NCBI GenBank assembly: GCA_022827055.1
Contig: JAJDTR010000129.1
Coordinates: 1-64,000 of the forward strand
Source of the DNA: Candidatus Poribacteria bacterium
GTDB lineage: Bacteria; Poribacteria; WGA-4E; JAJDTR01
Direction: 5' to 3'
Length of the DNA: 64,000 nucleotides
Shown here: piece after piece, positions 1 through 64,000 of the stretch
How the letters are laid out: each line of letters opens with the position of its first letter
How positions within the stretch are numbered: the stretch's first letter is position 1
Made by a program: the position numbers and the translations under genes
The notes under the pieces: model-generated
What the model saw: the letters and a program-made list of their open reading frames with translations, nothing else
Told to the model about the DNA's origin: nothing
The model's database searches: none

Positions 1-428
1 AGGTACTCCGAGCCACCGACAATTACTCGCGCAATGCCTTTCTTAGGGAATCCTAAGAGTGTGCCTATTCGGTTCGCAGGAGCGGTTAGTTTGTCAATGG
101 TTCCCTGCATCTCGACGATGGCTTGATCCGCTTCTTGAATCGTATTTTCGTACTCACGCATCATACGTTGATTCTCAACAATCTCGCGTTGATTCTCAAG
201 AATCTCACGTCGCAGTTCGTACAGGAGTTTGCGTTTACCGTCATTCTCGCGTGTTACATAGATAAGTTCATCCACAATCATCAAAGAACCGGGGCTGCCC
301 ACGTCTTTGTCGATTTCATCAGGTTCTCCAACAAAATCGTTATGATGCGGGTCAGGGTAGTCGCTGGATGGCTTTTCAGATTGATTCCAATCTTTTCCGG
401 ATTGATTCCAATCTTTTTTGTCGCGCAT
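1..428 (-). CDS. Proteasome-associated AAA ATPase (Mpa/ARC-like), N-terminal part
   Basis: About 142 residues are visible before the gene runs off the window start. The order is a polar N-terminus with two copies of a 7-residue unit (KDWNQS followed by G or E), a predicted coiled coil containing two heptads REILENQ/REIVENQ, then KLTAPANRIGTLLG and ARVIVGGSEY. A coiled coil followed by this OB-fold entry is the architecture of Mpa/ARC, the hexameric ATPase that unfolds tagged proteins for the bacterial 20S proteasome. The AAA domain and C-terminal docking motif lie outside the window. ATG at 428 is preceded by AGAGGA. In Gram-negative candidate phyla such ATPases accompany a Pup-like modifier (UBact) and 20S subunits; none of these is visible here. 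The identification rests on the N-terminus alone, so another coiled-coil AAA protein is possible. Confidence 0.62.
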   Translation of the reverse strand, partial: MRDKKDWNQSGKDWNQSEKPSSDYPDPHHNDFVGEPDEIDKDVGSPGSLMIVDELIYVTRENDGKRKLLYELRREILENQREIVENQRMMREYENTIQEADQAIVEMQGTIDKLTAPANRIGTLLGFPKKGIARVIVGGSEY

Positions 429-988
429 TTAGTTCCTCTCGGCACAGCGTAGATTGAGCACGAATGTCAAAATAACCTGTTGTTTATAATTCAAAGTCAT
501 CTTTTCAAATCGCATCTCGCCTGTTTAAGGCGCTTGGACTGATATATCAAGGAATTAAGGATGAGATCCGATGGAATTCCACCAATCTGGCTCAGCCCCA
601 ATCGGAATTAATTTAATCAGTTGAAATTGCACGGCACTCCTATGACAGATTTGTGAGAAAATCCTCGGCTATGCCTGACTATCCCACGTTTATAGAGTTG
701 ACACATTCATCTTCTCAAAATACCTTCAGGTTAGTCGGAATCCTAAATTGTTTACTGATTAATCCGAGGAACAAAACTATGCTCACCGCTTCGAGAGATT
801 CTGTTGATTCAGCCGATTGAATAACTGTCCGACAATCATTGAGTCATGGCAATCTGACGATAGATGGGGTATAGAAAAAGGAGATTTTCATTAGCAAATG
901 CCGAGCTATTCTATCACACAAATTCGGGAATCTCAACGCAAAAAAGTGAAATTTGTCCCCTAGGCGAAAAGCAGATTGACGGCAATCG
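429..988. other. Intergenic region, no gene seen
   Basis: This 560-base spacer lies between the HtrA-like gene and the proteasome ATPase gene, both on the minus strand. I looked on the minus strand for a small Pup/UBact-like frame and saw none with a plausible start and length. It should hold the promoter of the ATPase gene, but I see no convincing -35/-10 pair. Confidence 0.5.
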
Positions 989-2467
989 TCAATGCGTCTG
1001 TATCTCCTCCCCGTCTCCAGCATCCGACTGTTTCCAATCTAGCTCGCTTTCATTCCATTCAAAAACCTGCAAGGGGCCAAACTTCAAATTAACCGTTAAA
1101 CTCTTTGGCGTCGGCGAGCTATCAAATCGATTGAAGTCGCGAATTACAACATAGGTGTGTTGACCATCAGAAATTTCCTCGCAAGAAGCGATGAAATCAT
1201 TAAGATCATGGATCGCCCTGCCATTGATTTCTTGAATGACAACCTTTGAATTGCCGCTCCGCTCGCGTATGCCAACCCGTGAAAAGCTACTTCCCGCATC
1301 GGCATGCGTGAGATAAACACCTTCCGCTTTGAAGTAGAGCATGCGTCGCAGATCCGGAGTGACATCGTGAAAGATTGAACCGGCAAAGCGTACAAATCGG
1401 CGAACCTTCTTGAGTTCAAGGTCCTCGACCGGTATTCTGACAGTCATCTGTTCGCCATTGCGGTAAATTTCCAACACTACATCTGCTCCGACACTGTCGT
1501 TGAGCATTGCGTCGAAGGTATAAAGATCGTCGCGGATTAGATTGTCATTAATCCGGTAAATAATATCCGACGCGCGGAGGAGGTCCTCGCCCGTGGTTCG
1601 TGGAATAATCGACTCAATCTGGATGACTTTCGGTGTTCCTGATTCAGACGGTCCAATTTCCACGCGCGATGATTCCGGCAATCTAAAATGTTTGATTGCC
1701 TCGCCAATCGAGATAAGTTCCAAATCTACGCCGATCTCACCGCGATGAATCGGAGAGTCATCCTGAATACGAGTTAAAGCGTCGATCAAATATTCAATGG
1801 GGAGTTCGAAGCTGGATGTGTCAGATCCTCGAGCGTGGATGGCAATGACCTCTCCTTCCGTGTTCCACACCGGACTTCCGCTTGATCCGCCTGTTCTGTC
1901 AAAGGTCGTATGAATGTAACTCGAATGCCGATTTCCTTTGTTGACATTGAGATTGGCGACTTTGCCTTCTTTGATCGAGTATTCCTCTTTATCGTTGTTG
2001 CCGATTAGAAGGAGCTCATCGCCCAAGACAAGATTACGCCACGCTCCAAGTTGTACCGCTTCCAGAGAAAATTCGGCTTCACCAGGATCTATCTGATAGA
2101 AACCGAAGTCGTGCGTCGGGTCATAGTAGAATACTTTTGCCTCGGTAAAACTCCCATCGTAGAAATTAATCTTGACGTAAGACGGACTGCTACCAGTCAC
2201 GTGACGATTGGTGGCGATAATTCCGCGCTCCGCATCGACGATGAAGCCGGTAGCGAAACTGGTGCCTTTTGCTTCGGTTTCAAACACAACCTCGGATGAG
2301 GTTTCCACATTCACAACCATGGGCTTGAATGCAGCAATCTGATCTGTCCAGTTGTGGGCGGCGTGAATTCTCAGTGCAATCCCGTGCAGAAACAGCAAAA
2401 TTGCGATACACCAAATGGAAATCTTTTTAGTCCGTTCGGCTTGAAAAAGAGTTGTGTCGAAGAGCAT
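989..2467 (-). CDS. HtrA/Nma111-like trypsin-family serine protease with PDZ domains
   Basis: Predicted 492-residue exported or membrane-anchored serine endoprotease. A hydrophobic segment at about residues 17-36 ends in HAA and could be a signal peptide. The S1 catalytic triad is readable: His89 in IATNRHV, Asp120 in DPTHDFGF and Ser196 in TGGSSGSPV. Two PDZ-like regions follow (about 220-330 and 365-460). The wording of the triad motifs (VDAERGIIATNRHV, DPTHDFGF, GGSSGSPV) is closer to the eukaryotic Nma111 branch than to classical DegP. The likely role is envelope protein quality control. The start is ATG 2467 because TTTGGAGGC lies just upstream; a TTG four codons earlier overlaps that ribosome-binding site. 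It is transcribed towards the proteasome ATPase gene, so two proteolysis genes are neighbours, though 560 bases apart. Confidence 0.88.
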   Translation of the reverse strand: MLFDTTLFQAERTKKISIWCIAILLFLHGIALRIHAAHNWTDQIAAFKPMVVNVETSSEVVFETEAKGTSFATGFIVDAERGIIATNRHVTGSSPSYVKINFYDGSFTEAKVFYYDPTHDFGFYQIDPGEAEFSLEAVQLGAWRNLVLGDELLLIGNNDKEEYSIKEGKVANLNVNKGNRHSSYIHTTFDRTGGSSGSPVWNTEGEVIAIHARGSDTSSFELPIEYLIDALTRIQDDSPIHRGEIGVDLELISIGEAIKHFRLPESSRVEIGPSESGTPKVIQIESIIPRTTGEDLLRASDIIYRINDNLIRDDLYTFDAMLNDSVGADVVLEIYRNGEQMTVRIPVEDLELKKVRRFVRFAGSIFHDVTPDLRRMLYFKAEGVYLTHADAGSSFSRVGIRERSGNSKVVIQEINGRAIHDLNDFIASCEEISDGQHTYVVIRDFNRFDSSPTPKSLTVNLKFGPLQVFEWNESELDWKQSDAGDGEEIQTH

Positions 2468-3299
2468 AAGTGCCTCCAAATAAAATGAAGTAAGCTAACT
2501 TTAGGTTACTACAGAGACAGCCGCGGCGATTAGCCTATTGATGGATGGAGCTAGACATGCAGCAATTGTATGTTTTAGAACAAGAATGTTTGTAAATCGA
2601 GGCTGAAATCTGCATAACAGTAGAAATACAGAGTGAATCATAGAATAACACAACCACTTGGAAAATGGAAAAGTAATCTGGGAGGATCCCGAAGCTGGTT
2701 CTAAAGAGCCTTTTTGAAAAATTGGAGTCAAAGCGAATTTGGACTCGTGAAGAACGTTTTTTCAGATTGCGTTGTCGCCTCTTCTACACCTGTCGCCCCG
2801 CTGGGGCTTGGGTTCACGGGGTTGTGGCGTTTCTACACACCTTCCGCCCCTCTGGGGCTTTTAAAGGCTGGTGCGCAGTGCGCACCCTACAAATGTACTT
2901 TTCAAACAAGCTCTAAGCTCGACTTTGTACATGTAAGTGGCATAATAAAGGTTGTCAATTGAGCGTTCCAGAAAAGCGACTGAGATTTTAGCCGTCTGGC
3001 TTTTTTGGTTGACCTTAGAAAAAGTCGCTGGTAGTTTCCAGTACCATCACGGCGGGGGAAGGGAATCTCTATGGGATTTCTATCGCGTTAAAATCTCTAT
3101 CGCGCTCGCTATCCACTCGCTTGATTCCCGGCTACGGGTTCGTGTTGTACTTATGTACAAAAAGAAAGGAAAAGAGACATGTATGCACAGCCAATTGGGC
3201 CGGAGGGAGTAGGGGTGTGGCTGCGGAAAGGATTGATTGAATGGAAGAAACCGTTGCCAAGAAATCCTTCAAGAAAAATCGATTACTAGTTGCTATAAT
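2468..3299. other. Intergenic region with one dispersed repeat, otherwise no gene
   Basis: An 830-base spacer. Apart from the palindrome-rich repeat at 2772-2916 (listed separately) I see no protein-coding signal. The short open frames on both strands lack ribosome-binding sites and recognisable composition, and some lie inside the repeat. The part from 2917 to 3299 shows no convincing promoter or terminator. Confidence 0.55.
2772..2916. repeat. Dispersed palindromic intergenic repeat, copy 1
   Basis: About 145 bases that recur in the same orientation at 63122-63267 with only scattered differences. It contains three small palindromes in order: GCCCCgctGGGGC, GCCCCtctGGGGC and GGTGCGCagtGCGCACC. 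It ends in CCCTACAAA and a short tail CTTTTCAAACAAG. Both copies are intergenic. Open frames crossing it are an artefact of its GC-rich composition. It may be a REP/BIME-like element or a MITE remnant; no transposase is near either copy. Confidence 0.85.
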
Positions 3300-4208
3300 T
3301 CACTGCTTTTTCTGAGTATCTTTTGCGCTGCCCGTAGATACGTTATTCACAGTTGTCGACTTTTTCTGGGATTCAGCGAGATATTCAAAAAGATTGGGTT
3401 CATCGGTGTCGTCTTCAATGTCGGCGGTTTGACGTGCTGTGCCTTCCGACATCGTGACGGGTTGTTTCGCTGTCCGTTCCGGTGTGTTTTGGGGGGGACG
3501 TTGGGGAGTCGTGCCGCGCGCAGTGCCAGTTTCGGCGGGTTGGTGGTCGTGTGTTTCAAGTCGTTCTATTCGCTCCAATACTTCGTGCATCGTTTTTCGC
3601 ACCATCATGAGTTGATCCTGGAGATTTTCCACACGAGAGGTTAGCTGAGAGACCGTGTCAGCTACATCTTCTTGGGGGCTTTCGGGTGCGGGGCTCGAAA
3701 ACACTTGTTTGTCAGTATTACTCGCGACATTCGGACTTGGCGAGACAGCCGGAGTTTTAGGGCTCGGGTCGGATTCTTGCGTTGAACCCTTGGTCGGCGT
3801 GTCTTCGTGGGAAACATCGAGCAATTTGATTTCATAGATGCCAGAGCCAATTCCTTTTGTTGAAAAGTATGAAACTCTAACTTTAACTTGTTGACCAATT
3901 TCCAGCTTACCCAGGCGAAGGCTTAAATTCCAAATCACTGCGTCGTTGTGCCAAGCAAGTTCCCAACCTGGTCGGCGATTCAATCCGCGCAGATAGGCAG
4001 TTACCAAACTCGTGTCAGAAATCTCTTGAACCATCGGTTCGGTGGTTAAGGTTCCGGTAGTTTCGACTGGTTGAAAATGAGCGTCAACTTCCGAGCGCGG
4101 CTGTACAATCGACATGGGGATTTCCCCCTGCTCCGCCTTCATGGTGGTCATCCATCCGGCATCGCTGATTCGCTTACACGCGATATTATAGTGGTATTGA
4201 ACTGCCAT
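3300..4208 (-). CDS. Hypothetical protein with C-terminal coiled coil and low-complexity tail
   Basis: 302 residues, family not recognised. The first 140 residues look folded (YHYNIACKRISDAGW, then GWELAWHNDAVIWNLSLRLG and KVRVSYFSTKGIGSGIYEIK, a beta-rich stretch). A Pro/Ser/Thr-rich linker follows, then a predicted coiled coil (SQLTSRVENLQDQLMMVRKT and onward, about residues 190-225) and a disordered polar tail rich in T, Q, P and K. No signal peptide or membrane segment. It lies 63 bases downstream of the PfkB kinase gene on the same strand, so they are probably co-transcribed. The start is the ATG at 4208 with only a weak upstream GGGA. The layout suggests an adaptor or scaffold, but that is only inference. 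Confidence 0.6.
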   Translation of the reverse strand: MAVQYHYNIACKRISDAGWMTTMKAEQGEIPMSIVQPRSEVDAHFQPVETTGTLTTEPMVQEISDTSLVTAYLRGLNRRPGWELAWHNDAVIWNLSLRLGKLEIGQQVKVRVSYFSTKGIGSGIYEIKLLDVSHEDTPTKGSTQESDPSPKTPAVSPSPNVASNTDKQVFSSPAPESPQEDVADTVSQLTSRVENLQDQLMMVRKTMHEVLERIERLETHDHQPAETGTARGTTPQRPPQNTPERTAKQPVTMSEGTARQTADIEDDTDEPNLFEYLAESQKKSTTVNNVSTGSAKDTQKKQ

Positions 4209-4271
4209 TGCTCATGTCCCAGCCGAGAATGTTAACGGCAGATTAGAATTGACTATCGAATTTGTTTATAT

Positions 4272-5114
4272 CTACTCCATCCGGATTGGATTCAAGCGAT
4301 TCCGGATTGAATCTAACGTTGGAATGTTTGCCGTATACCGACCTTCGACTGCGAATGATGCGGCACAGTGCGCAAAATTCAATGCCTCCTGTGGCAATTG
4401 TGTTTCATAGTATTTTATTAGGAACGCTGCAGCAAATACGTCGCCAGCCCCGGTAGGGTCAATTTCGTTTGCAGGATAGGCGTTCGAGTCCAAAACCCGA
4501 CCGTTTTCATAAAGGGTAGCCCCCCGCTTTCCCTTTGTCAAAACCACAATTTTCGTCAATTCAATATATTTTTCAAGTTCGGCTGGATATGTGCCCAAAT
4601 CTTCGTCACTCAGAATTAGCACATCGGCGTGCGGTAAAATTGAAGCGGCGGAACTCCATCGCTTGGCAATGGTTCGGGAATCGCTTTTACGATGCCGCAT
4701 CCAGCCTTGCGGGGTGACGCCAATTAGAGAACCGCTGAAACTATGGATACAATCGGGATCCACTTCGTCCGCAATGGGACACAAATACGCGACCTCGGCT
4801 TCACAACAATCGCCCGTGATATGTTGCGGCTTCAATTTTGCCCCTAGTGACAGGATTGATTGTTGGCGTTGACCGTTCTCGCTGTAACGGTTGTCGAAAA
4901 TCGTAGTTTTACAGGATTCTTGGTATGTGATTTCAATACCATCCAGCAGCGGAATGCGCCGATCAAAATCAACCCCCACGGCGGTAATGACACGAGCCTT
5001 GAAACCTAAATTGCGGGCGGTAATAGCCGAATACGCCGCCGATCCGCCAAGCATATACCCGTTGGGGGTAACATCGTAGCAAAAATGTCCGATGGCGAGA
5101 AAGGTTGCTGTCAT
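4272..5114 (-). CDS. PfkB-family carbohydrate/nucleoside kinase
   Basis: 280 residues, ribokinase-like fold. It transfers phosphate from ATP to a sugar or nucleoside. The N-terminal GG region is seen in YMLGGSAAYSA and the C-terminal signature with catalytic Asp and anion hole in EIDPTGAGDVFAAAF. KIVVLTKGKRGATLYENG is the usual strand-loop before the ATP site. The substrate cannot be read from sequence. The start is ATG 5114 (MTATFLAIGHF) because AAGGAGA abuts it and residues from there align with the family N-terminus; the upstream 23-codon extension lacks family character. It is divergent from glpK, with a 460-base spacer between. Confidence 0.88.
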   Translation of the reverse strand: MTATFLAIGHFCYDVTPNGYMLGGSAAYSAITARNLGFKARVITAVGVDFDRRIPLLDGIEITYQESCKTTIFDNRYSENGQRQQSILSLGAKLKPQHITGDCCEAEVAYLCPIADEVDPDCIHSFSGSLIGVTPQGWMRHRKSDSRTIAKRWSSAASILPHADVLILSDEDLGTYPAELEKYIELTKIVVLTKGKRGATLYENGRVLDSNAYPANEIDPTGAGDVFAAAFLIKYYETQLPQEALNFAHCAASFAVEGRYTANIPTLDSIRNRLNPIRME

Positions 5115-5574
5115 TCTCCTTGCTGGAATAAACCAACGTGAGCGAAGCGGGGCATTTTGTAACGATTTTACAGATGATTCCAAGAAAAGTCAAGAAGATT
5201 TTATGGGGTTTAAGGCAGATGCATTCAAAACTTGTTTGAATAGTGGGCGTCAAAACGGTTATGGGTTGATGAGGAAGGGGGTTTTTCGCGTTTTCTGTTA
5301 GTGGCTGTTTTCAATCTTGGGCACGGAAAAGAATATCGGTGATTAGCTTAGAAGACTCCATCTCAATTGGGTCTCTATCCTGCCTCCCAACCAGTCGTAT
5401 GATCGTTCAGTTAATCCGCCACTCGGCATATGCATTGAGTTGACTGTGCTTGATTCTCAGTATCAGATGGAGTGGTCCTAGAGATTCGTCATTTCCCGTT
5501 GACGGAAGCCAACGTCTGATGATATAGTGGCGATACTTTGAACTCGCCGAATGGAATCAGGTTTTGAATGAAGG
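5115..5574. other. Divergent intergenic region between the PfkB kinase gene and glpK
   Basis: A 460-base spacer between divergent genes. It holds the glpK promoter candidate at 5499-5528. The part nearer the kinase gene is AT-rich with no gene; I did not find an equally good promoter for the minus-strand operon. Confidence 0.45.
5499..5528 (+). promoter_or_regulatory. Sigma-70-type promoter for glpK
   Basis: TTGACG at 5499-5504 and TATAGT at 5523-5528, separated by 18 bases, ending 46 bases before the glpK start. Position and match support a promoter; there is no experimental evidence. Confidence 0.55.
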
Positions 5575-7074
5575 ATGGGACGACAGACGAATCCTCCTTA
5601 TGTGCTCTCTATCGATCAAGGTACAACCGGTTCCACAGTCCTCTTGGTTGATTCCCACGGGGAGATTGTCTCGCGCAGCTATCGAGAGTTGAGGCAACAC
5701 TATCCACGTCCGGGATGGATTGAACAAAATCCTGACGAGATTTTTGAGCAAACACTCGCTGCAGTTCTTGAAGTGGTTGACATTTCTAAGACTGCTGCTA
5801 CGAGCATCGCCACAATTGGCATAACTAATCAACGCGAGACTACCATCCTCTGGGAGCGGGATACGGGTAAACCTATTTTCCCGGCAATTGTTTGGCAATG
5901 TCGACGCACGGTGGACGAATGCAATGAACTGAAGGACCGGGGATTGGAAGATGATATACGTGCAAAAACAGGTTTGGTACTCGATCCGTACTTCTCCGCG
6001 ACAAAGATTGCATGGATTTTAGACCGCGTGGATGGCGCCCGCGAGCAGGCAGAGTCCGGGAATCTCGCGTTCGGTACGGTGGACACATGGTTACTCTGGA
6101 ACTTAACTGGGGGTGCGGTTCACGCAACCGATTACACCAACGCGTCGCGCACATTGCTGTACAATATCGAAAGGCTTGCATGGGATGATGAACTGCTGGA
6201 TATGTTCTGCATCCCCAAGAAGATTCTGCCGGAAGTATGTGGATCAACGCGGGTGTTCGGCACCGTAAAAGACATCCATCCTTCGTTAAACGGCCTTCCA
6301 ATAGCGGCGATCGCCGGCGACCAGCAAGCCGCACTGTTTGGTCAACTCTGTAAAGAACCGGGCATGGCGAAAAACACGTATGGCACAGGCTGTTTTCTCA
6401 TGCTCAATACCGGAGAGAAGCGTATTTATTCCGACACAGGTTTATTGACGACACTGGCGTGCAGTCTTGACGATCAGCCTATCTACGCGCTCGAGGGAAG
6501 TGTGTTTGTCGCGGGAGCAGCCGTTCAATGGCTACGGGATGGCATTGAAATTGTCGATTCAGCGGCAGAAACCGAAGCGATGGCATCCAGTGTCAGGGAC
6601 ACCGCTGGCGTCGCCGTGGTTCCGGCATTTACCGGCTTGGGGGCGCCGCATTGGAACGCCAATGCCAGAGGGGCGATTACCGGTCTCACGCGCGGCACAA
6701 CGCGCTCGCATATTGTCCGAGCAACACTGGAGTCGATCGCATTTCAAACCGCCGATCTAGTCGACGCGATGACGAGAGAATTTGGTACGACGCATTCTCG
6801 GTTGCGGGTAGACGGAGGGGCTGCCGAAAATAATTTCCTCATGCAGTTTCAAGCCGATATTCTCGGAATGGATGTTGAGCGGCCACAGCAGATTGAAAGC
6901 ACAGGGCTCGGAGCCGCTTTTCTCGCGGGATTAACTTGCGGCGTGTGGGAGCGTGTCGAGGAGCTTGAGTCGAGTCGAAAGGTCGATCGTGTTTTTTCTT
7001 CAAACATGAGCGATGCAGAACGTCGCGAAAAGTTAACGGTCTGGAAAGATGCCGTCCGAAGGGTGATGATTTGA
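5575..7074 (+). CDS. glpK: Glycerol kinase
   Basis: 499 residues, the normal length for GlpK. It phosphorylates glycerol to sn-glycerol 3-phosphate with ATP in the cytoplasm. FGGY-kinase motifs are all present: SIDQGTTGSTVLLVD (phosphate 1), NQRETTILWERDTGKP (substrate loop), ATDYTNASRTLLYNI, YGTGCFLMLNTG, GLGAPHWNANARGAITGLTR and RVDGGAAENNFLMQFQADIL (adenosine region). No glpF or glpD accompanies it. Its stop codon directly abuts the start of the histidine kinase gene, which suggests one transcript; whether the sensor monitors glycerol is unknown. The start is ATG 5575; an ATG at 5568 is in a different frame. Confidence 0.96.
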   Translation: MGRQTNPPYVLSIDQGTTGSTVLLVDSHGEIVSRSYRELRQHYPRPGWIEQNPDEIFEQTLAAVLEVVDISKTAATSIATIGITNQRETTILWERDTGKPIFPAIVWQCRRTVDECNELKDRGLEDDIRAKTGLVLDPYFSATKIAWILDRVDGAREQAESGNLAFGTVDTWLLWNLTGGAVHATDYTNASRTLLYNIERLAWDDELLDMFCIPKKILPEVCGSTRVFGTVKDIHPSLNGLPIAAIAGDQQAALFGQLCKEPGMAKNTYGTGCFLMLNTGEKRIYSDTGLLTTLACSLDDQPIYALEGSVFVAGAAVQWLRDGIEIVDSAAETEAMASSVRDTAGVAVVPAFTGLGAPHWNANARGAITGLTRGTTRSHIVRATLESIAFQTADLVDAMTREFGTTHSRLRVDGGAAENNFLMQFQADILGMDVERPQQIESTGLGAAFLAGLTCGVWERVEELESSRKVDRVFSSNMSDAERREKLTVWKDAVRRVMI

Positions 7075-8817
7075 ATGCATCTGCAATGGAAATACGCACT
7101 GATTGTAAATCTGGCCGTGTTAATAGTTCTGGCGGTGTTCTACATTTTGGCCGATTTTAGAGCACAACGGGAATTAAACAGTCTCTACAACACCGGTTTA
7201 GAAAGCGGTGCGGATTTTAAGGCGATTACGGAGAAAACGATACGCCCAGCAGTCGTTGATGAAATCGTAAGATGGCAATCGTTTAAAAGGGAAGAAATTG
7301 AAAAGATTCTTCGGCAGAAAAAAGATGAGCACGGCGATTTGAGCGGCGTCGTGGATATCAATGTAACGCATGGGGATACTACCGCGATTCAAGCAGCACT
7401 TACATCGCGGAAGAACGAAGAAGTGTTCCATATTAACCTCAATCGGGAGGATGAATTTGACATCGAGCGATTTGGCGCGAAACTGTATCCGATAGAAGGA
7501 AAATACGAGACAGCGGTTATTATCCCTTACCAAGCGGATCTGATTGCGCAGACAAGTGACAGGCTGATCTTCAGCGTTGAACTCGCGCACCAGAACGAAT
7601 TGGATCGAGGATACATGTCCGAAGATCTTAGGCAAGAGTTCGCAAACGAGCAAGTTTTTGGTTCCGACTTTCAGGAGATAGAGGTTGCGGTAAAAGAAAA
7701 GGGACGGAGATGGCTAGTAACTGATACGAGTAATGCGCAAAGGTATTTGATTTGGCGAAACGACGACCTGCTCGATGTACACGTAGACAATCCAGTCGGA
7801 ATTGAGAAAGAAAGTCTTATCGAAGGTTATATTCAAGTAATCTTTCGCATTCCCGAGATCCCCAGGATGATTCACAACTCTCGTTTGATGCATCTCGCAT
7901 TGCTTGTTGTTATGAGTAGTCTGTTGTTTATCATCGTCAATATCACAACCACCCGTCTTGTTATGCGGCCGCTTGAGCAGATGACACAAATCATTAGAGG
8001 TGCGGAAGCGGGGGATCCGGATTCGCTCCAGCAGTCCTATTCATCGGGTGAAATTGGACGGGTGACCTATAGTCTTGTTCGGATGCTCAGACAGTTGAAG
8101 GGCGCACATTCAAAACGGATTGCTGCACTGGAACAGTTCGCGGGTGGAGTTGCCCACGAGATTCGGAATCCGCTCAATTCCATCGGCATGACTGCCCAGT
8201 ACCTAAAGTCCATCTTCTCACAAACCAAAGTGAAGGAGGAAGATATTGAGGAGGCAAGGGAACTGTTGGGTATAGTCAATGATGAAATCGGGCAGTTGAA
8301 GGACATTACCGAACAGTTCTTGACGTTAAATCGTCCGAAGCATCTCAATTTGGAACCAACGCAACTCAATGAACTAATAGATAGGGTGTTGGCAGAATTT
8401 GCACTTAGCATAAAAGAGCCGAAGATTCATATCGTGAAAAATTATTACGCTAAACTTCCCGACATCAATGTTGATCAGGCTTTGATACGACAGACATTTT
8501 TCAATTTTGTGCAAAACAGCATTCAAGCCATGTCCAAGGGCGGGAGCATCTACATTACTACGCGGTTGGACGAGAAAGGCACTGGTCAACGCGTGATCGT
8601 GGAAATTCGGGATACCGGAATTGGGATTCCCGACGACATTCAGGAGAGAATTTTCGACGCATACTTCACAACGAAGGAAAATGAAGGCGGAATTGGGCTT
8701 GGGCTTGCGCTTGCTCATCAAATAATAACTGCGCACCATGGAGAGGTTTCGATGAAAAGCAAGGTGGGAATGGGAACAGAGTTCACAATTGATTTTCCCA
8801 TTGAGACAAAGATTTGA
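7075..8817 (+). CDS. Membrane-bound sensor histidine kinase (NtrB/AtoS-like)
   Basis: 580 residues. TM1 at about 7-24, an extracytoplasmic sensor region of roughly 240 residues with no recognised domain, TM2 at about 267-288, then HAMP (around MRPLEQMTQIIRGAEAGD). HisKA follows with phospho-acceptor His361 in GVAHEIRNPLN, then HATPase_c with the N box (FFNFVQNSIQAM), G1 (EIRDTGIGIP) and G2 (GGIGLGLALAHQII). It starts at the ATG immediately after the glpK stop. The partner is very likely the NtrC-type regulator downstream; the pair is separated by the MITE-like insertion at 8892-9018. The ligand is unknown; the neighbouring glycerol kinase and amino-acid-type binding protein are only hints. 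Confidence 0.93.
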   Translation: MHLQWKYALIVNLAVLIVLAVFYILADFRAQRELNSLYNTGLESGADFKAITEKTIRPAVVDEIVRWQSFKREEIEKILRQKKDEHGDLSGVVDINVTHGDTTAIQAALTSRKNEEVFHINLNREDEFDIERFGAKLYPIEGKYETAVIIPYQADLIAQTSDRLIFSVELAHQNELDRGYMSEDLRQEFANEQVFGSDFQEIEVAVKEKGRRWLVTDTSNAQRYLIWRNDDLLDVHVDNPVGIEKESLIEGYIQVIFRIPEIPRMIHNSRLMHLALLVVMSSLLFIIVNITTTRLVMRPLEQMTQIIRGAEAGDPDSLQQSYSSGEIGRVTYSLVRMLRQLKGAHSKRIAALEQFAGGVAHEIRNPLNSIGMTAQYLKSIFSQTKVKEEDIEEARELLGIVNDEIGQLKDITEQFLTLNRPKHLNLEPTQLNELIDRVLAEFALSIKEPKIHIVKNYYAKLPDINVDQALIRQTFFNFVQNSIQAMSKGGSIYITTRLDEKGTGQRVIVEIRDTGIGIPDDIQERIFDAYFTTKENEGGIGLGLALAHQIITAHHGEVSMKSKVGMGTEFTIDFPIETKI

Positions 8818-8891
8818 GATGTTTTCTTGGATACAGGATCTGTTGCGTGTCATGGTAATCGTGCGCAGATGTTTTTGCATGGAGACGGGTG

Positions 8892-9018
8892 TTGTATATG
8901 AAGATAAAAAATTAACCTCGTAATATCCTAACGATGCTCGGTGCGGTTAGGAAACCGCACCTACCGAGTTTAGGAAAAACTGGAATTACCGATTTAAATA
9001 CTTAATCTTCATATACAA
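8892..9018. mobile_element. MITE-like element with 14-bp terminal inverted repeats
   Basis: TTGTATATGAAGAT at 8892-8905 is matched perfectly and inverted by ATCTTCATATACAA at 9005-9018. The 127-base interval is AT-rich except for a central 9-bp stem palindrome, GGTGCGGTT-agga-AACCGCACC at 8940-8961. It encodes nothing. Size, terminal repeats and intergenic position fit a non-autonomous miniature inverted-repeat element. I see no clear target-site duplication. As RNA it would fold into a long hairpin between kinase and regulator genes and could attenuate or stabilise the message. Confidence 0.75.
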
Positions 9019-9137
9019 AGCGTTAAATGTCATGGTTATCAATAGATTATGTGCGACTGCGCTATGAATTGCGCAGCCACAGTATTAAGTGAGAAAGTCG
9101 TCGTGTAACTTTAGCCTATGCGTTTAAGGAGCAGAAA

Positions 9138-10526
9138 ATGTCCTCAATTCTGATTGTAGACGATGAACATGCACAGCGGACCATTTTGCGAAGCGTTTTG
9201 AGACGCGAGGGTTATGATATTGAAACTGTAAGTAATCGTTCCGATGCGCTCGAGAAAATGGGGAAAAAGATGTTTGATGCCGTGGTCAGTGACATGCGAA
9301 TGAAATCACAAATGGAGGGGCGCGAACTGCTCAGGGAGATAAGGCAACGTGATCCCGACCTTCCTGTGCTAATCATGACCGCTTACGCGGAAATAGGCGA
9401 CGCTGTGGACCTCATGGCACGGGAAGGCGCCTTTTACTACCTTGAAAAGCCGATTGACAACGATGTGCTCAAAAGAGAACTCAAACGTGCGATAGAGTTA
9501 AGGGGTGCACCGCCGGCTCGGGCTGAAGACGATGATCAAACGGTTCCCGACATAGAATTTGAGGCGATTGTCGGGCAGAGCCTACAGATGCAACAGTTGT
9601 TCAGGATTATGTGTCGGATTATCCATCGCGGCGTAAATCAAGTATTGATCACGGGAGAGACCGGAACGGGAAAAGAGGTTGTTGCAAAAGCAATTCACGA
9701 ACATGGACGGCGGCAGGACAAACCGTTTGTCCCAATAAACTGTAACGCCATACCCGAACTGCTTATAGAGAGTGAATTATTTGGGCACGAAAAGGGCTCT
9801 TTCACAGGCGCCGATCATCAGAAAATAGGACAGTTTGAGCTTGCAGACGGGGGTACGGTTTTCCTTGATGAAATTGGTGATGTTCCGCTGAACATGCAGA
9901 GCAAACTCCTTCGAGTTTTGCAGGAGCGCGAGGTTTCACGTGTAGGCGGCACCAAACCAATTAGCGTTGATGTTTGTGTGATTGCGGCAACAAACAAAGA
10001 CTTGAAGACTGCCTGCGACGCGGGCGAGTTCCGGGAAGATCTCTACTTTCGATTGAACGTCATTCCGCTTCATGTTCCTTTACTGAAGGATCGAAACGAC
10101 GATGTCCCCATCTTGGTCAATCATTTTCTGAATAAATTCAGTAAAGAGTATCTTGATGCTGAAGAGAAATCCGTGACTCCACGAGCGATGTCTGCTCTTC
10201 GGCGATACGATTGGCCGGGAAACGTTCGTCAACTGGAGAACTATTTACATAGAATATTTATACTTTCCGAAAACGAGGCAATCGATCTTGAAGATCTTCC
10301 TCCCGATATCTCGGATGACGCCCCACCGCCGACAGATTTCCAAGTTGAGATTCCGGAGCAGGGCGTGTCCCTTGAGGACATCATGAAGGAATATATACAG
10401 GTGGCACTTGCCAAGACGAATGGCAACCAAACCAAGGCAGCAGAACTCTTAGGGATCTCGCGACGCCGACTCCAGAATCGGATACAGAATTACGGCATCG
10501 ATAGCCAAAAGTTCAAGAACGGCTAA
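9138..10526 (+). CDS. NtrC-family sigma-54-dependent response regulator
   Basis: 462 residues in the standard three-domain order. Receiver domain 1-120 with acidic pocket Asp8/Asp9 and phospho-acceptor Asp52 in VVSDMRM. AAA+ domain about 145-375 with Walker A GETGTGKEVVAKAI, the sigma-54 contact loop GSFTGA (Ser in place of the usual Ala of GAFTGA, a common variant), Walker B GGTVFLDEIGD and the arginine-finger region. Fis-type helix-turn-helix at the end (GNQTKAAELLGISRRRLQNR). It activates RNA polymerase-sigma-54 at target enhancers. GGAG at 9128-9131 fits the ATG. Its cognate kinase is the gene upstream. I did not find a clear -24/-12 site next to it. Confidence 0.96.
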   Translation: MSSILIVDDEHAQRTILRSVLRREGYDIETVSNRSDALEKMGKKMFDAVVSDMRMKSQMEGRELLREIRQRDPDLPVLIMTAYAEIGDAVDLMAREGAFYYLEKPIDNDVLKRELKRAIELRGAPPARAEDDDQTVPDIEFEAIVGQSLQMQQLFRIMCRIIHRGVNQVLITGETGTGKEVVAKAIHEHGRRQDKPFVPINCNAIPELLIESELFGHEKGSFTGADHQKIGQFELADGGTVFLDEIGDVPLNMQSKLLRVLQEREVSRVGGTKPISVDVCVIAATNKDLKTACDAGEFREDLYFRLNVIPLHVPLLKDRNDDVPILVNHFLNKFSKEYLDAEEKSVTPRAMSALRRYDWPGNVRQLENYLHRIFILSENEAIDLEDLPPDISDDAPPPTDFQVEIPEQGVSLEDIMKEYIQVALAKTNGNQTKAAELLGISRRRLQNRIQNYGIDSQKFKNG

Positions 10527-10568
10527 AACTGCGCAATCGTTGATAATCATAGAATAGGGGGATTTTGG

Positions 10569-11774
10569 ATGAACGCACATCAACTAACGCGGTTGTTGTT
10601 TTTGATTGCGTTTACGGTGTTGATTGCGGGCGTTTCCGCATGCGATCAAGTTGTTCCGGTTTTTTCTAGAGGCGCTGTGTCGGAGACGGAAGGTGTAGCG
10701 GGCGTGATTTCTATCGGTGCTGTTTTATCGTTGACGGGACCACCAGCAGTTGCGTACGGACTACCCATGCAACGTGGGTTTAATTTGGCTCTAGATGAGA
10801 TTAATGAATCACAACTTGGCGCCGAAAGGATAAAACTCATCCCTATAGATGACGGTGGAAGCGTCGAGGGCGCGGTAAAAGCGTACCATGACCTGATTAA
10901 TAACCACGGCGTTCAAGTTATTTTGGGTCCCGGTTATTCAAACCAAGTGCAAGCGACTTTTCCCATTGCGCAACAAAATGAAGTTGTGGCTATAAGTTCC
11001 CTATCATCGGCTACCGGATTGGGGAGGATTGGCGATTTTTGCTTTCGCGCCGGTCTCACGAATGATGTACTGATTCCCAGTAGCGTCGAGGCGACTCACG
11101 CAAAACTAGGCTACCGGAACGTGGCAACGCTTCATGATGAAAGCGATTACTATTCAACAGATAGTAACAGGGTCGTACGGGAATCACTTTACGCAAATGG
11201 CGTAACGATTCTTGCCAGCGAAACCTTCCAAACCGACGATGCCGACTTCTCCGTGCAGCTGAATCGGATACTGGAGTTGAGTCCCGACGCTATTTTCATT
11301 TCTGCTTTGGCGCCGGATATTCCCAATATAATGATTCAGGGGCGTGACGTTGGAATACCGTATTCCGTGCCGTTTATCGTTCCGTACATGACCAAGGACG
11401 AAGTGGAGGCGGCGGGGGCTGCCGCCGAGGGTTCAATTTCGTTCACCAGCTGGATTGACACCGCAAACACGCCGGGGAATCAGGATTTTGTTCGGAATTA
11501 TCAGTCGCGGTACGGTTTTGAACCTGAGACGTGGGCGGCGCAAGCGTACGCGACCCTCTATATTTTGGTTGAGGCGATAATGGATGCTCAATCGACTGAT
11601 TCAACGCCAATTCGCGATGCCTTGACGAACATTACCGGTTTTGACACGGTCTTGGGGGAATTTTCATTTAACGAAAATGGTGATGCCGGATATTCGCCAA
11701 AGGTATTGGTTGTCCAAGAAGGAGAGCTTGTAGACCTTGGCGCCGGCTCATCCCATTCAAGCGATGGCATGTAG
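10569..11774 (+). CDS. Branched-chain-amino-acid-type ABC substrate-binding lipoprotein
   Basis: 401 residues, periplasmic binding protein fold of the LivJ/LivK (Peripla_BP_6) type. A lipoprotein signal peptide ends in GVSAC (Cys25). The mature part begins VISIGAVLSLTGPPAVAYGLPMQ and continues with VQVILGPGYSNQVQATFPIA and EVVAISSLSSATGL, typical of this family. No liv permease or ATPase genes follow, so it is an orphan receptor: it may feed a transporter elsewhere or present ligand to the adjacent sensor kinase. The 42-base gap after the regulator gene, with GGGGG at 10557-10561 ahead of the ATG, suggests co-transcription. The ligand cannot be read; the family also binds aromatic compounds, amides and urea. 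Confidence 0.9.
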   Translation: MNAHQLTRLLFLIAFTVLIAGVSACDQVVPVFSRGAVSETEGVAGVISIGAVLSLTGPPAVAYGLPMQRGFNLALDEINESQLGAERIKLIPIDDGGSVEGAVKAYHDLINNHGVQVILGPGYSNQVQATFPIAQQNEVVAISSLSSATGLGRIGDFCFRAGLTNDVLIPSSVEATHAKLGYRNVATLHDESDYYSTDSNRVVRESLYANGVTILASETFQTDDADFSVQLNRILELSPDAIFISALAPDIPNIMIQGRDVGIPYSVPFIVPYMTKDEVEAAGAAAEGSISFTSWIDTANTPGNQDFVRNYQSRYGFEPETWAAQAYATLYILVEAIMDAQSTDSTPIRDALTNITGFDTVLGEFSFNENGDAGYSPKVLVVQEGELVDLGAGSSHSSDGM

Positions 11775-12144
11775 CACAAAGCTGAAAGGCTTAAGCGTAA
11801 AGATTCTCTTGTTCAAATGTCGATACCAAATTGCCGATAACACTTCCTTCCTTATTTATGATTTCTGCGCCAAGAGAAATCGAATTAGGCGCTTACCCAA
11901 CTCTCTTCTATTCTTTCCATAGGCTTTGCACTTAACGTTAAGAGCCTGTTTTACAAAGTAAATGGCGAAGCCCGTTAAGGGCATTTGAGTGCCATTACCT
12001 GCCGCGCCGCTGGTGCTTTCAATGGCTGGTTCCCTCGACAGACTTTGGTTTGACAAAAAATCAATCTGATGTTATGTGCTGGCGCAAGGTGAGGAAAGTC
12101 GTGCGTGGGGGTGATATATGAGGATTGATTGGAATTCGGTGACT
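11775..12144. other. Convergent intergenic region, possible degenerate repeat
   Basis: A 370-base spacer between a plus-strand and a minus-strand gene. A small hairpin GCCC-gttaa-GGGC sits at 11970-11982. The stretch from about 11995 to 12040 (CGCCGCTGGTGCTTTCAATGG and flanks) loosely resembles the dispersed repeat seen at 2772 and 63122 and may be a decayed copy. There is no gene and no T-tract terminator that I can defend. Confidence 0.35.
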
Positions 12145-12588
12145 TCAATACCGCGGAAGGTCAGGATCAATTTCGCAAGCCCACCGGTCAATGCCACCAA
12201 CGAGACTTCTAACTCGTTTGAACCCCAGTTGTTGCAGAAGATAGGTTGCGTCCAAACTTCGCATTCCACGATGGCAGTAAACCACAATCTCAACATACGG
12301 ATTTAACTCACGAATACGTCTCGGTAGTTCTGCCAAAGGAATCCATAGCGCCCGTTCGAGATGTACTGTCCGGTATTCCCATTCATCTCGGACATCAAGC
12401 AGAACTAGTGTTTTCTTCTGATCTATCATGCGTTTCAGGGTACGGGGTTCGATGGAATTTTCCGCGGGATTGAAGGGGAGGATGGCTTCTTCAGTGCTGG
12501 GGACTGCGCGAGGTAGGCGTTTCTTGGATGGGAAATTGATATATGTGTCGAAAAATTCTCGAAAGACCTCTTTAATACCCTTCAGCAT
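12145..12588 (-). CDS. Rhodanese-like domain protein
   Basis: 147 residues. An N-terminal extension of about 45 residues precedes a single rhodanese domain (TLVLLDVRDEWEYRTVHLE through SLVGGIDRW). The active-site loop is CHRGMRS with catalytic Cys105, so it should be able to carry a persulfide: sulfurtransferase or sulfur-relay protein, cytoplasmic. The start is ATG 12588 with GGGAG upstream. It is preceded by a full-consensus promoter (12656-12685) and appears monocistronic. Confidence 0.9.
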   Translation of the reverse strand: MLKGIKEVFREFFDTYINFPSKKRLPRAVPSTEEAILPFNPAENSIEPRTLKRMIDQKKTLVLLDVRDEWEYRTVHLERALWIPLAELPRRIRELNPYVEIVVYCHRGMRSLDATYLLQQLGFKRVRSLVGGIDRWACEIDPDLPRY

Positions 12589-12655
12589 CCGTTGTTACTC
12601 CCTGATAAGAACGATGTTCTTGATTGCCTAAAAGGCTGCCATGCGTGAAGACCCA

Positions 12656-12685
12656 ATTATAATAGAAAATTTAAAAGAATGTCAA
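12656..12685 (-). promoter_or_regulatory. Consensus sigma-70 promoter for the rhodanese gene
   Basis: On the minus strand, TTGACA (12680-12685) and TATAAT (12656-12661) both match consensus exactly, with an 18-base AT-rich spacer. The rhodanese ATG lies 68 bases downstream. Confidence 0.8.
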
Positions 12686-12699
12686 GGGGCTGATTTCAG

Positions 12700-14802
12700 C
12701 TAGAATCTCACGCTTACTCCAACGGTTGGAAGGATTGGAAAGAACGGTTCTTCGCTCACATCACAGTCAAGCAAAACATCTGTGAGGTCATCACGCTCTT
12801 CGATGAAAACGTATTCGTGAACGTTAGATCTGTTATAAAGGTTTAGCACCTGTAGATACCATGAGAGTTGCCAGCTATTGTGCGGGCTTGTTTTTGTCAA
12901 TCGGAAGTCTAGGCTGTGAAATGCCGGCAAACGCTCCACATTATAATCTCCGAAGTTACGTTCGCAGACGGATTGACCGTCCAAGAGCGTAACAACTGAA
13001 TGTCTAAGATCTGTGGTTGGATTACCGGTATGAAATCGCCACACGGAATGCAGTTGCCATTCCGGCGAGAGGCGATAGTTGCCGTTAAGCGCGACGGTGT
13101 GCCTTTGGTCGAACTCGCGAAAATACTCCGTGCCAAATACCGATGGGAATACTGATGTCGAATCTTCCCTAGCTCTTGCTACTGAAAACGCGTATCCGAG
13201 ACTCCCGGTCAATCTATCCGATAATACTCCGTTCACGAATAGGTCAATGCCTTTCGCACTACCCGAATGCGCCGGAGCTACGATTCGAGTTTGCCTACCG
13301 TAGTCAGGAATGTGCCCAATCAGATTCGACAGATCTTTATAGTACGCTTCGGCGCGTACGAGGAATTTATTCGGCAAGACATAATCTCCTCCGATGATAT
13401 GGTGTATCGCCTGTTCTGCACGCCCAATGGCATCAACGCCATCCTCAACGGGAATAGTAATTAAGTCTGTTGGCTGATGGTAAAAACCCCAAGCGGTGCG
13501 CAAGACAAGATTCTCGATCGGCCTGTATGCCAAAGCAATTCGCGGGCTTAGTTCATGATTTTGGACGTTCGACTGACGGTAATTCTGAAATAGATAACGT
13601 GTGCCTATGTTGACTCCCAACTTTGGATGAAGTTGCCATTGCTCTTGCAGATATCCCTTCACCGAAGAACCGTGAGCGTCAACTTTCGCCCACGTTTTGC
13701 GTTTGAGATCGCACAGTGAACACCGACTACGGATGAACTGCGCGCTCGTCTGCCCGTATGTTGGCACGGAATAGTTGTAGTCCACAACGGACCAGCGCCA
13801 TTCAAGACCGGCGCGCAATGTGTGCGCACTGAGGAGTTGTGCGTTAATCTCCGCCTTTGCACCTAGGAAACCGAAATCTCGGATATCAATCCCATTAACA
13901 CCCTCTTGCCGGTTCCGGGTCGCTAGACCATTGAACAGAAAGAGATCGGACCATAAGTCTCGGCTGAATTGATGCCGCCACTTCGTCCACAACAATGCGT
14001 TCTGATACCGAGAGTTGAGGTCGTTTTCATCGTCCTCTTCATTGATGCGATTTTTGTCCCAAGCGTACAAACCATTTAGGGTTAATGTGTCTCGTGATGT
14101 CAGGTCGTAAGTAATTTTGCCGTATAAATCTGCGTATTGCGGTTTCAATTCCTCGTCGGCACCCATCAAAGCAAGGATAATGTCGACGTAACCGCGCCGT
14201 GCCGAGAGCAGCCAGGAGCCTTTTCGCGACAGCGGCCCTTCCAAGAGCGCGTGCGCGTTTATCAAATCAACACCAAGATTTGCGGTGAATTCCTCTCGAT
14301 TTCCCTCTTTTACATTGATGTCAAATACTCCTGACAGCTTATCACCGTATTCGGCGGGGAAGCCTCCCATTAATAGATCCGCACGGCGTACGAGTCCAAG
14401 ATCAATTATGGAAATCGCACCGCCATAATCCTGCAGGTGGTATGGGTCATATAACTCCATTCCGTCCAGTCTAACCAAGATTTCATCCTTTTCGCCTCCA
14501 CGTAGGTTAAAGCGAGCGCTGAACTCGTTGGACGTGACACCCGGAATAATATGTACCGCGCGCGCGATGTCGTTGTCAATTAGAGGAAGTGATTCGATGT
14601 CTCGCCTCGTGAGGGAAACGACTGACGGAGTTTCTCCGAGAATCGTAAATTTTCCAGGTGTAATAATAATCGGCGAGAGTTGGACAGGTTCTGTCGTCTC
14701 TTCGGCAGGAACGAGACCGTGCACGGCGAGGGAAGCGAGAAGAACAAGAATGGCGGCGCGAGAGTAAATGGAATTTTGCGACGGTGTCGATGGGGGAGCC
14801 AT
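12700..14802 (-). CDS. TonB-dependent outer-membrane receptor
   Basis: About 700 residues. A signal peptide (SRAAILVLLASLAVHG region) is followed by a TonB-box-like/plug start (QLSPIIITPGKF), the plug domain (SLPLIDNDIARAVHIIPGV, FNLRGGEKDEILVRLDGMEL, GGFPAEYGDKLSGVFDINVK) and a long beta-barrel ending in VGVSVRF with the C-terminal Phe used by the BAM machinery. It imports a scarce large substrate (siderophore, vitamin or glycan) using TonB energy; the substrate is unknown. The start is ATG 14802 because GGAG lies 6 bases upstream; a further ATG at 14826 falls almost on the promoter's -10 box and cannot be translated from that promoter. No tonB/exbBD nearby. Confidence 0.94.
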   Translation of the reverse strand: MAPPSTPSQNSIYSRAAILVLLASLAVHGLVPAEETTEPVQLSPIIITPGKFTILGETPSVVSLTRRDIESLPLIDNDIARAVHIIPGVTSNEFSARFNLRGGEKDEILVRLDGMELYDPYHLQDYGGAISIIDLGLVRRADLLMGGFPAEYGDKLSGVFDINVKEGNREEFTANLGVDLINAHALLEGPLSRKGSWLLSARRGYVDIILALMGADEELKPQYADLYGKITYDLTSRDTLTLNGLYAWDKNRINEEDDENDLNSRYQNALLWTKWRHQFSRDLWSDLFLFNGLATRNRQEGVNGIDIRDFGFLGAKAEINAQLLSAHTLRAGLEWRWSVVDYNYSVPTYGQTSAQFIRSRCSLCDLKRKTWAKVDAHGSSVKGYLQEQWQLHPKLGVNIGTRYLFQNYRQSNVQNHELSPRIALAYRPIENLVLRTAWGFYHQPTDLITIPVEDGVDAIGRAEQAIHHIIGGDYVLPNKFLVRAEAYYKDLSNLIGHIPDYGRQTRIVAPAHSGSAKGIDLFVNGVLSDRLTGSLGYAFSVARAREDSTSVFPSVFGTEYFREFDQRHTVALNGNYRLSPEWQLHSVWRFHTGNPTTDLRHSVVTLLDGQSVCERNFGDYNVERLPAFHSLDFRLTKTSPHNSWQLSWYLQVLNLYNRSNVHEYVFIEERDDLTDVLLDCDVSEEPFFPILPTVGVSVRF

Positions 14803-14831
14803 GTTGTTCTCCAGTGATTCAGTCATCGACG

Positions 14832-14860
14832 ATTATAGCACGCCCAATCTCTCTCGTCAA
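14832..14860 (-). promoter_or_regulatory. Sigma-70 promoter for the TonB receptor gene
   Basis: On the minus strand, TTGACG (14855-14860) and TATAAT (14832-14837) with the optimal 17-base spacer, 30 bases before the chosen ATG. This close promoter decides the start codon of the receptor gene. I see no obvious Fur-box palindrome overlapping it. Confidence 0.8.
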
Positions 14861-15470
14861 ACGGGAAGGGGGGTCCGGTTAGAGGAAACGCATCTAATTG
14901 CAGAGGAGATTTCATGGTGGTAGGCCGTACGATTACTGTTGGGTTTCACTCAAAATTTGGCGCATTCAAGCGAAATAGGCACTCGAAAACTGTTACAAGA
15001 TTAGCGATTACTAACGAATTTCCGTTCAACCCAACCTACGAGTCCCAAAATAGTGTCACAAACTTAGCCCGATCTTCTATTTTGTGATGCAGAAAATTTA
15101 GATGCGTTTCCCCTGGGACATGGGGACTGTATGAAGCTTAACGCCACCGATAGAACGGAAACCACGGCAGCACACGGGGAATCTCGCACGAGAGAGCGAT
15201 TAACTTCCAAAGAATAAACCCGGACGTTCAAGCGATTCTACGTCCACCGGGGCTCTGACCTAACCGAAGGCAGATTTTGCTGTCCCAATTGCCCTTTAAT
15301 CTTCTTAAGCTATGCGGGAGACGTGTGTTTCACGATGATAACTCTGCTCCATAATCTTTCTTGAAACAGCGGGGTAGATGTGTTCGGTGGAAGAGGAAAT
15401 ATCGCGGTTTGCTTGCGGTGCTCAGGCGATAGTCTCAGAATCCCCGTGGCTCACGGATTGACGTTTTGGC
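14861..15470. other. Intergenic region, no gene seen
   Basis: About 610 bases between divergent promoters. There is no recognisable gene, RNA or repeat. Frames here are broken by frequent stops. It may hold decayed sequence but I cannot identify a parent. Confidence 0.45.
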
Positions 15471-15499
15471 TTGACGATTCGCAAGGGGTTATGTAGAAT
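15471..15499 (+). promoter_or_regulatory. Sigma-70 promoter for the envelope cluster
   Basis: TTGACG (15471-15476) and TAGAAT (15494-15499) with a 17-base spacer, ending 24 bases before the ATG at 15524. An in-frame ATG at 15500 lies directly against the -10 box and would precede the transcription start, so the second ATG is the real start. Confidence 0.65.
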
Positions 15500-15523
15500 A
15501 TGACCAAAGATGTGGAGATAAAG

Positions 15524-15916
15524 ATGCTAACCTATTGCTCGCCCGTATGTCTCTTAATCTCTTTCTTGATGGTCCTTTCAGGTTGCGGAATATCCCCCGA
15601 AAAGGTCTCGGTGAATCAATACAATGACTTCGGGGTTCGATCCGCTGAATCCAAGCTCTGGAATGAGGCAATCTTTCGCTGGAAACAAGTTCTTAACATC
15701 GATCCACGAAATGCCAAGGCACATAATAACCTCGGTGTCGCCTTTGAGGCCTTGGGAAGGATTGATGAGGCGCTCGAATCTTATAAGCGTGCGACAGAGT
15801 TGGATTCAAACAGCAAGTATTATCGATTTAACTATCGGAAATGTCGCCTGCAGGTGGAACGCAACAAGAGAGATTCGGGTGTCGAGAGCGATGGAAAAGA
15901 GGAGCCAACCGAGTAG
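15524..15916 (+). CDS. TPR-repeat lipoprotein
   Basis: 130 residues. A lipoprotein signal peptide ends in LSGC (Cys21). The rest holds two TPR-like helical hairpins: SKLWNEAIFRWKQVLNIDPR then AKAHNNLGVAFEALGRIDEA and ALESYKRATELDSN, plus a charged tail. It is likely anchored in the inner leaflet of the outer membrane as a protein-protein adaptor. The start is ATG 15524 (GGAG 6 bases upstream). It is the first gene of a plus-strand run that continues with another lipoprotein and an outer-membrane peptidase-barrel, which suggests a joint envelope role. Confidence 0.85.
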   Translation: MLTYCSPVCLLISFLMVLSGCGISPEKVSVNQYNDFGVRSAESKLWNEAIFRWKQVLNIDPRNAKAHNNLGVAFEALGRIDEALESYKRATELDSNSKYYRFNYRKCRLQVERNKRDSGVESDGKEEPTE

Positions 15917-15985
15917 TGTTGTATCCTTTTCGACTTGGAGTCGTGCGTGCGTGTATAGGCTTCGTAATAACGACATGAGGGCAAA

Positions 15986-16693
15986 ATGGTTAGTCGTGCT
16001 GCCTTAATCTTAGCGCTCTTGCTGATCATGGGTGGCTGTGGAAGATCTATATCACGGGTAACCATTCCGATCCAAGTCGATTCTGAAATTGACACCGATC
16101 AGTTTTCAAACTTTGCAGTTTTGCCGTTTGTGAAGGACAGAACGAAAGATGAGTCGGACAACGTGGAATTAGGTGATGACATTGCGGCTACCATGCGGCG
16201 ACGGATTGGGAGACATAAAAACTACAACGTCGTAGGTAGTCAGGAAACAAGTCGACTCATGACGGGCGAAACCATTGATACCGAGTTCCTAGCCGATATG
16301 GATGAACTTACACGGTTAGGCGGTTATTTTGATGTAGATGGGCTAATCGCAGGCAGTTACAAATATTATACAGTCAACCAACCAAGAACTTATTACGGGG
16401 AACATTATTCCCCGACTCGAAGACAGTACGTAATGGCTCATCAGGATTATATACAGCGGATATACATATTGGCGTTGCGGGTGATAATTGTAGATGTCGA
16501 TTCGGAGAAAATTGTCTGGGATGAAAAGTATGAACGTACGGCAGTTGAAAATCATGCCTTAGGTTCTTTTCTTGTTTCACAGATTACACCGCGGGATACT
16601 ATATTGAAATCACTAACCAAGCAAGCCGTCACCGAATTCACGCGCCGGATTGCACCGCATTATGAGACGGAAGTAAGGTTTTTGGTCAAGTAA
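15986..16693 (+). CDS. CsgG/LpoB-like lipoprotein
   Basis: 235 residues with a short signal peptide and lipobox MGGC (Cys18). The body begins FSNFAVLPFVKDRTKDESD and continues DDIAATMRRRIGRHKNYNVV, the strand-helix pattern of the periplasmic domain shared by CsgG, LpoB and similar outer-membrane lipoproteins (a conserved 'AVLPF' strand followed by an amphipathic helix). A second half contains IIVDVDSEKIVWDEKYERTA, also seen in such proteins. The precise role is unknown; adaptor or secretion-channel accessory are possibilities. The start is ATG 15986 with GAGGG upstream. It lies 69 bases after the TPR lipoprotein and is probably co-transcribed. Confidence 0.72.
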   Translation: MVSRAALILALLLIMGGCGRSISRVTIPIQVDSEIDTDQFSNFAVLPFVKDRTKDESDNVELGDDIAATMRRRIGRHKNYNVVGSQETSRLMTGETIDTEFLADMDELTRLGGYFDVDGLIAGSYKYYTVNQPRTYYGEHYSPTRRQYVMAHQDYIQRIYILALRVIIVDVDSEKIVWDEKYERTAVENHALGSFLVSQITPRDTILKSLTKQAVTEFTRRIAPHYETEVRFLVK

Positions 16694-16751
16694 CCAACTC
16701 GAATCTGTTGAAAAGGTATAATTGGAACGACGTTTATACGGAGGCAGTACG

Positions 16752-19658
16752 ATGAGGAGATTATCGACAGGAATGCAGCAACGGTCTGGCCGCCGGATAA
16801 AAGGTCGGTGGGCAGCTCTTACACTCATCATTCTCTGTATCGTCTGTTTGGATTTTGGTCCGCTCGGTTGGCGTGAAGGATGGGCACAAGGGTTCGGCAA
16901 GAACAAAATTACTGATCAAGATTTCGATTGGTTAATCCATCGGACGGAACACTTTGACATATACTATTACGCTGCGGAAGCGAAGCTTGTACCCATCATG
17001 GCGGAAATTGCCGAAGAGGCATACGAGAAACATAGTGAAGACTTTGAACACGAGATTACAGATCGAACGCCGCTTATTCTTTATCAGTCGCACAAAGATT
17101 TTCAGGAAACGAACATCATTCTCCAAGAACTCCATGAGGGCATTGGCGGATTCGCAGAGATTTTCAAGCGGCGAGTGGTGATTCCATTTACGGGATCCAT
17201 GGAAGCGTTTCGCGAGGTAATTTTTCACGAGCTAGTTCACATCTTTCAATATGACATAATTTACCAGAAACCCGCCGCACGCATTTATAGCGGCGAATTT
17301 CTATATTCCGCACCAATCTGGTTTATAGAGGGCAGTGCTGACTATTTCGCCGAAGACAACGATGCTATCGGCGAGATGGTTTTGCGAGACGCGAGCGTAC
17401 ACAATCGAATAGTACCCTTGGTGCACTTACATGACTTCCGAATCCTTGGCACGCAAGCTTTTCTCGGCTATAAGATGGGGCAACTAGCGATTAAACACTT
17501 GGTTGAAACATACGGTCGTGAGAAGGTTGGCGAGATTATGCAGGAGTTGCGACAGAGCCGAACCAAAGATATAAATGAAGCGTTTCAAAATGTACTGGAG
17601 ATAAGTCTTGAGGAATTTGACGAGGATTGGCGCCGGGCGGTGAAAAAGAAATATTGGCCAATGATTGAACGCCGAGACTTGCCTGACGCCGTGTCCAAGA
17701 ATTTGACTAAAAAATCACGATACTCACACAACATCAAGCCGGTTTGGTCTCCGAGCAGCGAGCTTATCGCGTATGTCACAGGGAACGAAGGATTTGGCGA
17801 AATTGTTCTGATGTCCGCAAAGACAGGCGAGAGAATAGATAGAATTAGCAAGCGATTTTTCGGAAGCAAGTATGAAGAAATTCGCAGCGATGGACGCGCC
17901 CTTGCGTGGTCGTCGGACGGCGATCGTATCGCATTCATCGGCAAGCATCGCGGTTCCGAGTACTTTCTTGAGATAAACATCCTAAACAAGCGGTTAACTC
18001 GCTGCATCAAGCTGGACTTTGACGCAGCTTCTTCACCGTCCTATGACGGCAGCGGCGAGCGCGTCGTTTTTTCAGGCATGAAAGACACAAAGACAGATCT
18101 TTACATCCTTGAGTGCGCTTCAGGGGAAATAACCCGCCTGACCAATGATCGCTTTAACGATACGCATCCGGCTTGGAATCCAGCGCGTGAAGAGATTGTC
18201 TATTCGTCCGAGCGGGAAGGAAAGTCCCGGCTAATCGTCATAGATGTTAACCAGCAAACGCAACGGCAATTAACCCATGACACCTATAGCTCCGTGAGCC
18301 CAAATTGGTCGTCAAGCGGTGAGGAGGTCATCTTCTGCACCGACATGCGAGGAGTTTATGACATTTATACGATGAAGTCTGACGGTACCGAGTTTACTCG
18401 GCTAACCAACATCATGACGGGCTGTTTCAATCCCAGTTTTTCGCCGGACCGCAAGAGTATCGTGTTCGCGGCATATCAGAATGGCAAACAGGATGTTTGT
18501 CTCATGGAGACAGAGAAGACAATCAATGAGAAGATAGATATGCCTCCGATGGAATTGCGTCCTACCGCGCTGGAAGCCAATGAGGAGCGCGAACATCGGA
18601 TTGCCAAAAGAAAATACGGTCCGAAAGTTGCTCTGGATGCGATTTTTACAGATTTTAACTTGGGTGCGGACGGCCTTCTGCGAAATACAACGGAGCTTAT
18701 TGCCAGTGACATGATGGGAAACCATCGCCTAGGTTTAAGCGTGGCAAATCAATCGGGTTACATTGCTCCCGATTTCATTGCGCGCTACGGATATCTTACG
18801 CGCCGCGCCGATATTGGAGCGGCAATATTCAACTACCACCAATATCATGTATTGGGCTCAACACGCAATCGATATGGAGTGCTGCAGCGAACCACCGGGG
18901 CGATGGGTTATTTCAGCTATCCGTTCAATCGCTATAGGCGTATTGATTTTCAGACTTTATTCTATTCGACGCCGTTCACCTATAACTTTGAAACCGAACG
19001 TACTTTCGACAGTGGCCGCGGGATGCTAACGCTTGGCACGGTTTCCTTCGTGAGTGATACCACAAGGTGGAGAGAATTTGGACCGCATACCGGCACGCGT
19101 TACCGGATCGCGGTAGAAAAATCATTTCGAAATTTGGGGAGCGACCTAAGTCTTGTCAATATCATTTTCGATGGTCGGCGGTATCTCAAACTGGGTAGGC
19201 GTTCTACGTTGGCAACACGCCTATTTTTGGGAGGCAGTTTTGGCGAGGACCAATCTCTGTATTATCTTGGCGGAATTGATACTCTCCGGGGTTACCGATA
19301 TGAAGAGCTTGTGGGCACGCGAATGGGGCTACTTAATTTTGAGTTGCGCATCCCGTTCATTGACGAACTTCGTTTTGGATGGCCCTTTGCATGGGCAATT
19401 GGCGGCATTCGAGGAATCATTTTTGCGGATTTTGGTAGTGTTTGGTCGGGTAACAAATTCAATTCCGAGAATAGATATCACGTATTACATCGTGAAGGGA
19501 ACTGGTTCCGGCTGGACGATGTGAATGGCACGATTGGCATCGGACTACGTCTGCAACTAGGGCTGTTTTCACTGGATCTCGCCGCAGCGCGGCGTACAGA
19601 CTTGGCTAGTGTAGATCCGGATGTTAGGTACCACTTCGGATTGGGCCGAGCGTTTTAA
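16752..19658 (+). CDS. Peptidase-MA-like / TolB beta-propeller / Omp85-type barrel fusion protein
   Basis: 968 residues, exported. A signal anchor lies at about 22-36. Residues 55-330 form a gluzincin-like domain with HELVH at 159-163 and the downstream Glu in WFIEGSADYFAE (Glu193), which is the zinc-ligand pattern of the peptidase MA clan. Residues about 330-620 contain at least five TolB/WD40-like blades, with repeating motifs such as PVWSPSSELIAYVT, HPAWNPAREEIVYSS and PNWSSSGEEVIFCTD. The last 350 residues look like an outer-membrane barrel of the BamA/surface-antigen type (YLGGIDTLRGYRYEELVG near the end, then a final Phe). The start is ATG 16752 with GGAGG upstream. It is predicted to sit in the outer membrane with protease and propeller on the periplasmic side. 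Confidence 0.86.
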   Translation: MRRLSTGMQQRSGRRIKGRWAALTLIILCIVCLDFGPLGWREGWAQGFGKNKITDQDFDWLIHRTEHFDIYYYAAEAKLVPIMAEIAEEAYEKHSEDFEHEITDRTPLILYQSHKDFQETNIILQELHEGIGGFAEIFKRRVVIPFTGSMEAFREVIFHELVHIFQYDIIYQKPAARIYSGEFLYSAPIWFIEGSADYFAEDNDAIGEMVLRDASVHNRIVPLVHLHDFRILGTQAFLGYKMGQLAIKHLVETYGREKVGEIMQELRQSRTKDINEAFQNVLEISLEEFDEDWRRAVKKKYWPMIERRDLPDAVSKNLTKKSRYSHNIKPVWSPSSELIAYVTGNEGFGEIVLMSAKTGERIDRISKRFFGSKYEEIRSDGRALAWSSDGDRIAFIGKHRGSEYFLEINILNKRLTRCIKLDFDAASSPSYDGSGERVVFSGMKDTKTDLYILECASGEITRLTNDRFNDTHPAWNPAREEIVYSSEREGKSRLIVIDVNQQTQRQLTHDTYSSVSPNWSSSGEEVIFCTDMRGVYDIYTMKSDGTEFTRLTNIMTGCFNPSFSPDRKSIVFAAYQNGKQDVCLMETEKTINEKIDMPPMELRPTALEANEEREHRIAKRKYGPKVALDAIFTDFNLGADGLLRNTTELIASDMMGNHRLGLSVANQSGYIAPDFIARYGYLTRRADIGAAIFNYHQYHVLGSTRNRYGVLQRTTGAMGYFSYPFNRYRRIDFQTLFYSTPFTYNFETERTFDSGRGMLTLGTVSFVSDTTRWREFGPHTGTRYRIAVEKSFRNLGSDLSLVNIIFDGRRYLKLGRRSTLATRLFLGGSFGEDQSLYYLGGIDTLRGYRYEELVGTRMGLLNFELRIPFIDELRFGWPFAWAIGGIRGIIFADFGSVWSGNKFNSENRYHVLHREGNWFRLDDVNGTIGIGLRLQLGLFSLDLAAARRTDLASVDPDVRYHFGLGRAF

Positions 19659-19710
19659 GGCTTAAAGATTGAACAGTTTGTTTCAATCTTCAGCTCATGA
19701 AAGGAAAAAT

Positions 19711-22700
19711 ATGGAATCACGTTTCAAGCGATTGCTTGTTCTCATTGCCATTCTTGCTGTAATTGGCGGGTTTATCACTATCCTTGTGAAAATCTACCCG
19801 GACTTACTATGGTTTGGTGTTGTAGGCTACGGCTCGGTATACAAGAAGATTTTGCTTACAAAAGTGTTATTAGGGATTGGTATTGGCAGCTTTTTTCTTG
19901 TTGTTACGTTGCTTAACGTCTATTTGTTGTACCGATTTACTCCTAGTCGGCTTAGCCCGACGGTTATGGAGAGCATTCCCATTAGAGGAGAGGCTGATTT
20001 TGACCTGCGTCGACTAATCTATGGCGTACTAACACTCTTGGCGATAGGATTTAGCACGTTGATGGGTTATGCGGCGACGGACCGGTGGGAGCCTTTTTTA
20101 CGGTATTCTAATGCCGAAGGACTCGCGTTTCAGAATGCTACACCGCTCTTAGAGCCAGCAGGCCGTGATGCAACCGAGTTTTACATTTCTGAGCAAGAAC
20201 TAAAGGCTAAAGGCATGAAGGTCGGGGACTCGGTTGTCATCCAAGACGCGGGCGGAAAGACGAGTGCAACCATCCAATCCGTTCAGGCTCAAGTCGATGG
20301 TGTTGCAAGAATCCAATTGGACAAACCTTTAGGATTTGATGTGACGACGAATGCGGCGCTGATGGCGGCGGCACGCGATCCGATTTTTCAGAAGGATGTG
20401 AGCTATTATGTTTTTAAGATGCCGATCGAACGCTTCATCATTGGGAATCTATTTGGACTATTCATGTTGTTGACGTTCTTTTCTGTCGCCATTTATTTTT
20501 TTCATGGTCTACTCATCGGTGATAACAATCGTCTTTCCCCTCCGCCCCACGTGAAAAATCATCTCTTGACTCTTGGTGCATTGACACTGATATTCCGGGG
20601 TTGGAACTATCGTTTTGCAATGTATGATTTGCTTTACACAACGAATGACATTGTACGCGGCGGCGGCGGTTACGCCGCAATACACGCCCGCCTTCCCTTA
20701 TTGAAAATCCTCTTGGTGCTTTCGCTTCTTTGCGCCGCGGTTTTTCTAGTCAGCATTTTTCTAAAGCGACTCAGATACGCCCTCGGAGCATTTGGAATCT
20801 TTCTGATTGTTGGTCTGATTGGGCAAGTCTATCCGGCTGTTGTGCAGAAATGGCGTGTAGAACCGAACAAACAGGAACTTGAGACGGAATATATTAACTA
20901 TAATATCAAGGCAACACTGCATAGCTACGATCTGGAAGAGAACACGGTTACCGAAGAGGAATATCCCTTGACCGGTGAACTCTCGTACGATGGCGTTAGA
21001 AGCGAGGCAAATGCAGCGGTGATGAACAGCATTCGACTTTGGGACGAACGCCCCATCCAGCGGACTTTCCGACAATTGCAGGAGTTACGCTCACAATACG
21101 ACTTTCATGGTGTAGATATCGATCGGTACGCAGTAGAAGGCTCGCCGCGTCAAGTGATGTTATCCGTGCGAGAATTGAACATAAACGAACTTCCGCCTGC
21201 CGTTCGGAACGATTGGTTTAAGCGCACCTATGTGTACACGCATGGGTACGGGGCCGTGATGAGCCCCGTTAACGAGATTCTTGACGGAAAACCGAAAATG
21301 TACGTTCGGGATATCGATCCGGTTGATTATGAGCCCGAGTGGGATTTTCGATTCGGCGAAAACCCGGGACCTCGAATCTACTACGGAGAACGCACAAATC
21401 ATTATGTCATCGTGCATCCGGAGCGTACGGAGGAATTGGAATTTGATTACCCGACATCGTTTGGCGAAGATTTTGCCAAATACTCGTATCAAGGAAAGGG
21501 AGGAGTTAAACTCTCCACCTTCTGGCGCAGGTTTGTATACATGCTCAAGTTTGGTAACGAGTTCAAGTTTGTTCTTCCGGGGCCGATCGAGTCTAGCAGC
21601 CGAGTGCTCTATCATCGCAACATCAAGGAACGCGTCAACAAGGTAGCTCCCTTCCTCCGATATGATGGCGATCCATACGCGATCATCCATGACGGCAGGT
21701 TGGTGTGGATGCTTGACGCGTATACGACCACACACCGATATCCGTATGCGGCGCCGATGCAACACGCGCTACGCGCGGAAATTGCGGCGCAACGCGGCAG
21801 ACGGGTTGCCGGTCGAATTCAGGGCGGCGAGAAACCGTGGGGGAATTACATTCGCAATGCGGTAAAGGTTGTAATTGATGCTTATGACGGAAGCATAGAT
21901 TTTTATGTCATTGAGCGGGAAAAAGATCCGATTGTCGAGTGCTACCGCAGTATTTTTCCCGATTTATTCAAGCCTTTTGACACAATGCCTGAAGCACTCA
22001 AGAGGCATATCCGCTACCCGACCACCATGTTTCTTATTCAGGCGCGGATGTATCAGGATTATCATATGACGGATCCGGTTACATTCTATGCAAGCGAAGA
22101 TCAGTGGGAAATTGGGAAGGAGCTTTACGACAATACGGAACGTCAACGTTCCGCGCAGGCTGCGCCGGTGCCATCATCCCCGTTTGCGCAGCGTCAGGCG
22201 AGCCTACCTGAAACTGTCACAAACGTCCAGGAGGTAGCGCCTTATTATGTAATCATTAAATTGCCGGGAGAGGAACGGGCTGAATTCATGCTCATGTTGC
22301 CGTTTACACCCAAGAACAAACCAAACCTTACTGCTTGGTTTGCCGCCCGATGCGACCTTCCACAGTATGGCCAATTGTTAGTTTACCGGTTTCCCAAGGG
22401 GAAGCTCGCACCCGGACCGATGCAGGTTGAAAACTTTATCAGCCAAGAGCCTGAAATCTCCCAGCAGATTTCGTTGTGGGATAGTCAGGGTTCGCGCGTG
22501 CTGCGAGGCAATTTGTTGATTATTCCGATGAATGAATCCATCTTATATGTAGAACCCATCTATATTCAGTCGGAGGATGCGAAAACTGCAATTCCCGAGT
22601 TACGGCGGGTGGTCATCGGATACAAAGAGAACGTAGCCTGGGGGAAAAGCCTAGATGAAGCGCTGATTAACATGTTCGGAAAGAGTGTTGCGTCCGCTAC

Positions 22701-22926
22701 GGGAGGTCTCGTTAAAGTTGAGGTCGGTTCCGACATCATGCGTGCAGACGCACCGACGTTCGGCGAGACATCCGTTCGCGATTTGGCGAGTTTGGCGACT
22801 CAACACTTTCAATCAGCGCAGAAGGCTCAACGCGGCGGAAATTGGTCTGACTATGGAAGACATCTTAATCTATTGGAGCAAACTCTAAAGCAGCTGGAAG
22901 CCAATACACGGAAAGGAGGTGAATAG
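19711..22926 (+). CDS. UPF0182 family membrane protein
   Basis: 1071 residues. The N-terminal third has about seven hydrophobic segments (first: LLVLIAILAVIGGFITILV, followed by YPDLLWFGVVGY), then a large soluble extracytoplasmic region with WDERPIQRTFRQLQELRSQY and RYDGDPYAIIHDGRLVWMLD, both hallmarks of UPF0182/COG1615. A linker rich in Pro/Ser/Gln occurs near residue 805. Function is unknown in the family, which is known mainly from actinobacteria, cyanobacteria, clostridia and some candidate phyla. The start is ATG 19711 (AAAGGA upstream) rather than TTG 19669. Its last codons contain a perfect Shine-Dalgarno for the small selenoprotein candidate that begins 2 bases after its stop. Confidence 0.93.
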   Translation: MESRFKRLLVLIAILAVIGGFITILVKIYPDLLWFGVVGYGSVYKKILLTKVLLGIGIGSFFLVVTLLNVYLLYRFTPSRLSPTVMESIPIRGEADFDLRRLIYGVLTLLAIGFSTLMGYAATDRWEPFLRYSNAEGLAFQNATPLLEPAGRDATEFYISEQELKAKGMKVGDSVVIQDAGGKTSATIQSVQAQVDGVARIQLDKPLGFDVTTNAALMAAARDPIFQKDVSYYVFKMPIERFIIGNLFGLFMLLTFFSVAIYFFHGLLIGDNNRLSPPPHVKNHLLTLGALTLIFRGWNYRFAMYDLLYTTNDIVRGGGGYAAIHARLPLLKILLVLSLLCAAVFLVSIFLKRLRYALGAFGIFLIVGLIGQVYPAVVQKWRVEPNKQELETEYINYNIKATLHSYDLEENTVTEEEYPLTGELSYDGVRSEANAAVMNSIRLWDERPIQRTFRQLQELRSQYDFHGVDIDRYAVEGSPRQVMLSVRELNINELPPAVRNDWFKRTYVYTHGYGAVMSPVNEILDGKPKMYVRDIDPVDYEPEWDFRFGENPGPRIYYGERTNHYVIVHPERTEELEFDYPTSFGEDFAKYSYQGKGGVKLSTFWRRFVYMLKFGNEFKFVLPGPIESSSRVLYHRNIKERVNKVAPFLRYDGDPYAIIHDGRLVWMLDAYTTTHRYPYAAPMQHALRAEIAAQRGRRVAGRIQGGEKPWGNYIRNAVKVVIDAYDGSIDFYVIEREKDPIVECYRSIFPDLFKPFDTMPEALKRHIRYPTTMFLIQARMYQDYHMTDPVTFYASEDQWEIGKELYDNTERQRSAQAAPVPSSPFAQRQASLPETVTNVQEVAPYYVIIKLPGEERAEFMLMLPFTPKNKPNLTAWFAARCDLPQYGQLLVYRFPKGKLAPGPMQVENFISQEPEISQQISLWDSQGSRVLRGNLLIIPMNESILYVEPIYIQSEDAKTAIPELRRVVIGYKENVAWGKSLDEALINMFGKSVASATGGLVKVEVGSDIMRADAPTFGETSVRDLASLATQHFQSAQKAQRGGNWSDYGRHLNLLEQTLKQLEANTRKGGE

Positions 22927-22927
22927 A

Positions 22928-23209
22928 ATGGGATTGGATTGGAAACCGCGCCACCGGGATACGCTTATCGGGGACATTCCTTGGTTGGCACGAATCACCG
23001 ATAAGGCTAACGCTAAGTTGGCCGGCACAATCGGCGATTACATCTACCCGTGACCGCAAGACAAAAAGTTCCTGGAGGAACATAAGGTCAGTGCTGAAGC
23101 ATTTGTTGAAATGGTGAAAAAAAATCCTTCGGACGATGAGATGATTGCAGCGATGAAGTCGCTCAACAAGCCATCGAAGAAGCGCAAGTCAAAGAGCCGT
23201 AAATCCTGA
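22928..23209 (+). CDS. Candidate selenoprotein, DUF5069-like (in-frame TGA at codon 42)
   Basis: The frame opens at ATG 22928 behind AAAGGAGGTGA, a near-perfect Shine-Dalgarno, and runs 94 codons to TGA 23207-23209 with a single internal TGA at 23051-23053. The first part reads MGLDWKPRHRDTLIGDIPWL, ARITDKANAKLAGTIGDYIY and P; after the TGA it continues PQDKKFLEEHKVSAEAFVEM, VKKNPSDDEMIAAMKSLNKP and a Lys/Ser-rich tail. Both halves match what I remember of the small DUF5069 proteins (a DKARAKLAG-type helix, a GEY/GDY-x-Y-x-Cys-P-x-D turn, then FLxxxGIxAEEF and DDEV). The TGA falls on the Cys position, so selenocysteine is the simplest reading. A SECIS-like hairpin follows at 23068-23081. Alternatives are a nonsense mutation or sequencing error. 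Function is unknown; the family is small and cytoplasmic. It is translationally coupled to the UPF0182 gene. Confidence 0.72.
23051..23081 (+). promoter_or_regulatory. TGA (Sec) codon with SECIS-like hairpin
   Basis: Downstream of TGA 23051-23053, GTTCC (23068-23072) pairs with GGAAC (23077-23081) around the loop TGGA. The loop begins 19 nt after the TGA, has four bases and a G at its second position; these values fall within the loose bacterial SECIS rule (stem of at least 4 bp, small loop, G in the first two loop bases, loop about 16-37 nt from UGA). The stem is only 5 bp and also encodes FLEEH, so chance pairing is possible. Confidence 0.5.
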
Positions 23210-23357
23210 TGGGATAGCCGTAGTGCGTGAAAGTTTGCAATGGGAATCCAATGAAGAAGATTAGGTCGTTTATCAAGCACTCGACTGATCCGCTTCCGTG
23301 CGTTGCCTCCCGAACTTCATGCATTACGTCTCTCTTATTCTATGGGAGATTCTATTA

Positions 23358-24443
23358 TTGGAATTAAAAGATTTCCGCGAGCAGTTGGACGAGATTGACA
23401 ATCGGATATTGCTGCTGCTGCACAGTCGTGCCGAGGTGGTGCGGGAAGTTGGGCAGATCAAAGCGAAAACTGGCGTTGAAGACGTCTATGTTCCTCACCG
23501 AGAGACAGAGATTCTTGCTCGCTTGCAGGCAAAGAATCGCAACTACTTTCCCGCAGATGCATTGGACACAATCTTTTCCGAGATAATTTCCGCATGTCGA
23601 TCTTTGGAGAAACGTTTACGTGTAGCTTTTCTCGGTCCCGCGGGGAGTTTCGGTCATGAGGCGGCTCTTCGGCATTTTGGTTCGTCGGTTGAATTCACTC
23701 CGATTATGGATCAGACCGATGTATTTGCGGAGGTTGAATCGGGCGGAGCGGATTACGGCGTCGTCGCCATAGAGAACTCATCACGAGGGACAGTCCGCGA
23801 CGTTCTAGAGATGTTTGAAGTGACGACGTTGCAAATCTGTGCAGAGGTCTTGTTGCCGATTGACCAGAACCTACTGTCTTGCGCCCCAAGGGAGAAAATC
23901 ACCAAAGTTTATTCGCACCCACAGCCGTTTGCTCAATGCCGAGAGTGGCTACGCCAAAATCTGAGGGGTATTCGGCAGATTGAAGTCGCAAGCACATCGG
24001 AAGCCGCACACTTAGCCTCGGCAGAAGAGGGGGCCGCGGCTATAGCAAGCAAACTCGCGGCTGAAATCTACGGACTACAAACTGTCGATGAGTCTATCAT
24101 GGACAATTCGGACAATATAACCCGCTTCCTAGTGATTGGACGCCATATTGCGATGAGAAGCGGTCGAGATCGGACATCAATATTTATTGCCATCCAAGAC
24201 AAAGTTGGCGCTCTTTACGAAGTCCTCACGGTTCTTCAGAAGCACCAAATAAACATGAGTAAGATTGAATCAATGCCAGCCCAGACCAAGCCGTGGGAAT
24301 ACGTGTTTTATGTTGATTTGGATGGGCATATCGAAGACACGAACGTGCAGGCAGCACTACCAGAGCTTGAGAAGTTATGCATGCATGTCAAGATTCTAGG
24401 TTCCTATGCACGCGGTGCATCGCCGCAGGACAAATCAGTCTAG
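23358..24443 (+). CDS. pheA: Bifunctional chorismate mutase / prephenate dehydratase (P-protein)
   Basis: 361 residues, usual P-protein length. An AroQ-type chorismate mutase helix domain at 1-85 (FREQLDEIDNRILLLLHSRA, VREVGQIKAK). Prephenate dehydratase about 90-265 (VAFLGPAGSFGHEAA, YGVVAIENSSRGTVRDVLEM, NITRFLVIG). A C-terminal ACT domain binds phenylalanine for feedback control (DKVGALYEVLTVLQKHQINM, KIESMPAQ; the ESRP-type motif is present as KIESMP). It converts chorismate through prephenate to phenylpyruvate. The start is TTG 23358 with GGGAG about 9 bases upstream, giving the normal family N-terminus; an earlier GTG at 23298 would add 20 residues. Confidence 0.95.
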   Translation: MELKDFREQLDEIDNRILLLLHSRAEVVREVGQIKAKTGVEDVYVPHRETEILARLQAKNRNYFPADALDTIFSEIISACRSLEKRLRVAFLGPAGSFGHEAALRHFGSSVEFTPIMDQTDVFAEVESGGADYGVVAIENSSRGTVRDVLEMFEVTTLQICAEVLLPIDQNLLSCAPREKITKVYSHPQPFAQCREWLRQNLRGIRQIEVASTSEAAHLASAEEGAAAIASKLAAEIYGLQTVDESIMDNSDNITRFLVIGRHIAMRSGRDRTSIFIAIQDKVGALYEVLTVLQKHQINMSKIESMPAQTKPWEYVFYVDLDGHIEDTNVQAALPELEKLCMHVKILGSYARGASPQDKSV

Positions 24444-24614
24444 CCGCATTGAGGGAGACTCTCTACCAACACTAACGACCGGAATGCCTGATTCTTGAGC
24501 GCTGCAAGGCTGCACAACCTCCGACTTGGTCGTGATGTATCAACTCAACAATCCCTGCCTTTTATAAGATTCTAGCCCAATAGATTCTGTCCTTGTCATA
24601 GATCGTCCCTATGC

Positions 24615-25628
24615 TCACGCATTGTAAAACCAGGCTGCGAGTGCAATTGCGTTTACCAAACCGTGGGTAATGATTGAGGGGATTAATGAGCGCGTATGAA
24701 AAAACAGTAGTGAGACAGATACACCAAACACAAACGATGGAAGGAATTGAATTGCACCTGCGTGGAATAAGGCATAAAAAAGGGAACTTAGTATGATGCC
24801 CTTGAAATGACCGAATCGACGGGCGAGAGCGAGGTATCCGATTCCTCTAAAGAATACCTCGTAAGCAAACGGTGTGAGAACTATTGACACGAACGCGGTG
24901 AGAATTAAGGAAGCGTCATAATCTTCGGGAAAGTATGCAGATTTTTGATCGCGTTCCCACTGAAGGAGATTTTCTAAGGTAGTAAAGGATGTCCAACGGC
25001 TAACTTGCGATAAAGCGTGGACGGTGGATTCAGAGAAGAGGAATAGCAGCGGCGCGAGTATCAGTGGAAAGGCGATGTGGCGAGGACTGAACGCGAATTG
25101 AAGGCCTATCGACCTGAGACGCCCGAAATATCGGGCCGAAACACAGTGGAAACATAACCAAATGAGCGCATTTGCAGCAATCAGTTCGACTATCCAAAGT
25201 TGAGAAGATGAAAGTGTTGTGATATCAACTACTTCGGTAAGTAAGCCCGATCCGTCTCTAATCAGCAATGTGAGATAGAGACAGAGTCTGTGAACTAGGA
25301 GTGTGGCCAATAAAATAACCATAACGTCCGACGGTTGAGGGTTCCCGTGCAGCCGTAGGACCGTTTCTTCTCTGGTATAAAGTCGTTCGCATTGTGTGCA
25401 CCTGCGAGATAGATCTGCGTTTTCATGGGTGCATGCCGGGCAGTACCAAATTAGTTTCGGTTCCATTCGCCAGAAATATATCGGAAAAAATGCCTCCGGC
25501 ATGAGAATCGTTCCGAGAGCCCAATACAATGATTGCCCCCGAAGTTTCGCATCCTTGTACACCCAAAACGCCGAGCCAATGTGAATTACCCCGAGCAGGA
25601 CAAATAGGTATATCTGTTGTGCTGGCAA
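24615..25628 (-). CDS. CPBP-family intramembrane protease with N-terminal zinc ribbon
   Basis: 337 residues, polytopic membrane protein. After one hydrophobic segment comes a zinc ribbon CPAC-x10-CTQC (Cys63, 66, 77, 80), then about six further membrane helices. The CPBP/Abi signature is present as FAYEVFFRGIGYLAL, with a later FH motif (LFYALFHAGAIQFLPSF) and an N-terminal-side TH in IITHGLVNAIA. The usual motif has paired glutamates (EExxxR); here the first position is Tyr (YEVFFR), so one catalytic Glu appears replaced. Role unknown: prenyl-protein-type or bacteriocin-immunity-type peptidase, possibly inactive. The start is TTG 25628 with AAGGGG upstream; no earlier ATG fits. Convergent with pheA. 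Confidence 0.82.
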   Translation of the reverse strand: MPAQQIYLFVLLGVIHIGSAFWVYKDAKLRGQSLYWALGTILMPEAFFPIYFWRMEPKLIWYCPACTHENADLSRRCTQCERLYTREETVLRLHGNPQPSDVMVILLATLLVHRLCLYLTLLIRDGSGLLTEVVDITTLSSSQLWIVELIAANALIWLCFHCVSARYFGRLRSIGLQFAFSPRHIAFPLILAPLLFLFSESTVHALSQVSRWTSFTTLENLLQWERDQKSAYFPEDYDASLILTAFVSIVLTPFAYEVFFRGIGYLALARRFGHFKGIILSSLFYALFHAGAIQFLPSFVFGVSVSLLFFHTRSLIPSIITHGLVNAIALAAWFYNA

Positions 25629-26361
25629 ACGGTGTCCCCTTCCGATTCAATCTTCGTTTGTTTCTAGTTGGGTATTCTCGTCCCGAATCTGTCGTTCTAG
25701 AAAAGGTTTTAACGGCCAACGAGAGTTGATTGTTGCCTCTTGTCCACCACGGACATCAAGGCCGCAGCCCTGCTTGGCGACGATGTGTCCTGCACCTCAA
25801 TCGGCGTGCCAGGAGATAACAGTGTGTTTGAAGGGCGAAGTTTTGACTCCAATGAACTGCTGTTCTGCGAATGCCTCACCCGTTAGAAGCCTAAAGCACA
25901 ACACACCGCCAATGGAAAAGGCACTCATGGGAATGGGCAGAGAACTCTGATCGCGCTTTTGTTTGTACGTAGTAACCGCTCGCGATGTCGGGAATCGGGT
26001 GCTTGCTTCAACATTAGTTTTGAAGACCTCAATTGATTGATGCCCGACGGAGCAGAGGCGTTAAGCGAATTCGATTTGAACGGTTTGGCGGAAAAGGTTT
26101 GCCCATAATCCGGTGCGTTCACCGTCGAGAAGCTAGTGGTAGTCCCCGACAATTCTGCAACCCAGACAAGGTGATGAAATGCCTAGTCCGTTATTTTTCA
26201 TTCGGATCTGGTTCTGTATTTCAAAGAGAAATTCCGATCACCGAATCTTGATTGGCACAGATCAACATCGTTGGCGACATTCAAGGTCATTTTAACGATT
26301 TCGCATTTTTGGGTCAACAGAAATACGTGGCGAGGCGGCCGCGCCAACGCCCAGTTTGTAC
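25629..26361. other. Intergenic region, no gene identified
   Basis: About 730 bases between divergent genes. Short frames occur on both strands (for example a 47-codon plus-strand stretch ending near 25887), but none has a ribosome-binding site or a family I recognise. The overlapping, broken frames could be decayed coding sequence. No tRNA-like fold or clear repeat was seen. Confidence 0.4.
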
Positions 26362-26389
26362 TTGCAATCGTCTCTACAACTGTGATAGT
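26362..26389 (+). promoter_or_regulatory. Possible promoter of the yggS-rpe operon
   Basis: TTGCAA (26362-26367) and GATAGT (26384-26389), 16-base spacer, with TGT just before the -10 box (extended -10 like). It lies 69 bases before the yggS start. Moderate match only. Confidence 0.4.
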
Positions 26390-26457
26390 ATTTTTCCGGG
26401 ATTGTCATCCACTAAATCCATAATGTGCCAATTGCCCTCCTTTCAACGATATGTCCG

Positions 26458-27162
26458 ATGGACAGCCACCAATTTATCTCTGTTCGAGAGAATATCCAGA
26501 GCGTTCAGGATCGAATTGCATCAACTCTACAACGTGTCGGGCGGGAATCAGATTCGATTAAGCTTATAGCCATTTCCAAGACCAAGCCTGCGAGCCTGAT
26601 AGTGGAAGCAATTGACTCGGGCATTACGGATATAGGCGAGAATCGTGTACAAGAAGCGAAAGCCAAGCGTTCTCAGGTTGATCGTCCTGTAAGCTGGCAT
26701 CTCGTGGGACATCTGCAAACCAACAAGGTTAAACAGGCGTTGAAGATTTTTGATTTGATTCATTCAGTGGACAGCATCCGACTTCTCGCCGAAATAGAAC
26801 GCCAATCTCGCCGATTGAATCGTCGAACAGACGCGTTGGTTGAAGTCAATACCTCCGGTGAAGAAAGTAAATTCGGTCTGCAACCCAATGAAGTGCTAAG
26901 TTTTATGGAGTCCGCCGCGGAATATGCGCATGTTCGCATAAAGGGACTGATGACCGTCGGAGAATTTATGTCCGACCCGGAGGGAGTGCGTCCGTCGTTT
27001 ACGTTGCTTAGAAGTTTCAAGGAAAGAATCGCCAGTCAGGGATATCCAAATGTCGAGATGGAATATCTTTCGATGGGAATGACGAACGACTTTGAGGTTG
27101 CAATTGAAGAAGGAGCAAACATGGTCAGAATCGGTTCCGCGATCTTTGGCGAGCGCACCTAG
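26458..27162 (+). CDS. yggS: YggS/PLPBP-family pyridoxal-phosphate homeostasis protein
   Basis: 234 residues, usual size. A single-domain PLP-binding TIM barrel that buffers and delivers pyridoxal 5'-phosphate; no catalytic reaction is established. PLP lysine Lys41 is in [12 protein letters not shown]; further motifs are [44 protein letters not shown] and [20 protein letters not shown]. The start is ATG 26458 ([13 protein letters not shown]); an upstream GTG adds 11 residues with no family counterpart. It stands directly before proC, a very common pairing. Confidence 0.95.
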
Positions 27163-27181
27163 ATGCGCGGGAGGGTAGGAA

Positions 27182-27997
27182 TTGGACAGAAACTTTCGAT
27201 TAGGAGTCATTGGTGTCGGGGGCATGGGAGAGGCGATTCTCCGCGGAATAGTCGGTGATTTGCTCGGCAGCGGCCAGATTTGGGTGAGCGACATCATAAA
27301 GGAGAGAGTTGATTCTCTGCGCGACGAGTTGCAGGTCAACAAATCGGAGAGTGTTTCGAATCTCGTAGAAAATGTCGACTGTGTGCTTTACGCGGCAAAA
27401 CCGGGAAACGTGCCGACAATTCTGCCTGAAATTGCTACTGTTCTCCAATCTTCGTCACAATGGTTGCTTTCGATCGCCGCGGGGGTGCCGACCACAACGT
27501 TTGAATCTTATTTTTCTTCGCCCACCTCTGTTGTGCGTGTGATGCCCAATCTTGCAGTTGCCGCCAAGGCGGCAATTAGTGTAATCGCGAGAGGCGGCAC
27601 GGCTTCAGATGAGCACGTTTCTATCGCTGAAACGTTGTTCAATGCGCTTGGAAGCTCGATGGTGCGTGAGGAAAAAATCCTTGATGCGGTAACAGCGCTC
27701 AGCGGTAGTGGCCCTGCCTTTGTGTTTCTATTTATCGAGGCGTTCGCCGATGCCGGAGTCCATATAGGATTGACACGCGAGGATGCTTATCAACTCGCCG
27801 TGCATACCGTTCTCGGTGCCAGCAAAGTGTTGGACGAATCAGGCGCACACCCGGCTGTTCTTAAAAACCTTGTAACAACTCCAGCCGGGACAACTGCGGC
27901 TGGTTTGCACGAGCTAGAACGCGGGGGTTTGCGTGCAGCAATGGCCGAGGCGATAATGGCGGCGCGGCGGCGCGCCGAAGAGTTAGCGAATTCATAG
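27182..27997 (+). CDS. proC: Pyrroline-5-carboxylate reductase
   Basis: 271 residues. It reduces 1-pyrroline-5-carboxylate to proline with NAD(P)H, the last step of proline synthesis. Rossmann start GVIGVGGMGEAILRGIV, then VRVMPNLAVAAKAAISVI, the dimer/substrate helix DAVTALSGSGPAFVFLFIEA and the C-terminal signature TTPAGTTAAGLHELERGGLR. The start is TTG 27182, preceded by GGGAGGGTAGGA; there is no in-frame ATG in a suitable place. It is 19 bases after yggS. Confidence 0.96.
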   Translation: MDRNFRLGVIGVGGMGEAILRGIVGDLLGSGQIWVSDIIKERVDSLRDELQVNKSESVSNLVENVDCVLYAAKPGNVPTILPEIATVLQSSSQWLLSIAAGVPTTTFESYFSSPTSVVRVMPNLAVAAKAAISVIARGGTASDEHVSIAETLFNALGSSMVREEKILDAVTALSGSGPAFVFLFIEAFADAGVHIGLTREDAYQLAVHTVLGASKVLDESGAHPAVLKNLVTTPAGTTAAGLHELERGGLRAAMAEAIMAARRRAEELANS

Positions 27998-28019
27998 GGA
28001 GCAAAACAAGACTCTAAGA

Positions 28020-28295
28020 ATGGGAAATGTCCTGATTCCGTTAATCCTTGAAGTGATTCGGATTTACATTTGGATTGTCATCGCGAACGTCGCACTTTCA
28101 TGGTTTATCGGTGGAATTCGAAACATGACCGTTCGAAGGATTTACTGGATAACCAATGCACTCGTAGATCCTGTGTTAGCACCTTTACGCAATGTATTGG
28201 CCCCTATGACACGGAATTTCGGAATCGATATCTCTCCCATAATTTTAATCGTTTTTCTGCACATCCTTCAACGAATGTTGATAACAATATGGTGA
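28020..28295 (+). CDS. yggT: YggT-family membrane protein
   Basis: 91 residues with two membrane segments (VIRIYIWIVIANVALSWFIG and IDISPIILIVFLHILQRMLI) around the YGGT hallmark NALVDPVLAPLRNVLAP. This is the single-repeat form (many proteobacterial homologues have two). Family members are linked with osmotic stress and cell division; the exact role is unclear. It follows proC by 22 bases, as in many genomes. Confidence 0.9.
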   Translation: MGNVLIPLILEVIRIYIWIVIANVALSWFIGGIRNMTVRRIYWITNALVDPVLAPLRNVLAPMTRNFGIDISPIILIVFLHILQRMLITIW

Positions 28296-28475
28296 TAGCA
28301 AAAGACACTGAGGGTTTATCCCAAGGAGGGGTACTACAAATATCAGAATTACGTTCATGCGAAGCGTTAGGCGGCAGAAGTGTTCAATTTGGGGGTAAAA
28401 TCGCGTTGTGCCAGCGAAATAAATCGTTCATTTGTTTACTGCGCATTTTAGTGCGGCGGAATAAGGGAAACCTAA

Positions 28476-28982
28476 ATGCTACCAGCTAAGTTTCGGTCAC
28501 TTTTCCCTCTCCTGCTGGTAGCGGTGCCCAGTTTTGCGCTCGATCAGCTGACAAAGTGGATTGTCGAGCAAAACATAAGACGAGGAAGTTGGTATGTCAT
28601 TATTGATGGAATATTTAATCTGAGGCATGATAGAAACAGCGGCGCCGCTTTTGGAATAATGCCGGGGCAGAATGCACTGCTAATCGTTATTACAATTGTC
28701 GCTATCGGTTTCATATTCTTCTACTACCGCCAGTTTCAGACCAATCTTTGGATGAGAATTGCGCTCGGGTTTCTTCTGGGTGGAGCGTTAGGGAATTTCG
28801 TTGATCGACTTCGTCTAGGCGAGGTTGTCGATTTCATACAAATAGGAATACAAAAAGCGGGGCTCTGGTGGCCAACGTTTAACGTCGCAGATGTCTGCAT
28901 TTGCGTTGGGGCAGGTATGTTGATAATCCACCTACTCCGAACACGAGGGGATGATGACACATCGGAACAGAGTAACGATTAA
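28476..28982 (+). CDS. lspA: Lipoprotein signal peptidase (signal peptidase II)
   Basis: 168 residues, four membrane helices. It cleaves the signal peptide of diacylated prolipoproteins in the inner membrane. Conserved blocks: FALDQLTKWIVEQNI, LRHDRNSGAAFGIM, GGALGNFVDRLRLGEVVDFI (catalytic Asp119) and FNVADVCICVG (catalytic Asp139). It fits the several lipoproteins encoded in this window. A 180-base gap separates it from yggT; the next gene overlaps its end by about 30 bases. Confidence 0.95.
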   Translation: MLPAKFRSLFPLLLVAVPSFALDQLTKWIVEQNIRRGSWYVIIDGIFNLRHDRNSGAAFGIMPGQNALLIVITIVAIGFIFFYYRQFQTNLWMRIALGFLLGGALGNFVDRLRLGEVVDFIQIGIQKAGLWWPTFNVADVCICVGAGMLIIHLLRTRGDDDTSEQSND

Positions 28983-29445
28983 TCTGGCATGCGGCTTCCT
29001 TATGTGCTGCTTTATCATACCGATGAGCGTCGCCGCCCAGTACCGCGGATCTTCGGAAGGCACGCGACCCGTCCAGCGGGGAACGCATGAGGAACCTTAC
29101 CAAGAGAGTGCACTCCGTCGATTCGAGATTGTTACTTTTGTCTCGTTACCGTTTACCGCCATCCACAGTTTTCTTGTGGTTCGCGGTGTTGAGATGGTTC
29201 GACAGAATGAGATTGCACCAGAGCTTTCAAGCACGCATTTTGGGGTTATAGGTGCTTCTGCCGTTTCCTTCGCACTCTTCGTTGGCTTTTGGGATTGGCT
29301 GCACACTCGTGACACAGACTCGTCAGAGCAGTTAATTCCATCTGGCCCCGCCCCTGAACTACCGCAACGAAAGGTTAGCAAAACCGGTTGGAATGTTGAA
29401 GAGGCATCAAGTTTTATATTCCCCTTTGTTCAGATTCGGTTTTGA
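28951..29445 (+). CDS. Hypothetical exported protein
   Basis: 164 residues, family not recognised. A hydrophobic N-terminus (LACGFLMCCFIIPMSVAAQY) looks like a signal peptide cleaved after VAA. One further hydrophobic stretch occurs (FGVIGASAVSFALFVGF). The protein ends in FIFPFVQIRF, an alternating aromatic strand with terminal Phe like that of outer-membrane proteins, though it is too short for a typical barrel. The start overlaps the end of lspA; two adjacent ATGs (28951 and 28954) follow GAGGGG. The co-directional overlap supports it being a real, coupled gene. The role is not known. Confidence 0.65.
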   Translation: MMTHRNRVTINLACGFLMCCFIIPMSVAAQYRGSSEGTRPVQRGTHEEPYQESALRRFEIVTFVSLPFTAIHSFLVVRGVEMVRQNEIAPELSSTHFGVIGASAVSFALFVGFWDWLHTRDTDSSEQLIPSGPAPELPQRKVSKTGWNVEEASSFIFPFVQIRF

Positions 29446-29565
29446 ACGGGTGTAAAGTGAGCCCAATTACCGGACGTTTTGTAGCGAATTGTCTGATTAT
29501 TCTCGCCTGAGGAAAATTTTGTTTGGATGATGTTAACTTTTTAGTTGCGGGTTTACGATTGATAC

Positions 29566-30069
29566 ATGGCGGTATTAGAGATTCAAACCGGTGACGTCCC
29601 TATACTTCGACAAAAAGCCAAGCCGGTTAAGCACGTTGATGACAATGTACTGCGACTCATAGAGGATATGTTTGAAACTATGGCAGCCGCCTGCGGTATC
29701 GGTCTCGCCGCACCGCAGATTGGGGTTCCCAAGCGGATAATTGTTGCGGACATTTCGCAGCATTTTCCAGACTGTCCGCCAGTTGCGTTGATAAACCCTT
29801 TGATAACGGAGGCGAGTGGGGAGGAACTAGGCGAGGAGGGGTGTTTAAGTTTACCCGGTCTTCGGGGTATAGTTCGACGCGCCAGTTCGGTGACCGTGCA
29901 CGCTCTGCTCCCTAACGGGGAAGAGGCAGAATTGAGCGGAAACCATTTGATGGCTAGAGTTCTGCAACACGAAATTGACCATCTTAATGGAATACTCTTT
30001 ATTGATTTGCTAAAGCCGGAAGACCAGATACTGCTTGAGCAAGAGGAGGCTAAGGAAGCGAGCAATTGA
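29566..30069 (+). CDS. def: Peptide deformylase
   Basis: 167 residues. It removes the N-formyl group from nascent proteins; metal (Fe2+) enzyme. All three motifs are intact: GIGLAAPQIG (46-53), EGCLSLP with metal ligand Cys93, and QHEIDHLNG with His135, Glu136 and His139. It is followed after 46 bases by fmt, the enzyme that adds the formyl group, a classic pairing. Confidence 0.97.
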   Translation: MAVLEIQTGDVPILRQKAKPVKHVDDNVLRLIEDMFETMAAACGIGLAAPQIGVPKRIIVADISQHFPDCPPVALINPLITEASGEELGEEGCLSLPGLRGIVRRASSVTVHALLPNGEEAELSGNHLMARVLQHEIDHLNGILFIDLLKPEDQILLEQEEAKEASN

Positions 30070-30115
30070 ATTCATGCAATTGAAAAGGGCTTCATTTGCT
30101 TGACTGTGTCGTTTA

Positions 30116-31075
30116 ATGCGAATCGTTTTCATGGGCACGAGCGAGTTCTCCGTTCCGAGTCTCCAAGCGCTGGTAGCGCAGAATTTTGACATCATGGGCG
30201 TGGTCACACAGCCTGATCGACCATCTGGTAGAGGCAAAAGGTTGGTACCGTCACCCGTTAAGATAACAGCTTCACACCACAACCTGCGGGTCTACCAACC
30301 AGAAAGGGTAAGGAAGCCCGATTTCATACGTACGCTTAGAGAACTCCAGCCCGAGGCAATCGTGGTGGTCGCCTTTGGCCAGATAATTCCCAAGACGGTG
30401 TTAGATTTGCCTCCTTGCGGTTGTATAAATGTCCATCCTTCTTTGTTGCCCAAGTATCGTGGTGCAGCTCCAATTCAATGGGCTTTAATCAATGGCGAAG
30501 AGGAAACCGGCGTTACAATCATGCTTCTTGACGAGACTGAGGACACAGGCGATATCATCCTTCAGCGGCGTGTCAGCGTTGCCCCGGAGGATAACGCCGC
30601 GACGCTCTCCGACCGATTAGCGTCCACTGCAGCAACCTTGTTGGTTGAGGTGCTGGACGCAAGCCCTAAAAATGCCCCGCCACCGCACACTCCACAGAAT
30701 CACGACCAAGCCACACATGCCCCCAAACTAACCAAAGAAAGCGGGCACATCAATTGGGAAGTCCCGGCGATTAATATTTGCAACTTGGTACGTGGTACTG
30801 CGATTTGGCCCGGAGCGCATACATTTTTTAATGGCGAACTTCGCGTGAAGATTCTGGAGTGTCATGTGATGGTCGATGGACCAGAGAAAAATGTACCGCC
30901 GGGCTACATTGTCGTTACACCACAACGCGATTTGGTTGTCGGGACGAGCGCGGGGACTGTGCGAGTAGCGAGGATGCAACCCGCCAACAAGCAAATTATG
31001 GATGCCAACGAATTTATCAACGGGTATCGAGTGGAAACAGGTGCACGCTTTGCGCCCCAATTTGAGGACAGTTAA
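30116..31075 (+). CDS. fmt: Methionyl-tRNA formyltransferase
   Basis: 319 residues. It formylates initiator Met-tRNA with 10-formyl-tetrahydrofolate. N-terminal Rossmann-like domain: MRIVFMGTSEFSVPSLQAL, TQPDRPSGRGKRL, then the catalytic Asn-His-Asp region in CINVHPSLLPKYRGAAPIQW and ETGVTIMLLDETEDTGDIIL. The C-terminal OB-like tRNA-binding domain begins near residue 205. It lies between def and the PASTA-protein gene. Confidence 0.97.
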   Translation: MRIVFMGTSEFSVPSLQALVAQNFDIMGVVTQPDRPSGRGKRLVPSPVKITASHHNLRVYQPERVRKPDFIRTLRELQPEAIVVVAFGQIIPKTVLDLPPCGCINVHPSLLPKYRGAAPIQWALINGEEETGVTIMLLDETEDTGDIILQRRVSVAPEDNAATLSDRLASTAATLLVEVLDASPKNAPPPHTPQNHDQATHAPKLTKESGHINWEVPAINICNLVRGTAIWPGAHTFFNGELRVKILECHVMVDGPEKNVPPGYIVVTPQRDLVVGTSAGTVRVARMQPANKQIMDANEFINGYRVETGARFAPQFEDS

Positions 31076-31096
31076 CTTGGCACTGACAAACCAATC

Positions 31097-32065
31097 ATGA
31101 ACTCTATGCTAGCTGCCATAATCAGATTCGCTGTGCTGTATTTGGCTACAATCGCGATTGTCGGTCTGGTGGTTGTATTCCTAGTTATTCCTTGGTCCGT
31201 GCGTTCAGAAGACGTTGAAGTTCCGGATATGGTAGGCGAGAGCTACGATCAAGCGGTTGCGTTACTGTATAACGCGGGTTTACAAGTAGCTGATGACATT
31301 GAGACAAAAGCTAGTTCTGATATTCCGAAAGGTTTTGTCCTCGAACAATCACCTCCCGCAGACTTCAAAGTCAAACGAAATAAGCCGGTACAACTTACGC
31401 TGAGCATCGGCGATCAGATGGTGGAGGTGCCAGACACAACGGGTAAGCCGCTGAAAGCCGTAGAAAAAATATTGCGGGACGCCGGGCTCCGTCGCGGTCG
31501 TGTTGCAGAAGTGCACTCCGATGAATATGCAGTGGCAGGCGCGGTAATTGCTCAAACCCCCTTAAGCGGGACCATGCACCAACAGGGGGCGGCGGTTCAC
31601 TTGTTGTTAAGCCTTGGAAAGCGATCCAGAGTGATATTGATGCCGGATTTGCGCGGAGAGCCAATTGACGAAGTGCGGGCTATGCTCAAGTCCGGCGGAT
31701 TGGAGATTGGGGACGAAAGCTATAAGTCCGCGCCCGAAATACCGCAAGGTTCAATAATCAGTCATTTTCCGGTCGCCGGAGAACTGGTGCACGTTGGTCA
31801 AGTCGTGTCGCTTGAAATCAGCGGTTCCGCAAAAACTCAAACTGATAGGGGCCGTCTCATTTCGCTCCGATATCGAGTTTCAAAAGAAGGCGGTCTTCCG
31901 AGGCATGTGCGACTTGTTGTCGAAGACGAACGTAATATTCTTACCGTTGTAGATAGTCATTATGAGCCGGGGGCTTTGATTGAGCGGCCACCTCTCCGTG
32001 TTTTTGGCGAAGCCACGATGACTGTTTTCGAGGATGGCGTAGAGGTTCAGAAAAAGGAGTTGTAG
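31097..32065 (+). CDS. Membrane-anchored protein with three PASTA domains
   Basis: 322 residues. One N-terminal membrane helix (FAVLYLATIAIVGLVVVFLV) is followed by three PASTA repeats: VEVPDMVGESYDQAVALLYN, VEVPDTTGKPLKAVEKILRD and ILMPDLRGEPIDEVRAMLKS, each ending with a Q-x-P/H-F-P-type turn and LxLSIG/LEISG strand. A beta-rich tail of about 90 residues has no recognised family. There is no kinase or transpeptidase domain, so this is a PASTA-only extracytoplasmic protein that may bind peptidoglycan or muropeptides. Its stop overlaps the rpe GTG start by one base (TAGTG). Confidence 0.9.
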   Translation: MNSMLAAIIRFAVLYLATIAIVGLVVVFLVIPWSVRSEDVEVPDMVGESYDQAVALLYNAGLQVADDIETKASSDIPKGFVLEQSPPADFKVKRNKPVQLTLSIGDQMVEVPDTTGKPLKAVEKILRDAGLRRGRVAEVHSDEYAVAGAVIAQTPLSGTMHQQGAAVHLLLSLGKRSRVILMPDLRGEPIDEVRAMLKSGGLEIGDESYKSAPEIPQGSIISHFPVAGELVHVGQVVSLEISGSAKTQTDRGRLISLRYRVSKEGGLPRHVRLVVEDERNILTVVDSHYEPGALIERPPLRVFGEATMTVFEDGVEVQKKEL

Positions 32066-32730
32066 TGTTGGGCCGGGAGGTTAAAATTGCGCCTTCAGTT
32101 CTTGCGTCGGATTTTGGTCGACTTGGCGATGAGGTCTGCCGTGTTGTGGAAGCAGGGGCGGATCTCATCCACTTTGACGTGATGGATGGCCATTTTGTAC
32201 CCAACCTAACCATGGGGCCTCAGTTAATAGAATCCGTTAAGCGGTATACGGATTGTCCTTTCGATGTGCATCTTATGATCGCCAATCCGCAGAATTATAT
32301 TAACGATTTTGCGGACGCGGGCGCAGATTTCATCACTTTTCACATCGAAATTGAGGGCTCGGTCGAAAATACAGTAAATCTGATTAAGGCTCGACAGATT
32401 AACGCCGGAATTGCCATCCGACCAAAAACTCCAATTTCGGCTCTATTTCCTTATCTTGCGGATGTCGATCTTGTGTTGCCAATGAGTGTGGAACCCGGGT
32501 TTGGAGGGCAGAAGTTTATCATGAGCACTCTGGATAGGATTGATAGTTTGCGCAAGAAAATTTTAGAATCGGATTGTGATGTTTTGATTGAGGTAGACGG
32601 GGGTATAAATCTCGAAACAGCGCCACTAGTATTAGATCGCGGCGCTACGGTTTTGGTTGCGGGCACGGCGATTTTCAATAGTGAGAATCCAAGAGAAACG
32701 ATTCGGCAATTGCGAGGAAGAGTAAGCTAG
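32065..32730 (+). CDS. rpe: Ribulose-phosphate 3-epimerase
   Basis: 221 residues, TIM barrel. It interconverts ribulose 5-phosphate and xylulose 5-phosphate in the pentose phosphate pathway. Motifs: IAPSVLASDFGRLGDEV, HFDVMDGHFVPNLTMGP (metal ligands His and Asp), FDVHLMIANPQNYI, VLPMSVEPGFGGQKF and IEVDGGINLETAPLVLDRGA. The start is GTG 32065 overlapping the PASTA stop, with AAAAAGGAG upstream. It is the last gene of the operon. Confidence 0.97.
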   Translation: MLGREVKIAPSVLASDFGRLGDEVCRVVEAGADLIHFDVMDGHFVPNLTMGPQLIESVKRYTDCPFDVHLMIANPQNYINDFADAGADFITFHIEIEGSVENTVNLIKARQINAGIAIRPKTPISALFPYLADVDLVLPMSVEPGFGGQKFIMSTLDRIDSLRKKILESDCDVLIEVDGGINLETAPLVLDRGATVLVAGTAIFNSENPRETIRQLRGRVS

Positions 32731-32828
32731 AAGAAGCCTGACAATCTTTCGGGATGCTCGGAATATCGCATACGAACGATCGCTTTGGCTTGGATTACGA
32801 TGTTTGTGTAATGAAAGGATTACCGGAA

Positions 32829-32857
32829 TTGGGTTAGTTTACGCTATTCCATAAAAT
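32829..32857 (+). promoter_or_regulatory. Possible promoter of the class V aminotransferase gene
   Basis: TTGGGT (32829-32834) and TAAAAT (32852-32857), 17-base spacer, 23 bases before the ATG at 32881. CGGAGG lies between. Moderate match. Confidence 0.4.
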
Positions 32858-32880
32858 TACGGCGGGATTACGGAGGCAAA

Positions 32881-34065
32881 ATGACACAATCATATGATGA
32901 GTTGAAAGCATCACCTCGCGTGCTTCTTGGACCTGGTCCGAGCGATGCGAATCCGCGAGTATTGAAAGCAATGACCACGCCCATGTTAGGATACCTTGAT
33001 GGGGAATTCATCCAAATATTGGATGAAACGGTTAATCTCCTTCGCCAGGTATTCGGCACCGGGAACAAGCTCACACTGCCGGTTTCCGGGACTGGTACTG
33101 CCGGGATGGAAGCCGCGCTCTGCAACGTGATTGAGCCGGGAGACTCAGTTGTCGTAGGTATCAACGGTTATTTTGGCGGGCGAATTGCCGACATTGTTCA
33201 ACGGTGTGGCGGCGCCGTGACCGCTGTAGAAGCGCCTTGGGGTTCGGCTATTCCGGCGGAAGACGTGGCTGATGCGGTAAAAAGCGCCAATCCGAAGTTA
33301 GTTGCCATCATCCACGCAGAGACCTCAACGGGGGTTCTTCAACCGCTTGATGACATCAGTAAAATCGTAAAAGATAGCGGCGCGTTGTTCCTCACGGATT
33401 GCGTTACATCCTTGGGCGGACAACCGGTGGATTTGGACCGCCGCGGGATTGATATAGCCTACAGCGGGACTCAGAAGTGCCTTGGGGGCCCACCGGGGCT
33501 TGCACCCATCAGCTTTAGCGATAGAGCAGTTGAGGCGATTCACAATCGAGCCAGTAAGGTACAGAGTTTTTATCTTGATATGACGTTGCTTGAAGCCTAC
33601 TGGAGCGGTGAAGTGAGAAATTATCACCACACGGTTTCCATGTCTATGATCTATGCGTTGCACGAGTCGCTCCGTGTCGTGTTAGAGGAAGGTCTACAAG
33701 ACCGATATAAACGTCACGAGCGTAACGCCGCGGCGCTAATCGCCGGGGCAACAGCGATAGGACTCAAACCCATTGTACAAGAAGGCTATCGAGCTCCCAT
33801 GCTGACGACCATCAATATCCCTGACGGCATTGATGATGTGGACATTCGAAATCGCTTGATTGAAGATTTCGGAATCGAAATCGGCGGCGGTTTGGGAATA
33901 TTCAAAGGGAAAGCGTGGAGAATCGGCTTAATGGGCGAGTCTTCGACGCAAAGGAACGTGTTACTCGTCTTGAGCGCCTTGGAGAAACTCCTTGCCGAGG
34001 CAGGCCATGACCTCGAAGCTGGTGCCGGCGCACGTGCAGCATCAGAGGTTTACGCCCAAGCGTAG
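32881..34065 (+). CDS. Class V aminotransferase, serine/alanine-glyoxylate type
   Basis: 394 residues, PLP fold type I. LGPGPSDANPRVLKAMTTPM is the typical N-terminus of alanine-glyoxylate/serine-glyoxylate/serine-pyruvate aminotransferases; VSGTGTAGMEAAL binds the cofactor phosphate; HAETSTGVLQP and LTDCVTSLGG follow; the PLP lysine is Lys199 in SGTQKCLGGPPGLAP. It likely makes glycine from glyoxylate using serine or alanine. CGGAGG lies upstream of ATG 32881. The exact amino donor cannot be set from sequence. Stands alone between the rpe operon and the T2SS operon. Confidence 0.93.
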   Translation: MTQSYDELKASPRVLLGPGPSDANPRVLKAMTTPMLGYLDGEFIQILDETVNLLRQVFGTGNKLTLPVSGTGTAGMEAALCNVIEPGDSVVVGINGYFGGRIADIVQRCGGAVTAVEAPWGSAIPAEDVADAVKSANPKLVAIIHAETSTGVLQPLDDISKIVKDSGALFLTDCVTSLGGQPVDLDRRGIDIAYSGTQKCLGGPPGLAPISFSDRAVEAIHNRASKVQSFYLDMTLLEAYWSGEVRNYHHTVSMSMIYALHESLRVVLEEGLQDRYKRHERNAAALIAGATAIGLKPIVQEGYRAPMLTTINIPDGIDDVDIRNRLIEDFGIEIGGGLGIFKGKAWRIGLMGESSTQRNVLLVLSALEKLLAEAGHDLEAGAGARAASEVYAQA

Positions 34066-34349
34066 AGATGAAATGTTGACTACATTAGGCCGCGGACGGC
34101 GTTTGATCATCCCGTGCCGACGGTTGGATTGCCCCTGGTTTCCGGGAGTGATTATGGCGTCTGAACCTAGCCGCGTAGGAACCCGTTATATTCCATATCA
34201 AGAGTGTCCCATGCCGTCTACCTCCAGCTCGGGCAGGCTGGAGCGTGTCTTCTAAACCTCACTTTTTCAGTTGCGTCTAAACGATGTGATCCCAAGTGAA
34301 CGAATAATCGCCGTATTTCAGATTCGCCAGTTCCGAGGAGATAAGGAAA
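34066..34349. other. Intergenic region with one palindrome
   Basis: 284 bases upstream of the T2SS operon. Holds the hairpin CTCCAGC-tcgggcag-GCTGGAG at 34222-34243, followed by GCGTGTCTTCTAAACC. No strong promoter pair for gspE was found. Confidence 0.45.
34222..34243. repeat. Intergenic palindrome
   Basis: A perfect 7-bp inverted repeat CTCCAGC/GCTGGAG with an 8-base loop. The right arm and its flank (CTGGAGCGTGTC) resemble the arm of the palindrome at 52232-52291 (TGGAGCGTGCC), so the two may be related dispersed elements. There is no T tract after it on the plus strand, so a terminator role for the preceding gene is uncertain. Confidence 0.55.
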
Positions 34350-36113
34350 TTGGAAACCACTCCCGATATAGCGCTGATAGAGATGATGCTTGATGGTCAA
34401 CTCATTTCTAATGCCGACCATCAACGGATTCTAGAGGATATTCATTCGGCCGGTCTTTCCGCAGACGAAGCACTCTCAAACCATGTTGCGCCGGATACCG
34501 TTGCGTTCGCCAGAAAGGGAATGGAATACGGCGTGTCGTGTGTTCGTCTAGAGAACATCGAACCAGAACTTGAGACGACACAGAAGATGCCTGCCGGATT
34601 TGCGTACAAAAACAAGATTGTGCCGATTCATTTTGATGGCAAGACGCTCACTGTAGCGATGGCAGATGTGCTAGACGTGATGCTGATTGACGAGATTCGT
34701 CTCGTGACCGAGTGTGAGATTGAGCCGGTGCTGGCGGCTGAGGATGATGTGGAAGCTGCCATTATCCGCATCTATGGGAAAACGGCGGGAGCCATACTTA
34801 GCGAGGGAATCAGAGGTCCGGTCGGCGCAGTTTCAACTCTCCAGCGTGAAACGATTGATGATTTCGGTATTGATGAGAAGGATCTCAGCCAAGATCCAAC
34901 CGTTGTACATGCAGTCGATCAGATGATAATTGATGCCGTGCGATTGAACGCGAGCGATATCCACATTGAACCGTTTCCCGGTGAGTTAAAGGTTCGTTTT
35001 CGAATCGACGGTGTTCTGGAAGACCAGCCGCAACCTCCGCCGCATCTACAGTCGGCGATTACTTCGCGTGTCAAGATCATGGCTGGAATGAACGTTGCGG
35101 AGCGGCGCCGACCGCAGGATGGGAAAATTGGAGTCACGGTCGGAAGTGTGGGAAACCGACAGATAGATTTGCGTGTTTCGACGGTGCCAACGGTTGCCAC
35201 GTCGCAGGGGGAAAGCCTTGTCTTACGGATTTTAGACCGACAATCGATTTCATTCGGACTGGAAGAACTTGGGTTAGCCGCGGATAATCTGTCGCATTTT
35301 GAACGGTTAATTCGAAAGCCGCACGGCATCATTCTAGCGACGGGACCAACCGGTAGCGGCAAAACGACAACGCTGTACGCCTGTCTGAAGAAAATAAATA
35401 CGCCGGAAGTGAAGATTATCACCATCGAAGAACCGGTCGAATATGAACTTGAAGGTATCAATCAAATTCAGGTCAACCCGGATATTGATGTGACGTTTGC
35501 GGCGGGATTGAGACATATCCTACGGCAGGATCCGGACAAGGTCTTAGTCGGGGAGATTCGCGACTATGAAACTGCGGAGATGGCAATTCACACGTCATTG
35601 ACTGGCCATTTGGTCTTCAGCACACTGCACACAAATGACGCACCAGGCGCCATAACACGACTTATCGACATGCAAGTTGAACCGTATTTGGTGGCTTCGA
35701 CCATAGAGGGGGTAATAGCACAGCGCCTCGCTCGAAGAGTCTGCCAGAACTGTTGTGAGATGTATCATCCCACAGAGCAGCAACTAAAGGACTTTTTCGG
35801 TTCTCACGCCCACGAGATTGATTCAAATCTTTTAATTCCGCGAGCCGTAGGTTGCAGAGAGTGCCGAGAAAGGGGATATAGGGGGCGCATCGGCATATTT
35901 GAAGTTCTCGTCATGAGTGAGGAGCTTCGAACGATGACATTGCAACACACGTCAACGAGTCAACTTCGTCGTACTGCAATTAAAGATGGAATGAAAACCC
36001 TTCGCGAGGACGGGTGGAGAAAGGTTGTCGCCGGACATACAACCATAGATGAAATTATTCGGCTTACGCAGGAGGACGAATCTAGCGAATCCGGTGTTGG
36101 TCAAATTGTATAG
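34350..36113 (+). CDS. gspE: T2SS ATPase GspE (PilB-like)
   Basis: 587 residues. An N-terminal MshEN-type domain (about 1-150), then the secretion ATPase: Asp box region NASDIHIEPFPGELKVRFRI, Walker A GPTGSGKTTTLYAC (about 331), Walker B ILRQDPDKVLVGEIRDYETA, His box HLVFSTLHTNDAPGAITRL, and the zinc-binding insertion CQNCC...CRECRERGY. It powers pseudopilus assembly at the inner membrane. The start is TTG 34350 with GAGGAGATAAGG upstream. First gene of a ten-gene T2SS operon. Confidence 0.96.
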   Translation: METTPDIALIEMMLDGQLISNADHQRILEDIHSAGLSADEALSNHVAPDTVAFARKGMEYGVSCVRLENIEPELETTQKMPAGFAYKNKIVPIHFDGKTLTVAMADVLDVMLIDEIRLVTECEIEPVLAAEDDVEAAIIRIYGKTAGAILSEGIRGPVGAVSTLQRETIDDFGIDEKDLSQDPTVVHAVDQMIIDAVRLNASDIHIEPFPGELKVRFRIDGVLEDQPQPPPHLQSAITSRVKIMAGMNVAERRRPQDGKIGVTVGSVGNRQIDLRVSTVPTVATSQGESLVLRILDRQSISFGLEELGLAADNLSHFERLIRKPHGIILATGPTGSGKTTTLYACLKKINTPEVKIITIEEPVEYELEGINQIQVNPDIDVTFAAGLRHILRQDPDKVLVGEIRDYETAEMAIHTSLTGHLVFSTLHTNDAPGAITRLIDMQVEPYLVASTIEGVIAQRLARRVCQNCCEMYHPTEQQLKDFFGSHAHEIDSNLLIPRAVGCRECRERGYRGRIGIFEVLVMSEELRTMTLQHTSTSQLRRTAIKDGMKTLREDGWRKVVAGHTTIDEIIRLTQEDESSESGVGQIV

Positions 36114-36265
36114 TATCCGCAGCTATGCTTCTATGATTCTTCGTGTACTCGCAATCGCATGTGAACGTAGATTCAGGAACTGAAACACTCGCCGAGAAAT
36201 CATAGGTCTGTCGATTTCTTCGATAACCACGTTAAGCCTAAAACATTTAGGGACAAAACCTAACG

Positions 36266-37489
36266 ATGCCCAGATTTCGCTACGAAGCTCTTACAAATAC
36301 TGGCGGGACAGTAAAGAGCGTACAAGATGCGAGTTCCAGAGCGGAGCTTGTGTATCAACTGAAATCGATGGGCTATTGGCCTCTGAACATCGTCGAAGAC
36401 AGTATTGACGAGACAGAGGTTGAACGGTTTCGGGTTCCCCTGTTTGCCTCTCGTGTGAAATCAAAGGATGTGGAATTCTTCACCTATCAGATGGCAACAC
36501 TGATCAATGCCCACATCACTCTTCCGCGCGCTTTGGCGGTTACGCTCGAACAGATTGAACATCCAGGATTTCGACAGATTGTCGAGCAGATTAAATACGA
36601 CATTGAACACGGTTCTACATTTCATGACGCCCTAAGTCAACACCCGAAGGTTTTTCCGGAGTTGTATGTCAACATGGTTAGGGCCGGTGAGTCAGGGGCA
36701 GTGCTCGGTGTGGTACTAGAGCGGCTCGCAAAATTCTCGGAACGGCAGCGGCTGCTTAAGGCTGAGGTAATCTCGGCTCTTTTTTATCCGGCAATTCTTT
36801 TCACTCTAAGTCTAGGGGTAATAGTTTTCATGGTGTTGGTCGTTATTCCGAGATTTGCCGATATGTTCGCTGATTTGGGGGTTGATTTACCCTTGCCAAC
36901 ACAATTTCTGATAGGTATCGTTGATTTTGTAAAGAGCTATTGGTGGGGGCTGGCAATCGGGGGAACTGCGACTATTTTTGGGGTTCTACAATATTCCCGC
37001 ACCGAAGGCGGAAAACTTATTTTCGACATCGTGAAACTTAAGCTTCCGCTATTGAGAGGCGTTTTCAGCAACTTTGCGCTCGTGCGCTTCACGCGAACGA
37101 TGTCAACGTTACTTGAGAACGGCGTGCTGCTACTACCCGCGCTCCGAGTAGTCAAGGGCACGATTGGGAATATGGTCTATAGCAATGCGATTGCCCAGGC
37201 GGAAACGGAGATTGAGCAGGGATCGACTTTGGCGAGAGAACTGCAGGAAAGCGCTGTTTTTCCGCCGTTAGTGGTTCATATGGTCGGAATCGGAGACGAA
37301 TCGGGTAATCCCGAGCAAATGTTAGCTAAGCTCGCCGATTACTATGACTTGGAGGTACAACAAACTTTACAGCGGTTAACGAGTTCAATCGGACCGCTTG
37401 TGATTTTGATTATGGGAGTAATTGTCGGACTGATCGCGGTAGCAATAATACTTCCGGTGTTTAGGGCAAGTACATCGCTAGCCGGGTGA
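36266..37489 (+). CDS. gspF: T2SS inner-membrane platform protein GspF
   Basis: 407 residues. Two T2SSF domains (FFTYQMATLINAHITLPRAL and FTRTMSTLLENGVLLLPALR) and three membrane helices (SALFYPAILFTLSLGVIVFM, WWGLAIGGTATIFGVL, PLVILIMGVIVGLIAVAIIL). It is the integral platform protein that couples GspE to pseudopilin assembly. It lies 152 bases after gspE. Confidence 0.96.
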   Translation: MPRFRYEALTNTGGTVKSVQDASSRAELVYQLKSMGYWPLNIVEDSIDETEVERFRVPLFASRVKSKDVEFFTYQMATLINAHITLPRALAVTLEQIEHPGFRQIVEQIKYDIEHGSTFHDALSQHPKVFPELYVNMVRAGESGAVLGVVLERLAKFSERQRLLKAEVISALFYPAILFTLSLGVIVFMVLVVIPRFADMFADLGVDLPLPTQFLIGIVDFVKSYWWGLAIGGTATIFGVLQYSRTEGGKLIFDIVKLKLPLLRGVFSNFALVRFTRTMSTLLENGVLLLPALRVVKGTIGNMVYSNAIAQAETEIEQGSTLARELQESAVFPPLVVHMVGIGDESGNPEQMLAKLADYYDLEVQQTLQRLTSSIGPLVILIMGVIVGLIAVAIILPVFRASTSLAG

Positions 37490-37523
37490 AAATGATCGAA
37501 AACGGTTCAATAAGGAGAGACAA

Positions 37524-37973
37524 ATGACGATGCCAATAAAAATGGGCGAATCGGGGATGACGCTCATAGAACTTACGATTGTGATGGTGATAATAGGGCT
37601 CTTGGCGGCGCTTGTTATTCCGCAGTTTCGCGGTGTTGTTGATGACGCGAAACTAAAAACTGCCCAGAGCGAGATTCAAGTGTTTGAGGGTGCACTACAA
37701 CGCTATTCAATTGATGTAGGGGATTATCCGACCTCGGAGCAGGGCTTACGTGCGCTATGGCAAGACTCCAGTCTCGTATCGGGAAGTTGGAGGGGACCGT
37801 ATGTATCAAAACCCAAGTTCCAGGACCCCTGGGGAAACGAATACATCTACCGGTATCCCGGTAATCATCAGGGATACGATTACGACTTATATTCCTTGGG
37901 CAAGGATGGCAAAGAGGGGGGCGACCCGCCTTTCAACGCTGATATCACAAATTGGATTGAGCTAGCCGAGTAA
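37524..37973 (+). CDS. gspG: Major pseudopilin GspG
   Basis: 149 residues. Prepilin peptide ESG|MTLIELTIVMVIIGLL: Gly before the cleavage site, Glu5 after it, with Met instead of the usual Phe at +1. C-terminal GspG hallmark: DVGDYPTSEQGLRALW, GPYVSKPKFQDPWGNEYIYR and YDLYSLGKDGKEGGD (calcium site). AAGGAGAG precedes the ATG. It forms the pseudopilus shaft. No prepilin peptidase gene is in the window. Confidence 0.97.
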   Translation: MTMPIKMGESGMTLIELTIVMVIIGLLAALVIPQFRGVVDDAKLKTAQSEIQVFEGALQRYSIDVGDYPTSEQGLRALWQDSSLVSGSWRGPYVSKPKFQDPWGNEYIYRYPGNHQGYDYDLYSLGKDGKEGGDPPFNADITNWIELAE

Positions 37974-38008
37974 ATTAAAGATAATTTCGATTTTCTCTTT
38001 ATGCACTC

Positions 38009-38665
38009 ATGAACCCGACCAGACGCTTGAAGCATTTTAATTTGGAGACAGGATTCACTCTCATTGAAGTCATGCTAGTTCTCACGTTGATTGTGATACT
38101 GTCTTCGGCTACGATGCCATCTCTTCGAGGATTCGCCGGTTCTACCCGGTTAAAATCTTCCGCTTCAGCGATCCGAGACATGCTACACTTTGCGCGGGAC
38201 ATTGCAATCACGGAAGGAACCACCTACCTCGTTGTCTTCGATCTCGATCAAAACCGCTATTGGTTGGCTTCAAGTGAAACTTTCGTCGTGTCGGATCTTG
38301 CCGCGTCGCTAGGTGCAAACGGATCAAACGCTATCAATCAAACTGAGGTCCGATCGTCCGAATTGAGCCAGCCCGCCGTTTCGCGCACAAGTATGATTCT
38401 TGGCATTCCTCAGGAACCGAATCACAACATCAGCTTGTCACAAATGGTTATCAATCACAACTCCCAAACAAGACATATTCATTCCGGCATTGATTATATC
38501 TATTTTTCGCCAACAGGTTCTTCCGAGGAATTAATTTTGTACATTCAGGACCAAGACGCAAATGTTGTATCTATCAGTGTCGAAGCAGCCAGCGCCCGTG
38601 TGCGTATTCAGGATGTCGGCGCCGAAGAAAGCGAGGCGTTAGGCGTGTTAAGCCCAAGCAATTAA
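38009..38665 (+). CDS. gspH: Minor pseudopilin GspH
   Basis: 218 residues. A type IV prepilin N-terminus (TGFTLIEVMLVLTLIVILSS) cut before Phe, then a soluble domain starting LKSSASAIRDMLHFARDIAI, the GspH/FimT pattern. It is somewhat longer than typical GspH. Position between gspG and gspI supports the assignment. Confidence 0.85.
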   Translation: MNPTRRLKHFNLETGFTLIEVMLVLTLIVILSSATMPSLRGFAGSTRLKSSASAIRDMLHFARDIAITEGTTYLVVFDLDQNRYWLASSETFVVSDLAASLGANGSNAINQTEVRSSELSQPAVSRTSMILGIPQEPNHNISLSQMVINHNSQTRHIHSGIDYIYFSPTGSSEELILYIQDQDANVVSISVEAASARVRIQDVGAEESEALGVLSPSN

Positions 38666-38673
38666 GGCATGAA

Positions 38674-39144
38674 TTGACGAGTATGCCCATGCAGTTGCGA
38701 TTTCAGACTAGAGTTTCATCAAAACCTCGCCAAAACACTGTGCGCGAAGATGGTTTCACGCTCGTAGAAATCTTGGTGACCTTAACTGTCTTGTCGATCG
38801 CCTTGCCGGTGCTGATGTATTCCTTTAGGAATGCCGCCCACGGGCAGGCTCTGTCGGAGAATCAGACTACGGCGGTGTACCTGCTTAAATTTCGCATGGC
38901 GGAAATTGAGTTGGGTGGTTACCCGGATATTGGAGAGGGCGATGGAGAGTTTGGAGAAAATTCGCGTTTTCGTTGGCACTCGAGCGTTCAAGACGTAACG
39001 TCAGATGAAATCCAGAATTTACGGCGCATTACCGTTACCATCATGTGGCAAGAACAAGGGAAAGAGAAGTCGATATCCATGAGTACCTATATGGCGGATC
39101 GTGCAAATCAGGCACAGGGACAGAGCGGCGGTCCGCAGACTTAG
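38674..39144 (+). CDS. gspI: Minor pseudopilin GspI
   Basis: 156 residues. The prepilin N-terminus is preceded by an unusually long polar leader of about 27 residues: EDGFTLVEILVTLTVLSIAL, followed by YSFRNAAHGQALSENQTTAV and WQEQGKEKSISMSTYM, which suit the GspI tip pseudopilin. The start is TTG 38674 with AAGG 6 bases upstream; ATG 38683 is an alternative. Confidence 0.85.
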   Translation: MTSMPMQLRFQTRVSSKPRQNTVREDGFTLVEILVTLTVLSIALPVLMYSFRNAAHGQALSENQTTAVYLLKFRMAEIELGGYPDIGEGDGEFGENSRFRWHSSVQDVTSDEIQNLRRITVTIMWQEQGKEKSISMSTYMADRANQAQGQSGGPQT

Positions 39145-39154
39145 AGAAGAGAGA

Positions 39155-40069
39155 ATGAGCACACGGAAAACGGTAACAAGAAAGCTGGCTGACCCGCATA
39201 TCGCTGCAAGACTCAACACGGCGGAACGCGGGTTCACGCTTATAGAACTGTTGATAGGTGTAACCGTTCTAGTCATTGTGGGCGGGGTTGCCTACAAGGT
39301 GTTCGATGCTTCGGTAGATGTTTACCGCAATTCCGAAACTCGGATGGTTATGGCGCAAAAATGTCGGGTCGCATTGGATTTTCTGAGTAAGGATTTGAGT
39401 AATATCTATGCGGTGCAACAGGATGATTCACTCGTTCTCATTTCGCAGGATAATCGGGACGAATCAGGCGATAGAGACATCATTAGCTTTGTCACGCTTC
39501 TGCACACCGATCCGGATCCTTTCCTCGAGCAACTGAACCAGGGATTGGAAACTGGTCAGAGCGAGGAATCAGTGCCGATAAGTGATGTACAGCGCATCGC
39601 TTACTATGTTGGTCCCGATTTGGCGCAATCAGAAGCCGAATCTGCGAGCCAGCGGACCGATTTGACCATCGGAGAGGGCAGTGATAATCTTGTTCTCTCG
39701 CGGGTTGCAACGACCTCTATTGATCCTGAGACAGTTGTCGCTTCTCTTTTCAATTCTGGAACAATTCCCACAGAGGACGAAAACGGGGACCCTATTCATG
39801 TCGAGATTGTCCAAATAATAGATCGCATTTCATCATTCGATCTCAAATACTCGGATGGCGAAGATTGGTACGAGTCGTGGGAAGACACCAATGCCATTCC
39901 AAAAGCTGTTCAGATTCTAATCGCGGTGCTGGCGGAGAACAATAGTCGGGTAGGTCAGAATCCGGGACATGACACGATGACTCAGTCGACAATGATTTAT
40001 CTTCCTATGAGCGCCAATTTCGGGGGGCAAGGTACCGGCGGACAGCCCGGAGGAACATCAAGCGGTTGA
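39155..40069 (+). CDS. gspJ: Minor pseudopilin GspJ
   Basis: 304 residues. Long leader, then RGFTLIELLIGVTVLVIVGG, and a soluble part with MAQKCRVALDFLSKDLSNIY, IISFVTLLHTD and ISSFDLKYSDGEDWYESWED, the GspJ pattern. It ends in a Gly/Gln-rich tail. The start is ATG 39155 with AGAGAAGAGAG upstream, 10 bases after the gspI stop. Confidence 0.87.
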   Translation: MSTRKTVTRKLADPHIAARLNTAERGFTLIELLIGVTVLVIVGGVAYKVFDASVDVYRNSETRMVMAQKCRVALDFLSKDLSNIYAVQQDDSLVLISQDNRDESGDRDIISFVTLLHTDPDPFLEQLNQGLETGQSEESVPISDVQRIAYYVGPDLAQSEAESASQRTDLTIGEGSDNLVLSRVATTSIDPETVVASLFNSGTIPTEDENGDPIHVEIVQIIDRISSFDLKYSDGEDWYESWEDTNAIPKAVQILIAVLAENNSRVGQNPGHDTMTQSTMIYLPMSANFGGQGTGGQPGGTSSG

Positions 40070-40099
40070 AGCAATACCGCGGAAGACAGGTTACGTGCC

Positions 40100-41557
40100 A
40101 TGCTTTGCCTTTTCCGTCCCACCCCAAGTACGTTAAGCAAGATGCGCCGTTCATCAAATGAACGCGGTCTTTCTCTCGTCGCCACGCTCTGGATTTTAAC
40201 GATTCTTTCCGTGTTGGCAACACAGTTGCTCCACTCCATTTATCTTGAACGTCGCGTTCAGGCCAACTTTACAGATCGAACGAAATACAACTTTGCCGCG
40301 AAGGCGGGATTCGAGCATACGATTGCCGTGCTTCGTGGGGATAGAACACCGTTTGATTCGCTTGGAGAAGACTGGGCGTCTACCGTGGAGGGTAGCATTG
40401 AAGATGGTATAACTGACGGGGATTTTCTCATCTATCAAGTGGACATTATCGACGAAAGTTCGAAGGTAAATGTCAATACTGTCGAGGTAGATACAATTCA
40501 GAGACTCTTGGATTCAATCGGTTATGAGAATGTTCAATCTCCCAATCAATCGCTCGCCGATTCAATTGTCGCTAGCCGCCCTTTCCGAACTGTGCGCGAC
40601 CTTGCCAAAGTCCCGGGGATGACCACAACGCTTCTCTACGGCAGACAACAGCCAAGTGTTGGAGGTCTGACTATTGAGGAATCTGAAACACAGAATATTC
40701 CGGGACTGATTGAGATTACAACGGTCCATTCGGTTGATACGAACACAGATGCGAGCGGCCAAACTCGCCTCAATATCAAGAACGCTGAATCGCAGCAACT
40801 GGTGCAACTTCGAGGGAATAACAATCAACCTGTCTTCAGTCAAGGTGAGGCAGATTCTCTCATCCAACAACGTGATTCGATTGGGAATATCGGCGATATT
40901 CTCAATCTTAAAGCTATCACGGAACAAACCTTCAACAGCATTCGAGACAGGATTCGCACTGATGGAAGCGAGGATAACGAGGGGGTAGTGAACATCAACA
41001 CTGCCGATGCGAATGAATTCCAAACGCTTGATGGCATTGATGAGGGTATTGCCAATCGGATTATCGATCACCGCAACACTCAGGGTAACTTCCAGAATGT
41101 TGATGCGATCAAGGATGTGAATCTTGTCACCGCAAATGAGTTCAAAAGTATCGTTGACAAAATCTCTACGACCGACGACGAGATATTAAACGGTCTAATT
41201 AACGTCAATACCGCCTCATTAGAGATTCTGCAGCTCTTGCCGGGGATGGATGAGTCCAAAGCCCAGGCGATAATCACCCGCAGAGAGTCCGAACCCGAAA
41301 ATAGCCAGCAGACTCAAGCGCAATCGCAGGATGAAATTGAAGGCAATCCCTTTACAGATGTTGGTCAGCTCCTCGATGTGGAGGGTATTGACCCGAACAC
41401 ATTTCAGCAGATAGCGGGACTCGTTACGTATCGGTCACATGGATTTCTAGTCGAAGCAGCCGGGGTTGACGCTCGAGGGCGAGCAATCGCGTCATGTACT
41501 GGAGTAGTCGATCGGACCGGACAAGCAGTCACAATTAAGTATTGGCGACAGAATTAG
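40100..41557 (+). CDS. gspK: Minor pseudopilin GspK-like with repeated helix-hairpin-helix domains
   Basis: 485 residues, well above the about 330 usual for GspK. The N-terminus RGLSLVATLWILTILSVLAT lacks Glu5, as is typical of GspK. Then AAKAGFEHTIAVLRGD and SSKVNVNTVEVDTIQRLLDS, followed by repeated helix-hairpin-helix/ComEA-like units: VNINTADANEFQTLDGIDEG and INVNTASLEILQLLPGMDES are the clearest, with weaker ones at about 195 and 250. It caps the pseudopilus tip with GspI and GspJ. The expansion by HhH units is notable. The start is ATG 40100; ATG 40142 is an alternative. Confidence 0.86.
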   Translation: MLCLFRPTPSTLSKMRRSSNERGLSLVATLWILTILSVLATQLLHSIYLERRVQANFTDRTKYNFAAKAGFEHTIAVLRGDRTPFDSLGEDWASTVEGSIEDGITDGDFLIYQVDIIDESSKVNVNTVEVDTIQRLLDSIGYENVQSPNQSLADSIVASRPFRTVRDLAKVPGMTTTLLYGRQQPSVGGLTIEESETQNIPGLIEITTVHSVDTNTDASGQTRLNIKNAESQQLVQLRGNNNQPVFSQGEADSLIQQRDSIGNIGDILNLKAITEQTFNSIRDRIRTDGSEDNEGVVNINTADANEFQTLDGIDEGIANRIIDHRNTQGNFQNVDAIKDVNLVTANEFKSIVDKISTTDDEILNGLINVNTASLEILQLLPGMDESKAQAIITRRESEPENSQQTQAQSQDEIEGNPFTDVGQLLDVEGIDPNTFQQIAGLVTYRSHGFLVEAAGVDARGRAIASCTGVVDRTGQAVTIKYWRQN

Positions 41558-41579
41558 CCCTGGTACCAAGCAGGTCAAG

Positions 41580-43346
41580 ATGGCGAAAAATCTAGTCATA
41601 GCTGTAGATATCGGTACAAACACAGTCAAGGTAGTACAGTTTGCCCTAAGCTCGTCGGAGATACGGCTTGTCAGAACGAGTGTTGCCAGCTATCCACGAG
41701 AGAGTGCCGCCGGAGATATAGATGCAGAAACGATATCACGCACTTTTGAAGAACTGTGGCAAGAGGTCAAAGGAGGGAAGCACACGGTCTTATTGTCGAT
41801 TCCCAGACTGTTGGTAACAACCCGTCGATTGTCGGACTTTCCAACGGCGGCAAGCGACGAGCAGTTGTCCAATTTAGTATCCATGCAGGGTGAAACCGAG
41901 ATTCCCTTTAGCGCAGATAACGCCATTTTCGACTACCATGATGTTCGCCGCAGGGAAAATGGAATTTCCGTGGAGCTAGTTGCCGCAAAACGCGAAAGCG
42001 TGCAGGGATACATTGATTATCTACAATCAATTGACGTGGTACCGACGGGAATCATTCCGTCAGCAATGGCAACTGCAGCGTTAGCACAGCCTCTCCTTGA
42101 TGGGAATGCGCCTGAGCAGACTACGATGATTGTCGATATTGGGGCGGGCAACACGGATATATGTTTGTTTCAAGGGCAGACGCTTGGCTTTTCTCGAAGT
42201 TTTTCGATCGGCGGCAACGATTTAACACTTCGCTATCACGATGAAGTTGGCGGTGATTTTGAGTTTGCCGAGCAGATAAAACTGGGACGTTGCGGGCTAG
42301 ACCAAGAATCGGCAGATCGAATCCCTACCTACCAATGGGCCGAACAGTTGCTAACACAAGTTCAACAATCAATCGGGGCGGCACGACGAGAATTAGAGTC
42401 CTCCTCGTCGGTCAACGTGGACGAAATCTGGATTTGTGGCGGTGGAGCGCAAGTTGCCGGATTGCCAGATTACTTCGCAAACCGGCTTGGAATTGCTACG
42501 AAGAACTGGAATCCGCTAGATGCTTTCAGCAAACAGGGCGGGAAGATTGACACGGCGCCTATTGGCAATGTTGGCAGCACACTTGCTGTTGCGCTGGGGC
42601 TTGGCATGAATGCGGCTACGGACGCAATTACTCTAGATTTGTTGCCCAGAGAAGAAAAGGTCAAGTTGACGCAGAGCGACCAGAGGAGACGGTTGATATA
42701 CAGCTTTGCCGCAGGCGCAGTTCTATTAGCAGGCATTGGGCTTGGCGCGCTGACGTTTAGCAGATCGCAGCGGATGGAAAACGCAGTTTTAGACGAACAG
42801 ATACAGTACGTCGCACAATCGGAATCGCGAGCGAAACAGAGGCTCGCCAAAAACCTGGCGGCTGCCGACCTTCTTACACCCCGCGTGTCGGCACTGGACA
42901 TTCTGCGCGTATTGAGCCTACGATTTTCTGATCGTACGAAGGTTGCTTGGACCAACTTCCAAATCAGTCGCTTGGATGAACTTGACACGGCGAAGATCAC
43001 GTTCAATATTGAAGCCAGATCTCACGGCGATGTAAGCGAAATGATTCGAGTGATGGGACAATCGGGACTGTTCACCAACATAAAATCAGGGGACGTTACA
43101 AGCGTTAAGCGTGAAAGAGAGGTGTTTTTTCAAACTCAAGTCGTATGTAATCTGTCCCCGGATGCTCCGCAGTTGTTCGCACAGACTCGTTTCCCCGGCA
43201 CAGTAGCCGGAATGCAAGACCATGCAGAAGACAAGCTAGTACAATCGGCCAAGAAAACGACTGTAGAACGTCCACAGTCACCAAACGCGGAAGCTAGGTT
43301 GTTGGTAGAATCTCAAGATGAATCCAACGTTAGTGGCAGTAGATGA
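41580..43346 (+). CDS. gspL: GspL-like protein: PilM-type actin-fold domain plus PilN-like part
   Basis: 588 residues. The N-terminal 360 residues are an actin-like ATPase fold as in PilM (KNLVIAVDIGTNTVKVVQFA, FDYHDVRRRENGISVELVAA, MIVDIGAGNTDICLFQG, WICGGGAQVAGLPDYFANRL). A single membrane helix (YSFAAGAVLLAGIGLGALTF, about 379-398) then leads to a PilN-like periplasmic region (ILRVLSLRFSDRTKVAWTNF) and a disordered tail. This is the GspL plan written in PilM/PilN-type sequence: it should link GspE to the platform. The start is ATG 41580. Confidence 0.85.
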   Translation: MAKNLVIAVDIGTNTVKVVQFALSSSEIRLVRTSVASYPRESAAGDIDAETISRTFEELWQEVKGGKHTVLLSIPRLLVTTRRLSDFPTAASDEQLSNLVSMQGETEIPFSADNAIFDYHDVRRRENGISVELVAAKRESVQGYIDYLQSIDVVPTGIIPSAMATAALAQPLLDGNAPEQTTMIVDIGAGNTDICLFQGQTLGFSRSFSIGGNDLTLRYHDEVGGDFEFAEQIKLGRCGLDQESADRIPTYQWAEQLLTQVQQSIGAARRELESSSSVNVDEIWICGGGAQVAGLPDYFANRLGIATKNWNPLDAFSKQGGKIDTAPIGNVGSTLAVALGLGMNAATDAITLDLLPREEKVKLTQSDQRRRLIYSFAAGAVLLAGIGLGALTFSRSQRMENAVLDEQIQYVAQSESRAKQRLAKNLAAADLLTPRVSALDILRVLSLRFSDRTKVAWTNFQISRLDELDTAKITFNIEARSHGDVSEMIRVMGQSGLFTNIKSGDVTSVKREREVFFQTQVVCNLSPDAPQLFAQTRFPGTVAGMQDHAEDKLVQSAKKTTVERPQSPNAEARLLVESQDESNVSGSR

Positions 43347-43421
43347 AATGGCGGTCCTTGAATGCTTTGGTGTTGAACGTCACACGCGGGTATATTGAGA
43401 CATTAACCAAATGTGGGCACG

Positions 43422-44927
43422 ATGAGAGAGTTAACGAGACGTGAAAAAACGCTGTTAGGTATAGTTGGACTGGTTGGCCTCATAGTCATCCTTCTGAGGG
43501 TTCTTCCTACGGTTCTGCAAGGGTTGACAGGGAGCACGATCGCCGAAAAGCGTGAGCGACTTCAAACGGCGGAGAAATTAGTCTTGTTGGATAAACAGGC
43601 GAACCGAACTGACGAGAGTCTACGTGAACTGGTGGGCTTGCGAGGGCGGTTGATTTCGGACTCTTTGTTTGACGAAATCTCGCAAGTGCATAACGTACAG
43701 ACTCTCAACCGAACCCGTCAGGTTTCGGATTTGATAGCGATACATCCTGCTTTGGAAGGCAAAGCGGCGACGCTTTTCGCGTATAGGAACCAGCGCGGCA
43801 GTTTTGCCACACTGGAAGAATTGAAAACGATTCAAGGATCAATTTTTGAGGGCGAGCAGCCGCGGGTAGTTATTTCACAACGAATTTCGCAACTGGCAAG
43901 AAGATCCGGTCTCAAACCGGATTATCAGCTCAACATCAAACCCTCACCCGGCAAAAAGACTGAAAAAATCTCTCGTCAGGCAAAACGGAATTTCATTTTG
44001 TTCAGCTACATGAACGGACTGGAAGATGAACTTAGACGTCTCAAGGAACAAGCAGAACAAAAAGCGGAGCCGCCGCAGGGGCAGCTAGATGAAGAGAGTG
44101 AGTTGGAGCGTGCGATGTTCGAAGGATGGTTGGGAGATTATGACTCCGCCAAGTCGGACAACAGTGACAGTAAGGATGGGATGTCACAAGAAGCCGAACC
44201 GGCGAAGAACGAAGCTGCTGTCAACGCCGATTCTAATAGCAATTCATCCTCGGAAAGTGTTCCGCCCAGGGACCGAGATTTGTCAAAGGCTGAAGATCGA
44301 GTAATAAAGGAAAATCTAAGTTTCGCGCAGCTACCGGAGATTATTCCGATGGAATTGAGGGTACAACTGATCGAATTTATTCTCTCGTTTATTACCTCGG
44401 AGCTAAACGGGGCAACTGAATTCAAACGCGGTTTCTTCTCAGATCAGATTTCCCGAGTCGACGAAGGCTCGTCGCGCAAGTTTCTGGAGTTTGGACAGAA
44501 AACCCCCGGTGTCCAAGTTAGGCTCAGAGAGAATAGCGCTATGCTTGCGAAATTTGAAGATTTAATTAGTCGTTACGAAGTAACTCAGACGAATGATTCG
44601 GGTGAATCAACTGAAGATATTCTTGACTACGAAGAACAGATAATGGCTTTAACCGAATATGTCGATGATACCGAGCTCCAGATTAAAGAGCTTGAAAACT
44701 GGCTTACCGGCGTTTCTTTGACATACCAACCGGAATTGTACGGTGTTGATATGAAATTCATAAGCGGGGTAGGCACAGTGGTAAAGCTAATGGAATTGAT
44801 TGATGTCTCTACGAAATGGCTGTATGTCAGAAACCTTAAGATTGTCAACGACAAATCGGAGAAAAAAGAGGAGGAAGGAGGAACCAGGGTCAGTGTAGAG
44901 TTAACAATGATGGCAAGAATCCTATAA
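43422..44927 (+). CDS. gspM: GspM-like platform protein with helix-hairpin-helix-like insert
   Basis: 501 residues, much longer than usual GspM (about 160-180). One N-terminal membrane helix (LLGIVGLVGLIVILLRVLPT) after a short basic cytoplasmic start RELTRREK, then coiled coil. Residues about 95-150 contain VSDLIAIHPALEGKAATLFA then YRNQRGSFATLEELKTIQG, which looks like a ComEA/HhH unit. A charged acidic linker (about 210-290) and a second folded region follow, ending in WLYVRNLKIVND and VELTMMARIL, the PilO/GspM-like ending. Assigned by position between gspL and gspD and by topology. ATG 43422 is used; GTG 43413 is possible. Confidence 0.7.
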   Translation: MRELTRREKTLLGIVGLVGLIVILLRVLPTVLQGLTGSTIAEKRERLQTAEKLVLLDKQANRTDESLRELVGLRGRLISDSLFDEISQVHNVQTLNRTRQVSDLIAIHPALEGKAATLFAYRNQRGSFATLEELKTIQGSIFEGEQPRVVISQRISQLARRSGLKPDYQLNIKPSPGKKTEKISRQAKRNFILFSYMNGLEDELRRLKEQAEQKAEPPQGQLDEESELERAMFEGWLGDYDSAKSDNSDSKDGMSQEAEPAKNEAAVNADSNSNSSSESVPPRDRDLSKAEDRVIKENLSFAQLPEIIPMELRVQLIEFILSFITSELNGATEFKRGFFSDQISRVDEGSSRKFLEFGQKTPGVQVRLRENSAMLAKFEDLISRYEVTQTNDSGESTEDILDYEEQIMALTEYVDDTELQIKELENWLTGVSLTYQPELYGVDMKFISGVGTVVKLMELIDVSTKWLYVRNLKIVNDKSEKKEEEGGTRVSVELTMMARIL

Positions 44928-45032
44928 TAAATCTCGAGTAGGTTGGGAGCAACCGATTTCTCTTTGCTGGGAACAAGTTGCTTGGATTCAATGACTACCC
45001 CAAAGTTTTGGATAGAGGTGTGATAACCAATA

Positions 45033-47999
45033 ATGAATACATATTGTTATAAAATTGGCAGGCGGCAACCTAGTTATTCTGCCCTCTTACTTCTTATTGT
45101 GCTGGCTGCGAATTTGGCGATTGTCGGAAGGAACACGTTTGCGCAGAATGATGAAAAGGCTATGCGTGTATCGGAGCGCGACGAGGCGGGGAAAGCAATA
45201 CGGTTTGATTTCAACTTCATTAGCAAGGACCTTAGAGATCTAATTAGATTTTTGAGCCAAGAAACCGACTTGACATTTGTTGCCTCCGAAAATGAAATCA
45301 AGGACAAGAAGTTTGCATTGACGAACCTCAAAAATGTCACTATGGAAGAGATGTTAGAGGAGGTCAAAACCGTCTTGTCAACCTATAATCTGACAACAAT
45401 TCGCGACGGAAACACAGTGCTTATCACAACCTTCGAAAAAGCGGTGCAGATGAAGGTGCCGGTCAAACGAATTACTGCGGACGCGAGCCTTGTCGAAATG
45501 AGTGATGAGATTCAAACCTATATTATCCAGTTGGAAAATGCTGCGGCGTCGGAGTTGGTGGGTGTTCTCAAACCACTCTTGAACAAAGCGGCGAATATAT
45601 TCGCTGATTCGAATAGCAATTCATTGGTAATTACAGACGTCGCTTCCAACGTGCGCCGAATTACAACTATCTTACAGGTTGCCGATGAGGCGCCGGAAAT
45701 GCCGCTCAAGGTGGAAATTGTCCATCTAGAGAATGCTTCCGCATCCTCGCTTGCAGCAACCTTAAATCAAGTGTTCCAAGATGAGACGCAGATCGCAAAT
45801 GTGCTCAAAACTATCGGATCTTCCAAGCAGCCTGAAGAGATGCACAAGATGCTTGAGAAGGCGAAGGAGGACGGTGTAGGCATCGACATGCTCCGAGGAC
45901 GAATCTACATTGCTGCCGACGAAAGTTCGAATTCGTTAGTTATCAAGGCTTCCGAATCCAATCTGGTAGCATTGAAAGACGTCATCCGTCAGCTTGACAC
46001 AGCGCCCAGTATTCAGACGGAAATAAGGGTATTCCGATTGAACCTCGCAATAGCCGAGGATGTCGCACAGACGCTTGAGGAGGTAATTACCGGACAGAGC
46101 GCGGGCAGGCGGCCTGGTGGCGGGGCGCAATGGTGGCAACAGCGCGAATGGGATCGACGCAAGCGAGAGGTACAGCGAGAACGACGTGGGCAGGAATATC
46201 AAGGCATTATCGGAACTGTAAACATCTCATCCAATGACCGCCTAAATGCCGTGGTTGTTTCTACGGACCCGCGGAATATTCCATTGATAGAAAAACTCAT
46301 AAAGGAACTCGATCAAGCCGACCCACAAGAGGAGGTCCGGATCTTTTTCCTGAAGTTCGCGGATGCTCAGACGCTTTCCGATAATCTGGTAGATTTGTTT
46401 GAAGGGGGAACTTCCGGCAGAGACCGGAATAGACCGTGGTGGGATCGACGGGAACAGCGCCAATCACAGGATAGTAACGTCGGTGTTCAGGGTGAAGTAC
46501 ACCTCGTGCCGGACTCTCGGTTAAACGCACTTTTGGTTTCGACCGCCTCGCAGAATTTTACGACCATTGAAAATCTTGTGAATCGGCTGGATGTAAACAT
46601 GCCGGATCAGGAATGGGGTACAAAGGTCTATTCGTTGAAATACGCGGATGCCGAGAATGTGTCCAACATAATCAACAATGTCTATCAAGGTGCTAATAAT
46701 AGTGGTTTCTTTTTTTTCCTGCCCCAGCGAAATCGGAGCGAAGGTTCGCTGGCGGGAAACGTGACAGCGGAACCTTACATCACTCTAAATGCGGTGGTTG
46801 TCACGACTGCTACGCAACGCAACTTTGAATTGATTACGGAGTTTATTCAGGAACTTGATGTGCCGACCCCTGAAGGACAGAGAGAGATAACGCGATTGAT
46901 TCGGTTGGAGTACGCCAGTGCAGAGGAGACCGCGGACCTGCTGGAGAGCATTTGGGGTGAAGGAGAAGATGGCGGATCGGACTTCAGTTTTAGACGTTTC
47001 TTTGCGTCGGGCGGACGCCTTGAGCAGAAAGATATCAATTCACTACGCGGTCAGGTAGAGATTGGAGCGGACATTCAGACCAATTCGCTCCTTGTGAGAA
47101 CTGCACAGCGGTATATGCCGCAGGTTCAAGCCATGATTGAGCAACTCGATTTTGTACGCGGGCAGGTGTGGATTGACATTCAGATTCTTGAGGTAACGCT
47201 AGATGAAAGCACAAAACTCGGCATTGAGTTAACGGCACAGGAGAACAAGCTTTTTGGTGAGCAGCTCCGCAGCGGAAATCCCTTGGTTGGGAGCGTCGAC
47301 ACGCAGTTAGGATTGGATCAGGAGATTAGCGGATTCACGTACAGCATTGCAACGAAGGAGTACATGGGGTTGCTTCACACGCTTATGCGTGAGAACAAAG
47401 TGAAGACATTGTCAACTCCTTCGCTGCTGACGCGCGATAACCAGCAAGCCACGTGGAGTCGTGGACGTACGATTCCATACTTGCAGAGCGTGGATACGAC
47501 CAGCCTTCTCGGGGAGGGCGTGAATCAACCTTTATTCAACTACGACTTCATCACTCCGCCTGTTGGCATAAACATTACGATTACGCCGCACATTGCGAGA
47601 TCACGAGAGGGATCCGACGGCAAACGTACCATCGGTCTTGATATTGAACAGATTCAGGCAAGCAATTTCATCGAGTTCACCGATTTTAACGCGCCTATTA
47701 CCGAAGACAGTTCAATCAGCGCTTACATTGATGTCGAAGATGGACAGCAGATTGTAGTGGGCGGGATGATTAAGTCCAAACAACAGGAAATCGAGAGCAA
47801 GGTACCCATTCTCGGAGATATTCCGTTCATCGGGCGTATTTTCAAGCGAACAGAAAAGGTTTCGGAGAATTCCGAAATTGTTATTATTATCACGCCGCAC
47901 ATCGTAGATATCAAGAATCCCGAGGATTTGGAGAAGTTACAGAAAGAGGCCGACAATTGGCGCTCGAATAATGGCCAAGAGAAGTCGCCTCAGGACTAA
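45033..47999 (+). CDS. gspD: T2SS secretin GspD with six N1-like repeats
   Basis: 988 residues; GspD is usually 650-750. A signal peptide (LLLLIVLAANLAIVGRNTFA) precedes an N0 domain (FDFNFISKDLRDLIRFLSQE). Six N1/KH-like repeats follow, each with an N-x-L/V-V-x-x core, starting near residues 193 (NSLVITDVASNVRRI), 297 (NSLVIKASESNLVAL), 400 (NAVVVSTDPRNIPLI), 493 (NALLVSTASQNFTTI), 582 (NAVVVTTATQRNFEL) and 680 (NSLLVRTAQRYMPQV). The secretin domain (about 720-975) ends VPILGDIPFIGRIFKRTEKV and IVIIITPHIVD. Long Arg/Gln/Trp-rich loops interrupt repeats 2-4. It forms the outer-membrane channel. No gspC or gspS is adjacent. Confidence 0.95.
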   Translation: MNTYCYKIGRRQPSYSALLLLIVLAANLAIVGRNTFAQNDEKAMRVSERDEAGKAIRFDFNFISKDLRDLIRFLSQETDLTFVASENEIKDKKFALTNLKNVTMEEMLEEVKTVLSTYNLTTIRDGNTVLITTFEKAVQMKVPVKRITADASLVEMSDEIQTYIIQLENAAASELVGVLKPLLNKAANIFADSNSNSLVITDVASNVRRITTILQVADEAPEMPLKVEIVHLENASASSLAATLNQVFQDETQIANVLKTIGSSKQPEEMHKMLEKAKEDGVGIDMLRGRIYIAADESSNSLVIKASESNLVALKDVIRQLDTAPSIQTEIRVFRLNLAIAEDVAQTLEEVITGQSAGRRPGGGAQWWQQREWDRRKREVQRERRGQEYQGIIGTVNISSNDRLNAVVVSTDPRNIPLIEKLIKELDQADPQEEVRIFFLKFADAQTLSDNLVDLFEGGTSGRDRNRPWWDRREQRQSQDSNVGVQGEVHLVPDSRLNALLVSTASQNFTTIENLVNRLDVNMPDQEWGTKVYSLKYADAENVSNIINNVYQGANNSGFFFFLPQRNRSEGSLAGNVTAEPYITLNAVVVTTATQRNFELITEFIQELDVPTPEGQREITRLIRLEYASAEETADLLESIWGEGEDGGSDFSFRRFFASGGRLEQKDINSLRGQVEIGADIQTNSLLVRTAQRYMPQVQAMIEQLDFVRGQVWIDIQILEVTLDESTKLGIELTAQENKLFGEQLRSGNPLVGSVDTQLGLDQEISGFTYSIATKEYMGLLHTLMRENKVKTLSTPSLLTRDNQQATWSRGRTIPYLQSVDTTSLLGEGVNQPLFNYDFITPPVGINITITPHIARSREGSDGKRTIGLDIEQIQASNFIEFTDFNAPITEDSSISAYIDVEDGQQIVVGGMIKSKQQEIESKVPILGDIPFIGRIFKRTEKVSENSEIVIIITPHIVDIKNPEDLEKLQKEADNWRSNNGQEKSPQD

Positions 48000-48049
48000 T
48001 AAACACCATTCAATATCTCAGCGCCAAAGGTGTAAAAATGTCTGAAAGA

Positions 48050-48069
48050 ATGTCCAGACGGCCGGACAT
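48050..48069. terminator. Possible bidirectional terminator hairpin
   Basis: ATGTCC-agacggcc-GGACAT, a perfect 6-bp stem between the convergent gspD and the small membrane-protein gene. There is no T tract on either side, so termination is inferred from position only. Confidence 0.35.
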
Positions 48070-48112
48070 GCGTGTTAAATACGCTTGACTTTGTTACGCG
48101 AGGTGATAACTC

Positions 48113-48523
48113 CTACGCTCTGCCTGTTAATTTTGTGCCGATCCATGCCATAGGCATGTAGGCTCCCACTATGTCGACGACAATAAACCAAGTCGGAGAC
48201 GGCAACATGAATGCAACGGAAATTCCCCCCAATAGGAATAGCACGCCAATCACCAATCCCACTATCAGCTTGTAACTGGCGGATATAATTACGGCGACGT
48301 AGGCGCCTACCACGGTTCCTAGGGCATGCGCCAAGAATGGAACGATGAAGTGTTTGAATTCATAGAGATGTATAGAGGCCTTTATGGATTCGATGTCGTT
48401 CACATCAACGCCCGCAGGCGGTGGGATTATATGGGGACTCGCCATGACTAGTCCCATATTTACAGCGCTGCCTGCCATGAAACCTACGATGACGGCAAGT
48501 ACGTTTCTGATTATTGGATTCAC
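48113..48523 (-). CDS. Small polytopic membrane protein, hypothetical
   Basis: 136 residues with about four hydrophobic helices (NVLAVIVGFMAGSAVNMGLV, FIVPFLAHALGTVVGAYVAV, LIVGLVIGVLFLLGGISVAF, WFIVVDIVGAYMPMAWIG). The pattern of Gly/Ala-rich helices with a GFMAGSAVNM start occurs in small uncharacterised inner-membrane proteins. No catalytic motif. Alone on the minus strand, convergent with gspD. The ATG at 48523 is preceded by GGTGAGT. Confidence 0.75.
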   Translation of the reverse strand: MNPIIRNVLAVIVGFMAGSAVNMGLVMASPHIIPPPAGVDVNDIESIKASIHLYEFKHFIVPFLAHALGTVVGAYVAVIISASYKLIVGLVIGVLFLLGGISVAFMLPSPTWFIVVDIVGAYMPMAWIGTKLTGRA

Positions 48524-48773
48524 AACTCACCTCACGGTTTTAGTAGTACAGGATTTGCTTACCTAGGTCCATTCTAAGAACGCAGGTTAAGAAATTCGTG
48601 GTCTTAATCTTTGGTCGTTTTTGCATCAACTGAAAATGCCTATAGTTTTCGCAACCCACTTTTGAGATAAGCGAAAGCCATTTTAACCAGTTCTCGCCGT
48701 GCCGTCAACATTAACCCTATTTTTCCAAACCTACACCGCATAGGCGTAAGGCGATATTGGCTCTTCCAAATGC

Positions 48774-49859
48774 TTAGAGCTGTTTCAATCTGTGTCTTGC
48801 TTTCAATTGCCGCCATAGGTTTACGTTAGCACTAAACAAGAAGCCGAATCCGATCAATCCTCCGGTTAGACCGGCAAGTATATACTCAGTCAACGCGACT
48901 CCGTACCCCGCCCCGCCGATCAGGAGGGTGGCAATGATAAAATCCTGAATGGAGTGCTTTCGCGCGCGCCCTCTCACGATATGCAAGTTTTTCAGTCTCC
49001 GTTGTCTGATATACTTCAAGATTAGCTCTAGCGAAACCTGGGGCGCATGACGCTGTATTTCTTCCGGGGTTGGATTCATTGCACATCGGAATCCGATGTT
49101 TTTTGCTGCATAGTCTTGAGGTGCGTGGAGCCGGTTTGCGCATCGGAAATATTGTTCCGCGGTGTGATCTCGAACTTCAAGCCAAGAACCGCCTCGCAGA
49201 ACCTTTTGCTTTGCACCATACTCGCGTTCGCGGTGCCGGTTTTCATTATATGGTCTGTACCAATCTGCCGTCCATTCCCATACATTACCCGCCATGTCAT
49301 GTGTGCCGTAGGGACTTGACACTCTCGGTCGACTGCCGACAGGGGTGAGACGATCTGTGAGTAATTGTGCAATGAGACTGTTGTTTGTGCTTTCTTTAAC
49401 GCCGTGCGTCTCGTTTGCAGAGTTTGACAATTCAAAATCATCCCCCCATGGGTAAATGCGACCATCGACACCTCTAGCGGCTTTTTCCCACTCCGCCTCG
49501 GTAGGCAGTCGTTTTCCCGCCCACTGCGCATAAGCTGCGGCATCATGCCAATTGACGCCAACGACCGGCAGGTCTGCCTCTTCATGCCGTAATCTTGCGC
49601 CATGCCAATGAGCCGGGGAAGGATAATCGGTCGATTGAATGAAGCGCTCGTATTCCGCATTCGTCACGGGGAAGCGATCAATATAGTATGGTGCGAGATT
49701 TACAGCGTGGATTGGAGATTCGTCCAGTTTGGCATGTTTTGATTGCTCAAGGGCGGAGCCGTAAAATGGTTCAATGTCTGTGCCCATTATAAACGCTCCG
49801 GGCGGGATGAAGATAGCTTCGGTGTCGCGAGTGGAAGAATCGTCATGCGTCCGGCTCAT
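48774..49859 (-). CDS. Formylglycine-generating-enzyme (FGE-sulfatase) family protein with C-terminal membrane tail
   Basis: 361 residues. An FGE/SUMF1 C-type-lectin fold about 15-265: AIFIPPGAFIMGTD, YYIDRFPVTNAEYERFI, PVVGVNWHDAAAYAQWAGKR, LPTEAEWEKAARG, YPWGDDF, MAGNVWEWTADWY, VLRGGSWLEV and NIGFRCA. The Cys pair used by true formylglycine-generating enzymes is not evident in the C-terminal RGGSW...FRCA region (FRCANRLHAP and FRCAMN each have one), so a sulfatase-activating role is uncertain; many relatives are non-enzymatic or have other roles. The last 60 residues carry two hydrophobic stretches. The start is ATG 49859, which overlaps the upstream stop as ATGA; ATG 49874 is possible. Confidence 0.86.
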   Translation of the reverse strand: MSRTHDDSSTRDTEAIFIPPGAFIMGTDIEPFYGSALEQSKHAKLDESPIHAVNLAPYYIDRFPVTNAEYERFIQSTDYPSPAHWHGARLRHEEADLPVVGVNWHDAAAYAQWAGKRLPTEAEWEKAARGVDGRIYPWGDDFELSNSANETHGVKESTNNSLIAQLLTDRLTPVGSRPRVSSPYGTHDMAGNVWEWTADWYRPYNENRHREREYGAKQKVLRGGSWLEVRDHTAEQYFRCANRLHAPQDYAAKNIGFRCAMNPTPEEIQRHAPQVSLELILKYIRQRRLKNLHIVRGRARKHSIQDFIIATLLIGGAGYGVALTEYILAGLTGGLIGFGFLFSANVNLWRQLKARHRLKQL

Positions 49860-50656
49860 CGTCGATACGTCCATTCAGATGTGGAATACTTGGATTGTGC
49901 CAAGGATCTGACCGCCTCTAATTCCTCGGTCGAAAGGGCGGAAGTGTCCAATTGAGTACTCGGTACTTCTTTGAAACCGGTGATAACTGCGTCTTCAATC
50001 TCTCTACGATTCTTAGGGTAGAGCCGCCTAAGGTTAATCGACGTTGATTTTTCGGATAGAGTTTGTTGGTAGTCGGGGAATTTCGACGCGAGCGAAAGAA
50101 TCTCAGCGGGGGGCATATTCAGTGCGATGTAGCCTTGATAAACAGCACCAACTCGGTTGCGACGCTGTGATACTCCGGCAATTTTCTTTCCGTCAAGCAT
50201 GACATCATGCATCGCCGGATTAGCAAGGCAGGTGTTTGGTCCAACCTCCGATCCCCGAGACTTGCCCCCCTGTAGTGCGGCGGGTACGCCAATCCGATGA
50301 AACCCATCAAGCAGACGGTTAGCAATCCAACAGTAAGATTCGGAGATATCGCCGGGAATCACTCCAGTACCATGGGGAACTACAATTGAATAGGTCACAT
50401 CCCAACCGTGAACAACTATGCCACCGCCGGTCATCCGGCGAACAAGTTCGACACCATGGGCTTCGCATCGTTTTACGTCAATTTCAGTCGAAATCTTTTG
50501 AAAATATCCGAAACTGAATGCGGGTTGGGACCAGTCATAGAGTCGCAACGTTGGTTGAGGACAATCTTCTTGTCGTAGCAAAATTACCTCGTCAATCGCC
50601 ATGTTTGTAGCAGCATCATGCTTCCCTGTTTTGAGCAGTCGCCAATTGGCATTCAT
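49856..50656 (-). CDS. Lipoate-protein ligase A / octanoyltransferase (LplA/LipM family)
   Basis: 266 residues. BPL/LplA/LipB fold: NWRLLKTGKHDAATNMAIDE, RLYDWSQPAFSFGYFQ, LVRRMTGGGIVVHGWDVTYS, then NTCLANPAMHDVMLDGKKIA with conserved Lys158 (GKKIAGVSQRR). Cys143 sits where LipM-type octanoyltransferases have their catalytic Cys, so the protein may transfer octanoate from acyl carrier protein rather than use free lipoate. Start ATG 50656: the strong promoter at 50716-50744 rules out the longest frame (ATG 50716); ATG 50689 remains possible. It forms a two-gene operon with the FGE-family gene. Confidence 0.87.
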   Translation of the reverse strand: MNANWRLLKTGKHDAATNMAIDEVILLRQEDCPQPTLRLYDWSQPAFSFGYFQKISTEIDVKRCEAHGVELVRRMTGGGIVVHGWDVTYSIVVPHGTGVIPGDISESYCWIANRLLDGFHRIGVPAALQGGKSRGSEVGPNTCLANPAMHDVMLDGKKIAGVSQRRNRVGAVYQGYIALNMPPAEILSLASKFPDYQQTLSEKSTSINLRRLYPKNRREIEDAVITGFKEVPSTQLDTSALSTEELEAVRSLAQSKYSTSEWTYRR

Positions 50657-50715
50657 ATCGTGTTCGACTCCCACAACGTCGTAATTCATACATATCCGAA
50701 GGATTCTGATTCTCA

Positions 50716-50744
50716 ATTGTATGATTCGTCAAAGTGTCTGTCAA
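50716..50744 (-). promoter_or_regulatory. Sigma-70 promoter of the lipoate ligase operon
   Basis: On the minus strand, TTGACA (50739-50744, consensus) and TACAAT (50716-50721) with a 17-base spacer. Transcription would start near 50709, so translation must begin at 50689 or 50656. Confidence 0.75.
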
Positions 50745-50968
50745 GCGATTGTTCACAGAACGAACCTTGTTTTTTGGCTTTATTCCAGATTTTCATTGTT
50801 GTACAATACGAAAATAGCGGTCATCTAATAAAACACGAGAGATACTGAATTCATCGGTGTGATTAAACTTTGAAGTGCCGCATCCTGCAAACTGAACGAC
50901 GAATCGGATTGCCAATTCTTCAACCGCCCGGCTCCATAGCCACGGATGGACAATATTAAGGGGAAAAA

Positions 50969-52204
50969 ATGAATGTCGAGCAACTAAAAGGAAAAACTGT
51001 TGGCGCAGCTGTTTCGGGTGGACTTGATAGCTGCACGATTACGAGATGGTTAGTCGATCATGGTGTTAACGTAGTGTGTTTTACCGCTGATCTTTGCCAA
51101 CCGGATGAAAAGAACGTTAACGAAATACGTGAGCGGATGCTGGCATCCGGCGCACAAGAATCTGTAATAGTCGATGCCAAGGATGCGCTGGCAATGGCTG
51201 GAGTGAAGGTCATCCAGTGCCAAGCCATGTACGAGGGCGACTATTGGAATACAACCGGAATTGCGCGCCATATCACGGTGAAAACCTTGCTACCGGAGAT
51301 GCGCAAACGCAGCATAACTATTCTCGGGCATGGATGCACCGGCAGAGGCAACGATCAGGTACGATTTCAACTCGCGGCGAACATGCTCGATCCCGAAGTT
51401 TCGGTGTATGCGCCTTGGCGAGATCCGGCTTTCTTGGATGAATTTGGCGGTAGGAAGGAGATGATTGATTTCTGCAATGCACGAGGGCTTCCCGTTACTG
51501 CTACGCACGAAAAACCCTATTCTACCGATGCGAATCTACTTGGCTTAACGCACGAAGCTGGAATGTTGGAATCGCTTAAAACGCCTGCCAAGTTTATCAC
51601 ACCCGGAATGGGAATTCACCCCGAAGATGCGCCAGACGAAGTTGAGTATTTTACCGTAGCCTTTTCTGGAGGGATTCCTGTGGAGATTAACGGGAGTCCA
51701 ACCACGCCGCTTCAGGCTATACTGGAAGCGAACCGAATCGGAGGCAGAAACGGAGTAGGTGTAGGCATCCACACGGTCGAGAATCGATTTGTGGGGATAA
51801 AGAGCCGAGGGGTTTATGAGTCGCCCGGAATGGAGTTGCTCGGAAGGTGCTACGAATATCTGCTTCAACTTATTTTAGATAGACGCGCGCGACGCGTGTT
51901 TAATCAGGTATCGGATACAGTTGCGGAGCAGATTTATCAAGGCTATTGGTTTGATCCCGCTACGCAATCGTTGCTTGGATCAATTGAACCGTTCACCCGG
52001 TTGGCTCAAGGAACCATTACGGTTGGACTGTATAAAGGCAATGTTTCATTCCACGCGGCGGGCGGAGTTCCACACTCAATCTACTCCGAGGAGACGGCTT
52101 CAATGGAGGCGGTTGGCGATTTTGATCATACCGACTCTGAAGGATTTGTGTCGGTGCTGGGCGTTGGCGCCAGAGCCTTGGCTGTGGAGGGGCAAATTAA
52201 GTAG
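50969..52204 (+). CDS. argG: Argininosuccinate synthase
   Basis: 411 residues. It joins citrulline and aspartate with ATP (arginine synthesis). PP-loop AAVSGGLDSCTITRWL (14-29), then VVCFTADLCQPDEKNVNEIR, TILGHGCTGRGNDQVRF, PWRDPAFLDEFGGRKEMIDF and TEKPYST-like HEKPYSTDANLLG, IHTVENRFVGIKSRGVYESP. All sites line up with ArgG. GGGG lies before the ATG. No argH follows; the gene appears monocistronic, ending at a palindrome shared with the convergent gene. Confidence 0.95.
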   Translation: MNVEQLKGKTVGAAVSGGLDSCTITRWLVDHGVNVVCFTADLCQPDEKNVNEIRERMLASGAQESVIVDAKDALAMAGVKVIQCQAMYEGDYWNTTGIARHITVKTLLPEMRKRSITILGHGCTGRGNDQVRFQLAANMLDPEVSVYAPWRDPAFLDEFGGRKEMIDFCNARGLPVTATHEKPYSTDANLLGLTHEAGMLESLKTPAKFITPGMGIHPEDAPDEVEYFTVAFSGGIPVEINGSPTTPLQAILEANRIGGRNGVGVGIHTVENRFVGIKSRGVYESPGMELLGRCYEYLLQLILDRRARRVFNQVSDTVAEQIYQGYWFDPATQSLLGSIEPFTRLAQGTITVGLYKGNVSFHAAGGVPHSIYSEETASMEAVGDFDHTDSEGFVSVLGVGARALAVEGQIK

Positions 52205-52231
52205 AATCGGATTGGCGAAGTTCAGTTTGTA

Positions 52232-52291
52232 GTAGGCACGCTCCACCGTAGTGAAACTGCACGATGGTTTCGGATTATGGAGCGTGCCTAC
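52232..52291. repeat. 14-bp perfect inverted repeat between convergent genes
   Basis: GTAGGCACGCTCCA (52232-52245) and TGGAGCGTGCCTAC (52278-52291) are exact inverted copies with a 32-base loop. It lies 27 bases after argG and 31 bases before the end of the Rieske-ThDP gene. It could act as a bidirectional terminator-like structure, but the long arms and the resemblance of TGGAGCGTGC to the palindrome at 34237 suggest a dispersed element. Confidence 0.8.
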
Positions 52292-52322
52292 AACTTTCCT
52301 CGACTACCATTGATTGGCGAGT

Positions 52323-54332
52323 TCAAACTAGGTCGGGATCGGCGACGATTTCAACCATGCTCGGTCCGTCATGAGAGAGTGCGTCCGTTAGGGCGCGATC
52401 TAGGTCGTCTTGGTTCGTGACACGAATGCCCAGCGCGCCGCAAATGTTGGCGTATTCCGCAAAGTTCGGGTTGTGCAGCGAGGTTTGCCAAACGTCCCAG
52501 TGTCCGGCACGCTGCTCTTTGGTGATTTTACCGAGTTGGTTGTTGTTTAGCAAGATGTGGGTGATGTTCATGTCGTATTTAACCGTGGTGGTAAGTTCAG
52601 CCATGTATTGTCCAAAACCACCATCGCCGGAAACCGCAATCACGGGCCGACCCTTGTAGCGCGGGTCGTCTTCCCGCGTTGCCGCGAATGCCCCCATTGC
52701 CGCCGGATAGGCGAAACCGATTGAACCCAGGTAACCGGACATCAGGATTGATTGGCGCGTGCATTCGAAATACCGACCAAACGAATAGGTGTTATTTCCC
52801 ACGTCCACAGCAATTATCGCATCATCGGGGATTAGCCTGTTCATGGCGGCAAAGACGGACGCGGAGTTAATTCCTTTTCCGCGGGTCTCATGTAGCCGTC
52901 GTTCTTTCTCGGTTCTCCAGATTTTCCAACGTTCCGCAATTTCCTGACGTTGGTTAATTGTGTCAATCTTTCCGTCGAAAGCGTTGGAAAGTAATCCTGT
53001 CGTAACGCCGATTTCTCCCCAAACAGGTACATCCACGGCATGGAACTTCCCTAACGTCATTGCGTCAAAGTCTACTTGGATAGTCGGCTTTTTGTCCGTG
53101 ATGCCGGTGTGGTTGCTGAAGCTGGCGCCGAGTACGAGCAAGCAATCGGATTCGTTCATAAACCAACTGGCGATTGGCGTGCCGCTCCGACCGAGAACAC
53201 CGCAACCGAGTGGATGTTTGTCAGAGATTAGCCCCTTGCCTTTGAAGGTGGTGATAATTGGGCAATTAAGCATTTCTGCGAAGGCAGTTATTTCGGGCAT
53301 ATTGAAGCGAGCGCCGTGGCCCACGATGACGGCAGGTCTTTTTGAATTTCGGAGTAGGTCAACCGCTTCCTGAAGTGAGTCCTCCGGAGGAGAGATTGCG
53401 CGTGGTGTAACTCTCCCCTCGGGAGAACCGGCGTCAGCATCTTCCAACGCGGATAGAGTCTGAACTTCATCCGGAAAGATTAGGTGTGAGACTCCGCGAT
53501 TGAGTATTGCACTTTTGCATGCGAGGGTCATGAGTTCGGCATGTTTGCTGGTATGCAGCACGGATTGCGTCCACTGGGCAACTTTGCCGTATGCCGCCCC
53601 CAAATCAATCTCTTGAAAAGCGCCGGGGCCGAGTACCTGGGTGTCAACTTGTCCGGTCAGCGCTAAGATTGGCGCCCGATCGACATTGGCGTCCCAAAGC
53701 CCCGTGAGCAAGTTTGTCGCTCCAGGCCCAGCGATTCCGAGGCAGGCAGCCGGTCGTCCTGTCAGTTTGCCGTATGCTGATGCGGCAAACGATGCGGCGC
53801 CTTCGTGGCGAATTCCGATATAAGTCAGTTTTCCAGCTTCTTCCTGTTCTCGCAATGCGTCAGCCAAGCCGAGATTGGAGTGACCTACCATACCGAACAC
53901 GTGGCGTACTCCCCAATTCACCATCGTTTCTACTATCACATCGGATACTGTACGAATTCGTGGTTGTTCCGCCGCTAATCCGACATAAATGCCGTCCGGT
54001 TTTTCTTGCACCGGATAAGTTTCGACTCCATCATCATAACCGCCGGGAGGTTTACCAGAAAGCGGATGAAAATCCCATCCATGCCACGGACATCGCAGCC
54101 ATCCTTGCTCTATCGAGCCCTCCCCAAGTGGACCGCCTTGATGCGGGCATTTGTTGTCAAGTGCCGCGTATTTTCCTTCGAATCGTGTCATGCAGAGGGT
54201 CTTGTGCGCGCACGTAACCGGTTTGACCCGCCCCTCGGCTAACTCATCGACGTCGAGCGCTTTGTACCAGATCTGCCCGGCTTCCTCATTGTCCACGTCT
54301 GCTCTCGTTTCTTCTCTTTTTTCGTTTTCCAT
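52323..54332 (-). CDS. Fusion of a Rieske [2Fe-2S] domain with a thiamine-diphosphate-dependent enzyme (acetolactate synthase/oxidase-like)
   Basis: 669 residues. The N-terminal Rieske domain about 20-115 binds a [2Fe-2S] cluster through Cys62/His64 (KCPHQGG) and Cys81/His84 (RCPWHGWDF). A full ThDP enzyme follows from about 125: PYR domain with activating Glu177 (GIRHEGAASFAASAYG), AGPGATNLLTGLWDANVD, the central domain RPAVIVGHGARFN, and the PP domain with the ThDP-Mg motif GDGGFGQYMAELTTT...LNNNQLGK. It resembles acetolactate synthase/pyruvate oxidase/sulfoacetaldehyde acetyltransferase relatives; the substrate is unknown. A redox cluster suggests electron transfer coupled to decarboxylation. 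The start is ATG 54332 with AGAGGAG upstream. Last gene of a minus-strand operon. Confidence 0.92.
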   Translation of the reverse strand: MENEKREETRADVDNEEAGQIWYKALDVDELAEGRVKPVTCAHKTLCMTRFEGKYAALDNKCPHQGGPLGEGSIEQGWLRCPWHGWDFHPLSGKPPGGYDDGVETYPVQEKPDGIYVGLAAEQPRIRTVSDVIVETMVNWGVRHVFGMVGHSNLGLADALREQEEAGKLTYIGIRHEGAASFAASAYGKLTGRPAACLGIAGPGATNLLTGLWDANVDRAPILALTGQVDTQVLGPGAFQEIDLGAAYGKVAQWTQSVLHTSKHAELMTLACKSAILNRGVSHLIFPDEVQTLSALEDADAGSPEGRVTPRAISPPEDSLQEAVDLLRNSKRPAVIVGHGARFNMPEITAFAEMLNCPIITTFKGKGLISDKHPLGCGVLGRSGTPIASWFMNESDCLLVLGASFSNHTGITDKKPTIQVDFDAMTLGKFHAVDVPVWGEIGVTTGLLSNAFDGKIDTINQRQEIAERWKIWRTEKERRLHETRGKGINSASVFAAMNRLIPDDAIIAVDVGNNTYSFGRYFECTRQSILMSGYLGSIGFAYPAAMGAFAATREDDPRYKGRPVIAVSGDGGFGQYMAELTTTVKYDMNITHILLNNNQLGKITKEQRAGHWDVWQTSLHNPNFAEYANICGALGIRVTNQDDLDRALTDALSHDGPSMVEIVADPDLV

Positions 54333-54444
54333 GATTCTACTCCTCTCCACTATCCAATCGCTGAATCCAGATCGCCACGGGCGCAACTCACCCTATGCCT
54401 CAAACATTGAAAACCATAGGTGTTTGACTGCGCGAGTCCTACTT

Positions 54445-55791
54445 TCAATATCCCAATTGCTTTGATGTTTCTTCAATGGCATCTCCCAGCACATTTACTA
54501 CAACAGACACTTCATCCTCGTTTATCGTAAAGGGTGGACTGATAGCGATGTGGTCGCCACTGACGCCGTTAACCAAACCCGGTGCGCCGGGCATAACCAA
54601 TACTCCGTTTTCAAAGGCGGAACTGACAACTATTGACGTTACATCTTTTGAGACATCAAACGGTGTATTCTTATTCTTGTCGGCGACGAATTCCATTCCA
54701 ATGAGTAGCCCCTTTCCACGCACCTCTCCGACAATTGGCAACTCTTGCAAATCACGAAGTTTATCAAGCATCAACTCGCCCATCTCTGCACACCGTGACA
54801 CAAGGTTGTGTTCCTGAATGTAGTTCTGGACGGCAAGTGCAACAGCGCAGGAGAGCGGATTTCCTCCATAGGTATGGCCGTGCACAAAGGATGTTGACTT
54901 CGAGTAAATCGCGTCATATATCCTCTCATGCGCGATAGTAGCGGCAATAGGCGTGTATCCGCTGCTTAACCCTTTTCCCGTAGCCATGATGTCGGGAGTC
55001 ACCTTCCAGTGTTCAATACCAAAATTTAGACCTGTGCGTCCAAATCCGGTGACAACCTCATCAATAATCAACAGAACATTATGCCGATCACATATCTCTC
55101 GAATTGCGGGATAGTAATCCGGCGGCGGTGCAACGCCGGCAGCGGACGTACCGAGGATTGGCTCGGCGATGAATGCGGAGATATACTCGCTTCCCTCTTG
55201 AGTGATTACCCGTTCAAGTTCGTCGGCACAACTGAGGTGGCAGTCGGGATAAGTTTGTCCGTAGGGACAACGGTAGCAGAACGGCGGCGGAATATGTGGG
55301 AAGTCGAGAAGGTATGGAACATAATCCTCGCGCCAGGGCGTGCGTCCAGACATCGAAAGCGCGCCGATTGTGTTCCCGTGCCAGCCCTGCCATCGGGCTA
55401 TCACCTTATATTTTTTGGGATTTCCAGTTTCAATGTGGTACTTCCGTGCGATTTTCACCGCGGCTTCCGTGGCTTCCGATCCACCTGAAACATAAAATAC
55501 TCTCGATAATCCCTCTGGCGCGAGTTCGGTGATTTTCTCGGCGAGATCGACTTGGGCTTGAGTAAGAAAACGACCATACGTGAAACAGACTTTTCTCGCC
55601 TGTTCTTCCATCGCGTCTACTATTTCTTTAACACCGTGACCGATGCTCACAACATGCACACCCGCGGCGGCATCGAGATAACGCTTACCTTCGGTGTCAA
55701 ATAGATAGATGCCATCACCGTGTGTGATGTATTGCCATTCCTTTTTGAGCGTCCTGTGAAAAATTCGATCCCCGTCCGGAGTTTCAAGCAT
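54445..55791 (-). CDS. Class III PLP aminotransferase
   Basis: 448 residues, fold type I. Conserved blocks: YLDAAAGVHVVSIGHGVKEI, VSGGSEATEAAVKIARKYH, KVIARWQGWHGNTIGALSMS, the Cys-rich insert CYRCPYGQTYPDCHLSC (common in one branch of this family), IIDEVVTGFGRTG with the cofactor Asp, and ATGKGLSSGYTPIAA with the PLP lysine. It probably transaminates an omega-amino acid or polyamine-like compound with pyruvate or 2-oxoglutarate; the substrate is not readable. The start is ATG 55791 with GGTGA upstream. It sits between a PLP dehydratase and the Rieske-ThDP enzyme, suggesting a catabolic pathway for an amino compound. Confidence 0.92.
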   Translation of the reverse strand: MLETPDGDRIFHRTLKKEWQYITHGDGIYLFDTEGKRYLDAAAGVHVVSIGHGVKEIVDAMEEQARKVCFTYGRFLTQAQVDLAEKITELAPEGLSRVFYVSGGSEATEAAVKIARKYHIETGNPKKYKVIARWQGWHGNTIGALSMSGRTPWREDYVPYLLDFPHIPPPFCYRCPYGQTYPDCHLSCADELERVITQEGSEYISAFIAEPILGTSAAGVAPPPDYYPAIREICDRHNVLLIIDEVVTGFGRTGLNFGIEHWKVTPDIMATGKGLSSGYTPIAATIAHERIYDAIYSKSTSFVHGHTYGGNPLSCAVALAVQNYIQEHNLVSRCAEMGELMLDKLRDLQELPIVGEVRGKGLLIGMEFVADKNKNTPFDVSKDVTSIVVSSAFENGVLVMPGAPGLVNGVSGDHIAISPPFTINEDEVSVVVNVLGDAIEETSKQLGY

Positions 55792-55858
55792 GTATGTCAC
55801 CGTAGTGATTGAGCATATTCTTGGAGCTGAATCTCGGTCGATTTGGCGTTGACCTCAT

Positions 55859-56815
55859 TTATCCTACTATCGACTTAAGCGTTGCGGTATCGATATTGGC
55901 ACCGCTCATAATCATCACGACGTTCCGGTTTTCCAGTTCAGTCTTCAGCTTTCGAGCCGCCGCAATTGGAGTAACAGCAGCCGGCTCCGCCAAGTTGTGC
56001 GTATATCGCAACGCCATTCGAACGGCTTTTCGAATTTCGTCGTCGCTCACCAAAACGATCTGGTCGATTCCTTTCTTGATGATTGACAGCGGCAAGTCGA
56101 ATGGTACTCGTGTGGCTAGTCCGTCCGCTATGGTTTCACATGATTCTGTTTGAATTGTCTTTCCCGTCTTCCATGAGAGGTAAATCGCCGGTGCGTTCTC
56201 CGCTTGGACGCCGATAATTTTCGCCCCCGGGTGGATTGCACGTGCCACGGTAATCGTGCCGCACGATCCGCTACCTCCTCCGATTGGTACGATAATTACG
56301 TCCAGATTCGGTAGTTCTTCGAAGACTTCGAGAGAATATGTCCCCACGCCGTGATATAGAGCAGGTTCAACAAGCGGATTCAGATAATAATACCCTCTCT
56401 CGGCTTGCAAACTTTCACACAGCTCTCGTGCCTCGTCAAAGTCAGCTCCATGTTCAATGAGTTCCGCACCGTATGCACGCATTGCACTGTTCTTTTCCGG
56501 ATTGTTTCCATACGGGACAACGATTGTGGTGTGAACTCCAAATTCCCTTCCTGCAAGGGCTATCGACTGACCGTGATTTCCTCTCGTGACCGTTACCACT
56601 CCGCGCCCCTTCTGTTCATCCGAAAGTTGCGCCATGAAGTTCAAACCGCCGCGAATCTTGAAACTCCCGGTTGGCAGATGATTTTCGTGCTTGATGTAGG
56701 CGTTAAATCCGAAGAAACTAGATAACTCAGGATATGGAATTAGCGGGGTGGGTTTTATGAAGCGGTAGACGGGATGGCGAGCAGCAAGTATGCCTTGAAA
56801 TGTAACGGAATTCAA
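55859..56815 (-). CDS. Threonine/serine dehydratase-like PLP enzyme (fold type II)
   Basis: 318 residues. Motifs: TPLIPYPELSSFFGFNAYIK, HLPTGSFKIRGGLNFM with PLP lysine Lys53, VTVTRGNHGQSIALAGREFG, IIVPIGGGSGSCGTITVARA (phosphate loop, GGGSG) and VMIMSGANID near the end. No ACT regulatory domain, so it is the catabolic/serine-racemase-like form. It likely deaminates threonine or serine, or a substituted analogue. The start is TTG 56815 with AAGGGAG 6 bases upstream; the longer frame lacks a ribosome-binding site and would begin too close to the promoter. Confidence 0.9.
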   Translation of the reverse strand: MNSVTFQGILAARHPVYRFIKPTPLIPYPELSSFFGFNAYIKHENHLPTGSFKIRGGLNFMAQLSDEQKGRGVVTVTRGNHGQSIALAGREFGVHTTIVVPYGNNPEKNSAMRAYGAELIEHGADFDEARELCESLQAERGYYYLNPLVEPALYHGVGTYSLEVFEELPNLDVIIVPIGGGSGSCGTITVARAIHPGAKIIGVQAENAPAIYLSWKTGKTIQTESCETIADGLATRVPFDLPLSIIKKGIDQIVLVSDDEIRKAVRMALRYTHNLAEPAAVTPIAAARKLKTELENRNVVMIMSGANIDTATLKSIVG

Positions 56816-56853
56816 AGGAATCTCCCTTGAAAATAGACCTAATATTTGGTACA

Positions 56854-56882
56854 ATAATAGCAACGTTTGAGAGCACTGTCAA
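56854..56882 (-). promoter_or_regulatory. Sigma-70 promoter of the dehydratase-aminotransferase-ThDP operon
   Basis: On the minus strand, TTGACA (56877-56882) and TATTAT (56854-56859) with a 17-base spacer, 38 bases before the TTG start. This very close match supports the corrected start. Confidence 0.75.
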
Positions 56883-56990
56883 CCCCATACCATTTGGGAA
56901 AACATGCGGTTACATTTGAAGTGAATCGTGGCGATGTAGATTGCAAAGATTCTCCGATTCTCACTGGCAGTGGCGGCGCAAAGGACAAAG

Positions 56991-57968
56991 ATGACAGAGT
57001 TACATTGGCAGTCCGATCTAATTGAAGTGAACGACGAAACGGATCCGATAGAGGTCCCTTATCAGAACGGTTGGGCGGATGGGCTGCCCGTGGTTCCACC
57101 AACGCCCGAGCGGGTAAAACACATGCTTACCGGCACGGAACGTCCGGCAGATGAGATGATCGCGCCAATTCCGCCCAAGTGGGGACGCGCCACAGTCGAA
57201 AAGGTCGCCATCAATGCGGTCATGGCGGGATGCAAACCGGAATACATGCCTGTCATAATAGCAGCGATAGAAGCCATGACAACTGAAGTGTTCAGTTTGC
57301 ATGGCGTTCAGGTAACCACTTCCCTTGTATCACCGCTGTTAATTGTTAATGGTCCCATACGAAAAGAATTGGAAATCAACGATGGTTTCAATGTCTTTGG
57401 CCAGGGTTGGCGGAGCAATGCCACTATTGGCAGGGCAGTTCGTCTCATCTGCACCAACATCGGCGGTGCATTGCCCGGGGAATTGGATCGCGCGACGTTC
57501 GGACATTCGGGGAAGTTCACGTATTGCATTGGAGAAAAAGAAGAGGTCAGCCCGTGGCCGCCACTGCACGTCGATCGTGGGTTCGAGGCGTTTCAAAGCA
57601 CCGTAACTGTCTTTGCAGGCGCTTCCCCTCGGGTCATTGATGACCACGGCAGCAACACGGCTGAAGGAATCCTCAATACAATTTGCCTTAATCTCGCCGT
57701 GCCGGGAATCGCCGACGGAGAAATCGTCATAGTATTGAGTCCGGAGCACTCAAAGACCATTGGCGACGATGGTTTAACCAAGCTTGAAGTTCAAGAATAC
57801 GTGTGCGAGCACACCAAGATTGAAACTTCCCAAACAAGACTAATTACCCCACGCAAAGTTGACGAGGTAATTGTTATGGTGGCAGGTGGACCGGCCGGAC
57901 GAAGTACGATGGCTGTTTCAGGTTGGGGAGGTGCAACCCAATCCGTGACTGTGCCAATATGTGCCTGA
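56991..57968 (+). CDS. Conserved protein of the type associated with UGSC selenoproteins
   Basis: 325 residues, soluble, no signal peptide. Distinctive blocks: NGWADGLPVVPPTPERVKHM, PKWGRATVEKVAINAVMAGC, KPEYMPVIIAAIEAM, LHGVQVTTSLVSPLLIVNGP, NATIGRAVRLICTNIGGALP, FGHSGKFTYCIGEKEEVSPW and TVTVFAGASPRVIDDHGSN. I recognise this family as uncharacterised proteins often encoded next to UGSC-motif (seleno)proteins and catabolic genes; no UGSC gene lies beside it here. A Cys follows in MAGC and TYC. The start is ATG 56991 with AAAGGACAAAG upstream. The final TGA is followed within seven codons by TAA, so a readthrough is not supported. Biochemical role unknown. Confidence 0.75.
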   Translation: MTELHWQSDLIEVNDETDPIEVPYQNGWADGLPVVPPTPERVKHMLTGTERPADEMIAPIPPKWGRATVEKVAINAVMAGCKPEYMPVIIAAIEAMTTEVFSLHGVQVTTSLVSPLLIVNGPIRKELEINDGFNVFGQGWRSNATIGRAVRLICTNIGGALPGELDRATFGHSGKFTYCIGEKEEVSPWPPLHVDRGFEAFQSTVTVFAGASPRVIDDHGSNTAEGILNTICLNLAVPGIADGEIVIVLSPEHSKTIGDDGLTKLEVQEYVCEHTKIETSQTRLITPRKVDEVIVMVAGGPAGRSTMAVSGWGGATQSVTVPICA

Positions 57969-58204
57969 CGTGATAACACCAAAAGCTAAAAATACCACCA
58001 AATGAACACGTCGCAACGATTCGCAGAAGAGGCTATGCACACCCCCTATGTCCTTGGATTTGACAGGATATGTACGGCATGAAATTTCAACTTTGAATTT
58101 GGGATCGGAAATTTGAATACACATTTGATTCTTCAAGTAATCCTACATCAATTTTTACGGAAACGAAACGTGTCTATTGTCGTTTTCTGTGAAAGGAGCC
58201 AATA

Positions 58205-58669
58205 ATGGATGCGCACATGTTGTCTCTGCCAATCAGCACCCTAAATCCGAATCAACCTTGTTCAGTGGAAACTGGCACGTCGGTTAGTGAAGCTATCCAG
58301 TTGATGCAGGATGGCAGATTTGGATGCGTGTTGGTTGTTGACGCCGAAGAAAGGCTTGTCGGCATCGTCACCGAGAGAGATCTGCTCGTGGAGATTACCG
58401 GCACAGGCGCGGACCCGGAGGAGGTGGTTGTTGATGACGTCATGACACCCGAACCGGAATCACTGCGTGCAAGTGATCCGATTGCTTTTGCACTGAATCT
58501 CATGCATCTGGGACACTACCGCCATGTACCTTTAGTATTGTCCGATGATGAGACTCAAAGCGACGAAGGCGGCTATCCGGTCGGTGTGATCTCAAGCAAA
58601 GACATTACTCATCACGTCGCAGCTTTCTTGGAAGGAAGTAACGGAGAGGAGAGGAAAGATGCTGTATGA
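58205..58669 (+). CDS. CBS-domain pair protein
   Basis: 154 residues, two CBS motifs and nothing else: CSVETGTSVSEAIQLMQDGR then RLVGIVTERDLLVEITG (first), and VVDDVMTPEPESLRASDPIA then YPVGVISSKDITHHVA (second). CBS pairs bind adenosine nucleotides and act as energy sensors, often through partner proteins. AAAGGAGCC precedes the ATG. Its 3' end overlaps the next CBS gene by 11 bases, so the two are translationally coupled. Confidence 0.92.
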   Translation: MDAHMLSLPISTLNPNQPCSVETGTSVSEAIQLMQDGRFGCVLVVDAEERLVGIVTERDLLVEITGTGADPEEVVVDDVMTPEPESLRASDPIAFALNLMHLGHYRHVPLVLSDDETQSDEGGYPVGVISSKDITHHVAAFLEGSNGEERKDAV

Positions 58670-59198
58670 GGAAATCGTTGATGAAGAGCTGGCGATTATG
58701 GATGAATCGCCCGATGAGCCTTCAAAGACGTTGAGTGCGCACGAGATCCAGGTTCCGCTAAATTCTCTGATGACTCCTCCAGTCACAATTGAAATGGGCG
58801 CGAGCGCCCAAGATGCTATCAATTTAATGATTGATCGTCATGTCGGGCATGTGTTGATTGTTTCCGCCGGAATTCTGAAAGGAATATTCAGCGAGCGTGA
58901 CGTGTTAGTGAAAATTCTAAACAAGCCGGTGGGTAATCTGAGGCAGATCCCGGTCGAACATTTTATGAAAGCCGATCCACAGACCGCGAACGTGAAAGAT
59001 TCACTTGATGCGGCAATCTTGTATATGGCGAAAGGCGGATATAGGCATGTTCCTGTAGTAGATGAGGAGAATCATCCGGTTGGAACGGTGTCCGTGCGCG
59101 ATATTATTTCCCACTTGGTCGAACATTTCCCGCAAGATGTGCTAACACTCCCTCCCAAACCGATTCGCCGCGCGATGAAATCCCGTGAGGGTGCTTAA
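58659..59198 (+). CDS. CBS-domain pair protein
   Basis: 179 residues. An acidic N-terminal extension of about 45 residues, then two CBS motifs: LNSLMTPPVTIEMGASAQDA with ILKGIFSERDVLVKIL, and VEHFMKADPQTANVKDSLDA with HPVGTVSVRDIISHLVEHFP. AGGAGAGGAAAG precedes the ATG. It is coupled to the previous CBS gene and lies 134 bases before the ferredoxin oxidoreductase genes, so the pair may sense energy charge for that enzyme; this is inference. Confidence 0.92.
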   Translation: MLYEEIVDEELAIMDESPDEPSKTLSAHEIQVPLNSLMTPPVTIEMGASAQDAINLMIDRHVGHVLIVSAGILKGIFSERDVLVKILNKPVGNLRQIPVEHFMKADPQTANVKDSLDAAILYMAKGGYRHVPVVDEENHPVGTVSVRDIISHLVEHFPQDVLTLPPKPIRRAMKSREGA

Positions 59199-59332
59199 AA
59201 GTAGATGCACAGACAAAGATTTGGGTGCATAAAAACGGCAAGAACATGGCAGTTTGAGAAGAGGATGAGTCGACGCCGTAGAACAGCAGGACCATGTGGC
59301 ATGACGCTACATGGGAAGGATAGAGAAGTGCG

Positions 59333-61171
59333 ATGAATAAGAAAATGCAGACCATCGAGGAGGCTACGATTCTGTTTGCTGGGGACTCCGGCGATGGTTC
59401 GCAGATAATCGGTACACAGATGACCGAAGCTTCTGCAATTGTGGGAAATGATGTTGCGACGCTCCCTGATTATCCGGCGGAAATTCGTGCACCCGCAGGT
59501 TCATTGGCAGGTATATCCGGTTTTCAGCTACATTTTTCGAGTGAGAACATCCACACACCGGGAGATGCGTGCGATGTGCTTGTTGCAATGAATCCGGCAG
59601 CGCTAAAGGTCAACTTAGACAACCTCAAACCGAATGGTCTTCTCATCGTAAATTCAAACAATTTTGCCTCGCGCAATCTTAAGTTGGCGGGGTATGAAAG
59701 CAATCCCTTGGAAGATGGTTCTCTAGAAAAATTTCAGGTTTATCCGGTAGAGTTAACCCGGCTAACGCGGGAAGCGCTAAAAGACACAGACTTAAGTCAG
59801 CGCGAGGTCGATCGGTGCAAAAATTTCTTTGCGGTCGGGATGGTTTTCTGGTTGTACAATCGCCCGATGGAGAACACGCTCCATTTCATAAAAGAGAGAT
59901 ATGCAAAAAAACCCGAGTATGTCGAAGCAAATACCTTGGCACTTAAAGCGGGCAACGTTTACTGCGAGGCGACAGAGCAGTTTGCTACGTCCTACGTAGT
60001 AGAACCCGCAGAATTTCCGCCGGGAAAATACCGGAATGTTGAGGGGAATATGGCAACGGCGTTTGGGCTTGTTGCCGCCTCCCAGGTGTCGGGCTTGCAA
60101 TTGGTTTACGGCAGTTATCCGATTACCCCTGCGAGTAGCATTCTTCACGCTCTAGCAAATCACAAGGAATTTGGCGTAGTTACGATGCAGATGGAAGATG
60201 AGATCGCCGCCATCGGAGTCGCCATAGGCGCGGCGTTCAGCGGGGCATTGGGTGTAACCGGAAGCAGCGGACCGGGGCTCGCCCTAAAGTCTGAGGCGTT
60301 AAATCTTGCCATGATTGCGGAGTTGCCGATCGTTGTGTGCAACATTCAACGCGCAGGACCATCAACGGGTATGCCTACAAAGACCGAACAAGCGGATCTG
60401 TTGCAAATGTATTATGGACGGAACGGCGAATCGCCCGTTCCGATTATAGCCGCTTCACGGCCGTCGGATTGTTTTGATGCAATCTATGAAGCCTGTCGCA
60501 TTGCCGTCAAGTATATGACGCCTGTCATATTTATGTCGGACCTCTATGTCGCGTTTGGCGCAGAACCGTGGAGAATTCCGGAAGTTTCGGATTTGGCTGA
60601 AATCAACGTGGACTTTCGGACAGAGGAGGAGGGATTCAACCCATACCTTCGTGATGCGACAACGCTCGCGCGCCCATGGGTAAAACCGGGGACTCCCGGT
60701 CTGGAGCATCGAATCGGAGGATTGGAGAAAGCTGACATCACGGGGAATGTCAGCTACGATCCGGAAAACCATGAGCAGATGACACATATTAGATCAGAAA
60801 AGGTCGCACGCATTGCCGATGATATCCCGCCTCTGGAGGTTTTCGGGCCTCAAAAGGGCAATCTCCTCGTTGTGAGCTGGGGAGGAACGTTCGGAGCTGT
60901 CCGAACGGCAGTCGAGCGCAAACAGGGGAACGGTGCGTCTGTCGCACACACGCATTTGCGATACCTCAACCCCTTACCCAAGGACTTGGGTGGAATTCTT
61001 GAGCGGTTCAATCGAGTACTTGTCCCCGAACTTAACCTTGGTCAGTTAAAGCAGTTAATCCGCGCCGAATATTTGATACCAGCGGAAGGTCTCAATAAAG
61101 TACAGGGTCAACCCTTTCACGTGTTTGAAGTCGAATCCAAAATTGATGAGTTACTAGAAGGTGAAGTATGA
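59333..61171 (+). CDS. korA: 2-oxoacid:ferredoxin oxidoreductase, alpha subunit (gamma-alpha fusion)
   Basis: 612 residues. The N-terminal 200 residues are the gamma domain (FAGDSGDGSQIIGTQMTEAS, PAEIRAPAGSLAGISGFQLH), fused to the alpha part: GNMATAFGLVAASQVSGLQL, YGSYPITPASSILHALANHK, GSSGPGLALKSEALNLAMIA, QRAGPSTGMPTKTEQADLLQ, and the C-terminal transketolase domain. This two-subunit form (with KorB) oxidatively decarboxylates 2-oxoglutarate or another 2-oxoacid to the acyl-CoA, reducing ferredoxin; it runs in reverse in autotrophs. The next gene starts inside its stop (ATGA). Confidence 0.95.
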   Translation: MNKKMQTIEEATILFAGDSGDGSQIIGTQMTEASAIVGNDVATLPDYPAEIRAPAGSLAGISGFQLHFSSENIHTPGDACDVLVAMNPAALKVNLDNLKPNGLLIVNSNNFASRNLKLAGYESNPLEDGSLEKFQVYPVELTRLTREALKDTDLSQREVDRCKNFFAVGMVFWLYNRPMENTLHFIKERYAKKPEYVEANTLALKAGNVYCEATEQFATSYVVEPAEFPPGKYRNVEGNMATAFGLVAASQVSGLQLVYGSYPITPASSILHALANHKEFGVVTMQMEDEIAAIGVAIGAAFSGALGVTGSSGPGLALKSEALNLAMIAELPIVVCNIQRAGPSTGMPTKTEQADLLQMYYGRNGESPVPIIAASRPSDCFDAIYEACRIAVKYMTPVIFMSDLYVAFGAEPWRIPEVSDLAEINVDFRTEEEGFNPYLRDATTLARPWVKPGTPGLEHRIGGLEKADITGNVSYDPENHEQMTHIRSEKVARIADDIPPLEVFGPQKGNLLVVSWGGTFGAVRTAVERKQGNGASVAHTHLRYLNPLPKDLGGILERFNRVLVPELNLGQLKQLIRAEYLIPAEGLNKVQGQPFHVFEVESKIDELLEGEV

Positions 61172-62214
61172 GACAAGAAACCCCCAGCCAAGTGCCCGGA
61201 GCCGCACCCACATTAACCAAACGAGATTTTGAATCGGATCAGGATGTTAGATGGTGTCCGGGGTGCGGCGATTACTCGATTCTTGCACAAACACAGCGAA
61301 TTCTCCCGGAATTGGGGATTCCGAAAGAAGATTTGGTTTTCATCTCCGGAATAGGTTGTTCCAGCCGCTTTCCGTATTATATGGATACCTACGGTTTCCA
61401 CACGATACATGGAAGAGCACCGACGATAGCGGCGGGCGTTAAAATTGCCAACCCCGAACTTTCGGTATGGGTAATCACGGGCGATGGTGATGCGTTGTCA
61501 ATTGGAGGGAACCACTTCATCCATTTGATGCGACGCAACCTTGATATCAATGTGCTGTTGTTCAACAATCGCATATATGGCTTGACGAAGGGGCAGTATT
61601 CACCGACTTCCGAACAGGGAAAAGTAACTTACTCAACCCCGATGGGGTCCATCGAGAATCCGTTCAACACAATTAGCCTTGCGTTAGCGTCTAGAGTATC
61701 GTTTGTTGCCAGATCTCTTGATAGGGACTCAGATCACTTGCGCCGTATTATTAAGGCAGCATTTGAACATAAGGGGACCTCGTTCGTTGAGATTTATCAA
61801 AATTGCAATGTGTTCAATGACGGCGCGTTTTTTCAGTATACCGAGAAAGAGACAAAGGCTGACAACACGGTATTCTTAGAACATGGTGAACCTTTGGTTT
61901 TCGGAAAGGACCGCGATAAGGGGATTCGACTTAATGAACTTCGACCGGAGGTAGTGTCGCTAACAGATGGTAAATACACGGTGGAAGATCTCATGGTGCA
62001 TGATCAGTTTGCAGATGGTCCGACACTCGCACACTTCTTTGCCCGTATGACAGATTTGCCAAACGTGCCAACGCCCGTCGGTATCTTTCGTTCTTTCAAC
62101 AGGCCGTGTTATGAAGATTTCATGACTCAACAAATTGATGCCGCGAGAGGGACAAAAGGACAGGGCGATCTGGAAGGACTGCTGAATGCGGGTGACACAT
62201 GGGAGATTGAGTGA
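61168..62214 (+). CDS. korB: 2-oxoacid:ferredoxin oxidoreductase, beta subunit
   Basis: 348 residues. WCPGCGDYSILAQTQRILPE with cluster-ligand Cys30 and Cys33, GIGCSSRFPYYMDTYGFHTI, HGRAPTIAAGVKIANPELSV, ThDP-Mg motif WVITGDGDALSIGGNHFIHL, and NRIYGLTKGQYSPTSEQGK, which is the 2-oxoglutarate-type signature. It carries ThDP and a [4Fe-4S] cluster. Overlaps korA by four bases. No separate ferredoxin-like delta subunit gene is present. Confidence 0.95.
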   Translation: MRQETPSQVPGAAPTLTKRDFESDQDVRWCPGCGDYSILAQTQRILPELGIPKEDLVFISGIGCSSRFPYYMDTYGFHTIHGRAPTIAAGVKIANPELSVWVITGDGDALSIGGNHFIHLMRRNLDINVLLFNNRIYGLTKGQYSPTSEQGKVTYSTPMGSIENPFNTISLALASRVSFVARSLDRDSDHLRRIIKAAFEHKGTSFVEIYQNCNVFNDGAFFQYTEKETKADNTVFLEHGEPLVFGKDRDKGIRLNELRPEVVSLTDGKYTVEDLMVHDQFADGPTLAHFFARMTDLPNVPTPVGIFRSFNRPCYEDFMTQQIDAARGTKGQGDLEGLLNAGDTWEIE

Positions 62215-62949
62215 TTTCATGACATGCTAATTGCCTCCTGCACACCCGTCATTTCCAAATATCAGCAATTGAGTCTGTTTCGTGAGTTCAATTCGGAGGT
62301 TGTTAGGTTGCCATGAGCATTCTATCTTCGCCTCTGTAATCGTAACATTAACTTCCCACTGTCGCATTATTATCGGTTATCCTGTTGCTTTATACAGGTT
62401 GAGAGTTTTCTTCCCTCCGTTATCTCACCTCAAGCGGGGGCAAACTCCGCTCCGGTGCTCTTTTACCACTCGAAACCTCTTACCACTTTTTCGTGCACGC
62501 CCCATCGCCATTCTTTTCCAATCGACGACACCGGGAAGGCATTGAGATTCGCACATTTTCTCTAATACAATTCGCTAACAGTTCGATCATGTTTAACAGC
62601 CTAACTCCAGTCGAATACATTGGGTTTCGTGTGCAAATGTAATTGAAATCAGCAGGCGGAACCCAATAGCAGTTGTCTGCACTTCGAGGAAGAGTGGCTG
62701 CATGATAAGTTCATCCTATTTCCTTCCAGTTGACAACCCGACTTTCCGGTTAGACACCAACTTGGGCTCTTCGAACGCTTGATTAAGCGTGCCCGCGCGA
62801 TTCGGGAAAATAATTTGTTAACCGACATCTCTCCCCACCATGGTCCGATTTCGCTCGACAGAAATGCGTAATGACCGCTTGATGCTAATAAGGGCATTGT
62901 GCCGGATAGCCGCGAGAGCCATTGTTGAAAAGGGCACTTACCAATTCTC
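62215..62949. other. Long intergenic region, no gene identified
   Basis: About 735 bases after korB. Frames are short on both strands. A stretch near 62750-62870 reads as a broken frame (LGLFERLIKRARAIRENN on the plus strand) and may be a decayed gene, but I cannot name a parent. No RNA gene seen. Confidence 0.4.
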
Positions 62950-62978
62950 TTGACTTGGGCGCAAGTCAACATTATGAT
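62950..62978 (+). promoter_or_regulatory. Promoter overlapped by a palindromic operator
   Basis: TTGACT (62950-62955) and TATGAT (62973-62978) with a 17-base spacer. The -35 and most of the spacer are covered by a perfect 8-bp inverted repeat TTGACTTG-ggcg-CAAGTCAA (62950-62969). This is the layout of a repressor- or MerR-controlled promoter. It faces the metal-transport ATPase gene about 460 bases downstream. Confidence 0.65.
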
Positions 62979-63121
62979 ATTGTCCGCCCAGGCCGCGTTA
63001 AACAGAATGTTTAACCATGACTGAAATTAAACGTCATGACTTAATCCCGGATAAGTGCTTCTTTGAACAATCGGTAGCAAAACCATTTTGGGGCATTTGT
63101 AGGAAGATTCGTTCGTTTTAA

Positions 63122-63267
63122 TTGTCTCCTGCTACGTACCTGTCGCCCCGCTGGGGCTTAGGTGTACAGGGTTTTGGCGTTTCTATACACCTTCCGCCCC
63201 TCTGGGGCTTTTAGAGGCTGGTGCGCGGTGCGCACCCTACAAACTGCACTTTTCAAACAAGTTCTAA
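63122..63267. repeat. Dispersed palindromic intergenic repeat, copy 2
   Basis: Second copy of the repeat at 2772-2916, same orientation, with the same three palindromes: GCCCCgctGGGGC, GCCCCtctGGGGC and GGTGCGCggtGCGCACC. Differences between copies lie mostly outside the stems, and the loop change agt to ggt leaves the last stem intact. It lies between the operator-promoter and the P-type ATPase frame, so it may have inserted into the leader or 5' end of that gene. Confidence 0.85.
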
Positions 63268-63437
63268 AGGAATTAACTGCTCCAATTGCCTCGCATACAA
63301 TCAATGTCGTGTCAACCAAATTGAGGGTGTTTGCACGTGAATGTCCGCTTAGCGGGAAAATCGTGTGGATCGAACATGACTGATACTATGTCAAGCGGGG
63401 CCCGATCGAAAAGCTAGTTGAACAATTGGGTTATCGC

Positions 63438-64000
63438 ATGGCGGCTGAGAGTATGTTTTCGCGGTACAAAGATAATCGCGAACTAGTGTTTAGCCTATTA
63501 TGTGGGCTGTGCCTTCTTATTGGGTGGACCGGAGAACGATTCTTTGGATTTCCATTTCACTTTGAAGCAGTTTACCACATAAGCGCCGTGAGTTTATTCT
63601 TCTATTCTGTAGCTTACGTGTTTGGCGGATTTGATATAGTCCGCCACGCCATCAACGCGATAAGGGAACGGCATTTCGATATAGATCTGTTGATGGTGGT
63701 GGCGGCAATTGGTGCTGCGTTCTTGGGTGAGTTTAGCGAAGGAGCGTTGTTGCTATTTCTGTTCGGCCTAGGGCATACATTGGAGGAACGAACACTTGAT
63801 AAGGCTCGCAATGCAATTCATAGCTTGGCCGAACTTACCCCAAAAACGGCGCTAGTGAAAGATGAGACTGGGGAATCACAGCAGGATGTTGATGACCTGA
63901 AAATCGGAGCAGTGGTAATTGTGAAGCCTGGCATGCGTATTCCCGTTGATGGTGAAGTGATAGCCGGCAGCACTACCGTCGATGAGTCCACTATCACGGG
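63438..64000 (+). CDS. Heavy-metal P1B-type ATPase, N-terminal part, 5' end unclear
   Basis: The frame is open from a TGA at 63381 to the window end. It reads PIEKLVEQLGYRMAAESM (like the end of an HMA metal-binding domain), then membrane helices (LVFSLLCGLCLLIGW, ISAVSLFFYSVAYVFGG), HFDIDLLMVVAAIGAAFLGE, EGALLLFLFGLGHTLEERTL and the A-domain start VKPGMRIPVDGEVIAGSTTV then DESTITG. This is a Zn/Cd/Cu-type P1B exporter. ATG 63438 has no ribosome-binding site, and the same frame upstream of the TGA (KLRVFARECPLSGKIVWIEH) may be a remnant of the HMA domain, so the 5' end may be disrupted. The CPx metal-site helix lies beyond the window. Confidence 0.82.
   Translation, partial: MAAESMFSRYKDNRELVFSLLCGLCLLIGWTGERFFGFPFHFEAVYHISAVSLFFYSVAYVFGGFDIVRHAINAIRERHFDIDLLMVVAAIGAAFLGEFSEGALLLFLFGLGHTLEERTLDKARNAIHSLAELTPKTALVKDETGESQQDVDDLKIGAVVIVKPGMRIPVDGEVIAGSTTVDESTIT

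What the first reader, a model, noticed from the sequence alone, without database searches (positions are those of the whole stretch)
22928..23209. Probable new selenoprotein: DUF5069-like frame with in-frame TGA at the conserved Cys
Seen: a near-perfect Shine-Dalgarno, a 94-codon frame with one internal TGA, similar coding character on both sides, and a GTTCC-TGGA-GGAAC hairpin whose loop lies 19 nt after the TGA. Known: bacterial selenocysteine uses UGA plus a SECIS directly downstream, typically at a Cys position of homologues. From memory, DUF5069 relatives carry Cys-Pro at this turn (Y-x-Y-x-Cys-P-x-D). Inferred: codon 42 is selenocysteine. I know of no described selenoprotein in this family. 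Standard gene callers would miss or truncate the gene, calling 41 residues or nothing.
Basis: partly seen in the sequence, partly recalled or inferred. Interest (0 to 1): 0.88.

Follow-up and report, generated by a model that had tools for sequence, protein, structure and literature searches.

The report
New selenoprotein family in Poribacteria
A small gene of unknown function in a sponge-type bacterium (Candidatus Poribacteria) almost certainly reads an internal 'stop' codon as selenocysteine, which adds a new protein family to the list of selenium-containing proteins.

Summary
Window 22928-23209 encodes a 93-residue DUF5069 protein (PF16798, E 5.6e-15 across the TGA). Codon 42 is TGA. In the phylum (Candidatus Poribacteria, 85 genomes), 72 genomes carry an ortholog with one in-frame TGA; I read 62 distinct gene sequences. 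Orthologs in six other Poribacteria and five Bacillota genomes have no stop; all Cys forms read have Cys at that position. dN/dS is about 0.05 before and 0.07-0.10 after the TGA.

The hairpin GTTCC-UGGA-GGAAC lies 19 nt downstream and fits the published bacterial SECIS model. Its four codons (TTC CTG GAG GAA) are identical in 62/62 Sec sequences, against a mean of 9.6 third-base changes at other invariant residues. The Cys forms lack the hairpin, and one Sec variant shows a compensatory pair change. The genome carries selA, selB and tRNA-Sec(UCA) in one cluster. SelD in the phylum is itself a TGA selenoprotein with a similar hairpin.

DUF5069 is absent from the 2026 inventory of 119 prokaryotic selenoprotein families, and no paper in the library mentions it. 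This is a new selenoprotein family. Its biochemical function is inferred only: a single-Sec redox or nucleophilic protein on a helical, non-thioredoxin fold.

The parts
22928..23209 (+). DUF5069-family selenoprotein CDS, 93 aa, Sec at codon 42, terminal stop TGA
   Evidence: Pfam PF16798 E 5.6e-15 across the TGA; 72 Poribacteria genomes with an ortholog carrying 1 TGA; dN/dS 0.05 upstream and 0.07-0.10 downstream of the TGA
23051..23053 (+). Sec-encoding UGA (codon 42)
   Evidence: TGA in 62 distinct orthologs, TGC/TGT in Cys orthologs; all Cys forms read carry Cys here
23068..23081 (+). Bacterial SECIS hairpin: stem 23068-23072/23077-23081, loop UGGA 23073-23076, 19 nt after the UGA
   Evidence: Codons TTC CTG GAG GAA identical in 62/62 Sec sequences with zero synonymous change; compensatory G-C to A-U pair in L068; absent from Cys forms; fits the published bSECIS constraints
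22912..22921 (+). Shine-Dalgarno sequence (AAAGGAGGTG)
   Evidence: Sequence; SD-like motif upstream of 60 of 62 distinct Sec orthologs
19669..22926 (+). Upstream gene, UPF0182 membrane protein; its TAG stop ends 1 nt before the ATG of the selenoprotein gene
   Evidence: Pfam PF03699 E 4.7e-244; same neighbour in 57 loci
23298..24443 (+). Downstream gene pheA (chorismate mutase / prephenate dehydratase / ACT); conserved neighbour of both the Sec and the Cys forms
   Evidence: Pfam PF00800, PF01817, PF01842; neighbour in 58 loci, incl. Cys loci

Best explanation
The gene encodes a selenoprotein of the short DUF5069 subfamily. When a ribosome reaches UGA codon 42, SelB bound to Sec-tRNA(UCA) recognises the hairpin 19 nt downstream and inserts selenocysteine; translation then continues to residue 93. 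Recoding is inferred from sequence evolution and from the presence of the machinery; it has not been shown experimentally. The Sec lies in a conserved Y-P-U-P-x-D turn just before a predicted helix, at the place of a conserved Cys in homologues from Bacillota and in the solved structure 3OMD. The protein has no other Cys or Sec. I infer that the Sec is the single catalytic nucleophile or redox centre, with its pKa lowered by the helix N-terminus, and that it is re-reduced by an external thiol system such as glutaredoxin/thioredoxin reductase. In one family of relatives a glutaredoxin-flavin disulfide-reductase fusion gene sits directly upstream. My estimates: the recoding step about 0.97, a redox role about 0.6, and a peroxidase-like single-Sec cycle with Grx/TrxR re-reduction about 0.3.
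For: One gene across the TGA. Own genome has SelA (8.1e-154), SelB (4.8e-105) and tRNA-Sec (76 bits, anticodon UCA) in 3.3 kb on one contig. Sec/Cys exchange at orthologous, syntenic positions. 72 of 85 phylum genomes have an ortholog with exactly one TGA; SelA is found in 64 of those 72. Purifying selection on both sides of the TGA. Hairpin codons have zero third-base changes against a mean of 9.6 elsewhere, pair covariation, and loss in Cys forms. The hairpin meets the bSECIS model constraints. SelD above the family cut-off in 76 genomes, every one with 1 TGA, and the SelD genes inspected mostly carry a similar hairpin 16-17 nt after the TGA. TGA is a normal stop elsewhere (13 of 30 long frames in the window). 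Grx+TrxR fusion gene about 25 nt upstream in L069 and also upstream in L071, present elsewhere in the window's own genome.
Against: No experimental evidence of Sec incorporation. Single-sequence hairpin stability is not above shuffles, and the local 36-nt element folds at -7.3 kcal/mol, just short of the -7.5 threshold, though 45 nt give -11.0. selD itself was not found in the 92%-complete window genome, although the congener G001 has it. The Grx/TrxR linkage was seen only in family f3, and the Bacillota Cys loci show no redox neighbours. Model confidence is modest (pLDDT 65).
Confidence: 0.95

Rival explanations
1. TGA is a real stop: a 41-residue peptide, with the downstream frame a remnant or a second small gene (pseudogene or sequencing error).
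For: Standard table-11 reading ends at codon 41.
Against: The TGA and the downstream frame persist in 62 distinct sequences over a whole phylum; downstream dN/dS is 0.07-0.10; the two halves match adjoining parts of one Pfam profile; Cys homologues read straight through.
Confidence: 0.015
2. The genome reassigns TGA to an ordinary amino acid (Trp or Cys) instead of Sec.
For: The frame stays open past the TGA in this gene.
Against: 13 of 30 long frames in the window, SelB and this gene itself end in TGA; tRNA-Sec, SelA and SelB are present; codons under the hairpin are frozen only in TGA-bearing orthologs.
Confidence: 0.01
3. The UGA/SECIS pair serves mainly as a selenium-dependent switch: without Sec-tRNA, translation stops at codon 41 and polarity or coupling lowers downstream pheA expression, so the element regulates rather than supplies a catalytic residue.
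For: Position between UPF0182 and pheA is conserved in most loci.
Against: Cys forms keep the same place before pheA with no UGA; in G035 selD lies convergent downstream in place of pheA (L177); strong constraint on the protein after the UGA. Not excluded as a secondary effect.
Confidence: 0.05
4. It is a selenoprotein, but the Sec is structural or metal-binding rather than redox-active (for example a Se ligand or metal-handling site).
For: Only one Sec/Cys in the protein, no CxxU/UxxC motif; fold is not thioredoxin-like.
Against: Most selenoproteins with assigned roles are thiol-oxidoreductase-like or carry redox motifs (PMC13188914); Sec precedes a predicted helix; Grx-TrxR fusion gene upstream in f3 genomes.
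Confidence: 0.25

Closest known systems
Bacterial selenoproteins with bSECIS (SelA/SelB/SelC/SelD system)
   Same: In-frame UGA, hairpin 19 nt downstream with G in the first two loop positions, 5-bp stem, Cys homologues, complete decoding genes in the phylum
   Different: Family (DUF5069) is not among the 119 families listed in 2026; not a thioredoxin-like fold; no CxxU/UxxC motif
Pfam PF16798 DUF5069 / PDB 3OMD (Leptospirillum rubarum, unknown function)
   Same: Same family by profile and by fold (3OMD, HMM E 7.1e-17, TM 0.64); Cys at the aligned site in 3OMD (YTYNCPLD)
   Different: Only profile positions 4-83 of 133 are present (short form); Sec instead of Cys; the tandem DUF5069 paralogue in the same genome lacks Cys at this site
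SelD selenophosphate synthetase selenoprotein of the same phylum
   Same: TGA-encoded Sec in all 76 SelD genes above the cut-off; similar hairpin (CC-loop-GG, loop G, 16-17 nt after the TGA) in most of those inspected
   Different: Unrelated protein; known selenoprotein family

Membership tests
Bacterial selenoprotein | In-frame UGA aligned with a conserved Cys in homologues | tested here: met
   62 distinct TGA orthologs; TGC/TGT in Poribacteria f7 and Cys in Bacillota homologues
Bacterial selenoprotein | Coding conservation on both sides of the UGA | tested here: met
   dN/dS 0.053 (codons 1-41) and 0.073-0.101 (43-80) over 62 sequences
Bacterial selenoprotein | Genome encodes SelA, SelB and tRNA-Sec | tested here: met
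   C156 cluster; ARAGORN tRNA-Sec, anticodon UCA
Bacterial selenoprotein | Genome encodes SelD | tested here: inconclusive
   Only a sub-threshold paralogue in the incomplete window genome; SelD present in the congener G001 and in 76 of 85 phylum genomes
Bacterial selenoprotein | Sec shown in the protein (75Se label or mass spectrometry) | not testable with these tools
   Experiment needed
bSECIS element (consensus model in PMC13188914) | Loop of 3-9 nt, stem of 4-16 bp, G in the first two loop positions, 16-37 nt from the UGA | tested here: met
   Loop UGGA, 5-bp stem, 19 nt
bSECIS element (consensus model in PMC13188914) | MFE at or below -7.5 kcal/mol | tested here: inconclusive
   -11.0 for 45 nt from the UGA, -7.3 for a 36-nt local window; not lower than shuffles
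bSECIS element (consensus model in PMC13188914) | Constraint beyond the protein (frozen synonymous sites, covariation); my added test, not part of the published model | tested here: met
   0 changes in 4 codons against a mean of 9.6 elsewhere; compensatory pairs; absent in Cys forms
PF16798 DUF5069 | Score above the Pfam gathering cut-off | tested here: met
   56.1 bits against 27; 18 of 18 members of alignment A2 match
PF16798 DUF5069 | Full domain length (133 positions) | tested here: not met
   Covers positions 4-83 only; a short form of the family
Thioredoxin-like selenoproteins | Trx fold with UxxC/CxxU motif | tested here: not met
   Helical model; best PDB match 3OMD; no second Cys

The most novel reading that the evidence does not exclude
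DUF5069-U is the founding member of a new class of selenoenzyme on an all-helical, non-thioredoxin fold: a single-Sec catalyst kept almost phylum-wide in Poribacteria and reduced by a glutaredoxin-thioredoxin-reductase system, with the His9 that accompanies every Sec form (Gly9 or another residue in the Cys forms) tuning its selenol.
Probability: 0.3. Interest if true: 0.85.

Novelty: new member of a known kind. Interest (0 to 1): 0.74.

Why it matters
It adds a protein family of wholly unknown function, with one solved structure of a Cys-containing homologue (3OMD), to the known selenoproteomes, and points straight at the residue that is likely catalytic or redox-active. This gives a testable handle on what DUF5069 does. 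It also gives Poribacteria, for which no paper in the library mentions selenoproteins, two nearly phylum-wide selenoproteins (SelD and DUF5069-U), so a reason to keep the Sec machinery. Standard annotation, which reads TGA as a stop, would end or lose the gene.

Tried and rejected
Single-sequence folding as evidence for SECIS: not significant. Rfam search around the gene: nothing relevant. NCBIfam scan, whose library includes models the 2026 review cites for known selenoprotein families (for example NF041374 for GOS_B): no match even at E 10. PHROGs: no meaningful match. Stop-codon, reassignment and pseudogene readings were rejected. Extension to Bacillota: 5 of 399 genomes have the Cys form, none with a stop. 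Function from Bacillota neighbourhoods: no redox context. Haft and Tolstoy 2025 is not held. Supplementary files could not be read, so I could not check whether the unnamed 2008 family GOS_A (2 Sec sequences, no listed domain, not in the 2026 table) is related.

Full report
What is there. The window lies in a 5.57-Mb, 92%-complete genome whose nearest named relatives are all Candidatus Poribacteria MAGs. At 22928-23209 an ATG preceded by a strong Shine-Dalgarno opens a frame of 93 residues with one internal TGA (codon 42) and a terminal TGA. With the TGA read as a residue, the protein matches Pfam DUF5069 (PF16798) at 56.1 bits, E 5.6e-15. The part before the TGA alone matches profile positions 4-37 and the part after it positions 42-83. 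It is one gene.

Decoding machinery. The same genome has SelA, SelB and tRNA-Sec within about 3.3 kb on contig C156; ARAGORN calls the tRNA as tRNA-Sec with anticodon UCA. In the phylum, SelA at E<=1e-60 is found in 72 of 85 genomes. SelD above the family cut-off is found in 76 of 85, and every one of those has exactly one in-frame TGA, so SelD is itself a selenoprotein here. The window genome shows only a sub-threshold SelD-like protein; its congener G001 has a true SelD, so a gap in the assembly is the likely reason.

Sec/Cys pair. A scan of genome contigs gave 19 relatives: 16 Poribacteria with TGA at codon 42, two Poribacteria and one Bacillota with TGC. A search of all 85 held genomes of the phylum found an ortholog with '1 TGA' in 72 genomes and a stop-free ortholog in six genomes of one family, f7 (counts made by me from its table). 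Of the loci read, 62 distinct DNA sequences carry TGA at codon 42; the Cys forms carry TGC or TGT, and the two with a YFYPC variant were seen by translation. Five of 399 Bacillota genomes have the Cys form with YIYPCPxD and no stop. The solved homologue 3OMD also has Cys at the aligned position. Sec and Cys forms in Poribacteria both lie before pheA, so they are positional orthologs. On a pheA tree the Sec/Cys label needs a single change. The f7 Cys-form genomes mostly still have SelA and a TGA-type SelD, so Cys use there is not due to loss of Sec decoding.

Constraint. Pooled dN/dS over 62 sequences is 0.053 for codons 1-41 and 0.101 for 43-80, or 0.073 without the hairpin codons. The four codons that form the hairpin, F48 L49 E50 E51, are TTC CTG GAG GAA in 62 of 62 sequences, with no synonymous change, while pS is 0.70 in the rest of the downstream part. 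On the pheA tree (53 Sec tips), 27 other residue-invariant codons average 9.6 third-base changes and the four hairpin codons have none. L068 has ATTCC-TGGA-GGAAT, a compensatory change of the lowest core pair; the two outer pairs also show two-sided changes. Cys forms do not form the hairpin. The element meets the consensus bSECIS constraints given in PMC13188914: loop of 3-9 nt, G in the first two loop positions, stem of 4-16 bp, 16-37 nt spacing. SelD genes of the same phylum mostly have a comparable hairpin 16-17 nt after their TGA. Folding energy of the single sequence is not above chance, which is the one weak point.

Rivals to recoding. TGA is a normal stop in 13 of 30 long frames of the window, in selB, and in this gene itself, which excludes a general reassignment. 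A truncated gene or sequencing error is excluded by the 62 sequences and the constraint downstream.

What it does. The family has no known function. The model (pLDDT 65, pTM 0.51) is helical with the Sec just before helix 43-51; the only credible PDB match is 3OMD, of unknown function. There is no second Cys or Sec, so no intramolecular selenosulfide is possible. Invariant residues around it are P7, R8, R10, D11, W19, R22, D25, K26, Y38, Y40, P41, D45. Every Sec form read has His9 (PRHRD); the Poribacteria Cys forms have Gly9 (PRGRD) and some Bacillota forms have other residues. This may be shared descent rather than function. In L069 a gene with an N-terminal glutaredoxin and a C-terminal pyridine-nucleotide disulfide reductase ends about 25 nt upstream, and L071 has the same arrangement. 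The full fusion also occurs unlinked in the window's genome, G001, G019, G021 and G082. From this I infer a single-Sec redox or nucleophilic protein with external reductant. That step is inference, and the structural or metal-site alternative is kept.

Novelty. No paper in the held library contains DUF5069 or PF16798 or combines Poribacteria with selenoprotein. The inventory of 119 prokaryotic selenoprotein families/subfamilies of May 2026 has no DUF5069 entry, and NCBIfam gives no match. A sponge metagenome paper reports SelA and SelB in most symbiont bins (PMC5649159). I therefore call it a new selenoprotein family: a new member of a known kind. The caveat is that the unnamed 2008 family GOS_A could not be compared, and subscription papers, preprints and GenBank annotations were not searched.

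Noticed in passing
phylum-wide, e.g. L151-L162: SelD of Poribacteria is itself TGA-encoded in all 76 genomes where it passes the cut-off.
   Followed up: partly
L177 (G035:C116:26000-28300): In G035 the DUF5069-U gene follows UPF0182 as usual, but downstream there is a convergent selD gene in place of pheA.
   Followed up: partly
window codon 9 of the gene (22952-22954): All Sec forms read have His9 (PRHRD); Poribacteria Cys forms have Gly9 (PRGRD). Possible coupling with Sec or common descent.
   Followed up: partly
L135 (G083, Cys form): Cys ortholog keeps TTC CTG GAG of the hairpin's 5' half, but the 3' half is changed (AAG TAC) and no hairpin folds; possible relic of a SECIS.
   Followed up: no
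L069:3749-4972, L071:3625-4968: Glutaredoxin fused to a flavin disulfide reductase directly upstream of the DUF5069-U gene; the same fusion is unlinked in G000 (C64:24817-26052).
   Followed up: partly
G089:C45:3759-4856: SelA frame in G089 contains one TAA, while its DUF5069-U and SelD keep the TGA; pseudogene or assembly error not resolved.
   Followed up: no
L035 (G000:C102): A 434-441-aa protein with three tandem DUF5069 domains lies convergent to a phosphoribosylpyrophosphate-synthetase-like ORF (named from its sequence, not scanned); its domains lack Cys at the YPUP site.
   Followed up: partly

Follow-up and report, generated by a model that had tools for sequence, protein, structure and literature searches.

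A Rieske domain fused to a pyruvate-oxidase-like thiamine diphosphate enzyme in Candidatus Poribacteria, with a Rieske-glutamate synthase protein as candidate electron acceptor

In this study, we show that a gene of Candidatus Poribacteria encodes a Rieske [2Fe-2S] domain and a thiamine diphosphate (ThDP) enzyme in one polypeptide, and that this fusion is the mark of a monophyletic family with a single origin. Moreover, in several lineages the fusion tends to occur together with a second Rieske protein, in which the domain precedes the FMN-binding part of glutamate synthase (Rieske-GltS). We give even chances to the reading that the family consists of soluble 2-oxoacid oxidoreductases of the pyruvate-oxidase type, dependent on ThDP and probably FAD, in which the Rieske domain would be the exit for electrons, in many hosts towards Rieske-GltS.

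Results

The window analysed here is the whole 64,000-nucleotide stretch from position 1 to 64,000 of contig JAJDTR010000129.1 (assembly GCA_022827055.1), and the features of the fusion gene and its upstream neighbours are collected in Table 1. All four Pfam domains of the fusion score above their curated cut-offs, the Rieske domain with 60.9 bits (E 1.1e-16) against a gathering score of 20.3, and the linker between it and the ThDP enzyme measures about nine residues. A preliminary description of this DNA had placed Cys62, His64, Cys81, His84, Glu177 and the motifs GDGG and NNN in one polypeptide; every one of them is located in the 669-residue reading frame as described, GDGG including D570 and NNN occupying residues 596-598. 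The Rieske ligands are invariant in the alignment (48 of 48 fused rows), and G338-x-G340-A341 and R382 of the central domain fall in invariant or nearly invariant columns. Since invariant columns make up 32 of 151 in the central domain and 21-27% in the other domains of the fusion, the central domain is no more conserved than the rest, and conservation alone does not prove that it binds FAD. Both the Rieske and the ThDP parts are under strong purifying selection, with dN/dS between the window and sister Poribacteria copies, a single pair with dS of about 0.8, at 0.057 for the Rieske domain and 0.026-0.043 for the ThDP domains. The fusion is single-copy in the window genome, whose 18 other matches are ThDP enzymes without a Rieske domain (at most 32% identical) or proteins matching the Rieske part only.

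Table 1. Positions in the window of the fusion gene, its domains and the two genes upstream of it
Feature	Coordinates	Strand	Remarks
Rieske-ThDP fusion gene	52323..54332	(-)	Start codon ATG at 54332; 669 aa without an internal stop
Rieske [2Fe-2S] domain, residues about 20-118	53979..54275	(-)	Pfam PF00355 at 22-94; ligands C62, H64, C81, H84
ThDP PYR domain, residues 128-244	53601..53951	(-)	Pfam PF02776 TPP_enzyme_N; E177 (catalytic Glu), F239, Q240
Central domain, residues 320-444	53001..53375	(-)	Pfam PF00205 TPP_enzyme_M; position of pyruvate-oxidase FAD domain; G338-x-G340-A341, R382
ThDP PP domain, residues 510-662	52347..52805	(-)	Pfam PF02775 TPP_enzyme_C; V511, D570, N597, E606
Lys602 codon	52527..52529	(-)	At pyruvate-oxidase Phe479 position; family-specific
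Class-III aminotransferase	54445..55800	(-)	Same strand, 112 bp upstream of fusion
PALP threonine/serine dehydratase-like	55859..56863	(-)	Same strand, 58 bp gap to aminotransferase; NF004771 above cut-off

Rieske-based peptide patterns, run against genome contigs from 84,980 species, returned at least 590 stretches, 569 of which, as listed, encode a relative. The best 80 were kept and joined by five plasmid loci (the sister copy L094 was omitted because it is the same genome region as L014), and in all 85 proteins extracted the CxH...CxxH motif, with all four ligands, lies ahead of the ThDP enzyme in a single frame. Because the 80 loci were found by Rieske-based patterns and are thereby biased to fusions, two less biased tests were added. 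Whole-protein tblastn against 72,556 plasmid records gave five fused matches at 53-66% identity, the lowest in Mycobacteroides, before the first unfused one at 36%; the five are annotated only as 'thiamine pyrophosphate-binding protein'. A query with the ThDP part only, against 244 cyanobacterial and 247 acidobacterial genomes, gave 1 and 16 matches, respectively, at E<=1e-90, all 17 fused in one open frame. Separate frames in relatives, the sign by which the preliminary description proposed to recognize a gene-boundary artefact, were looked for and did not occur among the 85 extracted proteins or these 17 matches, and the fusion claimed there is genuine.

Among the matches listed, hosts of the fusion are Acidobacteriota, Nitrospirales, Planctomycetota, Myxococcota, Gemmatimonadota, Cyanobacteria, Bacteroidota, KSB1, Ignavibacteria, Opitutales, alpha- and gammaproteobacteria, an omnitrophote and haloarchaea, and the closest locus belongs to a Candidatus Poribacteria MAG (93% identity, with the surrounding gene order kept). 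At E<=1e-100 the gene is present in only two of 58 related genomes, that of the window and that of a member of its genus. A tree was built by a quick method from the ThDP sequences of 39 fused and 11 unfused proteins, after removal of L006, a twelfth unfused row that aligned poorly. In it a branch with SH-aLRT 100 separates all fused sequences from the unfused ones; in view of the method and of the long outgroup branches, only this split is used. The unfused rows that adjoin the fused clade are pyruvate-oxidase-like. The clade has its phyla intermixed and includes the haloarchaea, a pattern that suggests spread of the family by horizontal transfer.

With regard to the type of ThDP enzyme, the PDB sequences that match best are those of PoxB and of L. 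plantarum pyruvate oxidase. An AlphaFold2 model of the fusion built from 45 sequences (pLDDT 89.1, pTM 0.88) has E. coli PoxB as its top Foldseek match (3eya, E 5.6e-44), and structure comparison aligns 516 residues, within 126-668 of the model, to 3eya with Z 40.8 and rmsd 2.6. A ThDP-dependent HKA synthase (8xod, Z 40.3) ties with 3eya by Z, and the fold alone therefore does not decide the enzyme type; the list of structure matches is filled by the ThDP part, and the absence of other folds from it is no evidence. The three-domain fold is common to the fusion, E. coli PoxB (3EYA/3EY9) and C. glutamicum PQO (9EV6), at 25-29% identity, as are the catalytic Glu and the Phe-Gln pair. The fusion differs from them in the added N-terminal Rieske domain, in Lys602 in place of Phe and in lacking the C-terminal membrane segment, since its reading frame ends where the alignment with 3eya/3ey9 stops, at residue 531 of 572 of the PoxB chain.

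Alignment with L. plantarum pyruvate oxidase (1POX) shows that the catalytic Glu, the Phe-Gln pair, the Val and the equivalent of Glu483 are present in the fusion. In LpPOX numbering, E59, F121, Q122, R264, V394 and E483 are kept, of which E59, F121, Q122, V394 and E483 correspond to E177, F239, Q240, V511 and E606; besides the added Rieske domain, M422 is replaced by Ile538 and F479 by Lys602. All 48 fused rows have Lys602. Of 12 unfused relatives, 11 have a residue at this position, and it is M, Q, S, I or N and in no case K; Met or Gln occupies the 479/465 position in those that lie closest in the tree, so that Phe is not universal. Lying beside the ThDP site, Lys602 could affect the choice of substrate or adjust the transfer.

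None of the 25 NCBIfam models listed reaches its cut-off for the fusion, the best score of a PoxB/SpxB/PRK08611-type model being 394 bits against 742 (the pyruvate-oxidase cut-offs lie at 638-893), and the fusion is thus not assigned to PoxB, SpxB or any named enzyme. A PHROGs search added one uninformative family. The suggestion in the preliminary description that sulfopyruvate or sulfoacetaldehyde might be substrates found no support: with the model for Xsc (sulfoacetaldehyde acetyltransferase) the fusion scores 221 bits, where the cut-off is 676, and clustering of the neighbours of the 85 loci, which misses families present in fewer than three, shows no recurrent sulfonate genes near the fusion.

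The closest PDB chains to the Rieske domain are the Rieske ferredoxins of dioxygenases and monooxygenases. Those with the best matches (2QPZ, 1VM9) have the same CxH...CxxH pattern and a similar size; they are free-standing, whereas the Rieske domain of the fusion is covalently joined to the ThDP enzyme. The earlier proposal of a new, quinone-independent exit for electrons would fit this predicted arrangement of a ferredoxin-type Rieske domain on a pyruvate-oxidase-type enzyme without the membrane segment of PoxB.

The two upstream genes in the window had been taken to suggest a catabolic pathway. The aminotransferase is probably co-transcribed with the fusion, in the Poribacteria lineage only; a homologue of it at good identity lies near the fusion in 1 of the 85 loci, as does a PALP dehydratase. 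The catabolic context is thus local to Poribacteria and not general, being kept only in one other Poribacteria genome. For the same reason the dehydratase and the aminotransferase, together with KorAB and ArgG, were rejected as general context.

Clustering of 925 predicted genes around the 85 loci gave Rieske-GltS as the dominant family, found in 41 loci, in 37 of them within 2.5 kb by the distance measure used. It lies directly upstream of the fusion in 19 loci (at most 128 bp) and directly downstream in four (at most 33 bp), that is, directly adjacent on the same strand within 130 bp in 23 of the 41, with a 4-bp overlap in three; the choice of start codon may account for a few negative gaps of larger size. 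Other recurrent neighbours, with families named from one or two representatives each, are DUF5996 (22/85), an Na+/H+ exchanger (10/85), a Ferric_reduct plus Rieske protein (10/85), accompanied by a membrane protein that matches no Pfam family (8/85), and an FMN_red flavoprotein (4/85). All these counts are lower bounds, since the flank is shorter than 1.8 kb upstream in 10 of the 85 loci and downstream in 10. One cluster (cluster 4, nine loci) proved to be made up of ORFs antisense to the fusion and was excluded, and another (cluster 3) includes two oversized ORF calls (L018, L074). Antiporter and sensor-kinase genes were also seen beside the fusion at some loci.

The partner protein was analysed in a representative (L042), in which Pfam finds a Rieske and a Glu_synthase domain (PF01645, 308.7 bits); the copy of the window genome has the same architecture. 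Its Rieske ligands C43, H45, C62 and H65 are invariant, and so are C450, C456 and C461, which align with the 3Fe-4S cysteine motif of true glutamate synthase. Only residues 210-510 of its 538 match 1EA0, from chain residue 854 on, and both Pfam and this alignment show the glutamine amidotransferase domain to be absent. Moreover, the partner has QGAKTGTGGHLPG where true glutamate synthase has QGAKPGEGGQLPG, and taken together these two differences indicate that its product may not be glutamate. The Rieske domains of fusion and partner are only 27% alike. In the window genome the partner is unlinked to the fusion and is 70% identical to a Gemmatimonadales copy.

Members of the same GltS subfamily without a Rieske domain occur in Gammaproteobacteria, and seven of the seven fetched have two CDGSH motifs; these motifs are not found in the partner, which has the Rieske domain there instead. 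A combination of dual CDGSH with the FMN domain of glutamate synthase has been described as type 5 CISD (PMC3174974), and the seven gammaproteobacterial proteins do fit it. The GltS half of type 5 CISD belongs to the same subfamily as that of the partner (61-67% identity) and both proteins begin with a [2Fe-2S] module, the difference being that Rieske replaces the two CDGSH motifs. Neither a Rieske-GltS nor a Rieske-ThDP protein appears in the available parts of PMC3174974 and PMC5859297, and full-text searches of mainly open-access literature found no description of either.

At the level of whole genomes, those of 50 of the 80 loci were searched for GltS, and 31 gave a match that includes the Rieske part. 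The other 19, among them Leptothoe and Xenococcus genomes, comprise 14 with no match, two with a distant paralogue only (G105, G107), two with partial C-terminal pieces (G064, G068) and one (G066) in which the match starts at residue 125 of a 517-aa frame, a length like that of the CDGSH type; the partner is therefore not obligatory. In Gammaproteobacteria the fusion is present in 3 of 184 genomes and full-length Rieske-GltS in 7, with an overlap of 3 (G162, whose 43% GltS match reaches the N-terminus, was not counted as Rieske-GltS). The corresponding numbers in Halobacteria are 5 and 6 of 145 with an overlap of 5, and in Acidobacteriota 16 and 11 of 247 with an overlap of 9, one of the 11 being partial and next to the fusion (G840). 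Fisher p values with the seed genome left out are 9e-4, 2.9e-7 and 9.3e-10, respectively; they are uncorrected for relatedness and, as genomes are not independent, are to be read as indications and not as exact probabilities. Seven acidobacterial genomes have the fusion and no Rieske-GltS (G087, G762, G779, G788, G804, G836, G882); G087 is the Holophagales MAG of locus L054, and the other six may be related to it. Among 244 cyanobacterial genomes the fusion was found in one, the seed itself, and Rieske-GltS in none, which leaves no basis for a co-occurrence test.

A set free of Rieske domains, made up of GltS, a pyruvate-oxidase-like ThDP enzyme, an antiporter, an SDR and a thioredoxin, was seen in Streptomyces NBC_01497. 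Neither such a ThDP gene nor the antiporter lies within 4 kb of the 73-76% identical GltS on three other Streptomyces plasmids, and the same neighbours are absent beside the GltS genes of Rhodococcus, Ruegeria, Comamonas and Photobacterium. The set, which had looked like strong support, was set aside as an anecdote that is not repeated at these other loci.

Discussion

It seems that the Rieske domain could serve these enzymes as a built-in carrier. In the mechanism that we propose, ThDP would decarboxylate a short 2-oxoacid, pyruvate or 2-oxobutanoate; alternatively, the invariant Lys602 may favour an acid that bears two negative charges. The electrons would then pass, probably via FAD, to the Rieske cluster and in many hosts from there to the Rieske domain of the partner, where the reduced FMN would then drive a reductive amination like that of glutamate synthase. 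Where the partner is missing, the host would use another acceptor, for example the FMN_red flavoprotein whose gene adjoins that of the fusion in some cyanobacteria. As a speculation from the neighbours of one lineage, the natural substrate in Poribacteria might be the product of the dehydratase, pyruvate or 2-oxobutanoate, and the ammonia released might be used by the partner.

A tentative extension of this mechanism, which on balance we hold doubtful, is that the two proteins are a directly wired pair. The Rieske-ThDP and the Rieske-FMN-3Fe-4S enzymes would swap electrons via their matching Rieske domains and so link an oxidative decarboxylation with a reductive amination, with no need of NAD(P)H, quinone or free ferredoxin. 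Both would be passed on together from phylum to phylum and across the divide between bacteria and haloarchaea, and a Rieske domain or a dual CDGSH would serve equally as a plug of this system.

It is unlikely, in our judgement, that the Rieske cluster is instead a sensor of redox state, oxygen or iron that turns the ThDP enzyme, and with it the GltS partner, on or off and carries no electrons in turnover. Rieske and CDGSH are both His-ligated [2Fe-2S] domains, and that one takes the place of the other at the start of proteins of a single GltS subfamily would suit a sensor, as would the antiporters and sensor kinases near some loci and the protein of a tubeworm endosymbiont (L067), the sole case among the 85, in which two CDGSH motifs, Rieske and ThDP enzyme stand in one chain. 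However, both associated enzymes come from redox families whose members depend on an electron donor or acceptor from outside, and the closest relatives of the Rieske domain are electron carriers. Slightly less likely still is an exit from the Rieske cluster to a membrane acceptor, such as the Ferric_reduct-Rieske neighbour, or to the general pool of ferredoxin or flavodoxin, with GltS merely co-regulated. Neighbours that would fit such an exit do exist, the Ferric_reduct-Rieske type in 10 of 85 loci (one representative tested) and the FMN_red flavoprotein adjoining the gene in L048, L051 and L060 (representative tested), but they are far rarer than GltS with its 41.

We consider it improbable that the protein is a non-redox lyase or carboligase, resembling acetolactate synthase or acting on sulfopyruvate or sulfoacetaldehyde, with a structural Rieske domain. 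The ThDP superfamily includes many non-redox enzymes and the model fold also matches AHAS and lyases in the structure comparison; against this, E606 is Glu as in pyruvate oxidase where the AHAS-like paralogue L002 has Trp, the group next to the fused clade is pyruvate-oxidase-like, no listed NCBIfam model reaches its cut-off and the Rieske ligands do not vary. That two separate genes were read as one by an error of gene boundary or assembly has virtually no chance of being true and was ruled out by the pattern-based and ThDP-only surveys, all 85 extracted relatives being fused and 24 of 25 further loci having the fusion in one open frame, with the exception an interrupted second copy (L130, broken by a stop in a Halomicrobium genome that also holds an intact copy).

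The electron acceptor of known pyruvate oxidases is either oxygen or a membrane quinone. That a monophyletic family has the Rieske domain as a fixed part points towards a third electron route for enzymes of this type, and the statistical tie to a second Rieske fusion, with a glutamate-synthase domain, names an acceptor that can be tested. The occurrence of Rieske and CDGSH at the same place on one enzyme subfamily bears on the function of CDGSH domains in bacteria. Moreover, the association of Rieske-ThDP with Rieske-GltS suggests an undescribed wiring between the breakdown of oxo-acids and the building of amino acids.

N-terminal modules and neighbours of the fusion

Proteins of the glutamate-synthase FMN subfamily begin with one of two N-terminal arrangements, a single Rieske domain or two CDGSH domains, and all seven of the gammaproteobacterial GltS (glutamate-synthase FMN/3Fe-4S domain) proteins that we fetched (L144, L145, L146, L147, L148, L149 and L150) are of the CDGSH type. 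In a tubeworm endosymbiont, two CDGSH motifs, a Rieske domain and the ThDP enzyme follow one another in this order in the Rieske-ThDP fusion itself, a single chain with three [2Fe-2S] modules.

About 10 of the 85 fusion loci encode a membrane protein that resembles ferric reductases and ends in a Rieske domain; a conserved membrane protein with no Pfam match adjoins it at about 8. DUF5996 proteins adjoin the fusion repeatedly (22 of the 85 loci), also where Rieske-GltS, its recurrent partner, is absent; the name DUF5996 was not found in a full-text literature search. The Streptomyces operon that combines a ThDP enzyme with a GltS lacking Rieske was not found in three other Streptomyces plasmids examined.

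Coordinates of the features described
Feature	Location	Remarks
Tubeworm endosymbiont fusion	L067:7812-9995	
Ferric-reductase-like/Rieske protein and membrane companion	L024:3761-4819 (-); L078:6099-7130 (-); L093:6827-7591	
DUF5996 protein	L075:7126-7962	21 other loci
GltS without Rieske, pyruvate-oxidase-like ThDP enzyme, cation:proton antiporter	L143:2490-7166	operon; Streptomyces NBC_01497 plasmid
Rieske plus ~480 residues	L098:4454-6295; L099:852-2633; L099:4931-6679	window genome
332-aa protein	window 56970-57968	kept at 83% in sister genome
Two small CBS-domain proteins, KorAB-like two-subunit 2-oxoacid:acceptor oxidoreductase	window 58205-62214	one strand

Other genes of the window genome and a second fusion copy

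In three more proteins of the window genome, a Rieske domain is fused to a stretch of about 480 residues without any Pfam match. In the window, the CBS-domain pair immediately precedes the KorAB-like genes, an arrangement also present in the sister genome (the other Poribacteria genome with the fusion), and the 332-aa protein had no match in Pfam, NCBIfam or PHROGs.

In Halomicrobium katesii, a second fusion copy (L130) is broken by a TAG stop, and broken pieces of Rieske-GltS lie approximately 5-20 kb from it. Together they are apparently a duplicated pair in decay.
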